A stretch of DNA of 52,127 bases. It comes from Chloroflexota bacterium. Lineage in GTDB: Bacteria; Chloroflexota; Dehalococcoidia; Lucifugimonadales; JADFKI01. The stretch spans positions 12,687-64,813 of the forward strand of contig VXNZ01000029.1 of NCBI GenBank assembly GCA_009840355.1, given 5' to 3'. Position numbers and translations under genes: made by a program. Numbering within the stretch: position 1 is the stretch's first letter; every line of letters starts with the position of its first letter. The notes below the pieces were generated by a model that saw nothing but the letters and a program-made list of their open reading frames with translations, was not told the DNA's origin and ran no database searches. Below, piece by piece: positions 1 through 52,127 of this stretch.

Positions 1-268
1 GCCTCTGCTTGGTGCGGCTGCGAACGGTCATACCGAAATAGCTAGAGCACTCATCGATGCCGGTGCCGATTTCAATTCTAGTAATCAGGATGGTGTTACG
101 CCTCTGCTTGGTGCGGCTGCGAACGGTCATACCGAAATAGCTAGAGCACTCATCACTGCCGGCGCTGATTTTAATTCAGGCAATCACGACGGCATTACGC
201 CTCTGCACGCTGCGACTGTAAACGGTTATACTGAAATAGTCAGCATACTCATATCTGCTGGTGCCTAG
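1..268 (+). CDS. Ankyrin-repeat protein, C-terminal fragment
   Basis: The frame is open from the window edge (first full codon at base 2) to a TAG at 266-268, so only the last 88 residues are seen. They form almost three ankyrin repeats of 33 residues; each carries the TPL..AA..G...I...LI.AGA pattern, for example TPLLGAAANGHTEIARAL. Ankyrin repeats are helix-turn-helix scaffolds for protein-protein contacts; the partner cannot be deduced. At DNA level repeats 1 and 2 (bases 2-55 and 101-154) are identical over 54 bases at a 99-base period, which points to recent duplication. The third repeat has diverged. The stop overlaps the stop of the converging zinc-ribbon gene by four bases. The start and any N-terminal signal or catalytic domain lie outside the window. 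Confidence 0.9.
   Translation, partial: PLLGAAANGHTEIARALIDAGADFNSSNQDGVTPLLGAAANGHTEIARALITAGADFNSGNHDGITPLHAATVNGYTEIVSILISAGA
2..265 (+). repeat. 99-bp tandem repeats encoding ankyrin units
   Basis: Units begin at bases 2, 101 and 200. The first 54 bases of units 1 and 2 are identical; unit 3 keeps the codon pattern but has many substitutions. The array continues off the left edge of the window. Confidence 0.85.
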
Positions 269-453
269 TTCGATTCAGAGATAATCACCTCATCCACCAC
301 CCGTTCCGCCCACGCCTTCAGGTCGTCGTAGATGTCTTCGCCGCAGCGCGGGCATTCTAGGTCCCCAAAGCGCACCCGCACACCACATTCGGGGCAGGGT
401 ATCGGATCAGCCAGCGCGTTCATCACCACCTGTATCTGCTCTTCGGTTGCCAT
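265..453 (-). CDS. Zinc-ribbon mini-protein (62 aa)
   Basis: A 62-residue protein with two CPxCG knuckles, CPECG at about residues 20-24 and CPRCG at about 34-38. This is a typical small zinc ribbon that would bind one Zn ion through four cysteines. The acidic, helical C-terminus contains no membrane segment or signal. Such proteins are usually cytoplasmic, and many have no assigned role; I do not recognise a specific family. The start is ATG at 453-451. The stop overlaps the ankyrin gene stop by four bases (convergent genes). The next gene in the same direction lies upstream at 502-1533 with about 48 bases between, so the two may be cotranscribed. Confidence 0.7.
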   Translation of the reverse strand: MATEEQIQVVMNALADPIPCPECGVRVRFGDLECPRCGEDIYDDLKAWAERVVDEVIISESN

Positions 454-501
454 CTGATTCGCACCTTATCCTATCAATCCCGTTTATCCTGTTAGCCTCG
501 T

Positions 502-1533
502 CTATTGCAAAGGCAGGGGCGGTTGCAGCCACTTGCCGGTGCGGTTGACTTCTATCTCGGTTATCCACTTCACCCACTCAAAGCCGCGCTTGTCGTGCGC
601 CACTAGCCGCAATGGGAAGCCGTGTCCGTGCGACAGTCGCTCGTCGCCGACATGCGTCGCAAGGATGTACTCGTTCGCTTCTGACATCGAGAAACGGCGG
701 TAGTATCCGGTAACCGAGCGCACCGTTACGCTCGCCGCGTCTTTGTCCGGCTGCGCCGCGCGAAGTAGATCGGAGAGCGCAATGCCGCGCCATATCTGCG
801 TGGAATGCCAGCCGCCGGTGCAGTCTATCGTCGCGGTCGCGGTCGTAGTCTCGGCGTCCGTGATGTCAGCGTAGCGTATGCTCGTCGGGTTCGCCACGGC
901 GCCGCCGATGTTCAGTCGCCAAGCGTCTGCGTCGATTGGGCGCGGATTATCGTTCAGCCACGATGTCAGTGGAAATGCGTTGCCGGTGAAACTGCCCGCT
1001 TCGTAAGAGCCGGTGAAACGCCGTGTGGCGCCGCTTAGCCCGCCGACACTCGCTGCCACCTCGCCTGCGCGCCATAGCGCCGCAGATGCTATTGCCAGAC
1101 CCGCGAATCGCAGGAATGTGCGCCTGTCCACCCAGAATCGCAGCGGGAAACCACGCGTGTGATAGAGCGAGTGCCAGATGAGTATCGGGAGCAGCAGTGC
1201 GCCGATGTATATGTGCCAGCTGACGCCGCTGAACAGCCAGTAGGAATACGGACCGACGAACGACCACGCAAAGCCCAGTGCAAGCGTTGCCAGCAGGGCG
1301 ACCGCCAGGACGATGGACGCCGTGCGCGGCGCAGCGCTGCGATGCCAGCGCAATGACCGGATTACATTAGCGGCCTTCCACACAAGAACCGCCACGATGC
1401 CCCAGCCAGCGATTCTGTGCGCGAGTATGAACACCGCCTCGTCCGGCGAGTTCGACACAAGCCCGAAGAAGCCGCTCACCAACTCCACGCCGATGAGCGC
1501 CAAGAGCAGGGTGTTCGCCCACGGAAATCTCAC
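502..1533 (-). CDS. Cytochrome b-type membrane domain fused to sulfite-oxidase-fold molybdopterin oxidoreductase
   Basis: 343 residues. The N-terminal half (about 1-125) has four hydrophobic segments with histidines suited to haem b ligation (H39, H107, H121, H125), as in YedZ/cytochrome b561-like modules. A fifth hydrophobic stretch (about 143-155) leads into a C-terminal sulfite oxidase-type molybdopterin domain. That domain carries the hallmark cysteine in IDCTGGWHSTQIWRG (C238), followed by a GIALSDLL segment typical of the fold. The expected role is a membrane-anchored molybdoenzyme passing electrons to or from a b-type haem; the substrate (sulfite, methionine sulfoxide or other) is unknown. 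It combines the MsrP and MsrQ functions in one chain, with haem domain first and no Tat signal. The start is GTG at 1533, preceded by GGGAG. The gene ends close to the zinc-ribbon gene. Confidence 0.75.
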   Translation of the reverse strand: MRFPWANTLLLALIGVELVSGFFGLVSNSPDEAVFILAHRIAGWGIVAVLVWKAANVIRSLRWHRSAAPRTASIVLAVALLATLALGFAWSFVGPYSYWLFSGVSWHIYIGALLLPILIWHSLYHTRGFPLRFWVDRRTFLRFAGLAIASAALWRAGEVAASVGGLSGATRRFTGSYEAGSFTGNAFPLTSWLNDNPRPIDADAWRLNIGGAVANPTSIRYADITDAETTTATATIDCTGGWHSTQIWRGIALSDLLRAAQPDKDAASVTVRSVTGYYRRFSMSEANEYILATHVGDERLSHGHGFPLRLVAHDKRGFEWVKWITEIEVNRTGKWLQPPLPLQ

Positions 1534-1609
1534 ATCCCGTTCTCCCTGTCAACTTCGGGCTGCTTGTCTATGCTTGCTTGCTGTCTAGTCGCGTTTATGC
1601 CAGCCGCGA

Positions 1610-2542
1610 TTAGCCCTCGTTCGCCATCACATCGACGAGCTCCTGCACGGCGTCTGCGGAGTGCTTCAGCGCCGCCATCTCGTCATCGTTCAGGTCGAAC
1701 TCGATGACTTCGACAACGCCACTCGCGCCGAGCTTGACCGGCACACCGACGAACAGACCATCGACGCCGTACTCGCCTTCGAGCAGCGCGGTGCAGGGCA
1801 AAATCTCGTTCTTGTCCAGCAGAATCGCCTCGACCATCTGCGCGATGGCCGCGGACGGCGCATAGTACGCGCTGCCGGTCTTCAGGTAGTTGACGATTTC
1901 AGCGCCGCCGTCTCGCGTTCGCTGCACAATCTCTTCGAGGCGGTCCGCTTCGATCAGGTTGGCGACGGGAATGCCGCCGACCGTTGTGCTGCCTACGACC
2001 GGCACCATCGTGTCGCCGTGCCCGCCCAATACATATGCTTCTATGGAGTTGACGGATACGCTTAACTCCTCGGCGAGGAAGGTGCGGAAACGCGCAGTGT
2101 CGAGGATGCCCGCCATGCCCACGATGCGGTTCTTCGGAAATCCACTGACCTGATGCGCGCGCTGCGCCATCGCGTCAAGCGGGTTCGTAACCGGCAGGAT
2201 GATGCATTCCGGCGAGTGCTTGACCACTTCTTCCACCACACTTCCGACGATGCGCATATTTGTCAGCAGCAGGTCGTCGCGGCTCATGCCCGGTCGTCGT
2301 GCGATTCCCGATGTGATGACTACGATATCCGAGCTGGTGGTCTCTTCGTAGCCGTTCGTGCCCACTATGGTGGCGTCCGAGCCGAGCACGGGTCCTGACT
2401 CCAGAATATCAAGCGCCTTGCCTTGTGGCAGCCCGTCCACGATGTCCACGAGGACGACATCGGCGTATCCCCTGTCGAATATGCGCTGTGCCGTCGTCGC
2501 TCCGACATTGCCCGCGCCCACCACCGTTACTTTGCTTCGCAT
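1610..2542 (-). CDS. mdh: Malate dehydrogenase
   Basis: 310 residues, the usual length of the LDH-like bacterial malate dehydrogenases. It interconverts malate and oxaloacetate with NAD in the TCA cycle. The N-terminal Rossmann motif [13 protein letters not shown], the [17 protein letters not shown] loop with substrate arginines, the VTNPLDAM segment and the active-site [10 protein letters not shown] (catalytic His) are all present. The start is ATG at 2542, with GGGAG about 11 bases upstream. It lies 107 bases downstream of isocitrate dehydrogenase on the same strand and forms a TCA-linked cluster with the carboxyltransferase genes further upstream. Confidence 0.93.
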
Positions 2543-2649
2543 TGTCTATATTCTCCCGGCTTCTGTCCGTGTGTTCGTTTCAAGCGCCGCCCCCTTGAGC
2601 GCTAACATTCGCGCCGCAAGGGGGCCTGTCGATACCCGCGACCTAGCGT

Positions 2650-3858
2650 CTAGCCCTGTGCCGCGACATATTCGTCCCAGCGCGCTTCGACATTCGGGTC
2701 TTCGACGGTTTCCATGATGTACTTACCGAACTCGGCGCTCGTAACGCCGGTATCGCGACCCGTCATCACCATCTTGCGCTCGTACTGCCCGCAGATGTCC
2801 AGCGCCTTGTGCAACTTGCCGCCCAGCGCTTCGAAACCGATGTGTTCTAGCATCATCGCGCCTGCGCGCACCAGCGAGCTCGGGTCGGCGAAGTGTGCCC
2901 TGCCGGTCTCGACCATTCGCGGCGCGCTGCCGTGAATCGCCTCAAACATGCCGTATCGCTTGCCGATGTTCGCGCTTCCCGCCGTGCCTACGCCGCCCTG
3001 AATCTGCGCCGCTTCGTCGGTCAGGATGTCGCCGTACAGATTCGGCAACGCTAGAACTTGGAAGTCCTTCTGCCGTGCCGGATTGATGAGCGCGGCGGTC
3101 ATAATGTCAATGTACCAGCCGTCCCATTCGATGCCGGGGTACCGCTCGCTGACCATTCGCGCGGTGTCCAGGAATTTGCCGTCGGTCGTCTTGACGACAT
3201 TCGCCTTGGTTACTATCGTAACACGCTCTCTGCCTGTGCGCTGCGCGTGCGCGAACGCCGCGTCGATGATGCGCTCGGCGCCCTGACTGGTGATTACGCG
3301 GAAGTCAATCGCGAGGTCGTCGGACACGTTCAAGCCCTGACTGCCGACCGCGTACATGTCTTCTGTGTTCTCGCGGAAGAATGTCCAGTCAATGCCTTGG
3401 CTGGGAACGCGCACCGGTCGCACATTGGCGAATAGGTCCAATTCCTTGCGCATTGACACATTCGCGCTCTCGATGTTCGGCCAACCGTCGCCTTGTTCAG
3501 GCGTGTGGGTCGGACCCTTCAGCGTTACATGGCACTGCTTGATTTCGGCGAGAACATCGTCCGGGATGGATTGCATCTTCGCGGCGCGATTCTCGATGGT
3601 CAGCCCGTCGATGACTCTGAACTCAACCTTGCCGGACGCCACTTCGTCGCGCAGCAGGTACTCTAAGACGGTCTGCGTTTCCGCGCTGATGGTGGGGCCA
3701 ATGCCGTCGCCGCCCAGCATGCCAATGATGATGGGGCTGACATCGGAATAGTCAACCCAGTCGCCTTCTTCTTTCAGACGCTCGGCACGCTCCAGTTGCT
3801 GCTGCAAGACAGTTCCGAAGTGCTCTTTCGCAGCTTCGATTGATTGTGTGTTGTCCAC
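2650..3858 (-). CDS. icd: Isocitrate dehydrogenase (isocitrate/isopropylmalate dehydrogenase family)
   Basis: 402 residues. Family hallmarks are the phosphate/substrate region RENTEDMYAVG, the metal-binding stretch around LPNLYGDILTDEAAQIQGG, and the nucleotide-site segment AIHGSAPRM near the C-terminus. The enzyme decarboxylates isocitrate to 2-oxoglutarate. Length and the FRENTEDMY context favour isocitrate dehydrogenase over 3-isopropylmalate dehydrogenase; NADP versus NAD preference cannot be settled by eye. An N-terminal extension of about 45 residues precedes the conserved IIGMLGGDGIGP start of the fold. The start is GTG at 3858 with AAAGGAG 6-7 bases upstream. It sits between the biotin carboxyltransferase gene and mdh. 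Confidence 0.85.
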   Translation of the reverse strand: MDNTQSIEAAKEHFGTVLQQQLERAERLKEEGDWVDYSDVSPIIIGMLGGDGIGPTISAETQTVLEYLLRDEVASGKVEFRVIDGLTIENRAAKMQSIPDDVLAEIKQCHVTLKGPTHTPEQGDGWPNIESANVSMRKELDLFANVRPVRVPSQGIDWTFFRENTEDMYAVGSQGLNVSDDLAIDFRVITSQGAERIIDAAFAHAQRTGRERVTIVTKANVVKTTDGKFLDTARMVSERYPGIEWDGWYIDIMTAALINPARQKDFQVLALPNLYGDILTDEAAQIQGGVGTAGSANIGKRYGMFEAIHGSAPRMVETGRAHFADPSSLVRAGAMMLEHIGFEALGGKLHKALDICGQYERKMVMTGRDTGVTSAEFGKYIMETVEDPNVEARWDEYVAAQG

Positions 3859-4072
3859 GCCGACTCCTTTCGCTTACCGGCAGCGTTGCCAGTATGCTGA
3901 TAGTGTATTGCCGATTGCCTATCGCCGAATGCGTTATGCGTTATGCCTTTGACTGATACCTTTGACTTATTCCTAATATCTATTCTTGGTGATGCGAATC
4001 GCGGGGCGTTAATGCTCTGTGTGATGTGTCTTGCGCGAATATCGCCAGGGAAACGTATTCTTAGTGAATCAC

Positions 4073-5968
4073 CTATGTCGATATGACGGCGAGAACGGCG
4101 TCTCGCGCGACGGTTGCGCCAATATCGGCGACTAGCGCCTTCACCGTGCCGCTTGCCGGTGCGGGCAGTGTGTTTTCCATCTTCATCGCTTCCAGCACCA
4201 CGAAGTCGTCGCCCTCCGTGATCGGTTGCCCCTCTTCGACGGCGTATCGCAGCACTACACCCGGTATCGGCGCGATCACCGCAACTTCGTTCGCTGCTAC
4301 GGCAGCCGGGCTTGCAGACGCCGATTCTCGCTGCGATTTTGGCTCGGGTGTAGGTGCAGCATCTTCTGCCATTTGCCGGCGCGACCGGCGTTCCATGCTC
4401 ACCGTGGTTGCGCGCGCAGTAGCTGTCTGAACAACCGCACCGCTATCGTTCGCGTGCGGCTCTACTTCCACCTCGAAATGTGCGCCGTCCACGTACACGT
4501 TGAAGACGCGCGCATCCGGGCTGCGTTCTCTGTCGGTTTGTGGTGAGGCTGTTGCTGCGCCGTCGTCGTCCGTATCGGTGCGTGGCTTCATCTCGTCCGG
4601 CATTGGGTCGAGCCCGTGCTTGATTCGCAGAAATGTCATGCCGGTTGTCGGATACAGCGCGTAGATTAGGGCGTCTTCGATGTTGTCCGTCATGTGCTTG
4701 ACGGCATCGCGCGCGCCGTCCAATTCGGGTGGCAATTGCGAATAGTCCGCGCCTTCCTTCGGAGCATCGCCAAGCGCTCTTTCGCGCAGAATTGGCGATA
4801 CTTCGCCCGGCGGCGTGCCGTACTTGCCTGCCACATAGTCGCGTACGGGCCCGGTTACCATCCCATAGCGGCCGAATAGTACGTTGTTCACTGCCTGTGA
4901 GCCTGTCATTTGGCTCAACGGCGTCACGAGCGGCGGATAACCCATATCCCTGCGCGTGCGCGGAATCTCCGCAAGCACTTCGTCGAGCCGGTCGATGGCA
5001 TCCGCTTCGCGCAATTGGGACACAAGGTTGCTCATCATGCCGCCCGGTATCTGGTGGTCGAGCGTGCGAGCGTCTATCACTGCCACGCGCGCGCTTTGCA
5101 ATTCTCGGCGATACTTGGGCAACACGTTCTCGAAGTAGTCGTCGATTTCCAACACTTTGTCGAAATCTATGCGCAGCTCCCGTTCGCCGCCGCGCAATGC
5201 GAACAATAGAGGCTCGATTGCGGGCTGCGCCGTTCTTAGCGCAAGTGGTGCACAGCAGGTGTCCACACCGTCCACGCCCGCTTCGATCGCCTTCAGAACC
5301 GACATCGCCGCCATGCCGCTGGTGTAGTGCGTGTGTAATTGCAAGGGCACATCGACAGCCTTCTTCAGCGCGCCGATGAGCGTGTAGGCGTCGTAAGGCG
5401 CAAGCAGCCCGCCCATATCCTTTATGCAGATGCTATCCGCGCCAAGCGCTTCGTATTCCTTCGCCTTGCCGAGATAGTAGTCTAGGTTGTAATACGGCCC
5501 GCCGAGCCTGCCTTCTTCGGTTACCGAGTAGCAGATCGCCATTTGCAGATGTTTGCCGGCATTCTTGACTGCCGCCGCCGCGCGCTGAACATTCGCCGTG
5601 TCGTTGAGCGCGTCGAACACGCGGAAGATGTCGATGCCGACAGCCGCGGACTGCGCCACGAAGGCGTCAACGACATCGTTCGCGTATGCGCGATAGCCGA
5701 CGAGCGACTGACCGCGCAGCAGCATGGACAGAGGCGTGTTGGGTATCAAGCTCTTCAGCACGCGCAGTCGTTCCCAAGGGTCTTCGCCAAGAAAGCGCGT
5801 GGTGGCGTCGAATGTCGCGCCGCCCCAGACTTCCATCGCATCGAAGCCCGCAGCGTCCATCGTGGGCGCGATGTCCACCATGTCTTCGAGACGAAGCCGC
5901 GTAGCCATCAGACTCTGATGCCCGTCGCGCAATGTCGTATCGGTTATCTTTACTGCGCTTGCTGCCAT
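4073..5968 (-). CDS. 5S-type carboxyltransferase fused to a biotin carrier domain (OadA/PycB-like)
   Basis: 631 residues. Residues about 5-290 form the pyruvate/oxaloacetate carboxyltransferase TIM barrel, opening with KITDTTLRDGHQSLMATRLR and including HTHYTSGMA (metal-binding histidines). A conserved carboxylase domain (PYC/OADA) follows to about 460. A Ser/Thr/Ala-rich linker leads to a C-terminal biotinyl domain with EAMKMENTLPAPASG; K596 is the expected biotinylated lysine. The same architecture occurs in oxaloacetate decarboxylase alpha, pyruvate carboxylase subunit B, and the 5S plus 1.3S parts of transcarboxylase. Upstream in the same direction is a PccB/12S-type carboxyltransferase with a coupled small protein. 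No biotin carboxylase and no OadB membrane pump is present, so transcarboxylase-like exchange between methylmalonyl-CoA and pyruvate is an attractive inference. Confidence 0.85.
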   Translation of the reverse strand: MAASAVKITDTTLRDGHQSLMATRLRLEDMVDIAPTMDAAGFDAMEVWGGATFDATTRFLGEDPWERLRVLKSLIPNTPLSMLLRGQSLVGYRAYANDVVDAFVAQSAAVGIDIFRVFDALNDTANVQRAAAAVKNAGKHLQMAICYSVTEEGRLGGPYYNLDYYLGKAKEYEALGADSICIKDMGGLLAPYDAYTLIGALKKAVDVPLQLHTHYTSGMAAMSVLKAIEAGVDGVDTCCAPLALRTAQPAIEPLLFALRGGERELRIDFDKVLEIDDYFENVLPKYRRELQSARVAVIDARTLDHQIPGGMMSNLVSQLREADAIDRLDEVLAEIPRTRRDMGYPPLVTPLSQMTGSQAVNNVLFGRYGMVTGPVRDYVAGKYGTPPGEVSPILRERALGDAPKEGADYSQLPPELDGARDAVKHMTDNIEDALIYALYPTTGMTFLRIKHGLDPMPDEMKPRTDTDDDGAATASPQTDRERSPDARVFNVYVDGAHFEVEVEPHANDSGAVVQTATARATTVSMERRSRRQMAEDAAPTPEPKSQRESASASPAAVAANEVAVIAPIPGVVLRYAVEEGQPITEGDDFVVLEAMKMENTLPAPASGTVKALVADIGATVARDAVLAVIST

Positions 5969-6051
5969 ATCGTCAGCCCTTGCTATCGAAATCTATCGTC
6001 TGCCAGTGCCAGTATTATGCCGGTGCCGTCTTCTGCCAGCGCTAGACTCGT

Positions 6052-6300
6052 TTACCAGCGTCCCGTCCATGAGCGTGGACGCGCCGCGAATGCGCTACCA
6101 TTGCCGAACACTTCAGGCATTGTGCTGCGCCGCCATGCACTTATGCCGGCGTCGCCAGAATCATCGCCGCCTCGCGTATCACCCATCAGCCCCACAGCGC
6201 GCGCCTCGTTGTCGAGGTACGCCTGCACAGCCGCGACGACTGCCGCGAGCGTGCCTGGTGCCACAGCGCTTGCGGTGCTCTGCGTCCGTGTGATGCGCAT
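6052..6300 (-). CDS. Small protein coupled to acyl-CoA carboxyltransferase (possible accessory subunit)
   Basis: 82 residues from ATG at 6300. Its A is shared with the TGA stop of the carboxyltransferase gene (TGATG), a classic translational coupling. A GTG one codon upstream (6303) is a possible alternative start. The first half (APGTLAAVVAAVQAYLDNE) looks like an amphipathic helix. The second half is Gly/Asp then Trp/Arg rich (ISAWRR near residue 54, RSWTGRW at the end). It has no biotin motif and no strong membrane segment. Position between the 12S-like and 5S-like genes suggests an assembly or epsilon-type subunit of the carboxylase complex, but I cannot assign a named family. Confidence 0.65.
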   Translation of the reverse strand: MRITRTQSTASAVAPGTLAAVVAAVQAYLDNEARAVGLMGDTRGGDDSGDAGISAWRRSTMPEVFGNGSAFAARPRSWTGRW

Positions 6301-7862
6301 CACAGCGGAATGATCCCGTGCTTGCGGCGCGGGGATTCTTGCCGCTTGTTCGCGAGCATGTCCAGCGCCCTGTTGACTTTGCTGCGCGTGTCCGCCGGGT
6401 CGATCACATCATCGATCAGCCCGTGCGCCGCAGCGATGTATGGGTTGACCAGCCGATCGCTGTATTCCTGCACGAGCCGCTCGCGCAGCGCGTCCGGGTT
6501 GTCCGCAGCCTGTATTTCCGCGCGGTGCATAATGTTCACCGCGCCGTCCGGTCCCATCACCGCAATCTCGGCGGTGGGCCAGGCGTAGTTGATGTCGCCT
6601 AGCAAGCCCTTGCTGCTCATCACGATGTACGCGCCACCGTAAGCCTTGCGCGTCAGCACGCTGATTTTCGGCACGGTCGCTTCGGCGTATGCGTAAATCA
6701 GCTTTGCGCCGTGCCGGATGATGCCGCCGTGTTCCTGATGCAGGCCCGGCATGAAACCCGGCACATCGATGAATGTCAGCAGAGGAATGTTGAACGCGTC
6801 GCAGAATCGCACGAAGCGCGCCGCCTTGTCCGATGCGTTGATGTCCAGCACGCCCGCAATGTGCGATGGCTGCTGCGCTACCACGCCCACACTTCTGCCG
6901 TCCATGCGCCCGAACCCGACGATGACATTGCGCGCGAAAGTCTCGTGCACCGGCATGAAATCGCCGTCGTCCACCACGCTTTCAATGATGTGCGCCATGT
7001 TGTACGCGGCGTTGGAATTTTCAGGGATGATGTGCAGCAGTTCGGCGTCGCGCCTGTCCGGGTCATCGGATGACGGTTTACGGGATGGGTCTTCCATGTT
7101 GTTCTGCGGCAGGAACGAAAGCAGCCTTTGCACGGCGGCTATGCTGTCCGCTTCGGTGCGATGCGCGAAGTGCGCCACGCCGCTGCGTGTGGCATGCGCC
7201 GCCGCGCCGCCTAGCCGCTCGTGCGTAACCTCTTCGCCGGTAACCGCCTTGATGACATCAGGTCCCGTGATGTACATCTGCCCGGAGCCGCGCACCATGA
7301 ATATGAAGTCTGTGAGTGCAGGGGAGTATGTTGCGCCGCCGGCTGCAGGTCCCAGCACGACGGAAATCTGCGGAATCACGCCGGATGAACGCACATTACG
7401 CAGGAAGATGTCGGCGTATCCGGCTAGGCTGAGCACGCCCTCCTGGATGCGCGCGCCGCCGGAGTCGATGAGGCCAATCATCGGTGCGCCGCTGTTCGCC
7501 GCCAAGTCCATGACCTTACAGATTTTCTGCCCGACGACCTCAGAAAGCGAGCCGCCTAGCACGGTGAAATCCTGCGAATACGCGAATGTGAGCCGCCCGT
7601 TGACTGTGCCGAAGCCGGTAACAACCGCATCGCCGAGCGATCGCTGATTTTCCAAGCCGAACTCGGTGGAACGGTGCTGCGCGAAGGCGTCTAGCTCCTG
7701 AAAGCTGCCCGTGTCGAAGAGAATGTCGATGCGCTCGCGAGCCGTCTGCTTCCCGCGGCTGTGCTGCGCCTCGATGCGCCGCGCGCCGCCGCCCAACCGA
7801 CCCTGCTCACGCCTCGCGTTGAGGTCGTCCAGCGCCTCATCAACTCTTCTGCGAACAACCAT
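6300..7862 (-). CDS. Acyl-CoA (propionyl/methylmalonyl-CoA) carboxyltransferase, PccB/12S type
   Basis: About 520 residues. It is a crotonase-fold biotin-dependent carboxyltransferase with N- and C-halves. Visible hallmarks are GKQTARERIDILFDTGSF, GGARIQEGV (acyl-CoA oxyanion region), GPAAGGATYSPALTDF, and in the C-half DVPGFMPGLHQEHGGIIRHG and KAYGGAYIVM (biotin-side oxyanion). It fits propionyl-CoA carboxylase beta, methylmalonyl-CoA decarboxylase alpha, or the transcarboxylase 12S subunit. I choose the ATG at 7862 (MVVRRRVDEAL) because the homologous region starts there; a TTG at 7919 would add 19 residues of atypical sequence. The gene is the first of a minus-strand run followed by the 82-residue protein and the 5S/biotin-carrier fusion, and it is divergent from folP. 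Confidence 0.88.
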   Translation of the reverse strand: MVVRRRVDEALDDLNARREQGRLGGGARRIEAQHSRGKQTARERIDILFDTGSFQELDAFAQHRSTEFGLENQRSLGDAVVTGFGTVNGRLTFAYSQDFTVLGGSLSEVVGQKICKVMDLAANSGAPMIGLIDSGGARIQEGVLSLAGYADIFLRNVRSSGVIPQISVVLGPAAGGATYSPALTDFIFMVRGSGQMYITGPDVIKAVTGEEVTHERLGGAAAHATRSGVAHFAHRTEADSIAAVQRLLSFLPQNNMEDPSRKPSSDDPDRRDAELLHIIPENSNAAYNMAHIIESVVDDGDFMPVHETFARNVIVGFGRMDGRSVGVVAQQPSHIAGVLDINASDKAARFVRFCDAFNIPLLTFIDVPGFMPGLHQEHGGIIRHGAKLIYAYAEATVPKISVLTRKAYGGAYIVMSSKGLLGDINYAWPTAEIAVMGPDGAVNIMHRAEIQAADNPDALRERLVQEYSDRLVNPYIAAAHGLIDDVIDPADTRSKVNRALDMLANKRQESPRRKHGIIPL

Positions 7863-8090
7863 ATCTTCTGCCGTTCCGCCATCCTGCGGGCGATTTCTGT
7901 ATGCCCCAGTATGGCGCAATTTATGCGCTTATATCCAAGTGAAAAGGTATCATATAGCGCCACCAGTGGCAAGATAATTCCGATGGCAGGCGGCACCCAT
8001 ATGGATAAGCGATTCGGGGTATAGCTTGCGCTGTGTTAGAATCAACTCCGTCAAAGAAGCCCACTTTCCGAGTCAACGACAGTTTGCTGA

Positions 8091-8963
8091 ATGAACGCAT
8101 TCACCGACAGACCACTTGCGCCAACAAACATCGGCAATCGCACTTTTCATTGGGGCTGCCGCACGTTCGTCATGGGCGTACTCAATGCGACGCCGGATTC
8201 GTTCTCAGGCGATGGGCTTGCCGACGATATTGACCGCGCTGTCAAGCAGGCGTTGCGCTTTCAGTACGACGGCGCGGACATAATAGACATTGGCGGCGAA
8301 TCAACTAGACCGGCATCTCTATATTCCGGCGCCGGTCCTATTTCGACCGAAGAAGAATTGGCGCGGGTGATACCTGTAATCGAGGCCCTGGCGCCCGTGT
8401 TGGACATTCCCATCAGCGTTGACACATACAAGGCGGAAGTTGCGGATGCTGCACTGGATGCAGGCGCGGCGATGATAAACGATGTGTGGGGATTCCGCCG
8501 GGATCCGGATATGGCTGCCGTCGCCGCTGACTCCGGAGCGCCAGTAGTGCTGATGCACAATCAGGCGCATACGCGATATGACGACTTGGTGCCAGATGTA
8601 ATCGCGCAGCTGAGGAGCATGGCGGACGACGCCGTTGTCGCAGGCGTGAAGCCAGAGAACATCATCCTCGACCCCGGCATGGGCTTTGGCAAAACCGCCG
8701 AACACAACCTTGAAATACTGCGCCGGCTCGGCGAGTTTCACGTGCTTGACGCTCCGCTGCTTGTGGGCATGTCGCGCAAATCTACAATCGGCTATGTGCT
8801 AGACCTGCCCGTTGAAGAGCGTCTCGATGGCACAGCGGCGACGGTCGCGCTCTCGGTCGCTTACGGCGCGGACGTCGTGCGCGTCCACGATGTCAAGGAG
8901 ATGGTGCGCGTCGCCAAGATGAGCGATGCTGTCGTGCGCGGTTGGACGCAACCTGATGCTTAG
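8091..8963 (+). CDS. folP: Dihydropteroate synthase
   Basis: 290 residues. It condenses 6-hydroxymethyl-dihydropterin pyrophosphate with p-aminobenzoate in folate synthesis. All signature blocks are present in order: MGVLNATPDSFSGDG, DIGGESTRP, INDVWGFRRD, VLMHNQ, LDPGMGFGKT, GMSRKSTIG and RVHDV. The first 25 residues ahead of the barrel are somewhat longer than usual but contain no signal. It overlaps folK by eight bases (ATGCTTAG), which implies coupled translation. It is the first gene of a two-gene folate operon and is divergent from the carboxyltransferase operon. Confidence 0.95.
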   Translation: MNAFTDRPLAPTNIGNRTFHWGCRTFVMGVLNATPDSFSGDGLADDIDRAVKQALRFQYDGADIIDIGGESTRPASLYSGAGPISTEEELARVIPVIEALAPVLDIPISVDTYKAEVADAALDAGAAMINDVWGFRRDPDMAAVAADSGAPVVLMHNQAHTRYDDLVPDVIAQLRSMADDAVVAGVKPENIILDPGMGFGKTAEHNLEILRRLGEFHVLDAPLLVGMSRKSTIGYVLDLPVEERLDGTAATVALSVAYGADVVRVHDVKEMVRVAKMSDAVVRGWTQPDA

Positions 8964-9447
8964 CAAAGCGTACATCGGGCTTGGCTCGAACCTCGGCGAT
9001 TCTGCGGGCAGTCTTCGCGCCGCAGTCGATATGATGCGCGAATTCGCGGTCGATATTCGGCAGTCCCCGATGTATAGGACCGCGCCGCAAGGATTCAGCA
9101 ACCAGCCGCCTTTCTACAACGCCGTGTGTCGCGTGGCGACGGTACTCACGCCTTACGAGTTGATGGAAGGCCTGCTGCGAGTCGAATCTGAAGTCGGGCG
9201 CCGCCGCACATTTCGAAACGCGCCGCGCTTGCTCGACCTGGACATTCTGCTGTTCGGTCCGCGCGTGCTGAACACGCCGCCGGTCATCCTACCGCATCCG
9301 CGTATGACAGAAAGGCTATTCGTGCTAAAGCCGCTAGCCGACATAGCGCCGCAACTGAGACACCCAGTGAACGGGCTAACCGTCGCCGAGATGCTGCGCA
9401 GCCTACCCGCGCAGTCCGATGTGATAGAGCGGGTGGAATGGCGCTAG
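8956..9447 (+). CDS. folK: 2-amino-4-hydroxy-6-hydroxymethyldihydropteridine pyrophosphokinase (HPPK)
   Basis: 163 residues from ATG at 8956, which lies inside the last codons of folP. Starting here gives the canonical N-terminus MLSKAYIGLGSNLGDS; an upstream in-frame start would add ten unrelated residues. The kinase signature GRRRTFRNAPRLLDLDILLF carries the conserved Mg-binding D-x-D and pterin-side residues, and LPHPRMTERLFVLKPL completes the family pattern. It transfers pyrophosphate from ATP to hydroxymethyl-dihydropterin, supplying the FolP substrate. Confidence 0.94.
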   Translation: MLSKAYIGLGSNLGDSAGSLRAAVDMMREFAVDIRQSPMYRTAPQGFSNQPPFYNAVCRVATVLTPYELMEGLLRVESEVGRRRTFRNAPRLLDLDILLFGPRVLNTPPVILPHPRMTERLFVLKPLADIAPQLRHPVNGLTVAEMLRSLPAQSDVIERVEWR

Positions 9448-9478
9448 AAGGCTGCGATTCGCCCGCGGGCCGGGGGCA

Positions 9479-9498
9479 GTCGCCTGCACTTAGGCGAC
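9479..9498. terminator. Hairpin between convergent folK and Trm112-like gene
   Basis: GTCGCCT (9479-9485) pairs perfectly with AGGCGAC (9492-9498) across a 6-base loop. It lies between the folK stop and the stop of the converging gene at 9508. There is no strong U-run on either side, so it may be a weak bidirectional terminator or just a stable 3-prime structure. Confidence 0.35.
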
Positions 9499-9507
9499 GC
9501 AAGTTAT

Positions 9508-9687
9508 TCAACGCAGCGCGGGCGGCAACATGTTCGGTATCGTGTCCTCTATTGGATAGGCGATGTCGCAGACGACGCAACTAAGGCTGCCTTCGACAAC
9601 CTCGTCGTCCTGCTCCACGCTGACAACGAGGTTCAGCTCGCCCTTGCACTCTGGGCACACTAGAATGTCCATTAGGTTGCGGCGCAA
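9508..9687 (-). CDS. Trm112-like / UPF0434 zinc mini-protein (59 aa)
   Basis: A 59-residue ORF. Reading from TTG at 9687 gives MRRNLMDILVCPECKGEL, later LSCVVCDIAYPIEDTIPNM, ending PPALR before TGA at 9510-9508. This is the Trm112/YcaR pattern: an LMDILVCP.CKG N-terminus, a Cys pair before a YPI..DTIPN block, and a hydrophobic Leu/Pro tail. Family members bind methyltransferases as small activating partners or are stand-alone proteins of unknown role. GGAGAG lies about six bases before the TTG, supporting that start over the ATG at 9672. It follows the CopD-like gene by about 100 bases on the same strand. Confidence 0.82.
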   Translation of the reverse strand: MRRNLMDILVCPECKGELNLVVSVEQDDEVVEGSLSCVVCDIAYPIEDTIPNMLPPALR

Positions 9688-9791
9688 TTCTTGCTCTCCA
9701 ATGCCGTGTGTTATGGCCGTCCGTTAGGCGAATGGCGAGATTTCTTCCGGGCGATGATTGAATTAACTTGCTTACCCATCATCCATAACCA

Positions 9792-10289
9792 TCATCGTAA
9801 TGCCAATTCGTACAGCGTCTTCAGTATGTCCGATAGCAGGAAGACTGCCAACCCTAGTATGACGATGGTGTTGTAGCCGGAGACCGCGCGCAGAGTTTTG
9901 CGCAGGCGGGTCGTAGGCGGCGGCGCTTCTTCGCGAAACGCTTCCGTTATCGATGTGCGCTTGCGCCTTGACCACGCCAGCGCGAACATCCAGACTGACA
10001 GAGCAATCTTTACGCCAAGCGTTACGACATATGGCAATCCAACGACTCCCGGCGTCAGGCGGTGCAGGGTGAGGATGACGCCCGTGGCAATCAGCACATA
10101 GACGCAGGTCTCGACTAGCGCGCGAAACTCGGATGCTGCCGCAGCGTTGACGAGCCGCGAACCTTCCGGCGAGCGGCGCAGTGTGGGTCGCAGCACGAGA
10201 AGGTAGAATATGCCGCCGCCGACCCACGCCGCCGCGGACAGCAGGTGCAGCCAGCGCACCACCACGAAGAACGCATCGGACAGGCTCAT
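9792..10289 (-). CDS. CopD-family integral membrane protein
   Basis: 165 residues with four hydrophobic segments (about 8-32, 55-78, 84-105 and 138-160). The opening VVRWLHLLSAAAWVGGGIFY carries the His in the first membrane helix and the WVGG motif typical of CopD/DUF2269-like membrane proteins, which are linked to copper handling or haem-associated redox. The loop between helices 3 and 4 is basic. It lies 68 bases downstream of a TlpA-like thioredoxin lipoprotein on the same strand. The pairing is compatible with cytochrome or copper-protein maturation, but no substrate can be read from the sequence. Confidence 0.75.
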   Translation of the reverse strand: MSLSDAFFVVVRWLHLLSAAAWVGGGIFYLLVLRPTLRRSPEGSRLVNAAAASEFRALVETCVYVLIATGVILTLHRLTPGVVGLPYVVTLGVKIALSVWMFALAWSRRKRTSITEAFREEAPPPTTRLRKTLRAVSGYNTIVILGLAVFLLSDILKTLYELALR

Positions 10290-10357
10290 ATGTCAGCCTG
10301 CGCGCGGCTAAGCAGATATGCCAAATAACGCGGCGCGAAAGTATGCATGAGTCAGCC

Positions 10358-10942
10358 CTAATGCACGATTTCTGCGAGTATTTCTTCCAACTTCTCCTCG
10401 TCCAGGATGCCTTGCCACTTGCGAACGATATTCTGCTCTTGGTCGATGAAGACCGTCATCGGGAAGCCGTTGACTTGATACTTCATGATGATGTCGTCCT
10501 CGTCCGGGCCGAGCGCGTAGGTAACGCCCACTTCGTTCACGAAGTTCTGCCCGTCTTCCGCCGTGTCGATGCCCACGAGCTGCACGCCCACGAACTCTAC
10601 GCCATCTGCCTTGTGGCTCTGATACACGCGCTCGAATTCCGGCATTTCCGCTACGCAGGGCGGGCATGATGGAAACCAGAAGTTGAGCACAACCGGCTTG
10701 CCCGCGAGGTCGGATAGCCGCAGCGTCTCGCCCGCCTGTCGCGTCTCCGTGCCGAACAGAGTAAGCGCAAAGTCCGGCGCTGCTTCTGCTGATGCGCCGT
10801 TGCCCGGCTCTACTGTCTGCGCGCTTGGGCCGCACGCCGTCGCGAATATCAGCATTGTCAGGCACAGCAAGCCGACCGGCCCAAGCCGCTTTCGTACCTT
10901 TAACAGCGCTTTGACCTCTGACGGCATTACATTTCTTTGCAT
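10358..10942 (-). CDS. TlpA/ResA-like thioredoxin-fold lipoprotein
   Basis: 194 residues. A basic N-terminus and hydrophobic stretch end in the lipobox FATAC (C37), so it should be lipid-anchored on the outer face of the cytoplasmic membrane. A short disordered linker precedes a thioredoxin fold with the redox motif FWFPSCPPCVAEMPEF (C93 and C96) and the cis-Pro region GFPMTVFID. TlpA/ResA proteins reduce apocytochrome c or copper-site cysteines outside the membrane. The ATG at 10942 is preceded by GGAGATAGAG; a second Met six codons in is a weaker alternative. Neighbours on the strand are sbcD upstream and the CopD-like gene downstream. Confidence 0.87.
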   Translation of the reverse strand: MQRNVMPSEVKALLKVRKRLGPVGLLCLTMLIFATACGPSAQTVEPGNGASAEAAPDFALTLFGTETRQAGETLRLSDLAGKPVVLNFWFPSCPPCVAEMPEFERVYQSHKADGVEFVGVQLVGIDTAEDGQNFVNEVGVTYALGPDEDDIIMKYQVNGFPMTVFIDQEQNIVRKWQGILDEEKLEEILAEIVH

Positions 10943-11038
10943 ATCTCTATCTCCGAATTCGTAGTCAACCGAAGTTTATGTGCAAATGTGATGCTGTAAT
11001 TATCCACAACGATTCATGCACGGCTGATGTTTAGACGG

Positions 11039-12268
11039 TTACTCGCGCTCTGCGATAAGCTCTTCGGCGTATCGCATCAGGGTTTCGGCGCGGTCGTTGG
11101 GCACATCGCGCGTGTCGAAGTACAGGCGCAGCGCGTCCTTTGGCGTCAGACCGCGCGTGTTCTCATCCCCTAGGCGCGTTCTCGCCCTGTCAGCCACATC
11201 CTTGGCGATGGACGCGATGTGGTGCGCCGGTCGCAGCGCGTCTCGGATGCTGCTTTCTACCAGCAGTGGTTCGAGTTCGGCGGGCAGCGCGATTCGCAGC
11301 CGCACAATAGCGCCGGCTAAGTCTGCGGATTCGATCACCTTGATGACCGTCGCCGTCGGATCATCGTCGCCGCTGTTGAGTTTCACGTCGATAGTCAGAA
11401 ATGGACGAGCGTCATTCTTCACGAACTCGAAGCTAGTCAAGCGTGAGCCTTGCGGCTTGTCCGGGTCAAGCTCGATTACGCAGAATCCCTTGTCGTCCTT
11501 TTCCTCGCCGAAATCGACGCGTTGCGGGCTGCCGGAATAGACCACATACGGATTCCGGCTCAATACCTGGTGGCGGTGGACGTGCCCCAGCGCGACATAC
11601 TCAAACTGCGGCAGTGCGACGCTGCTGTTCATCAGCACATGGTCGTGTCCCAGCATCATAGATTGCTCGGATGCCAGTGTTGACTGGCCGATGGTTACAT
11701 GCCCGGCGAACACCGCCGGCACGCTCGCGTCAAGCTGCTCCGCCTGAAAACGCACGGCATCGTCTATCATCCGCTGGATGGCGTCGTTAATCTGCTGGTG
11801 CGTCATGCCGCGCGCCGCGTCGCTCGCCAAGAAGTCGCTGCGCTTTATCCACGGCAGCGCGACAATCTGCAAAGGACCGCTGCGAGTTTGCACCGCGTAG
11901 GTTTGCAGTCTGTCGCCGATGTGCACATTCGCCACATTCAGCGTGGGGAAGATTTCGAGCGCCGTCGCCTGTGCGATGACCTGCGGCGTGTCGTGGTTGC
12001 CCACAAGCAGAAATGTCGGAATGCCTGCGCCGGACAGCCGCGCAATGCGCTTGGCGAATTCGCGCTGCTGCGTCTGCGACGGATCGCGGCTCCTGTACGC
12101 ATCGCCGCAGAACAGTACGAGATCGACATCCGTATCGATCGCATAGTCCACAAGTTCGTCGAACGCGTGCAGAAAGTCGCCGAGCCGCGACGACAGCCCG
12201 GTCTCCGGGTCTATCCTGCCGTAATTCTCCACACCAATGTGGATGTCAGCGAAATGCAGTATGCGCAT
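11039..12268 (-). CDS. sbcD: DNA repair exonuclease SbcD/Mre11-type nuclease
   Basis: 409 residues, a normal SbcD length. Calcineurin-like phosphoesterase motifs appear in order: FADIHIG (residues 5-11), FCGDAYRSRDPS, VGNHDTP, AGHVTIG and LGHVHRH, which together bind two Mn ions. The C-terminal capping domain follows. With SbcC it degrades hairpin and blocked DNA ends during recombination repair. No sbcC is adjacent, although the pair is usually encoded together, so the partner must be elsewhere or the protein acts as a solo nuclease. The start is ATG at 12268. It lies about 160 bases downstream of glycyl-tRNA synthetase. Confidence 0.88.
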   Translation of the reverse strand: MRILHFADIHIGVENYGRIDPETGLSSRLGDFLHAFDELVDYAIDTDVDLVLFCGDAYRSRDPSQTQQREFAKRIARLSGAGIPTFLLVGNHDTPQVIAQATALEIFPTLNVANVHIGDRLQTYAVQTRSGPLQIVALPWIKRSDFLASDAARGMTHQQINDAIQRMIDDAVRFQAEQLDASVPAVFAGHVTIGQSTLASEQSMMLGHDHVLMNSSVALPQFEYVALGHVHRHQVLSRNPYVVYSGSPQRVDFGEEKDDKGFCVIELDPDKPQGSRLTSFEFVKNDARPFLTIDVKLNSGDDDPTATVIKVIESADLAGAIVRLRIALPAELEPLLVESSIRDALRPAHHIASIAKDVADRARTRLGDENTRGLTPKDALRLYFDTRDVPNDRAETLMRYAEELIAERE

Positions 12269-12430
12269 TTGTTCCTGCTCTGTTCGTCAGTCTCAACTTC
12301 ATCCCTTACTTTTTGATGTATGGTCTGAAGGTTGGGACGGGGAGAAATGAGATTAGAGTACCTGTGCTTGAATTGAAACCTGTATCATATACCCGTGCCG
12401 CTGAATAGCGCCCATGATAACCGTGCGCAA

Positions 12431-13777
12431 TTACACCCGTAGGCGCGCGCTCAATTCGGCGTCCAGCGTGTCGATTGGGATGCGCGCCTGCTCCATCGTG
12501 TCGCGGTCGCGTATGGTAACGGCGTTGTCGTCGAGCGAATCGAAATCGACGGTGATGCACAGCGGCGTGCCGATTTCGTCTTGCCGCCTGTAACGCCTGC
12601 CGATGCTCTGCGCGTCATCGTATTGTACGAAGCCGTCGATCGCTCCACTCCGCCGCACCTTGTCGTACACCTCGCGCGCAAGCGGCACGAGCCGCTGATT
12701 GCGACTGAGCGGTAGAATCGCCGCCTTGACGGGCGCAATCGTGGGATGTAGTTTCAGCAGCACCCGCTTCTGGGTGCCGCCGCTCGCGGTTGGCGCTTCC
12801 TCTTCGGTATAGGCATCCACCAAGAAGGTCATAACAGCGCGGTCAACACCCGCGGCCGGTTCTACGACATAGGGCGTGTACCGCTTGTTCGCCGGCTGAT
12901 CGAAATATGTCAGCCCGTGTCCGCTGCTCTTAGAGTGCGCCTTCAGGTCGTAGTCCGTGCGGTTGGCGATGCCCTGAATTTCGCCCCATCCCCACGGGAA
13001 CAGGTACTCGATGTCGTAGGTCGCCTTGGAGTAGTGGGACAGTTCGTCAGCAGTGTGGGCGCGCACTCGCAGCCTGTCGCTATCGACGCCCAGCCCGGTG
13101 TACCAGCCAAGGCAATCCTGAATCCACTTCTCGTGCAGTTCTTCGTCTGTGCCGGGTTCAACGAAATACTCGATTTCCATCATCTCGAACTCGCGCGTGC
13201 GGAAGATGAAGCCGCCGGTCGTAATTTCGTTGCGGAACGCCTTGCCGATTTGCGCGATGCCAAAAGGCAGCCGTTTGCGCGATGAGTTGAGCACATTTTC
13301 GAAGTTGACGAATATGCCTTGTGCCGTCTCCGGTCGCAGAAAGGCGATCGAGGCGTCGTCTTCGACAGGTCCGACGAATGTCTTGAACATCAGGTTGAAG
13401 TTGCGCGCTTCAGTGAGTTCGCCACCGCAGGCAGGGCACTTGCGCTCTTCGAGCTGGTCTTCCCGCCAGCGCCGGCCGCAAACGCGGCAGTCAACGAGCG
13501 GATCGGTGAAGCTATCGACATGTCCGCTCGCGCGCCAGACTTCCGGGTGCATCAGGATGGACGAGTCCAGCCCGACCATATCGTCGCGCTCCCAGACGAA
13601 TGTGCGCCACCAAGCGTCCTTGATGTTGCGCTTGAGCTCCACACCGAGCGGGCCGTAGTCCCAAGTGCTCGCCATGCCGCCGTAAATCTCGCTGTTTTGG
13701 AAAATGAACCCGCGCTGCTTGGCAAGCGATGCGAGGGCGTCCAAATCGACTGTTGATGTGCTGCTGCCTTCTGTCAC
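12431..13777 (-). CDS. glyQS: Glycyl-tRNA synthetase (class II, homodimeric type)
   Basis: 448 residues. Class II motifs are visible: FRNEI (motif 2 region), RPETAQGIFVNF, and VDRAVMTFLVDAY (motif 3), followed by an anticodon-binding domain from about residue 345 that includes APVKAAILPLSRN. Between them is a zinc-ribbon-like insertion CRVCGRRWREDQL...CPACGG. It charges tRNA-Gly. This is the single-chain alpha2 enzyme, not the alpha/beta type. The start is GTG at 13777, which gives an N-terminus reaching the conserved LASLAKQRGFIFQNSEIYGG. tRNA-Cys and tRNA-Leu lie immediately upstream on the same strand. Confidence 0.95.
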   Translation of the reverse strand: MTEGSSTSTVDLDALASLAKQRGFIFQNSEIYGGMASTWDYGPLGVELKRNIKDAWWRTFVWERDDMVGLDSSILMHPEVWRASGHVDSFTDPLVDCRVCGRRWREDQLEERKCPACGGELTEARNFNLMFKTFVGPVEDDASIAFLRPETAQGIFVNFENVLNSSRKRLPFGIAQIGKAFRNEITTGGFIFRTREFEMMEIEYFVEPGTDEELHEKWIQDCLGWYTGLGVDSDRLRVRAHTADELSHYSKATYDIEYLFPWGWGEIQGIANRTDYDLKAHSKSSGHGLTYFDQPANKRYTPYVVEPAAGVDRAVMTFLVDAYTEEEAPTASGGTQKRVLLKLHPTIAPVKAAILPLSRNQRLVPLAREVYDKVRRSGAIDGFVQYDDAQSIGRRYRRQDEIGTPLCITVDFDSLDDNAVTIRDRDTMEQARIPIDTLDAELSARLRV

Positions 13778-13920
13778 TATGCTTTTAACCTTTTCTCTTG
13801 GTGTTAGATTCCTCTGGCCTCAGATATACACGCGACGTCAGGGCTATTCGCGGCGCCGTTAGTGAAGATTATATCAAAGTGGCAGGGCAGGGCGTAGGGA
13901 ATCGCGGATGCGTGGATAAG

Positions 13921-13946
13921 GAAAGCCCGCGAATGGTGTCGCGGGC
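13921..13946 (-). terminator. Hairpin after the tRNA pair
   Basis: On the minus strand a 7-bp stem GCCCGCG/CGCGGGC (13925-13931 with 13940-13946, 8-base loop) is followed by TTTC. It lies 16 bases past the CCA end of tRNA-Cys, where a factor-independent terminator for the tRNA transcript would be expected. The U-run is short. Confidence 0.5.
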
Positions 13947-13961
13947 GATCAAAAAATGTTC

Positions 13962-14036
13962 TGGAGGCGACGGGCGGATTCGAACCGCCGATAGGGGTTT
14001 TGCAGACCCCCGCCTTAACCACTTGGCTACGTCGCC
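13962..14036 (-). tRNA. tRNA-Cys (GCA)
   Basis: 75 bases on the minus strand with an encoded CCA. The 7-bp acceptor GGCGACG/CGTCGCC, an anticodon stem GGGGT/ACCCC around the loop CTGCAAA (anticodon GCA), a T-arm GGCGG-TTCGAAT-CCGCC, and the U73 discriminator typical of tRNA-Cys are all visible. It lies 13 bases downstream of tRNA-Leu. Confidence 0.95.
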
Positions 14037-14049
14037 AGATACAGGACTT

Positions 14050-14136
14050 TGGTGCCGAGGAGGAGATTCGAACTCCTACAGCCTTGCGGCCACAGCGCCC
14101 TCAACGCTGCGTGTCTACCAATTCCACCACCTCGGC
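14050..14136 (-). tRNA. tRNA-Leu (GAG)
   Basis: 87 bases on the minus strand with encoded CCA. Acceptor GCCGAGG/CCTCGGC, anticodon stem CAGCG/CGCTG around TTGAGGG (anticodon GAG), a long class II variable arm, and T-arm with TTCGAAT. Discriminator A as expected for leucine tRNAs. Confidence 0.95.
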
Positions 14137-14442
14137 TTAGTGCTCCATCAGAGAGCGCCGAAAATGAGCGCGTCTCAGGCTGTCGGCTGTCCAGTCCGAC
14201 AATTATAGCCAAAGCCACGAAAATTGTCCACTTTTGCGCACGAAAATCAGGCAAAAATACAAGGGCGACTGGGCAACAAAACGTCCGACTTGTCTGCGGA
14301 TTCAGACAATTTTTATGAAGAGACTGATAGAGACGAGGGATTGCTTGCCATTCTTACTTATGTCGCAATTCCGGCACAGATCAAGGACATCCGTAATCAA
14401 CCCTGTACACGGAGGGATTCTTGTGGAGTATCTGTCTCTCCA
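14137..14442. other. Intergenic region without a recognisable gene
   Basis: The 306 bases between tRNA-Leu and the stop of the DppC-like gene should hold the tRNA promoter, but I see no convincing -35/-10 pair. Open frames here lack ribosome sites and family resemblance. Confidence 0.5.
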
Positions 14443-15369
14443 TCATCCCCGTGCTCGACGGATGCGAGGATCGAGAAGGTCTCGGATGCCGTCGCCTAGC
14501 AGGTTGAACCCCAGCACAGTGACAAAGATGGCAGCTCCGGGCAATAACAACAGCCGAGGCGCTGTCTGGAGGTGAGGACGCGCGTCGTTGAGCATTGCTC
14601 CCCACTCCGGCGCGGGCGGTTGAGCCCCAAGACCCAAGAAGTTAAGCCCAGCGATGCCTAGGATAATCCAGCCGACGTCCAAAGATGCGATTACTATAAT
14701 TGGTCCCAGGATGTTAGGAGCAATATGCCGAAGGATGATGCGAAGGTTGCCAGCTCCGGTTGCCCGCGCTGCAGTTACATACTCCATCTGTCGCGCCCCT
14801 AAGGTGATTCCGCGTATGACGCGAGCGTGGCCCACCCACCACACTGCTCCAGCGGCAAGTAACACATTGAACAGGCCGGGGCCCAATGCGCCTGCCACTG
14901 CCAGAGCCAGGATAAGCGAAGGAAATGCCAGCAGTAGGTCCACCACGCCCATCAACGCCGTGTCCAGCCACCCGCCGTGGTACCCGGATAGTATGCCCAC
15001 TATCAGTGCGATAGTCATACTGAGCGCCAAGGTTGCTGCTGCTGCGAGCAGGGTCAAGCGAGCTCCGTAGATGATTCGGCTGAATGTGTCCCGTCCCAGG
15101 TGGTCGGTCCCCAGTAGCTGCTCCGTCGAAGGAGAGAGCAATCGTTCGGGCAAGTTTATCCGGGTGGGGTCATCCAGGGGAAGCCATGGCGCGAATATGC
15201 CTGCTAGCAACAGCGATACCACCAGGAACAAGCCCAATGCTGTGCCGGGTTCCCGCAGCAGCGCTGTCCACTGACGCCGCCGACGGGAACCGCTGCTTTT
15301 GGACGGGAATATGCCTCGTTTAGGCGGAGAAACGACACGCTCCATAGCGTGTTTGGTATTGCTCCTCAT
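14443..15369 (-). CDS. ABC transporter permease, DppC type (peptide/nickel)
   Basis: 308 residues. A cytoplasmic N-terminal stretch of about 38 residues is followed by a first membrane helix (about 42-65) and, after the OppC-like periplasmic loop with LLGTDHLGRDTFSRIIYGAR, five further helices. The EAA loop that docks the ATPase is QMEYVTAARATGAGNLRIIL. It pairs with the DppB-type permease 18 bases upstream on the same strand. No ATPase gene follows; the next downstream genes are tRNAs, so the import ATPases must be encoded elsewhere or shared. Confidence 0.92.
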   Translation of the reverse strand: MRSNTKHAMERVVSPPKRGIFPSKSSGSRRRRQWTALLREPGTALGLFLVVSLLLAGIFAPWLPLDDPTRINLPERLLSPSTEQLLGTDHLGRDTFSRIIYGARLTLLAAAATLALSMTIALIVGILSGYHGGWLDTALMGVVDLLLAFPSLILALAVAGALGPGLFNVLLAAGAVWWVGHARVIRGITLGARQMEYVTAARATGAGNLRIILRHIAPNILGPIIVIASLDVGWIILGIAGLNFLGLGAQPPAPEWGAMLNDARPHLQTAPRLLLLPGAAIFVTVLGFNLLGDGIRDLLDPRIRRARG

Positions 15370-15387
15370 CAGTCGCTACACCTCCTC

Positions 15388-16323
15388 TTAACTGAAACGC
15401 AGGCGAGGGTCTGCGACGCGGAGGGCAACGTCCGCCGCCAAGTTGACTAACAACACGACCACAGCGATGTAAGTTACGAACCCCTGCACTACTGGGTAGT
15501 CACGGGTTAGAGCCGCGCCCACCATCAGTTGTCCCAGTCCGGGCCAAGTAAAGATGGTCTCCACTATCACGGCTCCGCCGAGCAGGTAGCCTAGATGCAC
15601 CCCCGTAGCCCCGATGGCAGGCAGCAGTGCGTTACGAAGTGCGTGTCCGGAGACGACGAGTTTTTCGGATAGCCCTTTTGCCCGCGCCGTGCGTATGTAA
15701 TCTTGCCCAAGCACCTCCAGCATACTGGCGCGTATTAGTCGCATCAGCTGCGCCATAGGCGCAAGGGACAGGGCAATGGCAGGAAGCGCGATATGCGCCA
15801 CCGAACCGTAGCCCAGGGCAGGTAGCCAAGACAGTTTCACGGCGAACAAGATGATCAGTCCGAAGGCAAGAGCGTAGGATGGCGCCGCCGCGCCAACCAG
15901 CGCCGCCAAGCGCGCTGCGGAATCTCGGATGCCGCCGCGACGTTGTGCGGACAGGATGCCCACTGGCACGGCGACTAGCAGAGCGAGGGCAAAAGAAACT
16001 GCAGTGAGCAAGACTGTCGGCACGGTGCGCCGGGCAAGCTGTGCTGCAACGGGCTGCTCCGTCACATAGGAGCGGCCCAGGTCGCCAGTCAATGCACGGG
16101 TCATCCAGCGAACGTACTGCGTCGGAACCGGTGCGTCCAAGCCCAGCTCTATGCGCATGGCGGACACTTCGGCTGGGTTGGGTATCTGCCCAGGGTTGCG
16201 CTGGCGCACGACAATCTCGGCGGGATTGCCGGGCGCCAGATTAAGTAAAGTGAAGGTTACAGCGGAGATGCCTAGGAGCATCAGAGGCAGCGTTACCAAC
16301 CGTCGCACCATGTATGCTCCCAT
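15388..16323 (-). CDS. ABC transporter permease, DppB type (peptide/nickel)
   Basis: 311 residues. Features are the N-terminal helix (about 9-30), the conserved EIVVRQRNPG-like loop, and later LGLDAPVPTQYVRWMTRALTG, which is typical of DppB/OppB. Six membrane segments are seen, with the EAA loop GQDYIRTARAKGLSEKLVV. It forms the import pore with the DppC-like partner downstream. An ATG at 16323 and a second at 16308 (MVRRLVTLP) both have ribosome-site-like purines; the first follows GGAGGA. The binding-protein gene lies 43 bases upstream. Confidence 0.92.
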   Translation of the reverse strand: MGAYMVRRLVTLPLMLLGISAVTFTLLNLAPGNPAEIVVRQRNPGQIPNPAEVSAMRIELGLDAPVPTQYVRWMTRALTGDLGRSYVTEQPVAAQLARRTVPTVLLTAVSFALALLVAVPVGILSAQRRGGIRDSAARLAALVGAAAPSYALAFGLIILFAVKLSWLPALGYGSVAHIALPAIALSLAPMAQLMRLIRASMLEVLGQDYIRTARAKGLSEKLVVSGHALRNALLPAIGATGVHLGYLLGGAVIVETIFTWPGLGQLMVGAALTRDYPVVQGFVTYIAVVVLLVNLAADVALRVADPRLRFS

Positions 16324-16365
16324 GTTGGCGCTGTCCTCCTTCTCCTAGGCTATTGCTGCGCGTAA

Positions 16366-18107
16366 TTATTCCGCGAGTCCAATTCGGTGGTCGAAGAAAT
16401 AGAGGCTGGTGGGGTGCGGCTCGAAATCGGTTACCTGTTCGCTGACACCGTAAACCATGTACACATGCGACACCGGCATAAACGCGGTATCGTCGGTTAC
16501 TACGGCTAGGGCGTCGCAGGCGATTTCCTTTCGCTGCTCGATATCGGATACGTCAGCGGCTCTGGCGACTATGTCAACCAGTTTGGAACTGTCGTAGTGC
16601 CCGTAGTTGTTGGCGCCGCTTCCAGTGGCGTCGGCGCGAAGACCGGCGTATTTGCTGACGTTTACCACGGGGTCTCCGGTTTCGACTACGTTATTGAACC
16701 ATCCAAAGAGATCCCATGCCGGCTCGTTGACCACTGTCCATTCAGTAATGCGGACATCGGCTTTAATGCCCACATCTATGAGCATCGCTTGGGCTGCCTC
16801 TGCCATAACTGGCAACCGGAATCGTTCGGGATAGCCGCCGATGATTAGTTCCAGCGGTTCGCCATTCTTGTCAACGAAGCCGTCGCCGTCGGTGTCGGTA
16901 TATCCTGCTTCTGCCAGCAGTTCGCGAGCTCGATCAGGATCGTAGGCTGGCGCGCTCACTTCAGGACAAGACACGAAAGCTTCCGGAAGCAGAAGTTCAG
17001 CGAAGACCCCGCTCGCTTCTGTGTCCACCACGCCTGAAATGCTCTCGCGGTCGATGGCGTGCGCCATCGCTCGTCTCACCAACGGGTCAGACAACGTGCC
17101 ACGCTCGAAATTAACCCACCACATCACCACGGATGTGCCAATTGGGGCGGATTGGCTGTGCATTCCCGGCTGTGCGTCGATTGTCGCGGCGCCATTGGGC
17201 GAAATGTTGATGGCAATGTCAATATCCCCGGACTGTAAGGCGAGCTCCCGGCTGTTGGTGTCGGGAATGGCAAAATGCTCAATGCCTGCCAATGGTGGCA
17301 TTCCACCCCAGTAGTCGTCGTTAGCGATGCTGCTAAGGCGCTCTTTCTGGATATATTCGGTGGGGATGTAGGGTTTAGGGCGCCTGCGGCAATGAAATTG
17401 CCCTCCCCTGCGGCGTCAGCCGCTACCGCGTCGGTAATCGCCGTTGCCGGGGAAGTCAACAAGCCTGGCAAGGTCGGTCGCGGCTCTGTCGTAGTAACCG
17501 TGACGGTATGGTCATCCTTGGCAGACACGGAGTCGATGCCCAGATTGTCCGCGGATGCCGCAGACAACCGGACTGTCCTCTCCAAGGATGCCTTGACTGC
17601 CTCAGCATCCATCTGGTTGCCATTGTGGAACTTGACATCTGTCCGGAGCGCAATTTCCCATGTCAACGGGTCTATCTGCTCAGCGGATGTTGCTAACCAT
17701 GGTTCGGGACTGAGATCGGTTCCTGACAGCCGGAACAAGTTCTCCGACATCCCGGACTGGTTGGCGACCCAGCCGCTCTTCACTGGGTCCAGAGGGCTGT
17801 CAAGCCAAATGACGCCCGCATTCAGGGTAGGACGTTCGTCTGCGGCAGTGGGGGCTGCGGCGGGTTGTTGTGGCGCTGCGGTGGCTGCCGGCGCCTGAGT
17901 GGCTGCCGGTGCTTGAGTGGCTGCTGGTGCTGGTGCTTGTGTAGCTGCCGGTGCTTGAGTGGCTGCTGGTGCTGGTGCTTGTGTAGCTGCTGGTGCTTGA
18001 GTGGCTGCCGGCGGGGTTTCTGCCGACCCGCAGGCAAAGGCAAACGCCAGGACGAATACTAACGCCAACGGCATTAGATGCTTGATTTTTGAGTTTCCTA
18101 TGGGCAA
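16366..18107 (-). pseudogene. Frameshifted family 5 substrate-binding lipoprotein of a peptide/nickel ABC transporter
   Basis: Two overlapping frames make one protein. Frame 1 starts at TTG 18107 (GGAGG six bases upstream), has a hydrophobic signal ending in the lipobox FAFAC, a low-complexity linker of repeated ATQAP/APAAT units, then the family 5 start and LATSAEQIDPLTWEIALR. Homology leaves this frame near 17380 and resumes in another frame as KPYIPTEYIQKE and NDDYWGGMPPLAGIEHF, running to the end at 16366. The total length is one base short of a whole number of codons. One restored base would give about 580 residues, the normal size. It may be a true inactivation, programmed slippage or an assembly error. 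The substrate is likely a peptide, but a metal chelate is possible given the adjacent COG0523 gene. Confidence 0.85.
17865..18012 (-). repeat. Short tandem repeats encoding an Ala/Thr/Gln/Pro linker
   Basis: Nearly identical units of about 24-60 bases encode ATQAP-type repeats just after the lipobox of the binding lipoprotein. They form a flexible tether and are a likely site of slippage or assembly collapse. Confidence 0.75.
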
Positions 18108-18195
18108 AATTATCCTCCGGATGATTGTTGATTGACAAATGCCGATGCATTGACTCAGATGCAACGGGTTAACTGCTCGATATACACGCGTAGAA

Positions 18196-19296
18196 TCAGC
18201 TGCTTCCCCCACGACGCCGCAACATGCGGCGGCGGTCAGCTCTGCTCAGGCGTGGCTCTGCCTGCATGCGCCAAACCGTTATGCCACCCTGCGCGTTCAG
18301 GGCGGCAAGCGCTTGTCCGTCAGGCCGCCAGTACAGTTGGGACACTGAGCTGCCTACATTTTCTACCCCTATCCGGCTGCCTTCTCCATTTCGCTGCAGC
18401 GACCACGCCGCCACAGAGCCATCGCGTCCGCCCGATGCCAAACGCATCTCGCCGGGAGCGAAGGCAAGCGTGGTTATGGGTTGAAGATGATGCTCAAGTA
18501 CGCCGGGCCGCGTGCCTTCAGGTCCGCTTCCGTCGAAGCTCCAGACCATAACGGCATCGCCGCCGCCGGTTGCCAAGAGTGTGCCGGTATCGTCAAAAGC
18601 CAGTGCCGACGGCTTTGCCGGATAACCGGTCATCATGGAGTCCTGCCCGGTGCTGCGACGCCAGAAATGCACCGAGTTGTCCTGACTGCCACAGGCTACG
18701 ATCCCTCCGTCGGCGCTCAGCACCATCGAAACTAGGGAGCCTTGCCACTCTAGCTTTTGGCCAATTTTGCCATTTGACCCGTCTAGGAAAGCTACTTGAC
18801 CGTAGCATGCCGTCGCCAGATCCCCGGCGCCGGACCATGCGATCGCGCTGACGGTGCTGGGATGATCGTCATACTGCCAAAGCTCGCCACCGTCCGTGTC
18901 ATAAACGCGAACCTGTCTGGAGCAGGATACCGCGAACCGTTTGCCGTCCGGAGACCATGCGACATTTTCCACCCAACCGTTGCCAAAATCGATAGTACGG
19001 CTTACTTGGCGTTCTACGGCGTTCCAGATTAAGGCTTTTCCATCCTGCCCCGCGGTGGCGAACTCGTTGCCGTTGGGGTGGACTGCAACGGCAAGTACTC
19101 CTAAGTCATGGACGCCGTTCTGCGCCCAAGCGGTCTCCCCTGACTCGCCGTTGAATGCGTAAATGCCACCTTCGGCATCGCCGACAACCAGGGCGTCGCC
19201 CTGAAGGCACCATCCTCCGGCTATTGCGTAGTCGCCGACTTCCGCAGACCAGCCTTGGGATAAGACACCCCTTCTGAGGGTGTTTAGATTAGACAT
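18196..19296 (-). CDS. WD40-repeat protein
   Basis: 366 residues made of repeating blades with the WD40 pattern: VAVHPNGNEFATAGQDGKALIWN, IAWSGAGDLATACYGQ, LAFDDTGTLLATGGGDAVMVWS, LAFAPGEMRLASGGRDGSVAAW and others, giving about seven blades and one propeller. No signal peptide is seen, so it is probably cytoplasmic. WD40 propellers are scaffolds without catalytic activity. The ATG at 19296 lies inside the last codons of the COG0523 GTPase gene (13-base overlap), so the two are translationally coupled and probably work together. It precedes the ABC transporter genes on the same strand, with an 88-base gap. Confidence 0.85.
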   Translation of the reverse strand: MSNLNTLRRGVLSQGWSAEVGDYAIAGGWCLQGDALVVGDAEGGIYAFNGESGETAWAQNGVHDLGVLAVAVHPNGNEFATAGQDGKALIWNAVERQVSRTIDFGNGWVENVAWSPDGKRFAVSCSRQVRVYDTDGGELWQYDDHPSTVSAIAWSGAGDLATACYGQVAFLDGSNGKIGQKLEWQGSLVSMVLSADGGIVACGSQDNSVHFWRRSTGQDSMMTGYPAKPSALAFDDTGTLLATGGGDAVMVWSFDGSGPEGTRPGVLEHHLQPITTLAFAPGEMRLASGGRDGSVAAWSLQRNGEGSRIGVENVGSSVSQLYWRPDGQALAALNAQGGITVWRMQAEPRLSRADRRRMLRRRGGSS

Positions 19297-20627
19297 GCTT
19301 CGAATCCCTCCCGCATGCCCTGCTCATCCAGGTTGCGACCGATGAATACGAGCTGATTGCGGCGAGGCTCTTCGCCCCATTCCCGGTCCGGCTGCCCATC
19401 AAACAGCATGTGAACTCCTTGGAAGACGAATCGGCGCGATTCTCCGGCAACACTGATGAAGCCCTTCATTCGGAATATGTCCACGCCACGTTCCATAAGC
19501 AGCCTGCCAAGCCAGCTGTTGAGCCTTTCGGCATCTACATCGCCTTCCACCTCAATTGAAATGGAGCCTACCTCATCGTCGTGTTCGTGCTGTGCCACCC
19601 AGGTTCGTTCAACTTCGGGGTGCACCACCGCCCCATCTGCGTTTAATTTGATGTCGAATTCCTCGGCGAGGTGCTGGGCGTAGATGCCGACCTGTACGGG
19701 ACTATCGGCATTAAGGAAGAATGACTTGCGTCCCGGATAATCGAGCTGGAGGTTCACATGCTCGTCTGCGGGAATGTCTTCGCCCGGCTGAATAGACTGC
19801 GCAGGTTCGGCGTACTGCCGCACACACCACTCCGCGCTATCACGGAGGGCGGCATCATCCGCGCCTTGTTCGGAAACAACGACCAGTGACATCGTCGGGT
19901 CGGGGCCCTCTTCCAGAGTAAGCTCGTAGCGGCCTTTGTCCAGCGAATATACTCCCGTCCATTCGAAAGGATACTCAGGCTCTAGGAAAGTGGGACGACG
20001 ATCAAGTACCTGGTCCAGGTCAAAGGCGCCGAGATCCAGTACGGTTTTGACGGGAACGTTCGCGTGCTCACTGCGTACGACTTGTGCCATTCGGTTGATG
20101 TCTCTAATCCGAGATTCCAGTCTGTCCAGCGCTTCATCTTTGACAAGGTCCGTCTTGTTGAGAACTAGGACGTCGGCGAAAGCTATCTGCTCCGTGCTTT
20201 CGTCGCTGCGACCGAGCTGCTGTTCAATGTGTGCCGCATCAACGAGCGTAACGATGCCGTCGAGGGCGTACTCAGCGGCAAGTTCTTCGTCCATAAAGAA
20301 TGTCTGGGCGACCGGACCCGGATCGGCAAGCCCGGTGGTTTCCACCAACACATAGTCAAACTTGTCGCGGCGCTTGTTGAGGTTGTTGAGCACCCGAATC
20401 AGGTCTCCGCGCACTGTGCAGCAGAGGCAACCGTTCGACATCTCAAAGACTTCCTCGTCAGCGTTGATGACGAGCGCCTGGTCAATTCCAACCTCTCCAA
20501 ATTCGTTCTCAATCACCGCAATCCGTTTACCATGTTCCTCAGTCAAAATCCGGTTGAGCAGGGTTGTCTTACCCGAACCAAGAAATCCTGTAAGGATGGT
20601 AACTGGCACTTTTTGAGCTAAAGTCAT
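19284..20627 (-). CDS. COG0523 (CobW/P47K, G3E family) metallochaperone GTPase
   Basis: About 447 residues from ATG at 20627, preceded by GGAGGG at seven bases. The ATG at 20642 contains this ribosome site and is therefore unlikely. Motifs are the Walker A TGFLGSGKTTLLNRI, IENEFGEVGID, the metal-binding CxCC in NGCLCCTVRGDL, ETTGLADPGPV, VLNKTDLV, and a C-terminal CobW_C domain with GRLLMERGVDIFRMKGF. A HEHDD stretch lies near the C-terminal domain. COG0523 proteins deliver Zn, Co or other metals to client enzymes using GTP, and many are Zur-regulated. The gene overlaps a WD40 gene downstream and shares its strand with a peptide/nickel-type importer and a metal-dependent aminopeptidase. A pair of direct repeats lies upstream. 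Confidence 0.9.
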   Translation of the reverse strand: MTLAQKVPVTILTGFLGSGKTTLLNRILTEEHGKRIAVIENEFGEVGIDQALVINADEEVFEMSNGCLCCTVRGDLIRVLNNLNKRRDKFDYVLVETTGLADPGPVAQTFFMDEELAAEYALDGIVTLVDAAHIEQQLGRSDESTEQIAFADVLVLNKTDLVKDEALDRLESRIRDINRMAQVVRSEHANVPVKTVLDLGAFDLDQVLDRRPTFLEPEYPFEWTGVYSLDKGRYELTLEEGPDPTMSLVVVSEQGADDAALRDSAEWCVRQYAEPAQSIQPGEDIPADEHVNLQLDYPGRKSFFLNADSPVQVGIYAQHLAEEFDIKLNADGAVVHPEVERTWVAQHEHDDEVGSISIEVEGDVDAERLNSWLGRLLMERGVDIFRMKGFISVAGESRRFVFQGVHMLFDGQPDREWGEEPRRNQLVFIGRNLDEQGMREGFEACLI

Positions 20628-20654
20628 ATGCAAACCCTCCATAGCGCATTACTC

Positions 20655-20712
20655 ATAGTGCATACCATTACAACATGTTGCCTTTTGATACTGCATACCA
20701 TTGCAGGCAACA
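20655..20712 (-). promoter_or_regulatory. Direct repeats and palindrome upstream of the COG0523 gene
   Basis: On the plus strand ATAGTGCATACCATTA (20655-20670) recurs as ATACTGCATACCATTG (20688-20703), 33 bases apart, about three helical turns. Between them CAACATGTTG (20671-20680) is a perfect 10-base palindrome, and TGTTGCC (20676-20682) pairs with GGCAACA (20706-20712). The block lies 28-85 bases before the start codon, where a repressor such as Zur would bind, but it does not match a Zur box that I can name. Confidence 0.45.
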
Positions 20713-20913
20713 TTGAATCGTACACCGCAGGCACAATCGCTGTCAATCAAATTAATAGAGAACGGCAACGGTCGCCAACTGGCGCCGTTGCCGCGCGTAG
20801 GGTCTATTGTCGAAGGAAGTGTGGCTGCATGCCTTCCAAGACTTACCGGCAGGATGCGCTACCGCCATAGCACAAGTAGGCATGGCATAGGGGCGCGTCC
20901 CGGTCTGCACCAA

Positions 20914-22728
20914 CTAGGGATTCTGGCAAGCCTCTTGCAGCCACTCCCGGTCCTCGCCCTCCAGCATGGGTGCGATGGTGTCCCATACCTGTTGGTGATA
21001 TTCATCCAGCCACTGGCGTTCCTCGCGGGAAAGTTGATCCCAGTTAATGAGCTTCTTCTCGAATGGAATCAATGTCAGCGAATCCATCCGCAGCCACTTC
21101 CTTCCATCGGGATGCTCTGGAAGCTCCTCGTCCGGGAGGACAACGTACAGGTTTTCCAGACGAATGCCGCCCCATCCTGCCTCATAATAGCCGGGTTCGT
21201 TGGAGACAATCATACCGGCCTTGAATGGCTCGTCTGCGCCACGGGGAGAGATTCGCTGTGGGCCTTCGTGGACGTTTAGGAATGCGCCGACGCCGTGTCC
21301 TGTGCCGTGCCCGAAGTCTAGCCCAGCGTTCCACAGGAAAGTACGCGCCAGGGCGTCGAGGGCAACCCCTCCGGTTCCTTCGGGGAATTTCTGCATTGCG
21401 AGTTTGATGTGGCCCCGCAGGACCAGGGTGTAAACTTCCTTCTGGCGTGCCGAGGGTTCCCCAACGACCACCGTGCGGGTATCGTCCGTAGTGCCGCCCA
21501 TGAGTTGCACGCCGGAGTCAACAAGGAACAGTTCATCGTCGCGGATGGGAACGTCGGGGCTGGCGTCGGCGTAGTGGACGATCGCCCCGTTGGCGCCGGC
21601 ACCGGCGATGGTGGTGAAGCTGAGGTCGCTGAATCCTTCCTCGCTGGAGTACTCGTCGTACAATATCTGGCAGTAATCCGCTTCGCTGACAGTCTCGCCC
21701 GCATTGATTGAGTCATGTAGGCGTTTGAAGCTGCGGATTTTGGCGGCGGCGGCGTGCCGGTGGGAGTTTCGGGCAGCGGTAATTTCCGCTTCGTTTTTGG
21801 CTGCCTTTAACGCCACGGTTGGATTGGGCATTTCCAGTAGCTCTTGATCTTCGTGGAGCATCAACAGGGTGCCCATGGTTGTCCCGCTGGGGTCCAGCCA
21901 GACCATGCCCGAGGCTTCGGCGCCGTAACGCTCGATCACTTCGGAGTAGGCATCATAGGGCTGAAAGTCGATTAGCGAGGTCAGGGCTTCCGTTACCTCG
22001 CCGGGGGGAGAGACTCGGGTGAAGCAGGTGGCATTCTCAGGGTCAATCACCAGATAGCCCTCGAACACAGGATTGTATTCAATATCGCCGCCCCGCAGGT
22101 TAGTTACCCATGCAATCTCGTCCAACTTGGTCAGTACCAGTAGTGTTGCGCCCGCAGCATCCATCTCTTTGCGGATGTCGGCAAGCTTCTCGGCGACGCT
22201 GCGACCGGTAACCTCGTCCGGCAGCTGATAGATGGCATTGGCAGGCGGTTGCGGCTGCTCGTCCCAAACGGCGTCCACAAGGTTGACGTTGACCGGCACC
22301 AGTGCGCTATCCGGGGATTTCAGGGCGGACTTGTACACTTTGATTTCCTGCATCGAGACTACGAATGGGTCGAATCCCACGCGAATGCTTCCCGATTCCT
22401 TTTCCAACTCGGTCAACCACTGGCGAAGGGTCTTTTCCTTGGCAAGCCCGAGCTTGTGGACTCGGAAATTGTCGTGGTCAACCTCGTCGTCCGCCTGAAT
22501 GTGGTAGCGGGAATCTACGAACAGATGGCTCTTGTCCGGGCATATCAGGGCGTCGCCGGCGGATCCCCGAAAGCCGGTGATTGCCGTCCGGCGGCGCGTG
22601 TATGCAGGCACATATTCGTTGAGGTGGGCGTCGGACGAGGTTACGAGATAAGCGTCTATCTGTGCCTCTGCCATCAGGCGGTGGAGGCTGCTAAGCCGAT
22701 TGGACAGTGTTTGCTTGGTGTCTGCCAT
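20914..22728 (-). CDS. Xaa-Pro aminopeptidase (aminopeptidase P, M24B, three-domain type)
   Basis: 604 residues: two creatinase-like N-terminal domains (about 5-310) and a C-terminal pita-bread peptidase domain, the architecture of eukaryote-like APP1 enzymes and longer than the roughly 440-residue PepP. Metal-site motifs are FLVDSGVQLMGGTTDDTRT (two Asp), HGTGHGVGAFLNVHEGP (His), NEPGYYEAGWGGIRLEN (two Glu). It removes N-terminal residues preceding proline, using Mn or Zn. The start is ATG at 22728 behind CAAAGGAG. It is upstream of the COG0523-WD40-ABC run on the same strand, but with 286 bases between, probably a separate transcript. Confidence 0.93.
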   Translation of the reverse strand: MADTKQTLSNRLSSLHRLMAEAQIDAYLVTSSDAHLNEYVPAYTRRRTAITGFRGSAGDALICPDKSHLFVDSRYHIQADDEVDHDNFRVHKLGLAKEKTLRQWLTELEKESGSIRVGFDPFVVSMQEIKVYKSALKSPDSALVPVNVNLVDAVWDEQPQPPANAIYQLPDEVTGRSVAEKLADIRKEMDAAGATLLVLTKLDEIAWVTNLRGGDIEYNPVFEGYLVIDPENATCFTRVSPPGEVTEALTSLIDFQPYDAYSEVIERYGAEASGMVWLDPSGTTMGTLLMLHEDQELLEMPNPTVALKAAKNEAEITAARNSHRHAAAAKIRSFKRLHDSINAGETVSEADYCQILYDEYSSEEGFSDLSFTTIAGAGANGAIVHYADASPDVPIRDDELFLVDSGVQLMGGTTDDTRTVVVGEPSARQKEVYTLVLRGHIKLAMQKFPEGTGGVALDALARTFLWNAGLDFGHGTGHGVGAFLNVHEGPQRISPRGADEPFKAGMIVSNEPGYYEAGWGGIRLENLYVVLPDEELPEHPDGRKWLRMDSLTLIPFEKKLINWDQLSREERQWLDEYHQQVWDTIAPMLEGEDREWLQEACQNP

Positions 22729-23071
22729 GATTATCGATGCTCCTTTGAAAACAATCTAAACTGATTCCGGTTCACTTACAGGCTGTAAATTGCACTGAAC
22801 CGAACCTTCGCCCCATATTGAGCGGCTTATTCCGCGACTTTGGCAGAAACTCAATAATAAACGCTGGCATTGACTTAGGTCAAAGTGCATATTGGGTGGC
22901 ATCCGTTATACGGCGAGAGGGGAAGTGACATGGATGAATAGGATGGGCAGTATGGGGCGATGACAGCAGGGTAGGGACTGCCGCAATTGGTTTGCCATGC
23001 CGGCGCGTGGCGAGGAAACCGGAAGGGGGCGTAGCAGTGCGTGATGCCCGGAAAGTGTGTTTTGGGCGGAA
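22729..23071. other. Intergenic region between Xaa-Pro aminopeptidase and tmRNA
   Basis: 343 bases without a supported gene. A minus-strand frame over 22875-23096 runs into the tmRNA and has no ribosome site or family likeness. A dyad resembling an FNR/CRP site is listed separately. Confidence 0.5.
22870..22883. promoter_or_regulatory. FNR/DNR-like dyad TTGAC-N4-GTCAA
   Basis: TTGACTTAGGTCAA is a perfect 5-bp dyad with the 4-base spacer typical of FNR/CRP-superfamily operators (TTGAT-N4-ATCAA and variants). It is about 142 bases upstream of the aminopeptidase start. One isolated site could be chance. Confidence 0.3.
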
Positions 23072-23426
23072 TGGTGGAGACGGGGGAGAGTCGCACTCCC
23101 CGTCCAGAAAACCCTTCGGCTAAGATGTACTACAGGCTTAGTCGGTAATTGAGTCTCGCTCTATGAAGCGCCTACCGACGGGTCACTTCGCAGAGCCAGC
23201 CGATGGGTTAAGCCTTTTCGTATCGGCGTCTGTCAGGCTTTCCCCCGATAATATGGCACCCGGTCACCTCTCTCGGAGGGAAGAGATGGCGGATGTAGCC
23301 GCGGTTAGGCGGCTAGGGCAAACTCTTTGTCGTTGCCAGTTACTTTTTTGCCACTTTTAACGCGGTGCGTGGCGCCTCGGCCTGCAATCTTGCGAAGACG
23401 GCTCCCTGTCGAACCTGCGCGTCCCC
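23072..23426 (-). ncRNA. ssrA: tmRNA (ssrA)
   Basis: The tRNA-like ends fold into the acceptor GGGGACG/CGTCTCC with an encoded CCA (23072-23074) and a 5-prime domain containing the TTCGACAGGGA element. The T-arm-like 3-prime end reads GGACGGGGAGTGCGACTCTCCC. Inside, the tag frame after the conserved UAACU-like run reads GNDKEFALAA then TAA (tag 23337-23308, stop 23307-23305). The rest of the molecule contains stem and pseudoknot-like GC-rich segments. It rescues stalled ribosomes with SmpB. The 3-prime end of this gene is a common integration site for mobile DNA. An unusual coiled-coil/HEPN gene lies 26 bases upstream of its 5-prime end. Confidence 0.95.
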
Positions 23427-23452
23427 ACTTGCTGGTGATATTGTAGCACATC

Positions 23453-25111
23453 CTAGCGCACAAGTGACAGCAACCGCTCAACAAGCTTGCTGTCATCGTT
23501 ATTGTCCATTTCCCTCAATGCGCGCGCCACCTTGTTGATGCCGTCCTTCGCCCTAAGGCTATCTATACCGTTGTATTTCGGGTGAGCGGCGGTATTCCGA
23601 ACTTGCCGAACATCGGACATTCTCGTGGAGAGTCTGGGCTTTTCGGCAAAACATGCCCTATTGTCCATGATGATGTGCTCAAAGTGGTTCACATCAATGC
23701 CATCCTGAGGGCGCTTTTCTATCTTAGCCTCTCGCAGACGTCTTACATCGTCGTCGCTGTTCATAATGCGCTCTATGACATCGCACAGGTCTGCTACATC
23801 TTCGTAACGCTTTCTCAGAGAATTAATGACATAACGCCGCGCAGGGTCGCGATAAATGTTGATGGCATGGTTAAGAATGGTGATGTTGTCTATACGAGCA
23901 GTGCCTGTAAGTTGAAGTCCGTCATCAAGATCGTTTCCAGCAATTGCAGGCATGTTCGCGGCTGCTAGTTCCTTGTTTCGCAAGGTCAATTTCTCAATTG
24001 TATCTTCATCTACTTTCTGAATCCTTCTCAACTCCCCATTAGCGTCTTCCAGTTTCTTGCGTATCCCCCTCAGCGACGCTATCTCCGCCCTTTGTCTTCG
24101 GATTTCTTTGTTTCTGTCCGAATCCGATGTCAAATTCGTCCTAACGCTGTTTAGCTGCTCTAGCAGTTCGTCAACCGTCTGCGCATGCTTCGCCTCGGCT
24201 TCTTCGGATTCCTCCTCCAATTCGGATATCCGCTCCAACGCCTGAGCCAGTTGCGCCGAAGTCTCTCCGTGCGCATACTGCTCCCGCTCCATTCTTTGCT
24301 CACGAATGACTCGTGTCCGCACTTCACTGAATATCTGCTCGAAGTCGCCATTAAGGTCGTGAAGTTCGGCGTTTTCGATGCAGTCTCTTTGAAACTGTGC
24401 GGGGCTGATATTTGCTGCGTCGGATGGCCAGTAGAACTTGCTAACACTGCGACCCGGCCAGTAAAAGCGCATTGCGCCGTTGTAGCAAGCCTCTCTCGTG
24501 GCATCCTTGATATGGCTCGAAGTGTTGCCTACAAAGCGGACTACCAACGCCAATCCGAGCAGATAATCAAACACCAGCTGAGGTTCTATCGCAGTATTAC
24601 CGTTAGGGTCGTCTGTCAGTATGAGGACAGGAATCTTACGATTGGGGTTGGTGATGAAACCCATCACATCGCGAGCGGTTGGCGCATCCTCAACCAGAAA
24701 CACTTCCCTCCTGAAATGGTATTGGAATTGGTCTGTTCCAATTTTGCAGTCGTAGTCATCCACGGTCTGTTTCAGTATGAGCGGGGGGCCAGCCGTCAGG
24801 TCAGCCGGGTCGTTGTCGTCGGCTGAAACGAATCGCGTGCGAACCTGCGCCGTAACCGCCTGCCCTTCGGTGCAGAGTCTCGCTTGAATACGAAGGGTGT
24901 GTTCTGAGTCAACTGGATGCGATCGGTCCGCACCGATGATTGCATAGCCGAAAGATGCCGAAATCTCGCGTTCAGTGGAGACGGAGGAAGCCTTGTTCCT
25001 TCTGTCTGCGAGCAGGTATTCCAGCCTGTCCGCAACATTCGCGAGCAGGGCGCTGCCGGCAAGTTCGGGGGTTTCCAGTATCGTAAAGCCGGTTTCGTAT
25101 TCGGTCAGCAT
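23453..25111 (-). CDS. Coiled-coil protein with C-terminal HEPN (Swt1-like) RNxxxH motif
   Basis: 552 residues, not recognised as a named family. Residues about 1-270 form a globular domain without a motif I can name; it holds a hydrophobic FDYLLGLALVVRFVG segment and two FYWP repeats (FYWPGR and FYWPSD). Residues about 275-385 are a charged coiled coil (LERISELEEESEEAEAKH and following). The C-terminal 150 residues are helical and end with VRQVRNTAAHPKYNG: R505-N506-x3-H510 is the R-x4-6-H active-site pattern of HEPN ribonucleases, in the position and context seen in Swt1-type HEPN domains. A GGGAGG site precedes the ATG at 25111. The gene directly abuts tmRNA. Defence or RNA cleavage is an inference, not shown. 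Confidence 0.6.
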   Translation of the reverse strand: MLTEYETGFTILETPELAGSALLANVADRLEYLLADRRNKASSVSTEREISASFGYAIIGADRSHPVDSEHTLRIQARLCTEGQAVTAQVRTRFVSADDNDPADLTAGPPLILKQTVDDYDCKIGTDQFQYHFRREVFLVEDAPTARDVMGFITNPNRKIPVLILTDDPNGNTAIEPQLVFDYLLGLALVVRFVGNTSSHIKDATREACYNGAMRFYWPGRSVSKFYWPSDAANISPAQFQRDCIENAELHDLNGDFEQIFSEVRTRVIREQRMEREQYAHGETSAQLAQALERISELEEESEEAEAKHAQTVDELLEQLNSVRTNLTSDSDRNKEIRRQRAEIASLRGIRKKLEDANGELRRIQKVDEDTIEKLTLRNKELAAANMPAIAGNDLDDGLQLTGTARIDNITILNHAINIYRDPARRYVINSLRKRYEDVADLCDVIERIMNSDDDVRRLREAKIEKRPQDGIDVNHFEHIIMDNRACFAEKPRLSTRMSDVRQVRNTAAHPKYNGIDSLRAKDGINKVARALREMDNNDDSKLVERLLSLVR

Positions 25112-25200
25112 CTCATTAACCTCCCAGACGAATGTTTCTGTCTCCAGAAGTTATCGCATAAGCAGGGATGGCACAAGTTTGACGGGAACCGCCGCGGAAT

Positions 25201-25230
25201 AAAGGAAAAGGGCAGGTACGAGACCTGCCC
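25201..25230 (-). terminator. Strong intrinsic terminator of the ThDP enzyme gene
   Basis: On the minus strand GGGCAGGT and ACCTGCCC (25230-25223 and 25217-25210) form a perfect 8-bp stem with a 5-base loop, followed by TTTTCCTTT. It begins about 28 bases past the stop of the gene at 25259. Confidence 0.85.
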
Positions 25231-25258
25231 CTGCATTTTGATTGATGAGACTTGGCGA

Positions 25259-27820
25259 CTACTTTAGTGCTGCGACTAAGCCTGCTTGCCGGCTGATGCG
25301 CGCGTCGTGGTCTAGCGCGAAGCGCTTGATGCCGTTGTAGATGGATTCGGTGTCGAGGTGCGCCTCGGCGATTACGTCGGCTTCCGTGCCGCCGGTTAGC
25401 CACTGGTTGTCCCAGTCGGACACCAGCGAGTACTCGTCCGTCAGAGGTCCTGCGTTCTGCACGGGCCACATGCGACGCGTGCCGGTGGTTACGACCGCCA
25501 TGTCGTAGATTGCCTCAGGCGGGAACACGGAATCGCGGTACTCTTGGGGCTGGCGCGCGAATAGTTCCTCGCTAATCGCGGCGATAACCTTGACATTGAC
25601 GCCGTCGGCTTCGAGGCGCGGCAGCGCGTTCACCAAGTTGACCGTTGACGACGAACCTTGCACTACCACATAGCCCTGCTTGGGCTTGTCCGGGTCGAAG
25701 TCGCGGATGACATAGAAGCCCTTTGCCGCTGCGGTAAGATCGGTGTCCGCGAATGTGCTGCGGTCTGCGACGGGGAAGTCCGGGCGCGCCACTTCCAGCA
25801 CGATAACGCCAACCTTCGGATCGCGCGCGGCAATCTCGGCTGCGGCGAAGTATCCCGGCGCGACATCGTTGTAGTCCCAGAAGCTGAGCGTGACTACCTG
25901 TCCGCGCGGGAAGAGCTTCCACACCTGCGGCGCGAAAATGCCGAAGTGCGTGCGCGCGTCCGCGGCGGTTTCAGGTCCGGAGTGTCCGGCGAGAATGTTC
26001 AGCACGCCGACGCGGAACGGGCTGTCCTGATTTTGCTGACTCCACACACGGGCAGGCAGGTACATAAGCGGCGTGAATGCGCCGTAGCTGCCGCTGAGCG
26101 CCCAGACGCCCACATGCTGCTCCGGGTCAAGCGAAGCCGACTGCCCGACGAAGCCGACCGCCGTTGAGACATTGCCCGCTTCCTGAATCGCCGCCTTCAG
26201 CCGCGTGCCGGTCGGGTTGGTAACCGGATCGTAGTGTCCCCAAAGCCCACCGTGCTCGACGTTGATGGACTCGGCAAGGTCTGCCGCCACGATAACGAAC
26301 CTGTTGTCCGTTATGTAGTTCACATACTTGACGATTTCGGATATTGCGCGGCGCGTGCCACGCACATTGCCGGGTTCCTCGAAGAGCTTGATGGAGACAT
26401 CCTTCTCTTCGCCGGTAACCTTGTTGGCGATGCTGACGGTCTGCTCTTCGACGGGCAGGTTGTCCACGGCGAGACGGTCGTCTAGGAACGGGTCAACATT
26501 GCGGTCGATGCGCAGCGGCATGTCGTCGTCCACGCTGTCGCCGATTTCCACGAGTCGGTCGGCGAGCCAGTCCCCCAGCCCGTTTTGCTCCAGCACGGAC
26601 ATTGCGACATCGATGTTGCGCTTGAACTCAAGCAGCCTTTCGCGCATATCGGTCGCCGCGTTGCCGGTGCGGATGCCTTCAAACTCTACACCGAAGCGGC
26701 TCTCGAATGTGGACGCCAGCGCGGTGAAGTAGTCGCCGTTGAACGGGAAGCCGTAGGGATGGCTCGCGTAGCTGACAATCTGGTCGCCGTAGCCGGGCAG
26801 ACTGCCGTTAACCGCGCCGGGCCACCAGCCCTTCACCGTGTTGCCCACGACAATCATCGGTCGGTCGTCAGTGGGATCCCAGTCTTCCATCGCCTTCAGG
26901 ACGCCGAGCACTTGGTCGTAGTCGTTGCCGTTGTCGATGGTAAAGACATTCCAGCCGTAAGCCGCCCACTGGTCTTCGATGCGGTATTCATCGTACTGCG
27001 GCTGAATGACGCCGCCGATAAGCTCGTCATCGATACCGGCGTTGTTGTACGACAGCAGGATGCGCAGGCGCTTGCCGACCTGCTGGGCAACGGCTGCCGT
27101 CTTCATCTCCTGCGAGTGCCCGGAGGTCATGGCGAACTCACCTTCGATAGCCATAATTTTCAGGCTATCCGGTGCCCCCATCATGTCCCAGAATGCCGCC
27201 TTGCCCGCCGCCGTAGCGATGCCGATGCCGGACGGACCGCCGTTGACATCGTTCGTCAGGTCGGTTGTCTCGGAGTGTCCTGCGAGAGAGCGAATGCCGC
27301 GAATCTTTGCCTGCTGCATTTCCGGCGCGTACGTCAGGTCGAAATCTTCGAGCAATGTGGCGAGTGCGCCGGCGCCGCGCCTAAAGCCAAGGCAGTCGAT
27401 GCTGAGCATGCCTTGCACATGGTCAACGGCGTAGCGCGGGTCGCCGGTCTTTGCGTGCTTGCGAGCGAGCGCTTCGCCCATAATCATCCAGAGCGCGTAG
27501 GTTACCGGCGCGTTGTGTCCGCCGGCAAGCATGAACCTGTCCGCGTAAGGGTGCTTAGGGCGGCGGTAGTCGAAGCGCATGCCGCCGTTTTCAGGACCGG
27601 CGAGGTGCGACATCACGGTGTACGGAGTGTAGGCAAGTGGTCCGCCGAAGTGTCCGGTCTGCGAGTAGTTACCTAGCAGCACCAGCGTCATAGCGGTGAG
27701 GAAGCCGACCTCTTCAAATCGGTTCTTGTCGTAATCGGGCAGCGCGACGGCCGTTGCCGTCCTGTTACTGGATAGAGCGACGCGGTCAATCGTCATTACC
27801 GAACCATTTGCGTTTGGCAT
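25259..27820 (-). CDS. Transketolase / pyruvate dehydrogenase E1-like ThDP enzyme
   Basis: 853 residues. The order of a ThDP-binding domain, a pyrimidine domain and a C-terminal transketolase domain matches transketolases and homodimeric E1. The N-terminal part has FMLAGGHNAPVTYALWM (cofactor His region). The ThDP motif, normally GDG...NN, appears as AIEGEFAMTSGHSQEM, then YNNAGIDD about 30 residues on; Glu replaces the metal-binding Asp. The middle domain has a FVGQSASLDPEQHVGVW block, and the C-terminal domain has VVTTGTRRMWPVQNAG. It likely transfers a two-carbon unit, but donor and acceptor are unknown; no lipoyl partner genes are nearby. The ATG at 27820 follows GGGAGAG. It stands alone, ending in a strong terminator. 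Confidence 0.75.
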   Translation of the reverse strand: MPNANGSVMTIDRVALSSNRTATAVALPDYDKNRFEEVGFLTAMTLVLLGNYSQTGHFGGPLAYTPYTVMSHLAGPENGGMRFDYRRPKHPYADRFMLAGGHNAPVTYALWMIMGEALARKHAKTGDPRYAVDHVQGMLSIDCLGFRRGAGALATLLEDFDLTYAPEMQQAKIRGIRSLAGHSETTDLTNDVNGGPSGIGIATAAGKAAFWDMMGAPDSLKIMAIEGEFAMTSGHSQEMKTAAVAQQVGKRLRILLSYNNAGIDDELIGGVIQPQYDEYRIEDQWAAYGWNVFTIDNGNDYDQVLGVLKAMEDWDPTDDRPMIVVGNTVKGWWPGAVNGSLPGYGDQIVSYASHPYGFPFNGDYFTALASTFESRFGVEFEGIRTGNAATDMRERLLEFKRNIDVAMSVLEQNGLGDWLADRLVEIGDSVDDDMPLRIDRNVDPFLDDRLAVDNLPVEEQTVSIANKVTGEEKDVSIKLFEEPGNVRGTRRAISEIVKYVNYITDNRFVIVAADLAESINVEHGGLWGHYDPVTNPTGTRLKAAIQEAGNVSTAVGFVGQSASLDPEQHVGVWALSGSYGAFTPLMYLPARVWSQQNQDSPFRVGVLNILAGHSGPETAADARTHFGIFAPQVWKLFPRGQVVTLSFWDYNDVAPGYFAAAEIAARDPKVGVIVLEVARPDFPVADRSTFADTDLTAAAKGFYVIRDFDPDKPKQGYVVVQGSSSTVNLVNALPRLEADGVNVKVIAAISEELFARQPQEYRDSVFPPEAIYDMAVVTTGTRRMWPVQNAGPLTDEYSLVSDWDNQWLTGGTEADVIAEAHLDTESIYNGIKRFALDHDARISRQAGLVAALK

Positions 27821-28109
27821 TTCTGTGGCTCTCCCTATTCAAGGTTTTGTGTTTGCTATATCGTAGTGTTTCTTTGATGATTCCGATGCGATTTCGGGCT
27901 CGCGCACGGTAGTTGCAGGCTGCGAATTTGCCAATCTCCTTGTATGGTAGATGATTTGCCAGACGCAGACAGCCGCCGAGCAGAACAACACAATCATAAC
28001 AAAACTATGGCTTATGTTTCTACTACGGCGACCGTACTGAAATCTATGAAATTGCGGAATCGTGTCGGCGCCGGCGCATTCAGAGCGCGCAGACGGCGAT
28101 TAGATAGCG

Positions 28110-28526
28110 CTACGCAGGCTCGAACATCGGCAGTGAAACTTCGCCTTCGCCTTGGTCTTGCCAGACAAGTTTGACGCGCATGCCGCAGTGGATGTCTTCC
28201 ACCGGATTGTCCACGCCTACGATGTTCGTCATAATGCGAAAGCCTTCGTCGAGATCGACATAGGCTACCGCGTAGGGGCCCAAGTCTGCGAACGCGGGAT
28301 GGCGGCTCTGCATCACCACGCTGAAGGTATAGACTTCGCCTTCGCCCTTTGATGTGCGCCAAGTGATGTCGTCCGGGTCGCAGTGAAGGGAGTATTTGCG
28401 CGGGTAGAATATGACTTCGCCGGTGCTGTTGCAGACTTGATAGATGAGTTCGTGGCGCTTTGTTGCCTCCCAGAAGGGTTCGGTATCCGGCTCCGGAAAT
28501 CTGGGTAGTGGTCTCTGTCCTGCCAT
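28110..28526 (-). CDS. DUF35 OB-fold protein (ChsH2/thiolase partner)
   Basis: 138 residues. The opening PEPDTEPFWEATKRHELIYQ is the DUF35 N-terminal helix. The rubredoxin-like zinc knuckle that usually follows is degraded: only C32 and C49 remain of the four expected cysteines. The rest is an acyl-CoA-associated OB fold with GEGEVYTFSVVMQ and VAYVDLDEGFRIMTNIVG. DUF35 proteins form complexes with thiolase-fold partners and position the CoA substrate, for example with Ltp2 aldolase in steroid side-chain degradation. It lies 45 bases downstream of the thiolase-fold gene on the same strand, so the two probably form one complex. Confidence 0.85.
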   Translation of the reverse strand: MAGQRPLPRFPEPDTEPFWEATKRHELIYQVCNSTGEVIFYPRKYSLHCDPDDITWRTSKGEGEVYTFSVVMQSRHPAFADLGPYAVAYVDLDEGFRIMTNIVGVDNPVEDIHCGMRVKLVWQDQGEGEVSLPMFEPA

Positions 28527-28571
28527 TGTTCAGTCTCCTAGGTATCAGGGTTCAGGTGTCAGGGATTCGCG

Positions 28572-29765
28572 CTAGTCGGCAGCGAGTATCGTAACGCCTG
28601 TCGCGTGGCGAGAGCCAAGGGAGCCGCCGTTGCCAACCGCGACCGCGAGTTTGGCGTCCGGCACTTGCGAAGTTGATTCGCCGCGCAACTGCCGCGCCGC
28701 CTCGAATAGCAGGAATATGCCTCGCTCGCCGGGATGGTTCGATGACAAGCCGCCGCCGTCCGTATTCATGGCGGGCTTGCGCGGGTCGTCGAAGCCGAGA
28801 TGCCGCTGGCTCAGGTAGTCTCCGCCTTCGCCTTTTTTGCAGAAGCCCAAGTCTTCGATCATGCACATCACCGTGATGCTGAATGAGTCGTATGCCATCA
28901 GCACATCGATCTCGCCCGGCGTAACGCCGGCGTCCGCGAAGGCGATGGGACCGGACTGCGCGCCTGCGCTGACGGTGATGTCGCCGCCGTTCTCACGATA
29001 CTTGGTCGCCTCGCCCGTGCCGATAATCCACGCGGGCTTTTTTCGGCAGTTCGCGGCGACCTCCGGGGATGCGATGATGACCGCGCCGCCGCCGTCCGAA
29101 ATCATGCAGCATTCGAGCAGATGGAGGGGATGCGCTATAACGCGCGAGTCCAACACATCTTGGACGGTAATCTCGTTCACGCCCACGAACTCGAGGTCGG
29201 TCATCGCCTTGACCGCTTCGGGATTGCGCATCGCGTGCTTTCGCGTTACGATCGAGATTTCGGCGAACTGCTCGTCAGTCGTGCCGTACTGGAACTTGTG
29301 GCGGTTCTTGACCATGCCATAGTTGGCGATGAGAGTCTGTCCCCAGGAATCTTCCATATTGCCTGCGGGAGTCGCCGGTCCAACGCTTGTGCCGCCTGCG
29401 GTGCCGATGTTGCGTCTGTCCGAGTGCGCCGTCGAGCCATAAGTGAGCAGGGCGACTTCGCATTTGCTGGCTGCGATCATCTTGGCGGCGTGGTTGGCGT
29501 GGAACTCGTATGATGTACCGCCGACTGCCGTGTTGTCGATGACCCTTGGCTTTAGTCCTAGGTACTCGGAGATGCCGAGACCGCCGATGCCCTGGTGCGA
29601 GCCGGTGTCATATACCGCGTCGATGTCATTGGCGGACAGCCCGGCGTCTTCGAGTGCCTTGATTGCCGATACCGCCTTGATTTGCAGTGCGCTGGTGCCG
29701 GGCCCCACCACCCTTAGCGGGTACTCATGGATGCCGACTATCGCGGCTTCTCTGCGCTGAGGCAT
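28572..29765 (-). CDS. Thiolase-fold protein lacking catalytic cysteines (SCP2/Ltp2-like)
   Basis: 397 residues with the thiolase fold of the SCP-x/archaeal type: AIVGIHEYPLRV start, KALEDAGLSANDIDAVYDT, a central SDGGGAVIIASPE, and GGLSSNHPGERG (the conserved NHP region). The first catalytic Cys is absent: the usual nucleophile block reads VGGTSYEFHANHAA (about 81-94). The C-terminal Cys-containing loop reads VGNGGSLGSRHATG, also without Cys. This resembles thiolase-like aldolases such as Ltp2, which work with DUF35 proteins and cleave C-C bonds without Cys. So an acyl-CoA aldolase or lyase is more likely than a true thiolase. The ATG at 29765 has GGAGGG five bases upstream. Confidence 0.82.
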   Translation of the reverse strand: MPQRREAAIVGIHEYPLRVVGPGTSALQIKAVSAIKALEDAGLSANDIDAVYDTGSHQGIGGLGISEYLGLKPRVIDNTAVGGTSYEFHANHAAKMIAASKCEVALLTYGSTAHSDRRNIGTAGGTSVGPATPAGNMEDSWGQTLIANYGMVKNRHKFQYGTTDEQFAEISIVTRKHAMRNPEAVKAMTDLEFVGVNEITVQDVLDSRVIAHPLHLLECCMISDGGGAVIIASPEVAANCRKKPAWIIGTGEATKYRENGGDITVSAGAQSGPIAFADAGVTPGEIDVLMAYDSFSITVMCMIEDLGFCKKGEGGDYLSQRHLGFDDPRKPAMNTDGGGLSSNHPGERGIFLLFEAARQLRGESTSQVPDAKLAVAVGNGGSLGSRHATGVTILAAD

Positions 29766-29808
29766 AGTTTCCCTCCGTTCAAGTGATGTTCATAGTGTTG
29801 ATGTTCAG

Positions 29809-29838
29809 GATGACAATTGGCTTATGACAATTGTCATC
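29809..29838 (-). promoter_or_regulatory. Operator-like palindrome upstream of the thiolase/OB-fold pair
   Basis: GATGACAATTG (29809-29819) and CAATTGTCATC (29828-29838) form an 11-bp perfect inverted repeat. Within it ATGACAATTGTCAT (29824-29837) is itself a perfect 14-base palindrome, so one full and one half site overlap. It lies 44-73 bases upstream of the start codon, a typical place for a TetR-, MarR- or FadR-type repressor. Confidence 0.55.
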
Positions 29839-30083
29839 AAAGAACTTGAATGATTGGCGTCCGTTCTGTTAGCGTGTGAAACACCCAAGCAGCGAATTCG
29901 GACGGCGAAAAGGTAGCACAAGCAAGCGTTTCAGTCAACGCACAGTGTACGGACGATAGGGTTAGTCAGGCTGTTCGACGGTAGCCTATGTCCTTCCCGG
30001 CTCGACGGGGAAAGGGCAGGGTAAGGGCTACCATCCCGTCCCTGTCAACGTTGATTAGAAAGGCAATGCCAAAGGGGGTGCCG

Positions 30084-30734
30084 ATGAACAGCGTCGCGAA
30101 CGCACTCCTCTGGCTGCACATCTGCGCTGGCACGGTCGCGCTGCTGACTGCCGTCGTAGCACTACTGACCGCGAAGGGCGGTGTGAACCATGTACGCGCG
30201 GGCAGGGTTTATGCCCTCGCGATGACGCTGGTGTTTCTGACCGCAGTGCCGCTAGCGATGCTCGGCGCGGACATATTCTTGCTGCTCATCGCTTTCTTCA
30301 GCTTCTACTTGGTGTTCGCAGGCTGGCGGTTTGCGAAGAATTATAGCGGCAGCGCGCAGCCGGTCGATTGGATTGCGATTGCGGTGATGGCGCTGACGGC
30401 GCTGCTGATGTGGTTCTACGCGGCGTATATTGGAATGCAGGGAAGCAGCCAGTGGGTTACGCTGGCGATATTCGGTGCAATCGCGCTTGCGCTAAGCGTT
30501 GTGGACGCGCGATATTACCGTGCTGCGACTACGCCCAGAGTGCAGCGAATCCAACGGCATCTGACTAACATGCTGGCAGGCACAATCGCCACCGTAACCG
30601 CCGTGCTAGTGGTGAATGTCAGCGTGGAACCTGAGTGGATTCCGTGGATTCTGCCCACTATAGTCATAACGCCGCTTATAGTATGGTGGAACATCCGCGT
30701 TGCACGTCAGTCAGAGCGGAGGCGAAACGCATGA
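30084..30734 (+). CDS. Integral membrane protein, DUF2306-like
   Basis: 216 residues from ATG at 30084 with AAAGGGGG seven bases upstream; an earlier in-frame start (29988) would add 32 polar residues not seen in such proteins. Seven hydrophobic segments are visible. The opening ALLWLHICAGTVALLTAVVA with an early His, then VNHVRAGRVYALAMTLVFL and later RIQRHLTNMLAGTIATVTA, resembles the DUF2306 membrane family, whose function is unknown. The conserved histidines in helices hint at haem or metal binding. The region upstream (29839-30083) holds no other gene. It is followed by a repeat element. Confidence 0.7.
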   Translation: MNSVANALLWLHICAGTVALLTAVVALLTAKGGVNHVRAGRVYALAMTLVFLTAVPLAMLGADIFLLLIAFFSFYLVFAGWRFAKNYSGSAQPVDWIAIAVMALTALLMWFYAAYIGMQGSSQWVTLAIFGAIALALSVVDARYYRAATTPRVQRIQRHLTNMLAGTIATVTAVLVVNVSVEPEWIPWILPTIVITPLIVWWNIRVARQSERRRNA

Positions 30735-30784
30735 CATGGAACCAGCCTTATCGGAAATCCTGAGCTTGCGTTTCAGCACATGAG

Positions 30785-30965
30785 AGACGATTTCACAAAT
30801 CCCTAATGTTGTCATTTTGCGCTGTCTTTGTCATTTCGAGCGAAGCGAGAAATCTAAAGTCGGAAACAGGTTTGCATGCAACGATCCCTGTCTTCGCAGG
30901 GACATGCTTCAGATTCCTTACTGCGTTCGGAAAGACAGAGAAAAATTGCAATTGTGAAATCGTCT
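30785..30965. repeat. MITE-like element with 14-bp terminal inverted repeats (copy A)
   Basis: AGACGATTTCACAA (30785-30798) and TTGTGAAATCGTCT (30952-30965) are perfect inverted ends. Inside, TGTCATTTCGAGCGAAGCG and an inverted partner around 30912-30938, plus a GTCCCTG/CAGGGAC hairpin in the middle, make it strongly foldable. CACATG flanks both ends at two bases from the repeats (30777-30782 and 30968-30973), a possible target duplication. No ORF. Related copies lie at 35411-35459 and 35517-35633. Confidence 0.75.
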
Positions 30966-30994
30966 TACACATGTGAATGTAGTGGCTTACTTAT

Positions 30995-31020
30995 TATAAT
31001 GTACACTCTATATTAAGTGT
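30995..31020 (+). promoter_or_regulatory. Candidate promoter with adjacent inverted repeat
   Basis: A perfect -10 hexamer TATAAT (30995-31000) lies 114 bases upstream of the next gene. ACACT (31003-31007) and AGTGT (31016-31020) form a dyad at the presumed transcription start. No good -35 is seen. Confidence 0.4.
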
Positions 31021-31113
31021 GGTAAGATACCGATTCGCCGGCGAAGTGCGTTGAAGTGAATGCAGAAGCTAAGTCTAATGAGTCTAAAATGAGTCTAACA
31101 GGGAGGAAGTAAT

Positions 31114-31542
31114 ATGCTAAACGTGAAGTATCTGCTCGGATTGTATCAAGCAATCGTGGCTGTGGCAGTCTTTGTGTTCTTCAGCTTCAGCCATGTTTAT
31201 CGGCTAGTCATTCCTGTGGAAATAGGTGCCAATGCGATATGGTGGTGGCTCGACATACTGATACTGCTTGGGCTATTGATGGCGCTTGTCGTATCATTCC
31301 AACGTAAGCGTGTGCTTGATCAGTCCGAAAGCGATGGCGGGCTAACCAGAGAGTATTTCGAGGCAAACCTGCTGTTTTGGGCAACCATCGTAGCGATACT
31401 CTGGTTCATCCGCTCGTGGATTGCGTTCGTCCTGAACTTGGAGAATGATTTCGCGTGGTGGACGGAAATCGACACACTGGTGATATTAGTGCTGTATCCT
31501 TCTGGCAGCTATCTAATGAAACAGGCGAAGAATGAAGATTAA
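31114..31542 (+). CDS. Small integral membrane protein, unknown
   Basis: 142 residues, not recognised. Four hydrophobic helices (about 6-28, 42-62, 88-110, 119-135) with a basic cytoplasmic loop FQRKRVLDQSE and aromatic-rich ends. No signal cleavage site, no catalytic motif. A strong GGGAGG site precedes the ATG at 31114, and codon use looks coding. It ends 25 bases before the phosphodiesterase-like gene and is probably cotranscribed with it. Confidence 0.7.
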   Translation: MLNVKYLLGLYQAIVAVAVFVFFSFSHVYRLVIPVEIGANAIWWWLDILILLGLLMALVVSFQRKRVLDQSESDGGLTREYFEANLLFWATIVAILWFIRSWIAFVLNLENDFAWWTEIDTLVILVLYPSGSYLMKQAKNED

Positions 31543-31567
31543 GTAAGGATTTAAGTAAGGATTATTG

Positions 31568-32125
31568 ATGAGAATCGGGCTCCTAACGGACACACACCTG
31601 CCGAATATGATACGCGACCTAGACGAGCTGGGCCCCGAACCGACCGAGTTCTTCAGCTCGGTTGACCTGATACTGCACGGCGGCGACTTGATATACACGC
31701 GTGTGCTGGACTGGTGCGAACAGTTCGCACCTGTGCTGTGCGCTACCGGTAACAACGACCCTTATGACGACAGTCGTTCAAAAGAAGTGCAGACGCTAGA
31801 AGTGGAGGGCTGGCGCATTGGCATGGTGCATGAATTGGGAGAGCATCGCCCGATGGAGAATCTGCGCGCGAAGTTTCCCACGCCAATGGACATAATGATA
31901 GGCGGGCATACGCATCAGGAAACGCTGTACGAACGCGAGGGCGTGGTGATTATGAACACCGGCAGCCTCACATTCCCGCGCCATAAAGAATTGCGGCTAG
32001 GCGGCGTTGGTTTGCTCGAACTCACACCCGGCAGCCTGCGCGCCGAAGTCATACCGCTAGGCGAAACGACCGGCCGCCCCAATCCCTGCGAAGCGCTTTC
32101 TTTACAAATCAGGCGAGACGGCTGA
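31568..32125 (+). CDS. YfcE/MJ0936-type metallophosphoesterase
   Basis: 185 residues from ATG at 31568, seven bases after AAGGA; a TTG one codon earlier is unlikely. The small calcineurin-like fold shows the metal motifs LLTDTHLP (D-x-H), LILHGGDLIY (GD), ATGNNDPYD (GNxD, with Asn-Asp in place of His-Asp as in YfcE), GMVHELGEH, and IGGHTHQE (GHTH). Family members hydrolyse phosphodiesters with Mn or Ni; the physiological substrate is not known. It follows a membrane protein gene and ends before a hairpin shared with tpx. Confidence 0.87.
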   Translation: MRIGLLTDTHLPNMIRDLDELGPEPTEFFSSVDLILHGGDLIYTRVLDWCEQFAPVLCATGNNDPYDDSRSKEVQTLEVEGWRIGMVHELGEHRPMENLRAKFPTPMDIMIGGHTHQETLYEREGVVIMNTGSLTFPRHKELRLGGVGLLELTPGSLRAEVIPLGETTGRPNPCEALSLQIRRDG

Positions 32126-32171
32126 GCCCGGCAGAATATGGCAATGGACCGGGTAATTGAACATGGTAAAG

Positions 32172-32203
32172 GAAAGCGGCATCGCCTGGGCGGTGCCGCT
32201 TTC
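32172..32203. terminator. Bidirectional hairpin terminator between the phosphoesterase and tpx
   Basis: GAAAGCGGCA (32172-32181) pairs with TGCCGCTTTC (32194-32203), and the inner bases extend the stem to about 13 bp. The ends supply short U-rich runs on both strands. It serves convergent genes ending at 32125 and 32293. Confidence 0.65.
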
Positions 32204-32292
32204 ATATGTTCGTGTCGTAAAGCGCTACTGCGGTTCAGCGCGCTTATGTCGCGTTTGACCTTGAGGAACTCATACGCCCAAGCGTTGCATCG

Positions 32293-32811
32293 TTATGCGG
32301 CCGCTGCGTTGGCTGCGGCAAGAGCAGCGTCAAAGTCTGGCAGTTGCGCTATCTGTGGCACGTATTCCACATGGCGAACCACGTTGTTCTTGTCCAGCAC
32401 GAAGACCGCGCGGGCGAGCAGGCCGTTTTCCTTCACATGGACGCCGTAGCTATCGCCGAACTCGCGCGACTTGAAGTCGGACGCGGTTTCCACGTTGTCC
32501 ACCTCGTTCGCGCCGCACCAGCGAGCCTGCGCGAAGGGCAGGTCCATACTGATAGTCAGCACCACGATATCATCGGACATTGACTTGGCGAAATCGCTGA
32601 ACTGCTTGGTCTCGTCGCTGCATACGCCGGTATCCAACGACGGCACGGAGGCGATAATCTTCACCTTGCCTGCGTAATCGTCCAGTGTCAGCTGCCGCAA
32701 GCCGCCGCCCGACACCGTGAAGTTCGGCGCGGTCTGCCCAACGGTAATCTCTGGTCCCAGCAGCGTGAGCTGATTCTCGCCCGCCGCGAATACTCTGGTT
32801 CGCTCTTCCAT
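32293..32811 (-). CDS. tpx: Thiol peroxidase (atypical 2-Cys peroxiredoxin)
   Basis: 172 residues, the usual Tpx length. It reduces hydrogen and lipid peroxides using thioredoxin. The peroxidatic motif SVPSLDTGVCSDETKQF carries the catalytic Cys in the Tpx-specific PSLDTxVC context, and the resolving Cys follows in the helix FAQARWCGA about 34 residues later. The Tpx start LLGPEITVGQTAPNF is present. ATG at 32811 follows a GGAG-type site. It is a single-gene unit. The Ala-rich C-terminal tail (ALAAANAAAA) is slightly longer than usual. Confidence 0.95.
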   Translation of the reverse strand: MEERTRVFAAGENQLTLLGPEITVGQTAPNFTVSGGGLRQLTLDDYAGKVKIIASVPSLDTGVCSDETKQFSDFAKSMSDDIVVLTISMDLPFAQARWCGANEVDNVETASDFKSREFGDSYGVHVKENGLLARAVFVLDKNNVVRHVEYVPQIAQLPDFDAALAAANAAAA

Positions 32812-32931
32812 TTGATCTTCTCCTCTTCGCTATGACTTCATTTAGTTGCCAATGGATTCACTGCGCGGCATTAGCGCCGCGAGTAAAGTCTAATTCATAG
32901 GCGGGCAACTGGCAACTTATGAGGGCTATAA

Positions 32932-32960
32932 CAAGGCGCTTACATGCTATAATCGCCTTG
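32932..32960 (+). promoter_or_regulatory. Candidate promoter inside an inverted repeat
   Basis: CAAGGCG (32932-32938) and CGCCTTG (32954-32960) flank a consensus -10 TATAAT (32948-32953), 46 bases before the next coding start. A repressor binding the dyad would cover the -10. Confidence 0.35.
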
Positions 32961-33005
32961 TGGAGATAGAGACTTCCGCAGCGCAGCGAACGCAAGGAGA
33001 CGGCT

Positions 33006-33295
33006 TTGGATACGGCATCGGTGCAGTTACTCAGCACAGTGGTTATCATAGTGGGCCTGTTGTTTGCAATGTTCGCGCTTATGTGGCAGATGAATTCGCA
33101 GAGCGGCAGGCTGGAAGCGAAGATAGACGCGCAGGGCAAAGACATAGAGGCCCAAGGCAAAGAGCTGCGAGCGGAAATCATGGCGCAGGGTAAAGGGTGT
33201 CGGATGCCGAACTGGAGCAGGCGCGGCTGAACGGCGTCAACAGCGTGCTGACTCAATTCGCGTACACGCATGAGCCTCAGACGGGCGACGACTAG
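33006..33295 (+). pseudogene. Frameshifted small membrane-anchored coiled-coil protein
   Basis: Reading from 33006 gives one membrane helix (STVVIIVGLLFAMFALMWQM) and a heptad-like tail with repeated EAKIDAQGKD/EAQGKELRAE units, then an apparent early stop at 33230. A shift of one base near 33195 continues the same kind of sequence as VSDAELEQARLNGVNSVL, then QFAYTHEPQTGDD and TAG at 33293-33295. The full span is one base short of 97 codons, so a single missing base explains it. The restored stop overlaps the converging RraA-like stop. The start is a TTG behind AAGGAG. Function is unknown; an N-in membrane-anchored coiled coil is all that can be said. Confidence 0.65.
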
Positions 33296-34005
33296 CCCGG
33301 CTTCTTGCCAGTCTTCTCCTCGAACAGCTGCCATGTCGCATCATTGAACGGATAGTACTTCCCTGGCGAGCACTGCTCGATTTCCAACTGCGCTTTCACG
33401 ACCTCTTCGACTTCCTCGCGTTCGTGTGCTATCTGAATCACCTCATCGACGATGCTCTGCGGTACGACCACAACGCCGTCATCGTCGCCCACAATCGCGT
33501 CGCCCGGGCGTACTAGAACGCCGCCGCATTGGACTGCGTCGTTTACCTGCCATGGCCAGAACTCTGCCGGTCCCTGCTTGGCGGTGAGGCTCGCCGAATA
33601 CACGGGGAAGCCGTATTCCTTCAGCGCCACGCTGTCGCGCACGCCGCCATCGGTAACCAGCCCGCCCGCGCCGAGCTGCTTCATTCGCAGGAACTTGATG
33701 TCGCCGCCGACCGAGCTATACTTCCAGCCCATCGCGTCGATCACCAGCACCTCGCCCGGACCGCACATCTCGATGGCGACATACTCGGCGGAGTCTGCGC
33801 CTTTCGGCTTGTCCGCCGCCAGGTCGGGCCGATGAGGCACAAACCGCAGCGTAACCGCCCTGCCAGCCATATGCTGCCCTTGCTGAAGTGGCAACGCGCC
33901 TGATATGTAACTCATAGGCCAGCCCTTGACCCACTGCGCGTCGATAAGCGTCTGAGTAGGGATGGCGCGTAGGATCTCTAGCGTTTCATCGGAAATGTGT
34001 GGCAT
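33292..34005 (-). CDS. RraA-family protein (HMG aldolase/oxaloacetate decarboxylase-like)
   Basis: 237 residues. Family blocks are MAGRAVTLRFVPHR, GEVLVIDAMG, GAGGLVTDGGVRDSV (substrate arginine and metal-binding Asp) and the C-terminal GDAIVGDDDGVVVVP. Members with this set of residues act as class II 4-hydroxy-4-methyl-2-oxoglutarate aldolases or oxaloacetate decarboxylases; true RraA inhibitors of RNase E are a subset. The R-D pair of the GGVRD motif is kept, so catalytic activity is plausible. It is longer than E. coli RraA (161 residues) by an N-terminal extension and a C-terminal helix. The gene stands alone. Confidence 0.88.
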   Translation of the reverse strand: MPHISDETLEILRAIPTQTLIDAQWVKGWPMSYISGALPLQQGQHMAGRAVTLRFVPHRPDLAADKPKGADSAEYVAIEMCGPGEVLVIDAMGWKYSSVGGDIKFLRMKQLGAGGLVTDGGVRDSVALKEYGFPVYSASLTAKQGPAEFWPWQVNDAVQCGGVLVRPGDAIVGDDDGVVVVPQSIVDEVIQIAHEREEVEEVVKAQLEIEQCSPGKYYPFNDATWQLFEEKTGKKPG

Positions 34006-34329
34006 GTGTTACCTCGTGTGGTAAGCCGTGATTCATGGGTGCTTAGTGCGTGCCTAATCCGTGCCTGACGGCGTGGTGAACGCGCTTAGCGTGCGGCTGT
34101 TAATAGGGCTGTCCGTTGTAATGAAAATATGAACTGCGTTGCTGGAAATGGTGTGTGATGGCGCGTCGGGAACGACATCGTGGTTAGCATTTTATCGGCA
34201 TGCCTGAACTTTCACAATGTTAGTGGCAATGGCGCGCATAATCCGAAAATGAAGCCTGTCGTCAGGCTACCCATGTGCAGTGGATGGAAGTCTGGCGAGC
34301 CGCCATGCGCCCAACTGACGCGCTCCGAT
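34006..34329. other. Intergenic region without a recognisable gene
   Basis: 324 bases between the RraA-like start and the stop of the homocysteine methyltransferase-like gene. Frames here lack ribosome sites, and I see no repeat shared with the rest of the window. Confidence 0.5.
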
Positions 34330-35244
34330 TTAATCGCCGCGCAGCCACTCCCCCAGCGCGCGGATGTGGGCGGGGGTGGTGCCGCAGCAGCCGCCGATTA
34401 TGCGCGCGCCTTGCCTGTGCCAGCCTTTGGCGTATGCTAGGTATTGCTGCGGGTCCAGGACGGTGCGCGCGGTTGCCGGGTCTTCCGGACGGGCGAAGTG
34501 CGCGTATGCGCCGAATGTGCCTGTCCTGCTCTTCCGGACTATCTCCAAGCCGGGCGCCACTTCGTCCACCGGCGTGTGCATCACGAACACCGATGCGATG
34601 TCCTTGTCTGCTATAGCGTCCATCGCGTCTTGCAGGCTCTCGCCGCCGTGCCTGTTCTCGATGCCTAGGTACAGCTCGTCGCCGTCGCGGACTGTGGACA
34701 GCCCGACCCATGCCGGCAGACCGAACTCCGAGGCGGCATCGACCACTGCCAGGGCGTCCGATATGCGTATCAGCATCTCGCCGACCACTACATCCGCGCC
34801 GCCTTTGGCAAGCTCGGCCAGCTGCTCGCGGTATGTGTCGAGCGCATTCTCGTATGGCACCGGCACTTCGGCGTGCGCCTTGGGTCGCATCGTGGATATG
34901 GACGCCGCGATGACCACAGAGTCCTCCGCGCCAGCGTTTCGTCTTGCCTGCACGGATGCCTCGATGCCGTTTCGATTCGCCTCATCGACTCTGTGCTCGA
35001 TGCCGCCGACTTCCAGCATGTCGCGGCCCGTGCCGAAGGTGTTCGTGATGATGATTTCGGCGCCTGCTTCGATGTATTCCTGGTGGATGTCGCGGACTAG
35101 TTCGGGATGGGTAAGCATGGGCCCGCCCGACCAAGTGGTGGGGCTGATGAACCCGCGCCGCTCAATCTCCGAACCCATGCCGCCGTCCATCAATATAGTC
35201 TCTCCCGCTGCCAGTCGCCGCTGCATCTTGTCGAAGTTGTTCAT
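34330..35244 (-). CDS. Homocysteine S-methyltransferase-family protein
   Basis: 304 residues of the Pfam S-methyl_trans barrel. Visible are ILMDGGMGSEIERRG, THPELVRDIHQEYIEAGAEI with TNTFG, ADVVVGEM and the C-terminal zinc motif RIIGGCCGTTPAHI (C286, C287). The third zinc ligand, normally the Cys of a VNC(T) block, is here His: VFVMHTPVDEV (H223). Family members move methyl groups to homocysteine from S-methylmethionine, betaine or other donors. Cys2His zinc ligation is possible, but the change may alter activity. It stands alone, with ATG at 35244 preceded by GGGAGG. Confidence 0.85.
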   Translation of the reverse strand: MNNFDKMQRRLAAGETILMDGGMGSEIERRGFISPTTWSGGPMLTHPELVRDIHQEYIEAGAEIIITNTFGTGRDMLEVGGIEHRVDEANRNGIEASVQARRNAGAEDSVVIAASISTMRPKAHAEVPVPYENALDTYREQLAELAKGGADVVVGEMLIRISDALAVVDAASEFGLPAWVGLSTVRDGDELYLGIENRHGGESLQDAMDAIADKDIASVFVMHTPVDEVAPGLEIVRKSRTGTFGAYAHFARPEDPATARTVLDPQQYLAYAKGWHRQGARIIGGCCGTTPAHIRALGEWLRGD

Positions 35245-35410
35245 GTGTCCCTCCCGTTTGGCGCTCTACTCGATAAGCAATTGCGAAAATGTCTCCGAGA
35301 CTCAACCGGCGCACCGAATTATATCAATTGGTTGGGCGACTAGCGCAGTCGCACGGCGTTACCCGAAGAGTGGCAGCACCTAGAGTTTCATTGTACAGCG
35401 ACGCGAATTT

Positions 35411-35459
35411 GTTATCACTGCGCTCGGAATGACAACATTGGGGACTTGTGAATCGTCTC
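35411..35459 (-). repeat. MITE-like half element (copy B)
   Basis: The reverse complement of this stretch starts GAGACGATTCACAAGTCCCC and continues AATGTTGTCATTCCGAGCGC. It matches the left end of copy A (30784-30825) with few changes. The other half is missing. Confidence 0.65.
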
Positions 35460-35516
35460 GTCACGGTAATCTGATGCCAATTTCATGCTCGTGTGGTAGA
35501 ATGCGAATCTGCTGTA

Positions 35517-35633
35517 ACAAATGAATTCATATGAAAGTTTTCTCTGTCATTTGGTTCAAAGCGAGAAATCTTGTGTGATGCGGAAGTGATACGGCGCGGA
35601 ATGACGGCATCAGGATTGGTGAATTCGTCTCTG
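35517..35633 (-). repeat. MITE-like element (copy C, degenerate)
   Basis: The right end is GGTGAATTCGTCTC, an inverted-repeat end like copy A. CTGTCATTTGGTTCAAAGCG and GAGAAATCT inside match the inner module of copy A; GGAATGACGGCATCAGGATT matches its end module. The left end retains only ATGAATTCAT. Confidence 0.55.
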
Positions 35634-35728
35634 TCTATCTTGGCATATTGCATAGCGTTGGTTAATTGGTCCGCAGACCCGCCCGCAGTAACCCTATCGG
35701 CAAATTGCACCAAAGAGAGGTGAGACAA

Positions 35729-35818
35729 ATGAGTTTCAGCAGATTGCTGAACCCGTTCAGCTGTCACCTGTCCGTTCTATCCCCCCCCCCCGAAAATATG
35801 TGCTACGCCAGCCCGTAG
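35729..35818 (+). CDS. Possible short leader ORF containing a C11 homopolymer
   Basis: AGAGGTGAG lies six bases before an ATG at 35729 that opens MSFSRLLNPFSCHLSVLS. The frame then enters a run of 11 C (35781-35791) and stops at 35818 after 29 residues. One more C would extend the frame to about 35985, overlapping the subtilase start. It could be a genuine contingency-type leader, a gene remnant or chance; no family is recognised. Confidence 0.3.
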   Translation: MSFSRLLNPFSCHLSVLSPPPENMCYASP

Positions 35819-35938
35819 TCCTCCCTCCTCTTCCACCACATCAACTGTCTTTCGACGCGGGAGCGCCGGCAGCATGGATTCCGTGCCGTCCCGCTCAGCC
35901 GAAAATTATCCATTACGGAAGAATAGAGGGTTTCTACC

Positions 35939-38638
35939 ATGCACAAATATCTTCGAGGGCAAGTCAAGCAGCTGACGGCGCTTAGTCTGATTGTCGCGGC
36001 GGTCGGACTTCTTTGGCTTGCGCTCTCCGCAGGCGGCGACGCGCCCACAGCCCACGCGCAGACGGGCGACACGCCAACGCCCGTTCCGACCACGGAGCAG
36101 CACGGCAACTCCAACGCTGAAGACCTCGCAGCCGCGCTCGCATCTGAGAAGAAGGCACAACAATACCCCAACATGGACTCCAACCTCAACCGAATAGTCG
36201 AGCAGGTCGAGACGGGGCAGTTCACAGCGCAAGCCGCAGCCGCAAGTGCGCCCTTCCATCAGGAACAGTCCGTTGCCGTAACGCTCTACATAACCGAAGG
36301 GTACGCCGACGCCATCGCCGCCTGGCTCAAAGACAACGGCGCAGACCCGCGCAACGGCGGCGTGGACTATATCGAAGCGTACATCCCTGTGTCGCTGCTG
36401 CCGGAAGCGTCCCAGCAGGACGGCGTCATCAGCATCCGCACCATCGTCCCGCCGCAGCCCGCGCAGGGCACGGTCGTCAGCGAGGGCGCAGCGGCGCACG
36501 GCGCACCGGCGTGGCACGCCGCCGGCATCAGGGGGCAGGGCGTCAAGATTGGCGTCATTGACACCGGCTTTGAGGGCTTCCGCAGCCTGATGGGAACGGA
36601 ACTGCCGGCCGCGGGAAATGTGCGAGCAAGATGCTACACCGATGTAGGCGTGATAGCCACCGACGCCAATGCCTGCATCGACGCTTCGGGGAGCAAGCAC
36701 GGCTCCGCGGTAACCGAAGCGCTATTCGACATGGCACCCGAAGCCGAATATTACATAGCGAACCCCATTTCAAGGGGCGACCTGCAAAACACTGTCAACT
36801 GGATGATTGACCAAGACGTGGATATCATCAACATGTCGCTGAGTTGGACTTGGACAGGTCCGGGAGATGGCACATCAATATGGAGTTTCAGCGCCTTGAG
36901 AGTGGCAGACGCCGCTGTCGCAAGCGGCATCGTTTGGGTGAACTCGGCAGGCAACGCCGCTGTTAACACCTGGTTTGGGGCTTTTAGCGATACGAACGGT
37001 GACGGCTGGCACAACTTCACTAGCGGCGACAATTGCAATGCGATAGAGGTTCAAGAGGGTGTCTCACGCATCAAAGCTGAACTTCGCTGGGATGATAACT
37101 GGCGAGGGTCCAGCAAAGACCTGGACTTGGCTCTATTCCGTACCTTTCGGTTTGTATCCCCCCTCCGGATTCTCCCAATACTTGTTGGAGGAATCGACGT
37201 TCAAGACGGTCAGCTCAGCGACATACCCTTTGAAGAAGTCCTTTACCTTTCGCCTCCCGCCGGAACTTACTGCCTAGCGGTTGGAAGCTTTGACGGCACC
37301 GCGCCGAGCTGGATTCAGTTGCGAACTAGCATCCTTGAATTGGAGCATCACACGCTGAGCGGCAGCATAAATGAACCGGCCGACAGCGCGAATCCTGGAT
37401 TACTCGCCGTAGGCGCAGCGCCTTGGAGCGAGCCAAATGTCATCGACTTTTACAGCAGTCGAGGGCCAACGCCTGACGGCAGAATCAAGCCCGACATAGT
37501 TGGAGCGTCATCTATAACGACATCCTCATATAATTCTCCTTTCTCAGGGACAAGCGCGTCATCCCCGCATGTCGCCGGCCTTGCCGCCCTCGTCAAGCAG
37601 AACAACCCAAGTTACAGTCCACAACAGGTAGCCAATTACCTGAAGAGCAACGCAGAGGCGCGCGGCGCAGTCCCCAACAACACCTGGGGCTACGGCTTTG
37701 CCAAGCTGCCCGCGTCCGATGTGGCTGCGCCGACGCCCGAACCTACGCCTACGGCTGAGCCAACGCCGATTCCTACGGCCGGCACCAAGCCTGAGCCTAC
37801 CGTAATGCCCACGGAAGTCCCTACGACGGTGCCGATAGATACTCCTGTACCCACTCCTATACCGTCTGTAACTCCTGAGCCGACGCCCGTCGTGCCTCAA
37901 GTCCCGGAAGAAGTGCTGACCAGGATAAGCGCGCTGGAAACCCTTATGGCGACGCTGCAAGGTCTGATAACCTCGCTGCAAAGCACGATAGCGGCGTTGG
38001 ACGTCAGAGTAGCCGCGCTGGAGACGAGCGCATCAGCGCCGACGCCGATTCCAACGACGCCGCCAACACCGACGACTGTGCCGGACGCGCCAACACCGAC
38101 TCCGACAGCCACGCTTGTGCCGGGCGCGCCTACTCCGACAGTCACGCCCACCCCAACACCTGAGCCAGACCCATGCGAACTCCTTCTCCCAACAGGCGCT
38201 TCGCCCGTTACGGTGACAGGTTCTTGGATTGATGATGCGGAATGCGTCTATCCGGCTGAACTTCCCAATGCCGCGAGTGGCGACAGGTACTACCGATGGG
38301 TAGGCTTTAAGGCGACTTCCGCGTCCGTGGATTGGACTGCCACACTGACATCCAATGAAGACACCTACATGCTCCTATGGGAGTATGATGACGACCCTAG
38401 CGTCTTGACATTCATAGATGAGAACGACGACATCGTTCGGGGCAGCAACTCCAACTCCCGAATCACATGGACGCCAACCCAAGGCAAATCGTACCTGCTT
38501 GACCTGACCACCTATAACGCCAACACACTCGGCGATTTCACGCTGACTATTGAGGCAGCTAGTTCCGGTACGCAGGGTCAGAGCAGTGGGCAAAGCATAG
38601 AGCTTTCCGACATCACACTTGAACGGCGACAAAAGTAA
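35939..38638 (+). CDS. Secreted S8 subtilisin-like protease with PT-rich linkers, coiled coil and C-terminal beta domain
   Basis: 899 residues. A signal peptide (LSLIVAAVGLLWLALSAGG, cleavage near AHA) is followed by a propeptide-like region (about 60-175). The subtilase domain has the triad D208 (KIGVIDTGF), H254 (GSKHGSAV) and S539 (SGTSASSPHVAG), with oxyanion N339 (NSAGN). A long insertion between Asn and Ser is unusual. Then come Pro/Thr-rich linkers, a short coiled coil (ISALETLMATLQGLITSLQ, about 660-700), a second PT linker, and a PPC-like beta domain (about 755-880). It is exported, probably surface tethered, and degrades extracellular protein. GAGGG lies eight bases before the ATG at 35939. 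It matches the peptide-uptake theme. Confidence 0.9.
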   Translation: MHKYLRGQVKQLTALSLIVAAVGLLWLALSAGGDAPTAHAQTGDTPTPVPTTEQHGNSNAEDLAAALASEKKAQQYPNMDSNLNRIVEQVETGQFTAQAAAASAPFHQEQSVAVTLYITEGYADAIAAWLKDNGADPRNGGVDYIEAYIPVSLLPEASQQDGVISIRTIVPPQPAQGTVVSEGAAAHGAPAWHAAGIRGQGVKIGVIDTGFEGFRSLMGTELPAAGNVRARCYTDVGVIATDANACIDASGSKHGSAVTEALFDMAPEAEYYIANPISRGDLQNTVNWMIDQDVDIINMSLSWTWTGPGDGTSIWSFSALRVADAAVASGIVWVNSAGNAAVNTWFGAFSDTNGDGWHNFTSGDNCNAIEVQEGVSRIKAELRWDDNWRGSSKDLDLALFRTFRFVSPLRILPILVGGIDVQDGQLSDIPFEEVLYLSPPAGTYCLAVGSFDGTAPSWIQLRTSILELEHHTLSGSINEPADSANPGLLAVGAAPWSEPNVIDFYSSRGPTPDGRIKPDIVGASSITTSSYNSPFSGTSASSPHVAGLAALVKQNNPSYSPQQVANYLKSNAEARGAVPNNTWGYGFAKLPASDVAAPTPEPTPTAEPTPIPTAGTKPEPTVMPTEVPTTVPIDTPVPTPIPSVTPEPTPVVPQVPEEVLTRISALETLMATLQGLITSLQSTIAALDVRVAALETSASAPTPIPTTPPTPTTVPDAPTPTPTATLVPGAPTPTVTPTPTPEPDPCELLLPTGASPVTVTGSWIDDAECVYPAELPNAASGDRYYRWVGFKATSASVDWTATLTSNEDTYMLLWEYDDDPSVLTFIDENDDIVRGSNSNSRITWTPTQGKSYLLDLTTYNANTLGDFTLTIEAASSGTQGQSSGQSIELSDITLERRQK

Positions 38639-38798
38639 GCCGAATACCCATTCCGTCAGGCTAACCCTGACCTAGTTATCAGAAGTCCGCCTTGGATAAT
38701 CCTTGCGCGGGCTTCTGTGTCGTTGTGAGCCAAACGACTGCCGCGCACTCTATGGCTCAAGCAGCAAACGCCACACTTCATATCCGCAACCATTCGTG

Positions 38799-38844
38799 TA
38801 TAATACGGCGCAGCGATAATCTGTATTCGCTGCGTCGTGTTTTT
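38799..38844 (+). promoter_or_regulatory. Promoter -10 followed by a terminator-like hairpin ahead of acsA
   Basis: TATAAT (38799-38804) is followed at once by a 10-bp stem GGCGCAGCGA (38807-38816) with TCGCTGCGTC (38827-38836) and GTGTTTTT. It can be the terminator of the protease gene, 170 bases upstream, or an attenuator at the 5-prime end of the acsA transcript, about 100 bases before its start. Confidence 0.45.
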
Positions 38845-38942
38845 GCGCCGGATGACGCGCGCGGCGCTCGAATGGATTGGCGGAAACTGGGCTGGCGTTG
38901 TCGCAATGCTGCGCCGGTGAGATAACCCACGGAGGCATCACT

Positions 38943-40700
38943 ATGACTACCTCTTCATTTCCCATCATAAGCAAGCCTGCCATCGAGGACATGGAGACGA
39001 AGCCGAACCTCGACTACGACAAGGTTCGCGGCAACTTCGACTGGCAGCGGATGTACGACGAACTCGATTGGCAGCCCGGCGGCGGCTTGAACAAGGCGCA
39101 CGAGGCTATCGACCGCCACGCCAACGGACGCAACCGCGACAAGATTGCCATGATATGGGAAGGCAAGAACGGCGAGAAGGAAACCTACACCTTCGGGCAG
39201 ATGAAGGAGCAGTCCAACAAGTTCGCCAATGTGCTGAAGAGCCTTGGCATCGAAAAGGGCGACCGCGTGTTCATCTACATGGAACGGCTGCCTGAACTGT
39301 ACTTCGCCTTCTTCGGAATCCTAAAGGTCGGCGCGATCGCGGGACCGCTCTTCTCGGCATTCGGGCCGGACCCGGTGAAGGATAGGATGCTGGACAGCGA
39401 GGCGAAGGTTCTCGTTACTCAGCCGGATCTGCGGCGCAAAATTACGCCCGTCATTCCCGAGCTGTTCGAGTTGCAGCACATGCTCATCGTCAACAAGCAC
39501 AACCGCGACCCACAGCCGCTGATGTCCGGCGACCTGAGCTACGAAGAGGAAATGTCGAAGGCGACCGCGAACTTTGAGACCGTCGCCACAAGCCAGTACG
39601 ACTACTCCATAATGCACTACACATCCGGCACGACCGGCAAGCCCAAGGGCGCCGTGCACCGGCATCAGGCGGTCGTGCAGCAGTACGCGACCGGCAAGTG
39701 GGCGCTCGACCTGCAGGAAGACGACATATACTTCTGCACGGCAGACCCGGGCTGGGTAACCGGCACATCCTATGGCATGCTCGCGCCGTGGACGAACGGC
39801 GTCACGCAGCTCATCTACGAAGGCGGATTCCGCGCGAGCAAGTGGTATCAGCTCATTCAAGACTACAATGTAACTGTGTTCTACACCGCGCCGACGGCGA
39901 TTCGCATGCTGATGAAGGCGGGCGACGATATACCGCGCCGCTATGACATGTCTGCGCTGCGCTTTATGGCGAGCGTGGGCGAACCGCTCAACCCTGAGGC
40001 GGTCGTCTGGGGCAACGAAGTCTTTGGCATGCCGTTCCACGACAACTGGTGGCAGACCGAAACCGGCGCGATAATGTGCGCGAACTACGCCTGCCAAGAT
40101 GTTGTGCCCGGCTCGATGGGCAGGCCCATTCCGGGCGTGGAGCTTGGCATCGTGGACGACGAATACAACGAAGTGCCGGTAGGACAGGACGGCAATCTGG
40201 TCGTGCGGCCGAATTGGCCATCGATGTTCCACGGCTACTGGAACAACAGCGAAATGTACAACTCGCGCTTCCGCAAGGGCTGGTACATCACCGGTGACAC
40301 TGCGCGTGTGGACGAGAACGGCTACTACTGGTTCGTCGGACGCGCCGATGATGTCATCAACACGGCAGGTCATCTCGTCGGACCATTCGAGGTAGAGAGC
40401 GCGCTGATTGAGCATCCGGCGGTCGCGGAGGCTGGCGTAATCGGCAAGCCTGACCCCATAGCGATGGAAGTCGTGAAGGCGTTCGTCTCACTGAAGGACG
40501 GCTACGAAGAGTCCGCCGACCTGCGCCGCGATATAATGCGATTCAGCCGTCAGAAGCTAGCCGCCGCGGTCGCTCCGCGCGAGCTGGATTTTGTGCCCAC
40601 TCTGCCCAAGACTCGCAGCGGCAAGATAATGCGGCGCCTGCTAAAGGCCCGCGAACTCGGCCTGCCCGAAGGCGACACCAGCACGCTTGAGGACGACTAG
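38943..40700 (+). CDS. acsA: Acetyl-CoA synthetase (AMP-forming)
   Basis: 585 residues from ATG at 38943 (GGAGG eight bases upstream). An upstream in-frame start at 38877 would add 22 residues without family likeness. Adenylation motifs in order are MHYTSGTTGKPKGAVH (P-loop), NWWQTETGAIM, GWYITGDTARVDENGYYWFVGR and KTRSGKIMRRLLKA, whose Lys is the usual acetylation site. It activates acetate (or propionate) to acyl-CoA. It is about 60 residues shorter than E. coli Acs at the N-terminus, matching the compact AcsA forms of Gram-positive bacteria and Chloroflexi. It precedes a small PaREP1/HEPN-like gene by 25 bases. Confidence 0.92.
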   Translation: MTTSSFPIISKPAIEDMETKPNLDYDKVRGNFDWQRMYDELDWQPGGGLNKAHEAIDRHANGRNRDKIAMIWEGKNGEKETYTFGQMKEQSNKFANVLKSLGIEKGDRVFIYMERLPELYFAFFGILKVGAIAGPLFSAFGPDPVKDRMLDSEAKVLVTQPDLRRKITPVIPELFELQHMLIVNKHNRDPQPLMSGDLSYEEEMSKATANFETVATSQYDYSIMHYTSGTTGKPKGAVHRHQAVVQQYATGKWALDLQEDDIYFCTADPGWVTGTSYGMLAPWTNGVTQLIYEGGFRASKWYQLIQDYNVTVFYTAPTAIRMLMKAGDDIPRRYDMSALRFMASVGEPLNPEAVVWGNEVFGMPFHDNWWQTETGAIMCANYACQDVVPGSMGRPIPGVELGIVDDEYNEVPVGQDGNLVVRPNWPSMFHGYWNNSEMYNSRFRKGWYITGDTARVDENGYYWFVGRADDVINTAGHLVGPFEVESALIEHPAVAEAGVIGKPDPIAMEVVKAFVSLKDGYEESADLRRDIMRFSRQKLAAAVAPRELDFVPTLPKTRSGKIMRRLLKARELGLPEGDTSTLEDD

Positions 40701-40725
40701 AAGCCAAATACAACGAAAGGTTCGT

Positions 40726-41091
40726 ATGACGCTCCCGGAGCAACCCATAGAAAGCCATGATGTACACAGCCGTCGCCTGATTCGGCATGCGGAAGAGATG
40801 CTGGAAGCGGGCGACAGGCTGCAGGCGTCCGAAAAGGCGTGGGGCGCGGTCGCGCATCGGCTGAAAGTGGTCGCGGATAATCGTGGCTGGAAGTATGAGA
40901 CGCACACTGACGCTTTTACGCTTGTCAGGAACCTTGACAGGGAGCAGCGGAATCCGCGCATAAGAACCCTGTTCGATGTGGCTCACGGCTTGCACAACAA
41001 CTATTACAAGGACACAAGGCCGATTGACTATATCCGGGAGCAGATCGCAGATGTGAAGGAACTGCTCTCGCTTTTGGAGCGTATAGAGTAG
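40726..41091 (+). CDS. PaREP1/HEPN-like small helical protein
   Basis: 121 residues from ATG at 40726 (AAAGG upstream); the in-frame start at 40687 lies within acsA and is less likely. The pattern RLIRHAEEMLEAGDRLQASEKAWGAVAHRLKVVA is like the PaREP1/HEPN four-helix family, in which a KAWGA helix packs against a second long helix. No R-x4-6-H nuclease motif is obvious. PaREP1-like HEPN proteins often partner with small nucleotidyltransferases, but none is adjacent here. It is probably cotranscribed with acsA. Function unknown. Confidence 0.6.
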   Translation: MTLPEQPIESHDVHSRRLIRHAEEMLEAGDRLQASEKAWGAVAHRLKVVADNRGWKYETHTDAFTLVRNLDREQRNPRIRTLFDVAHGLHNNYYKDTRPIDYIREQIADVKELLSLLERIE

Positions 41092-41198
41092 AACTCGCCA
41101 ATGTTCACATCGTGCGAAACGACCAATCGCCGGTAAAGGTTTAATTACGTCCATACATATCTGCCCATCCATGTCTGAATAAACAACGGAGGTATTCA

Positions 41199-42431
41199 AT
41201 GAAGATTAGCTGGTTCCACTTGATGCCCTATCGGTTTTTGCCGAAGGACTTCGAGGACAAGTATCGCAGCGTCTGGGTCGATGTGCCCAGTCATTTGTTC
41301 GAGGCGGACAAAGCGCATCAACTCTACAACGAATACCTTGACGAGCTGGAGTTCGCGGACGAGGTTGGCTTCGACGGCATCTGCGTCAACGAGCATCACA
41401 ACAACGCTTACGGCATCATGCCCAGCCCGAACATCACCGCCGCCACGCTGACCCGCCGCACTAGCAACGCCGCGATCATCGTTCTGGGAAACAGCCTCGC
41501 GTTGTACAACCCACCGTTGCGAGTCGCCGAGGAGTTCGCAATGCTCGACTGCATCAGCGGCGGCAGGCTTGTCGCGGGGTTTCCGGTCGGCACATCCATG
41601 GACACGAACTTCGCTTATGGTGTCAACCCGGCGATTTTGCGCGAGAAGTACTACGAAGCGCACGACCTCGTGATGAAGGCTTGGACCGAGCCGGAGATGT
41701 TCTCGTACAACGGCAAGTATAACCAGGTGCGCTACGCCAACATCTGGCCGCGACCGCTCCAAAAGCCGCATCCGCCCGTGTGGATTCCAGGTGGCGGCAG
41801 CGTGGAGACTTGGGAATGGACCAGCCGCATGAACTACGTTTATTGCTACCTGAGCTACTCCGGCTACAAGCGCGGCATCCAGGTGATGGACGGCTTCTGG
41901 AAAGAGATGGAGCGGCTCGGCACGGATGACAACCCGTATCGTGCCGGATTCTTGCAACTGGTGTGCGTTGCCGAGACCGATGAGAAGGCGAAGGAACTTT
42001 ACGCTGAGCATGTGGAATACTTCTACAAGAAGTGCCTGCATGTATATGAAGGCTTCGCGGACGCGCCCGGCTATCGCACAATACGCACGCTGAAAGCAGG
42101 CGCGGTGGCGCAGCTCGGCGCGGCGGCGAACCAGACGAGGCAGGCGATGACTTGGGACGACTTCGTAGAGCAGGGCTATGTGATTGCCGGTAGCCCGAAG
42201 ACCGTCATCGAGAACCTGCGTGGCGCGGTTGAAGGCTTGCGCGTGGGGCATCTGATGGTGCTGTTGCAGATTGGCAGCATGCCCAAAGACCTGACGATGA
42301 AGAACACCGAACTGTTCGCCACGGAAGTGTACCCTGAACTGCAAGGCATGTGGGACGAATACGAAGACCACTGGTGGCCGCAACCCATCGAAGAGCGCGA
42401 AGTCGCGGGTATGGCGTCGGCAGGTCCGTAG
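41199..42431 (+). CDS. LLM-class flavin-dependent oxidoreductase (bacterial luciferase-like)
   Basis: 410 residues with the luciferase-like TIM barrel: an ISWFHLMPYRFL start, FADEVGFDGICVNEHHNN, IIVLGNSLALYNPPLRVAEEFAMLD and SGGRLVAGFPVGTSMD (flavin and phosphate side), then HPPVWIPGGGSVETWEW. It probably uses FMN or F420 to oxidise an organic substrate that is not predictable. A long C-terminal region includes a GSPKTVIENLR block. GGAGG precedes the ATG at 41199. It is followed by an alpha/beta hydrolase-fold gene 124 bases downstream, compatible with a catabolic pair. Confidence 0.88.
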   Translation: MKISWFHLMPYRFLPKDFEDKYRSVWVDVPSHLFEADKAHQLYNEYLDELEFADEVGFDGICVNEHHNNAYGIMPSPNITAATLTRRTSNAAIIVLGNSLALYNPPLRVAEEFAMLDCISGGRLVAGFPVGTSMDTNFAYGVNPAILREKYYEAHDLVMKAWTEPEMFSYNGKYNQVRYANIWPRPLQKPHPPVWIPGGGSVETWEWTSRMNYVYCYLSYSGYKRGIQVMDGFWKEMERLGTDDNPYRAGFLQLVCVAETDEKAKELYAEHVEYFYKKCLHVYEGFADAPGYRTIRTLKAGAVAQLGAAANQTRQAMTWDDFVEQGYVIAGSPKTVIENLRGAVEGLRVGHLMVLLQIGSMPKDLTMKNTELFATEVYPELQGMWDEYEDHWWPQPIEEREVAGMASAGP

Positions 42432-42459
42432 GCGGGCGGTGCGAAATGAAGCTACTGTT

Positions 42460-42481
42460 GGGCAGGCTGCGATGCCTGCCC
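42460..42481 (+). terminator. Hairpin after the LLM oxidoreductase gene
   Basis: GGGCAGGC (42460-42467) pairs perfectly with GCCTGCCC (42474-42481) across a 6-base loop, 29 bases past the stop. The following U-run is poor (ATATCTT). Confidence 0.45.
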
Positions 42482-42554
42482 ATATCTTGCGCGGAAGTAA
42501 GCGCAGTGTTCTTACTTCTTTAACATCTCGAATTCATCAGAGGTAGAGTTTGAA

Positions 42555-43349
42555 ATGGTCTCGCAGCAGAATGAACAGGTCTTGGCGATTGGCGGCGGCG
42601 ATGTGCAAGTCGCCAGCAAGGGCAGCGGTGAGCCGCTGGTATATCTGCACGGCGCATTTGGCTACCGTGGGTGGCATCCGTTCTTGGACGCGCTCGCGGA
42701 AGACTTCACCGTGTATGCGCCGGTGCAACCGGGCTTTGTGGATGGCGCGCCCGGTCCCGACGACATTGATGATATGCTCGACCTGACGCTGTACCACTTC
42801 GACCTGCTGGAAGCGCTCGGACTGGAAGCTCCGAATATTGCGGGGCATTTTCTAGGCGGGATGATAGCCGCGGAGATGGCGGCGCTTCGCCCGACGAGCG
42901 TGGGCAAGCTGGTGCTCGCTGCGCCGGCAGGCCTCTGGCTGGATGACGATCCCGGCGTGGACTACTTTGCCACGCCAGCCAACGAACTGCGCAATGTGCT
43001 GTTCGCGCACGCGAATTCGGATGCGGCGGAAAACCTGATGCCCGAACCAAAAGACGACCTAGAACGCGGCACGCAGATAATCGAGCGCGTGCGATCCTTG
43101 GCGACCGTCGGCAAGTTCCTATGGCCAATCCCCGACAAGGGCTTGAAAAAGCGAATGTCGCGCATCAAGGCTGATACGCTAGTCGTCGTGGGCGAGCAAG
43201 ACAAGATAGTGCCACCATCTTACGGCAGCGAATTCGCCAGCCGCATATCGGGCGCGACGGCGCAGACGATAACGGGCGCGGGACACATGATGATGCTGGA
43301 GCAGGCGGGGGAGTTTGCGGAGGCGGTGCGGTTTTTTTTGCGGGAGTGA
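42555..43349 (+). CDS. Alpha/beta hydrolase-fold protein with the catalytic Ser replaced by Phe
   Basis: 264 residues. The fold is clear: VYLHGAFGYRGW (oxyanion HG), a cap region after residue 125, VVVGEQDKIVP (acid D216) and ITGAGHMMMLEQ (H244). The nucleophile elbow, normally GHSLGG, reads AGHFLGGMIAAEM: codon TTT at 42849-42851 puts Phe99 where Ser is expected. Ser to Phe needs only one base (TCT to TTT). It therefore cannot act as an ordinary serine hydrolase; it may be a dead enzyme, a binding protein or an assembly error. GAGGTAGAG precedes the ATG at 42555. Confidence 0.85.
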   Translation: MVSQQNEQVLAIGGGDVQVASKGSGEPLVYLHGAFGYRGWHPFLDALAEDFTVYAPVQPGFVDGAPGPDDIDDMLDLTLYHFDLLEALGLEAPNIAGHFLGGMIAAEMAALRPTSVGKLVLAAPAGLWLDDDPGVDYFATPANELRNVLFAHANSDAAENLMPEPKDDLERGTQIIERVRSLATVGKFLWPIPDKGLKKRMSRIKADTLVVVGEQDKIVPPSYGSEFASRISGATAQTITGAGHMMMLEQAGEFAEAVRFFLRE

Positions 43350-43452
43350 TTGTCGAAAACAGCATTATGTTTATAAGAAGTCCACAACTCTTCTTGTAGA
43401 TGACTGTAAGGAGACTATACTGTGCGAAATTCAAAGCCGTTACTAGGTTGTA

Positions 43453-43583
43453 TGGACAATTGGGGCATTCCCGTGAAAGCGGGAATCCAGAACCTCTAAT
43501 GTAGCATTTTGATATATTGACGCCACTTGGAGGCGCTGGATTCCTGCTTCCGCAGGAATGCGGGCCTAATTGTGAATTGTCCA
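43453..43583. repeat. REP/MITE-like element with nested hairpins
   Basis: TGGACAATT (43453-43461) and AATTGTCCA (43575-43583) are inverted ends. Inside, two REP-like palindromes in opposite orientation, CATTCCCGTGAAAGCGGGAATCC and its counterpart near 43538-43560, fold into hairpins. It is non-coding and lies between convergent genes. Confidence 0.65.
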
Positions 43584-43626
43584 CAGAGCCTAGTAGTAAG
43601 TTACAGAAGGCATAGGATGTTTCTGT

Positions 43627-46224
43627 CTAGCCGACGAACCACCCCGCTAACTCGTCGCGGTTGCGGTCTAGCCACGCGGCGTTTAGGCGGATGCGTTCCA
43701 GAGACTGGCGCACGGTGCGCTCGCCGCCGGGCGCGGGGTTGTCCGTGAAGAAACGCTCCACATCGTCGCGCATTTCCAGCGTGGTGAACGCGGATGCGAT
43801 GCCCACGAGCCGCATGATGGCAAAGCCGCCTTCGCCGTAGCGTCTGTCAAGTTCCGCCCAGTTGTCCTTGAGGAATTGCCACGCGAGGTCGCGTCCCTGC
43901 GTGTTGCCGGCGACCAGCGTCATCACGCTCACCGTTTCGTGCACGCGCACCTCGTCGCCGAGCGAGCGGTTCAGCGTTTCTGCGAGCAGCGCCTTGTCCT
44001 CGAACGACGACAGCCCATACAGGAAGCGCACTTTTTCTTCCTGCAACGGCGTGTCGGCGCGGAGCTGCCACATCGCATCGTACTCGGCGCGGCCGCCACG
44101 CTTCGCGGCTAGGCGGAAGACCATACCGCGAATGTCCGGGCTAACACTGCTCGGGTCGTCTGCGTAGGCGGAGAAGCGGGCGGCGGCTTCGCGTAGAGTG
44201 TCTTCGTCGTCGTTGCCGCCGATGTGGTTCAGCACTGTGCTGCGAAGCAGAGCGTCCATGTGCGACTCGCCAGGCTTCTCGTCCCAGCCGACGCTCGCGG
44301 CGACTTGCTGGAACACACTGCGCGAGAACGCTTGGAAATTACCGTAGAACGACTCGTCCGCAAGCAGATTGTCCATGCCGCCCAGGTTGGACGATAGGTC
44401 GGCGCATACCGGCGCGTTGTCTTCGCTGCGATACGCCTCGGCTATCGTGAGGAAGTCTGTCGCAGGGATAATGCCCGCGCGACTGAGCGCGTATGCGTCA
44501 TTCTGAATGCCGAGCCGGTCGATGGGCGTCAGCGTCTTGGAGCGAATTGGTTCAACGAGCTTCTGCAAGTCCGCGCTGGAATAGCGCACACGATAGAAAC
44601 CGTTCTGCACGGGGTTGATTTTCGTCCATGCGTCGTCCGCAGCGCCGTTGTCGGGCACATCCCATGCCAGGAGCTTCGTGTCCATCAGCTTAGACGCGCT
44701 CTCACTGCCGTTGGAAGTGTACACGCCGACTGGCACCTTCCAAAGTGTTTCGTCCGCCTGGCTATCTTCAAGTATGGCGTCATATACGAACCGGCGCTGC
44801 ATCATGTGCAGGTTGATATTGCCGTCTTCGCGCTCGATGCCGACATCCAGCATTGGATAGCCGGTCTGCAGCACCCAACTGTCCATTATCTCCGCAACCG
44901 GCTCGCCGGACACTTCTCCGAGCGCGTTCCACAGGTCGGTTCGGGTCGCGTTGTCGTACTGGTGTGTTGTCAGGTATTTGTTCAAGCCTTTCTGGAATGT
45001 CTCCGCGCCGAGGTAGTCTTCGAGCATGCGCAGTATGGAGCCGCCCTTGCTGTAGCTAATCGCGTCGAACAGCTCGCCAATTTGCGCCGGATTGCTGACT
45101 TCCTGCTCGATGGGATGCGAGTTGCGCAGACCGTCTAGGCTGAGCGCGCGGTTGGTGTCGTTTGAGACGAACTGCGTCCACATTTCCCAGTCGGGGAACA
45201 GCGCGTCCGTCGCCCTGTCGCCCATCCAAGATGCAAAGCTTTCGTTGAGCCAGAGGTCGTTCCACCATTCCATGGTTACGAGGTCGCCGAACCACATGTG
45301 CGCCATTTCGTGGGCGATGATGGCTGCGACAACTTGGCGTGTGCCGACCGATGTGTTCTCCGGATCGACGAGCAGCGCGGTCTCGCGGTAGGTAATCGCT
45401 CCCCAGTTTTCCATCGCGCCGGCGGCGAAGTCCGGGATTGCGAAGTGGTCGAGCTTCGGTAGCGGGTAGGGGATGCCGAAGTAGTCGTTCAGGTATTTCA
45501 GCAGGCGGATGGAAGTGTCCAAGGCGAAACGCCCTTGCTCTTCGTGTCCGCGTGTGGTGAAGACGCGCATTAGTGTACCGTTGTCCGCGACGCCTTCTAT
45601 GTATGACAAGTCGCCCACGACGAAGGCAAGCAGGTAGGTGGACATGATAGGCGTCTCGGCATAGCGTACCGCCTTGACTCCCGGACGCACCTCTTCCTCG
45701 CTGACGATGGGCATGTTGGACTCGGCCACCATGTCCGATGGAACGATGAGCGTGAGGTCAAATATCGCTTTCAGCGCGGGTTCATCCCAGCAGGGGAATG
45801 CGCGGCGCGCGTCCGTCGCTTCCATCTGCGTGGTCGCCAAGTGGCGTTCGTTGCCGTCGATGTCGGTGTAGGTGCTGCGATAGAAGCCACGCAGCTTGTC
45901 GTTCAACTCCCCGGTGAACTCGAAGGCGAGCGCTGCGTTGCCGGCGGGCAATTCACTGCCGAACTCTAGCGTCGCAGTCTCGGCTTCTTCGTCGAAAGAT
46001 ATACTTTGCGCGGGGATAGTCTCGCCGGCGGCCGGCGTTACTGAGCACGACTGAATTTCGATTTCGATGCAGTTCAGCGTGATGGCGCTAGTTGGCGAAA
46101 GCACTTCAATCTGAATCGTTTCGCTGCCGGTGAATGTGAATGTGCTGAAGTCCGGCTCTAGCGTGATGTCGTACTTGGCAGGCTTGACATTCGCCGGGAC
46201 CAGAAATGCGTTTGAAGTGGTCAT
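43627..46224 (-). CDS. M1-family aminopeptidase
   Basis: 865 residues with the full M1 architecture: an N-terminal beta saddle (about 1-200), the thermolysin-like domain with GAMENWG (269-275), HEMAHMWFGD (HExxH at 305-309) and the third zinc ligand in LNESFASWMG (E328), then a beta domain and a long ERAP1-like helical C-terminal domain. It removes N-terminal residues from peptides, probably in the cytoplasm since no signal is present. It resembles eukaryote-like/tricorn-factor M1 enzymes more than E. coli PepN. ATG at 46224. It stands upstream of the repeat element and 61 bases downstream of an enoyl-CoA hydratase gene. Confidence 0.94.
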   Translation of the reverse strand: MTTSNAFLVPANVKPAKYDITLEPDFSTFTFTGSETIQIEVLSPTSAITLNCIEIEIQSCSVTPAAGETIPAQSISFDEEAETATLEFGSELPAGNAALAFEFTGELNDKLRGFYRSTYTDIDGNERHLATTQMEATDARRAFPCWDEPALKAIFDLTLIVPSDMVAESNMPIVSEEEVRPGVKAVRYAETPIMSTYLLAFVVGDLSYIEGVADNGTLMRVFTTRGHEEQGRFALDTSIRLLKYLNDYFGIPYPLPKLDHFAIPDFAAGAMENWGAITYRETALLVDPENTSVGTRQVVAAIIAHEMAHMWFGDLVTMEWWNDLWLNESFASWMGDRATDALFPDWEMWTQFVSNDTNRALSLDGLRNSHPIEQEVSNPAQIGELFDAISYSKGGSILRMLEDYLGAETFQKGLNKYLTTHQYDNATRTDLWNALGEVSGEPVAEIMDSWVLQTGYPMLDVGIEREDGNINLHMMQRRFVYDAILEDSQADETLWKVPVGVYTSNGSESASKLMDTKLLAWDVPDNGAADDAWTKINPVQNGFYRVRYSSADLQKLVEPIRSKTLTPIDRLGIQNDAYALSRAGIIPATDFLTIAEAYRSEDNAPVCADLSSNLGGMDNLLADESFYGNFQAFSRSVFQQVAASVGWDEKPGESHMDALLRSTVLNHIGGNDDEDTLREAAARFSAYADDPSSVSPDIRGMVFRLAAKRGGRAEYDAMWQLRADTPLQEEKVRFLYGLSSFEDKALLAETLNRSLGDEVRVHETVSVMTLVAGNTQGRDLAWQFLKDNWAELDRRYGEGGFAIMRLVGIASAFTTLEMRDDVERFFTDNPAPGGERTVRQSLERIRLNAAWLDRNRDELAGWFVG

Positions 46225-46285
46225 TGATTCCTCTCAGTGATTGTCTCTGATTTGCCAGAGGTCTGTGAGTATGTTTTGAGCGCGG

Positions 46286-47065
46286 CTAGCTCGCCGTCCA
46301 GTTGGGCTTGCGCTTTTCGGAGAACGCCAGCGGTCCCTCTACGAAGTCGTCGGACGCAGCGGCTTTAAGCTGCTCAGAGTATGTGCGGTTGAGAGCGATG
46401 TCAAGTGGCCAGTCGTAGCCGCTCGTTGCCATCTGCTTGCTCGCTCGCGCCGACAGTGGCGCGACTTCTAGGATTTCGTTCGCCCAGCGCTCCGCTGTCG
46501 CCATGAGGTCTGCCAGCGGCACGACTTCGTTGACCAAGCCGAGTCGGTACGCTTCCTGCACGGGTATGCGGCGCGCGGTGAGCAGCATGCCCATAGCAAT
46601 CTTGTATGGGACATGGCGCGGCAGTCTGTGAACGCCGCCCGCGCCGGCAATCAGCCCAACGCGCGGCTCAGGCAAGCCGACCTCTGCGTGGTCTGCGGCG
46701 ATGATAATGTCGCATGCCATGGCGAGTTCCAGCCCACCGCCGAGAGCGTAGCCGTTGACTGCGGCGATTATGGGCTTCCAGCACTCGAAGTTGGATGTGA
46801 TGCCGCCGAATCGGGCAATCTCGCCGGAGCGGTCGCGTCTGCCGCGCTCTGCGGTGTATCGTAGGTCATTGCCGGCGCTGAACGCACGCTCTCCGGTGCC
46901 GGTGAGTATCGCGATCCACGCGTCCGGGTCGTCTCGGAATGCGCTGAATGCATGGTACAGCTCAGCGTTCGCGGGTGGATGCAGCGCGTTCAGGCGTTCG
47001 GGCCTGTTGATGGTTACATAGGCGATGCGCCCCTTCTTTTCGTATGTGATGAATTCGTACGACAT
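46286..47065 (-). CDS. Enoyl-CoA hydratase/isomerase family protein
   Basis: 259 residues, the usual crotonase length. Motifs are VTINRPERLNALHPPANAEL, AFSAGNDLRYTAERGR (oxyanion-hole region), VNGYALGGGLELAMACDIIIA (second oxyanion Gly) and LPEPRVGLIAGAGGVHRLPR. The Glu of the EPRVG block is present; the second catalytic Glu of hydratases is replaced by Gly in AGAGG, so isomerase, hydrolase or decarboxylase activity is possible. It probably acts in fatty- or aromatic-acyl-CoA breakdown. ATG at 47065. It follows the broken nitroreductase gene on the same strand. Confidence 0.87.
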   Translation of the reverse strand: MSYEFITYEKKGRIAYVTINRPERLNALHPPANAELYHAFSAFRDDPDAWIAILTGTGERAFSAGNDLRYTAERGRRDRSGEIARFGGITSNFECWKPIIAAVNGYALGGGLELAMACDIIIAADHAEVGLPEPRVGLIAGAGGVHRLPRHVPYKIAMGMLLTARRIPVQEAYRLGLVNEVVPLADLMATAERWANEILEVAPLSARASKQMATSGYDWPLDIALNRTYSEQLKAAASDDFVEGPLAFSEKRKPNWTAS

Positions 47066-47149
47066 TGCGTTCTCCTAGTTTACACGGCGCGATTCGCCAG
47101 CTTGAATTACAGTGTTTTCGCAGTGGGAATTATACCAGTTTCGGCGGGC

Positions 47150-47761
47150 TTACTTCCTGCCGCCCCAGCTATCCCAGTGGGTAACTTCTTCGATGGGCTT
47201 GCGGCGCGTGGTACCGTAGCGCACGCCGTCCGCCGGGTAGCCGATGGGCAGCAGCGCGGCGGTTTCCACATTATCCGGGATGCCGAATATCTCGCGCACT
47301 TCTCCTTCGAATTGTTTGTGGAATGTGGTGAGCACGCTGCCCAACCCAAGCCCGCGCGCGGCGAGAAGAATGTTCTGCACGGCCGGGTATATGGACGATC
47401 CGGTGGTCAGGTTGGTTGTGCCACCGTGTTCGATGCAGGCGAGCAGCAGAACGGGGGCATCGTCCATGTGCTCAACTAGATGCGTCGCGGAACGAAGTAT
47501 GCGCGGGTTGGCATCTTGCAGTCATTGCAGATTGGGCAGCGCGTTGCGTCCCGCGCGCCGGTATATGTCCGATAGCTTGGCGCGCTTCTCTGCGTCTTGG
47601 ACTATGACGAAATGCCACATCTGGCGGTTCGTGCCGCTCGGCGCCTTGGACCCAGCTTCGAGTATCTTGTCCAGCGCCTCTTGCGGCACCGGGTCCGGCT
47701 TAAAGTAGCGTATTGCTCGTTGCGTGCTGATTGCGTCGAACAGACTTATGTCTTCGTTCAT
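47150..47761 (-). pseudogene. Nitroreductase-family protein interrupted by an in-frame stop
   Basis: Residues 1-79 (ISTQRAIRYFKPDPVPQEAL, then KAPSGTNRQMWHFVIVQD) are the FMN-binding N-terminal half. At 47524-47522 a TGA stops the frame; the same frame continues with LQDANPRILRSATHLVEHM, then MDDAPVLLLACIEHGG and GLGLGSVLTTFHKQFEGEV to 47150. The stop sits in CTGCAATGACTGCAA: the hexamer CTGCAA is duplicated around TGA. Removing nine bases gives ...NLQDANPRIL, a normal nitroreductase sequence. So a 9-base duplication-type insertion created the stop. An internal ATG at 47467 could restart translation of the C-terminal half, but this lacks the flavin phosphate site. Confidence 0.85.
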
Positions 47762-47956
47762 TGTGCGCTCCTGAATGTTGGTCTTCTGTGATGTCCTGTC
47801 AGTGGTTTATGAGTTGATTTCAGTATAGGGACAGAGTGATTATATCGCATTGCACAGTCGCTTTGTGTGCGGCATGAGCGGCGCTCTGATAAGATAGGCG
47901 GGCATCATTTTAGACAAATTGACAGCGATAAAATGTAACACATGGAGGCAACGCAG

Positions 47957-48976
47957 ATGAAGGTCGGCACAGGAATGCGAGGCGGGCTGGTGGCGGACAT
48001 TCCCGAAAACGCTCGTAAGGCGGAAGAGTTGGGCTATGACTTTTTCGCCACGAATGAAACCAAGCACAACCCGTTTGTAACCGCGACGCTGGCGGCGGAA
48101 CATACGAAGCATGCACAGGTGCGAACATCTATCGCGCTGGCATTCGCGCGCAGCCCGATGGACACGGCGTATATGGCGTGGGACTTGCAGTCGCTATCGG
48201 GCGGACGCTTTCAGCTTGGTATGGGCAGTCAGGTGCGGGGGCACATCGTCCGGCGCTTCAACATGCCGTGGGGACGACCGGCGCCGCGTATGCGCGAATA
48301 CATACAGGCGATGCGCCATGTTTGGGACAGTTGGCAACACGGCACGCGCGTGAACTTTCAGGGCGACTTCTATAATTTCAACCTGATGCCGCCGTTCTTC
48401 ACGCCCGATCCGATTGAGTATCCGGACATCAAGATATACATTGCGGCGGTCAACGAGCGGATGCTGCAGGTGGCGGGGGAAGTGTGCGACGGCGTGCTGC
48501 TGCACTCGTTCGGCACATTCAAGTACATCAACGATGTGGTTATACCCAACTTGCAGAAGGGCGCGGACAAGGCGGGCAGATCGCTGTCAGACATCGACAT
48601 AAACGGCGGGGCGTACATCATCACCGGTCCCAGTGAGGAGAGCATAGACCGCAGCCGGCAAGAAGTGAAGAACGCAATATCGTTCTACGCATCTACGCGT
48701 AGCTACGCGCCGGTGATGAATCACCACGGCTGGAACGACACGGCGCAGCGGCTATACCGCATGTCTGTGGATAACAAGTGGGGCGAGATGGGCGCGCTTA
48801 TTACCGACGAGATGCTTGATGAATTCGCCATAGTGGGCGGCTATGATGAAATCGTGGACAAGATTAAGGACACCTACGGTCCGTTCGCTAGCTCGCTAAG
48901 CTTTTCGATTCCTGTGAACTCCGGCGAGGATGAGGAGATACTGAAGGATATGATTGCTCGGTTGCAGGCGGATTAG
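47957..48976 (+). CDS. LLM-class F420-dependent oxidoreductase (TIGR03617-like)
   Basis: 339 residues from ATG at 47957 (GGAGG eight bases upstream); an ATG at 47942 contains that site and is less likely. The luciferase fold starts KVGTGMRGGLVADIPENARK and includes GYDFFATNETKHNPFV, ALAFARSPMDTAYMAWDLQS and SGGRFQLGMGSQVRGHIVRRF, which closely resembles TIGR03617 F420-dependent oxidoreductases. A DIDINGGAYIITG segment and C-terminal IVGGYDEIVDKI complete it. It probably uses F420 or FMN; substrate unknown. It stands alone, convergent with gmk. Confidence 0.88.
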   Translation: MKVGTGMRGGLVADIPENARKAEELGYDFFATNETKHNPFVTATLAAEHTKHAQVRTSIALAFARSPMDTAYMAWDLQSLSGGRFQLGMGSQVRGHIVRRFNMPWGRPAPRMREYIQAMRHVWDSWQHGTRVNFQGDFYNFNLMPPFFTPDPIEYPDIKIYIAAVNERMLQVAGEVCDGVLLHSFGTFKYINDVVIPNLQKGADKAGRSLSDIDINGGAYIITGPSEESIDRSRQEVKNAISFYASTRSYAPVMNHHGWNDTAQRLYRMSVDNKWGEMGALITDEMLDEFAIVGGYDEIVDKIKDTYGPFASSLSFSIPVNSGEDEEILKDMIARLQAD

Positions 48977-49008
48977 TGCCGGAGCAATCGGTGGTTGTGG
49001 GCCGCTGG

Positions 49009-49617
49009 TCAGAAATCGAAGGCGCGCGGCGGGATTCGATTGCGTTCTGCGCGGATGATGTCTTCGATTTCGAGGGCGGCTTTGTCGGTGGCGTCGGTGT
49101 GGTGGACTACGGTGTAGTCGAATTTTTCGGCTTCCCGTAGTTCGTGGCGGGCTTGGTCGATGCGGCGTTGCAGTGTGGCGGTGTCTTCGGTGCCGCGTCC
49201 GCGCAAACGGCGCTCTAGTTCGGCTTCGCTGGGTGGCGCGAGGAATATGAAGAGTGCGTCCGGCGCTAACTGGCGCACGGTCGCCGCGCCCTGCACATCA
49301 ATCTTGAGAATGACATCTTTCCCCATACTCAAGGCATCCATCACCTGTGCCTTAGGCACTCCGTAGTAGTTGCCGTGTACGGTCGCCCACTCCAACAGTT
49401 CGTCATCGGCAATCATTGACTCGAATTGTCGGATACTGACGAAGTGGTAGTCCTCTCCGTCGCGCTCGCTGGCGCGTTTGGGGCGGGTCGTTGCCGTAAC
49501 GGTGAAGTGGTAGGGCGTGCCGACTTCTCTCAGGCGCGAGAGCAGCAGGTCCTTGCCTACGCCGGACGGTCCGGATAATACAAGCAGGAGCGGGTTGCGG
49601 GCGGTTTGCGCGGGCAT
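49009..49617 (-). CDS. gmk: Guanylate kinase
   Basis: 202 residues from ATG at 49617, whose A overlaps the TAA of the upstream TyrA-like gene (TAATG). This start gives PAQTARNPLLLVLSGPSGVG directly before the fold; longer in-frame readings run inside the upstream gene in another frame. Motifs are the P-loop SGPSGVGKDLLLSRL, the GMP-binding TTRPKRASERDGEDYHFV and EWATVHGNYYG, and the lid region ERRLRGRGTED. It phosphorylates GMP to GDP. Translation is coupled to the TyrA-like protein, an unusual pairing. Confidence 0.94.
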   Translation of the reverse strand: MPAQTARNPLLLVLSGPSGVGKDLLLSRLREVGTPYHFTVTATTRPKRASERDGEDYHFVSIRQFESMIADDELLEWATVHGNYYGVPKAQVMDALSMGKDVILKIDVQGAATVRQLAPDALFIFLAPPSEAELERRLRGRGTEDTATLQRRIDQARHELREAEKFDYTVVHHTDATDKAALEIEDIIRAERNRIPPRAFDF

Positions 49618-50621
49618 TATCGGTTGCGCAGGTAGTTCCACGATTTCTTCTTGTCTTCGCCGCCGGTCATCTGCTGGTAGCGCTGCGTGAGCTTTTCGCC
49701 GAAGAATGCGGTCGCCATCGACTGCCCGGCGGTCGGCAGAGTGTTCTCGCCGGTATCTACGACGGCGCCGGCGTCCCATCGCGCTCTGCCTTCCCACGCC
49801 TTGATGAAGGTCTCGACAAGTTCGTCGTTGTTGGACTCTTTGAGCATATTGCGGTACGAATACAGCTCGGTGATGTACTCGTCCAGCCAGTGAACTAGCG
49901 CTTCGGTGTTCGTGTAGCAGGCCGCTTCGTTGTCGATTGGGTCTTCGGACGCGAGGCGCGAGTATTCGGCGAAAGTGGCGGCGGCGAGCTGGTGCATCTC
50001 TCGCCACGATTCGCTGCCGGCGGTGGTCGTTACGAATGCGGACGATAGGACGGTGGGCAGCACTTCCATGGCGACCGCGTAGCTGTCGTGTTCGTGCGGA
50101 TCAAGGAACAACGGCTTTGCGCCGATTAGTTCGACCATTCCCACAACGGTCTTCACAGAAGTCTGATCGGCGGAATTGGACGGCGAGATGCAGTATTTCG
50201 CGCCTTGGAACAGGTCAGCGGATGCGTCTTCGAGAACGGAGTACGGCTTGCGAATCAGGGGGCGGCCACTGACGAAGCTTGCGTTGGGCGGCAGGAGATC
50301 GTCTGCCCATTCGATCGCCTTGACTTTGGCGGCGCAGGTATCGGTAACCACGCAGCCGTCTTCCACGATGGGCGCGATGGCGTTCAACAACTCGCGCGTT
50401 TGCGTGAATGGCGAGTCTAGGACTATCATCTGCGCGCCGCGAACCGCGTTGCGGAGGTTCGATGATTCCTCGTCGTAAGCGCCCGCCTTGTACGCGATTT
50501 TCAGGGCATCCCTGTCGCCGGAGCTGCCCACAATTTCCGTGTTTCGCAGGTTGGCACTCTTCAGGGCAAGCCCCAAGGACACGCCGACAATGCCCGTTCC
50601 TATGATGGTAATGCGCTCCAA
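49617..50621 (-). CDS. Prephenate/arogenate dehydrogenase-family (TyrA-like) protein lacking the HPMAG motif
   Basis: 334 residues. The Rossmann start ITIIGTGIVGVSLGLALKSA, then VVTDTCAAKVKAIEWADDLL and ADLFQGAKYCISPS match TyrA dehydrogenases. But where TyrA has the substrate and catalytic GHPMAG motif, this protein reads FVSGRPLIRKPYSVL (R120 in place of His). The helical dimerisation domain, usually about 100 residues, is retained (HDSYAVAMEVLPTVLSSAFV and so on). It therefore may not act on prephenate; a related NAD-dependent decarboxylating or oxidising role is possible. The start is TTG at 50621 behind AGGAGGT. It is translationally coupled to gmk. Confidence 0.78.
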   Translation of the reverse strand: MERITIIGTGIVGVSLGLALKSANLRNTEIVGSSGDRDALKIAYKAGAYDEESSNLRNAVRGAQMIVLDSPFTQTRELLNAIAPIVEDGCVVTDTCAAKVKAIEWADDLLPPNASFVSGRPLIRKPYSVLEDASADLFQGAKYCISPSNSADQTSVKTVVGMVELIGAKPLFLDPHEHDSYAVAMEVLPTVLSSAFVTTTAGSESWREMHQLAAATFAEYSRLASEDPIDNEAACYTNTEALVHWLDEYITELYSYRNMLKESNNDELVETFIKAWEGRARWDAGAVVDTGENTLPTAGQSMATAFFGEKLTQRYQQMTGGEDKKKSWNYLRNR

Positions 50622-50716
50622 ATCGCACCTCCTGCTTCGTTCTGCCGCTGATGGTATTTTCAGCGAATTTCAATGATGCTCTTGATGAGAGTCTATCATA
50701 GATTGCGGGGCTATCG

Positions 50717-51376
50717 TTACACGCCCAGCAGCAATCGCACCAGTGTGGTGATTGCGGGGAATAGTATGCGGCTCAGTATGCCTGTGTTCAGCACGCTGTC
50801 GGCGAGCACGATGACTAGCAGGATTATCATACCGAATCGCTCGGTGCGAGCGAACGGTGCGGCTATGGCGCGTGGCAGTACGCCCAGCGCGACTTTGAAG
50901 CCGTCGAGCGGCGCGATGGGGAGCAGGTTGAATAGCGCCAGCACGACATTCCAGAGCACCAGCGCCTGAAGGAACTGCGCGTCTATGCCACCTCCGATGT
51001 AAACCGTGCCGAGCCTGAACGGCAGCGCGGCAAGTGTCGCCACGACCACGTTGGATATGGGGCCGGCGAGTGCGACGACAGCCATTCCCGGGCGCTCGCC
51101 AATGCGCAGGAATGCAGGTGTTACGGGCGTGGGCTTGCCCCAGCCAAATCCGGCGACGAATATGAGAATCGTGCCAATCGGGTCGAGGTGCGAGACGGGG
51201 TTGAGCGTGAGTCGACCTTGATCTCGTGCGGTGTGGTCGCCGAGCTGCGTTGCCGACCAAGCATGGCTGAATTCGTGGACAGTGATGCCGACGATGAGCG
51301 CCACGGCGAACGCGGCAAGGCTAATTAGCGCTGCGAACGGGTCGGTTAGGAATTGGTCGATGAGACGGAAGAGCAA
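50717..51376 (-). CDS. Site-2 protease-family (M50) intramembrane peptidase
   Basis: 219 residues, five to six hydrophobic segments. The zinc motif HEFSHAWSATQLGD (HExxH at residues 34-38) sits in the first helices, with LNPVSHLDPIGTI and FGWGKPTPV typical of short M50B proteins. The second metal ligand lies in LLPIAPLDGFKVAL (LDG motif). It lacks PDZ and CBS domains, so it is a minimal site-2 protease. It cleaves membrane-embedded helices, but no client is evident. The start appears to be TTG at 51376; an upstream ribosome site is weak. It is downstream of the HesB-like gene on the same strand. Confidence 0.87.
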   Translation of the reverse strand: MLFRLIDQFLTDPFAALISLAAFAVALIVGITVHEFSHAWSATQLGDHTARDQGRLTLNPVSHLDPIGTILIFVAGFGWGKPTPVTPAFLRIGERPGMAVVALAGPISNVVVATLAALPFRLGTVYIGGGIDAQFLQALVLWNVVLALFNLLPIAPLDGFKVALGVLPRAIAAPFARTERFGMIILLVIVLADSVLNTGILSRILFPAITTLVRLLLGV

Positions 51377-51442
51377 GTCAAGACCTGCGAGAAAACATCA
51401 GGAAATGCAATAAGGGACGCAAAGAACGGCAATCATGCGACA

Positions 51443-51473
51443 CGCGGCGGGACGAACATGTCATCCCGCCGCG
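51443..51473 (-). terminator. GC-rich hairpin after the HesB-like gene
   Basis: CGCGGCGGGA (51443-51452) pairs perfectly with TCCCGCCGCG (51464-51473), 11-base loop. It lies 35-65 bases past the stop of the HesB-like gene. There is no U-run, so it may be a pause or a processing structure. Confidence 0.45.
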
Positions 51474-51507
51474 CGGTGAGTTCAAATCGGTTAGGCTGTG
51501 TCAGTGC

Positions 51508-51915
51508 TTACTGGGCGCAGCCGCAGCCACCACCGCCGCTGCCGCAGCCTCCACCAGAGCCACAACCGCCGCCGCCACCACCGCAGGCGCAACCGCCGCC
51601 GGTGCCGACTTGGAAGTTCGGGTTGCTGATGACGAAGCCGCTGCGCATCAGGCCGTCCACGTAGTCAATCTGCGCACCTTCGACAAGGGGGGCGCTTTCG
51701 GGGTCAACGAGGACCTGCACGCCGGGGGCATCGACCACCAGGTCGTCCGCCTTCGCCTCGCGTTCCATGCCGAGCATATACTGGAAACTGCCGTGCGGGC
51801 CCGGTACGACCATCATCCGCAGCAAAGCGCCGGTCTCGCCCTGCTCGTTCAGTATTTCTTCGAGCTTCTGTGAAGCCAAGTCCGAAACTTCGATAAGAGG
51901 AGTTGCTATTGTCAC
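51508..51915 (-). CDS. HesB/IscA-like protein with a Cys/Gly-rich tail
   Basis: 135 residues. The HesB fold is recognisable: IEVSDLASQKLEEILNEQG, LRMMVVPGPHGSFQYML, and VLVDPESAPLVEGAQIDYVDG then MRSGFVISNPN. The first conserved Cys of IscA (the GGCxG region) is missing: the stretch reads VPGPHGSFQY. The terminal CGCG motif is replaced by a tail of about 30 residues, mostly Gly with eight Cys (GGGCACGGGGGGCG and so on, ending CGCAQ). It could still hold Fe-S or another metal cluster through the tail. GGAGGT lies six bases before the GTG start at 51915. Confidence 0.8.
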   Translation of the reverse strand: MTIATPLIEVSDLASQKLEEILNEQGETGALLRMMVVPGPHGSFQYMLGMEREAKADDLVVDAPGVQVLVDPESAPLVEGAQIDYVDGLMRSGFVISNPNFQVGTGGGCACGGGGGGCGSGGGCGSGGGGCGCAQ

Positions 51916-52127
51916 TGTGCCACCTCCGGGCGGTACGCCTGAGTATGCAGCCGCTACTGGCTACTTGTGCAGCCAATCGTATCATTAGCGCACTGGGCGG
52001 TCAAGGATTGGGTGCGATATGTGTCAGCCTTCATGGTACTGGGCTGAAATATGTGGAGGGGATGGATAGGGCTTTTAGGGGCTGCGGTTGTTGATGGGGA
52101 TGGTTAGCCTGGGAGTGGGGATTTGGG
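51916..52127. other. Right-edge region without a supported gene
   Basis: Upstream of the HesB-like start I see only short frames without ribosome sites. The last 70 bases are G-rich on the plus strand. A gene beginning beyond the window edge cannot be excluded. Confidence 0.4.

Follow-up and report, generated by a model that had tools for sequence, protein, structure and literature searches.

What is the gene that sits directly beside the tmRNA gene (ssrA) in this Chloroflexota genome, and does its position bear on its function? The window, by which we mean the whole stretch of 52,127 nucleotides that was analysed, carries at positions 23453–25111, on the reverse strand, an open reading frame for a 552-residue protein. 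A first-pass annotation, made from the letters alone, had described a coiled coil and an RNxxxH motif (R505 and H510) in this frame, and all of these are present. A Shine-Dalgarno sequence, GGGAGG (25120–25125, reverse strand), lies 8 nt before the ATG, and three full-length relatives with 25–31% identity were found; we therefore take the frame to be a real gene. Its GC content is 52.0%, compared with 58.4% for the window. The open reading frame, PADLOC, alignments and hhalign together divide the protein into a HEC-07-like N-terminal domain, a coiled coil and a C-terminal HEPN domain of the Swt1 type.

Rfam placed the tmRNA at 23072–23426 on the same strand (RF00023, 158.5 bits, E = 1.8 × 10−63), although ARAGORN did not report it there, and the 26-base spacing between its 5′ end and the gene was borne out. 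In two congeners of other species, G001 and G004, ssrA directly follows the transketolase-like gene that forms the upstream flank in the window (25259–27820, reverse strand), with no gene between them. The gap from the transketolase-like gene to ssrA is 1,832 bp in the window, compared with 139 bp in G001 and 164 bp in G004, and homology to G001 restarts at 23454, within the stop codon of the 552-residue gene. Both flanks of the insertion are intact. On one side stands an extended −10-like element of ssrA (TGCTACAAT; 23440–23448, reverse strand), read by eye and conserved with two congeners; on the other, a terminator-like hairpin 3′ of the transketolase-like gene (25208–25232, reverse strand) resembles a hairpin at the empty site of G001. 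In three of the four congeners the protein has no match; in the fourth, G004, a HEC-07-type protein is encoded at another place. The gene is thus a solitary insertion, absent from the ssrA spot in sister species. The comparison with sister strains that the first-pass annotation had proposed has thus turned up an empty site in two congeners, and vertical conservation beside ssrA, a pattern named there as speaking against a defence role, proved false.

That annotation had also regarded tmRNA as a hot spot for integrated islands. Integrases usually use the 3′ end. The insertion here is on the 5′ side and the adjacent genes include no integrase, so the locus does not look like an island at ssrA, for which a 3′-end insertion and an integrase would be expected; nor was a partner gene or a defence island found beside the gene. 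Past ssrA come genes for an M24 aminopeptidase P and a CobW-type GTPase, and the genes farther out are also housekeeping genes. We observed separately that the 3′ side of ssrA is variable too: the M24 gene (20914–22728) has no match at E = 1 × 10−50 in 20 relatives, and G001 (L059, 4294–10500) carries other genes after ssrA before homology to the window resumes at 38926–41752. An SBP_bac_5 open reading frame in the window (16366–18074) matches only positions 147–341 of its profile; the 5′ half may sit in an overlapping frame (17124–18074), a possible frameshift.

The relatives of the protein occupy quite different sites. One HEPN-type relative (L055) stands alone between nadA and nadC, and another (L056) stands alone between a gene for a TPP enzyme and radC–nurA; at L057 the gene order is that of L056, judged by the lengths of the open reading frames. 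We found no tmRNA in these three stretches or at the locus of L002. Lone relatives at several loci make the ssrA flank one of several kinds of site, and because those loci are unrelated and without a nearby tmRNA, the link to tmRNA is positional on present evidence. The suggested functional link to ribosome rescue accordingly finds no support in the three full-length relatives and L002. The same data bear on the reading that the HEPN domain belongs to a host RNase for RNA processing or stress, a housekeeping enzyme that perhaps works with tmRNA in ribosome rescue. Its attractions are the same-strand arrangement, in which the gene stops 26 bp from ssrA, and the fact that HEPN domains serve RNA processing as well (PMC3710099), but the gene is missing from between its two flanks in two congeners, most congeners have no protein match at all, and no tmRNA lies at the loci of the full-length relatives, which leaves this reading very improbable. 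These distributions come from 1,575 genome scans within the phylum, some genomes being scanned repeatedly; the genome contig collection was scanned with short peptide patterns only. HEPN-type members were not found in the plasmid, phage and viral collections, and scans of viral contigs gave no new relatives, finding L036 again as L064. L036 is an IMG/VR contig filed as viral that encodes a HEC-07-type protein. On a Bradyrhizobium plasmid (L065, 1960–10041), a relative of the HEC-07 C-terminal part lies near genes for a TrlF family ATPase and a RelE/ParE-type toxin.

We then considered the C-terminal domain (residues 407–540; 23492–23893, reverse strand), which the first-pass annotation had assigned to HEPN. 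As a single sequence, the protein scores 16.3 bits against Pfam HEPN_Swt1 (PF18731; E = 0.013), below the curated cut-off of 27.5, and its relatives L039 and L041 likewise stay under the cut-off; DUF4145 also gave a weak score (E = 0.011). Comparison of profiles was far more sensitive. With hhalign, the four tails of the protein and its full-length relatives matched six HEPN_Swt1 domains at 99.2% probability and E = 1.7 × 10−19 over 132 columns; Pfam scans covered five of these reference domains (L003, L004, L005, L044 and L047; the sixth is L049), and all five exceed the cut-off. The top whole-protein matches in related genomes, L002 aside, are HEPN_Swt1 proteins above the Pfam cut-off. R505, N506, H510 and P511 are invariant among the four full-length proteins and the six HEPN_Swt1 domains of other proteins in the order. 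A lone RNxxxH would arise by chance in 552 residues in a few per cent of cases by our rough estimate and is therefore not very rare, but these four residues are invariant throughout both sets. The motif here, RNTAAH (R505 to H510; 23582–23599, reverse strand), agrees with the HEPN superfamily pattern Rx4-6H with a polar residue after the arginine. RNxxxH is the predicted RNase active site of HEPN, the residue after the arginine usually being N, D or H (PMC3710099). Profile-profile comparison and the invariant catalytic residues thus support an Abi2/Swt1-type HEPN domain with a predicted RNase active site, in agreement with the annotation. It is also conceivable that the domain is non-catalytic and binds RNA or nucleotides, the protein acting by sequestration or as a scaffold. 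Loss of the motif is known from some HEPN families, for which a non-enzymatic action is predicted (PMC3710099), and the weak DUF4145 score would be in keeping with this, but the four residues are invariant as an active site would be, and we consider a non-catalytic role unlikely.

The N-terminal domain (residues 1–250; 24362–25111, reverse strand) had been left unnamed by the first-pass annotation, yet it can be named. PADLOC matched residues 87–347 to positions 121–391 of its HEC-07 profile (E = 1.1 × 10−12). Coiled coils can inflate scores of this kind, and we therefore compared the N-terminal domain alone: with hhalign, three HEPN-type N-termini matched seven HEC-07-type N-termini at 99.8% probability (E = 2.2 × 10−28). 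The hallmark of the domain is RxxPv...LxGxAxV...CYxGAxRxYWPG, and R158, P161, L184, G186, A188, V190, G212, A213, R215 and P219 are common to nearly all of the 24 aligned rows. The protein has both the N-terminal domain and the coiled coil of the profile. The C-terminal module of HEC-07 (profile positions of about 400–553, with H...R...GxH) is missing, the match stopping at position 391, and residues 407–540 match HEPN where that module would stand. Embedding in or association with a defence system, a mark of HEC-07, was not seen, the neighbours in the window being housekeeping genes. Other profile matches, to NCBIfam TrlF (E = 0.029) and to JetC, LmuB and ZorA, were dismissed as coiled-coil noise. 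HEC stands for Hma-embedded candidate, and assays have shown antiviral protection by several HECs, of which HEC-06 is one (PMC12988326). The HEC families are candidate defence systems in the PADLOC listing; our literature search found no test of HEC-07 itself, which is a candidate family.

Between the two domains lies the long coiled coil that the annotation had noted (residues 254–385; 23957–24352, reverse strand), seen as AlphaFold helices at residues 254–326 and 330–385 and in many matches to coiled-coil profiles. The pLDDT of these helices is mostly 60–74, falling to about 45–55 at both ends. A single-sequence AlphaFold model of the protein had a pLDDT of 38. The second model, from six rows with L033–L037 as the only relatives and thus without alignment depth in the HEPN part, reached a mean pLDDT of 58.8 and a pTM of 0.35; much of residues 1–125 and 140–200 was at 60–80, and the HEPN region had helices where expected at about 40–55. 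Foldseek with the AlphaFold model gave no match below 1 × 10−3, and the structural comparisons returned no HEPN entry for a model that, with a HEPN pLDDT of about 40–55, is too weak to reveal that fold. VIA-align reported a thioredoxin-like arrangement for residues 135–249 (Z = 10.0, rmsd 2.7, 102 residues aligned). We keep this fold as a hint only, since Foldseek found no match, the sequence lacks a CxxC, and a comparison by hhalign with the thioredoxin of the same genome gave a probability of 0.4%. When the full-length, HEPN, N-terminal and HEC-C alignments were used as sequence queries, no solved structure was hit below E = 0.01.

How did a HEC-07-like front come to carry a HEPN tail? When the C-terminal domain was used as the query, three full-length proteins built in this way came to light (L039, L040 and L041). 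Their three genomes belong to the order and represent one family and two genera, both other than the genus of the window; L040 and L041 are 95% identical. Among the relatives found, only these three and the 552-residue protein combine a HEC-07-like front with a HEPN tail. Where a C-terminal effector could be detected in the other HEC-07 relatives, it is a different module, marked by an invariant H, R and GxH, for which Pfam gives no match. A home-made HEC-C profile matches the tails of all scanned N-terminal relatives except L027, L028 and L029, but some of these proteins had served to build it (L073 and L031 were in its training set), so the count of carriers is descriptive. L027, L028 and L029 have neither tail; they are short proteins in which the HEC-07 N-terminus is followed by hardly any C-terminal effector or by none. 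In L006, L008 and L011 the HEC-07 C-terminal module is joined to unrelated N-termini. We also considered whether the HEC-07 tail might be a BECR/RelE-like RNase; no search backed this. In a tree built from just the N-terminal domain, a branch with a bootstrap of 100 and an SH-aLRT of 99 sets the four HEPN proteins apart on one side; L002 and L069, which lie nearest to them, have the HEC-07 tail. A single tail exchange would explain the HEPN clade on this tree, which is unrooted, so that the direction of exchange depends on the root.

Together, these results make it fairly probable that the gene is a single-gene, horizontally acquired, HEC-07-like defence effector with a swapped-in HEPN RNase tail. 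The single-gene defence effector proposed by the first-pass annotation agrees with the match to HEC-07, with the empty site and with relatives that are solitary and scattered; the tmRNA part of that proposal found no support. HEPN toxins often occur in toxin-antitoxin pairs, and a toxin-like RNase gene, either a solitary toxin or a selfish addiction element with no anti-phage role, would likewise occur at unrelated loci, as this gene type does. But neither an antitoxin-sized gene nor an MNT partner gene could be recognised next to the gene or its relatives, and the front half is common to HEC-07 proteins with another tail; we give this reading little chance. The front half and HEPN tail suggest a defence module whose weapon can be exchanged and which has no particular tie to tmRNA.

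For such a defence effector we infer, by analogy with the named families, RNase and anti-phage activity, together with sensing, oligomerization and self-toxicity, as follows. The N-terminal domain would be the likely infection sensor, and the coiled coil would oligomerise and couple it to HEPN. The HEPN domain, paired with a second copy, would be inactive until triggered and would then cleave RNA (tRNA, mRNA or rRNA) through R505 and H510. Cleavage would stop the phage and probably host growth too. The architecture itself probably reflects a one-time exchange in which a Swt1-type HEPN replaced the other module of a HEC-07-like protein. We also propose, at somewhat less than even confidence, that the HEC-07 front is a general infection sensor with exchangeable tails, HEPN RNase or H-R-H, that kill by two chemistries, and that a tail swap in the laboratory would work.

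HEC-07 is a candidate without a known mechanism in the literature searched. Because the same presumed sensor is here joined to a HEPN domain whose predicted chemistry depends on two named residues, the family becomes open to testing. Should the HEPN form prove protective by way of R505 and H510, the HEC-07 tail, which has an invariant H, R and H of its own, would probably be a nuclease or another toxic enzyme in the equivalent position. The gene and its relatives are also lone defence candidates in housekeeping neighbourhoods (ssrA, nadA–nadC and radC), outside any defence island, and island-based searches would therefore miss such genes.

Among known systems, the protein resembles HEC-07 (PADLOC PDLC04158–04161) in being the product of a single gene of about 550 residues in which a domain with RxLP...LxGLAxV...YxGAVRxYWPG precedes a coiled coil; a full-length example is L033 of Verrucomicrobium (E = 4.1 × 10−56). 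It differs in its tail, which is HEPN instead of the module with invariant H, R and GxH. The nearest HEPN domains have the defence-type fusion partners DUF499 and DndB. The Ava_2192 group (HEPN and DUF499 ATPase) shares HEPN_Swt1 with RNxxxHP and provides the nearest sequence matches in the order. Members of that group, encoded in restriction-modification operons, carry HEPN at the N-terminus and an AAA+ ATPase in the same protein (PMC3710099), whereas here HEPN is C-terminal behind a coiled coil, the gene is solitary and a Pfam scan of the protein found no DUF499 or other AAA+ ATPase match. A HEPN_Swt1–DndB fusion from the same order (L044, 304–1947) likewise joins HEPN_Swt1 to a defence-type partner, but its HEPN is N-terminal and its partner is DndB.
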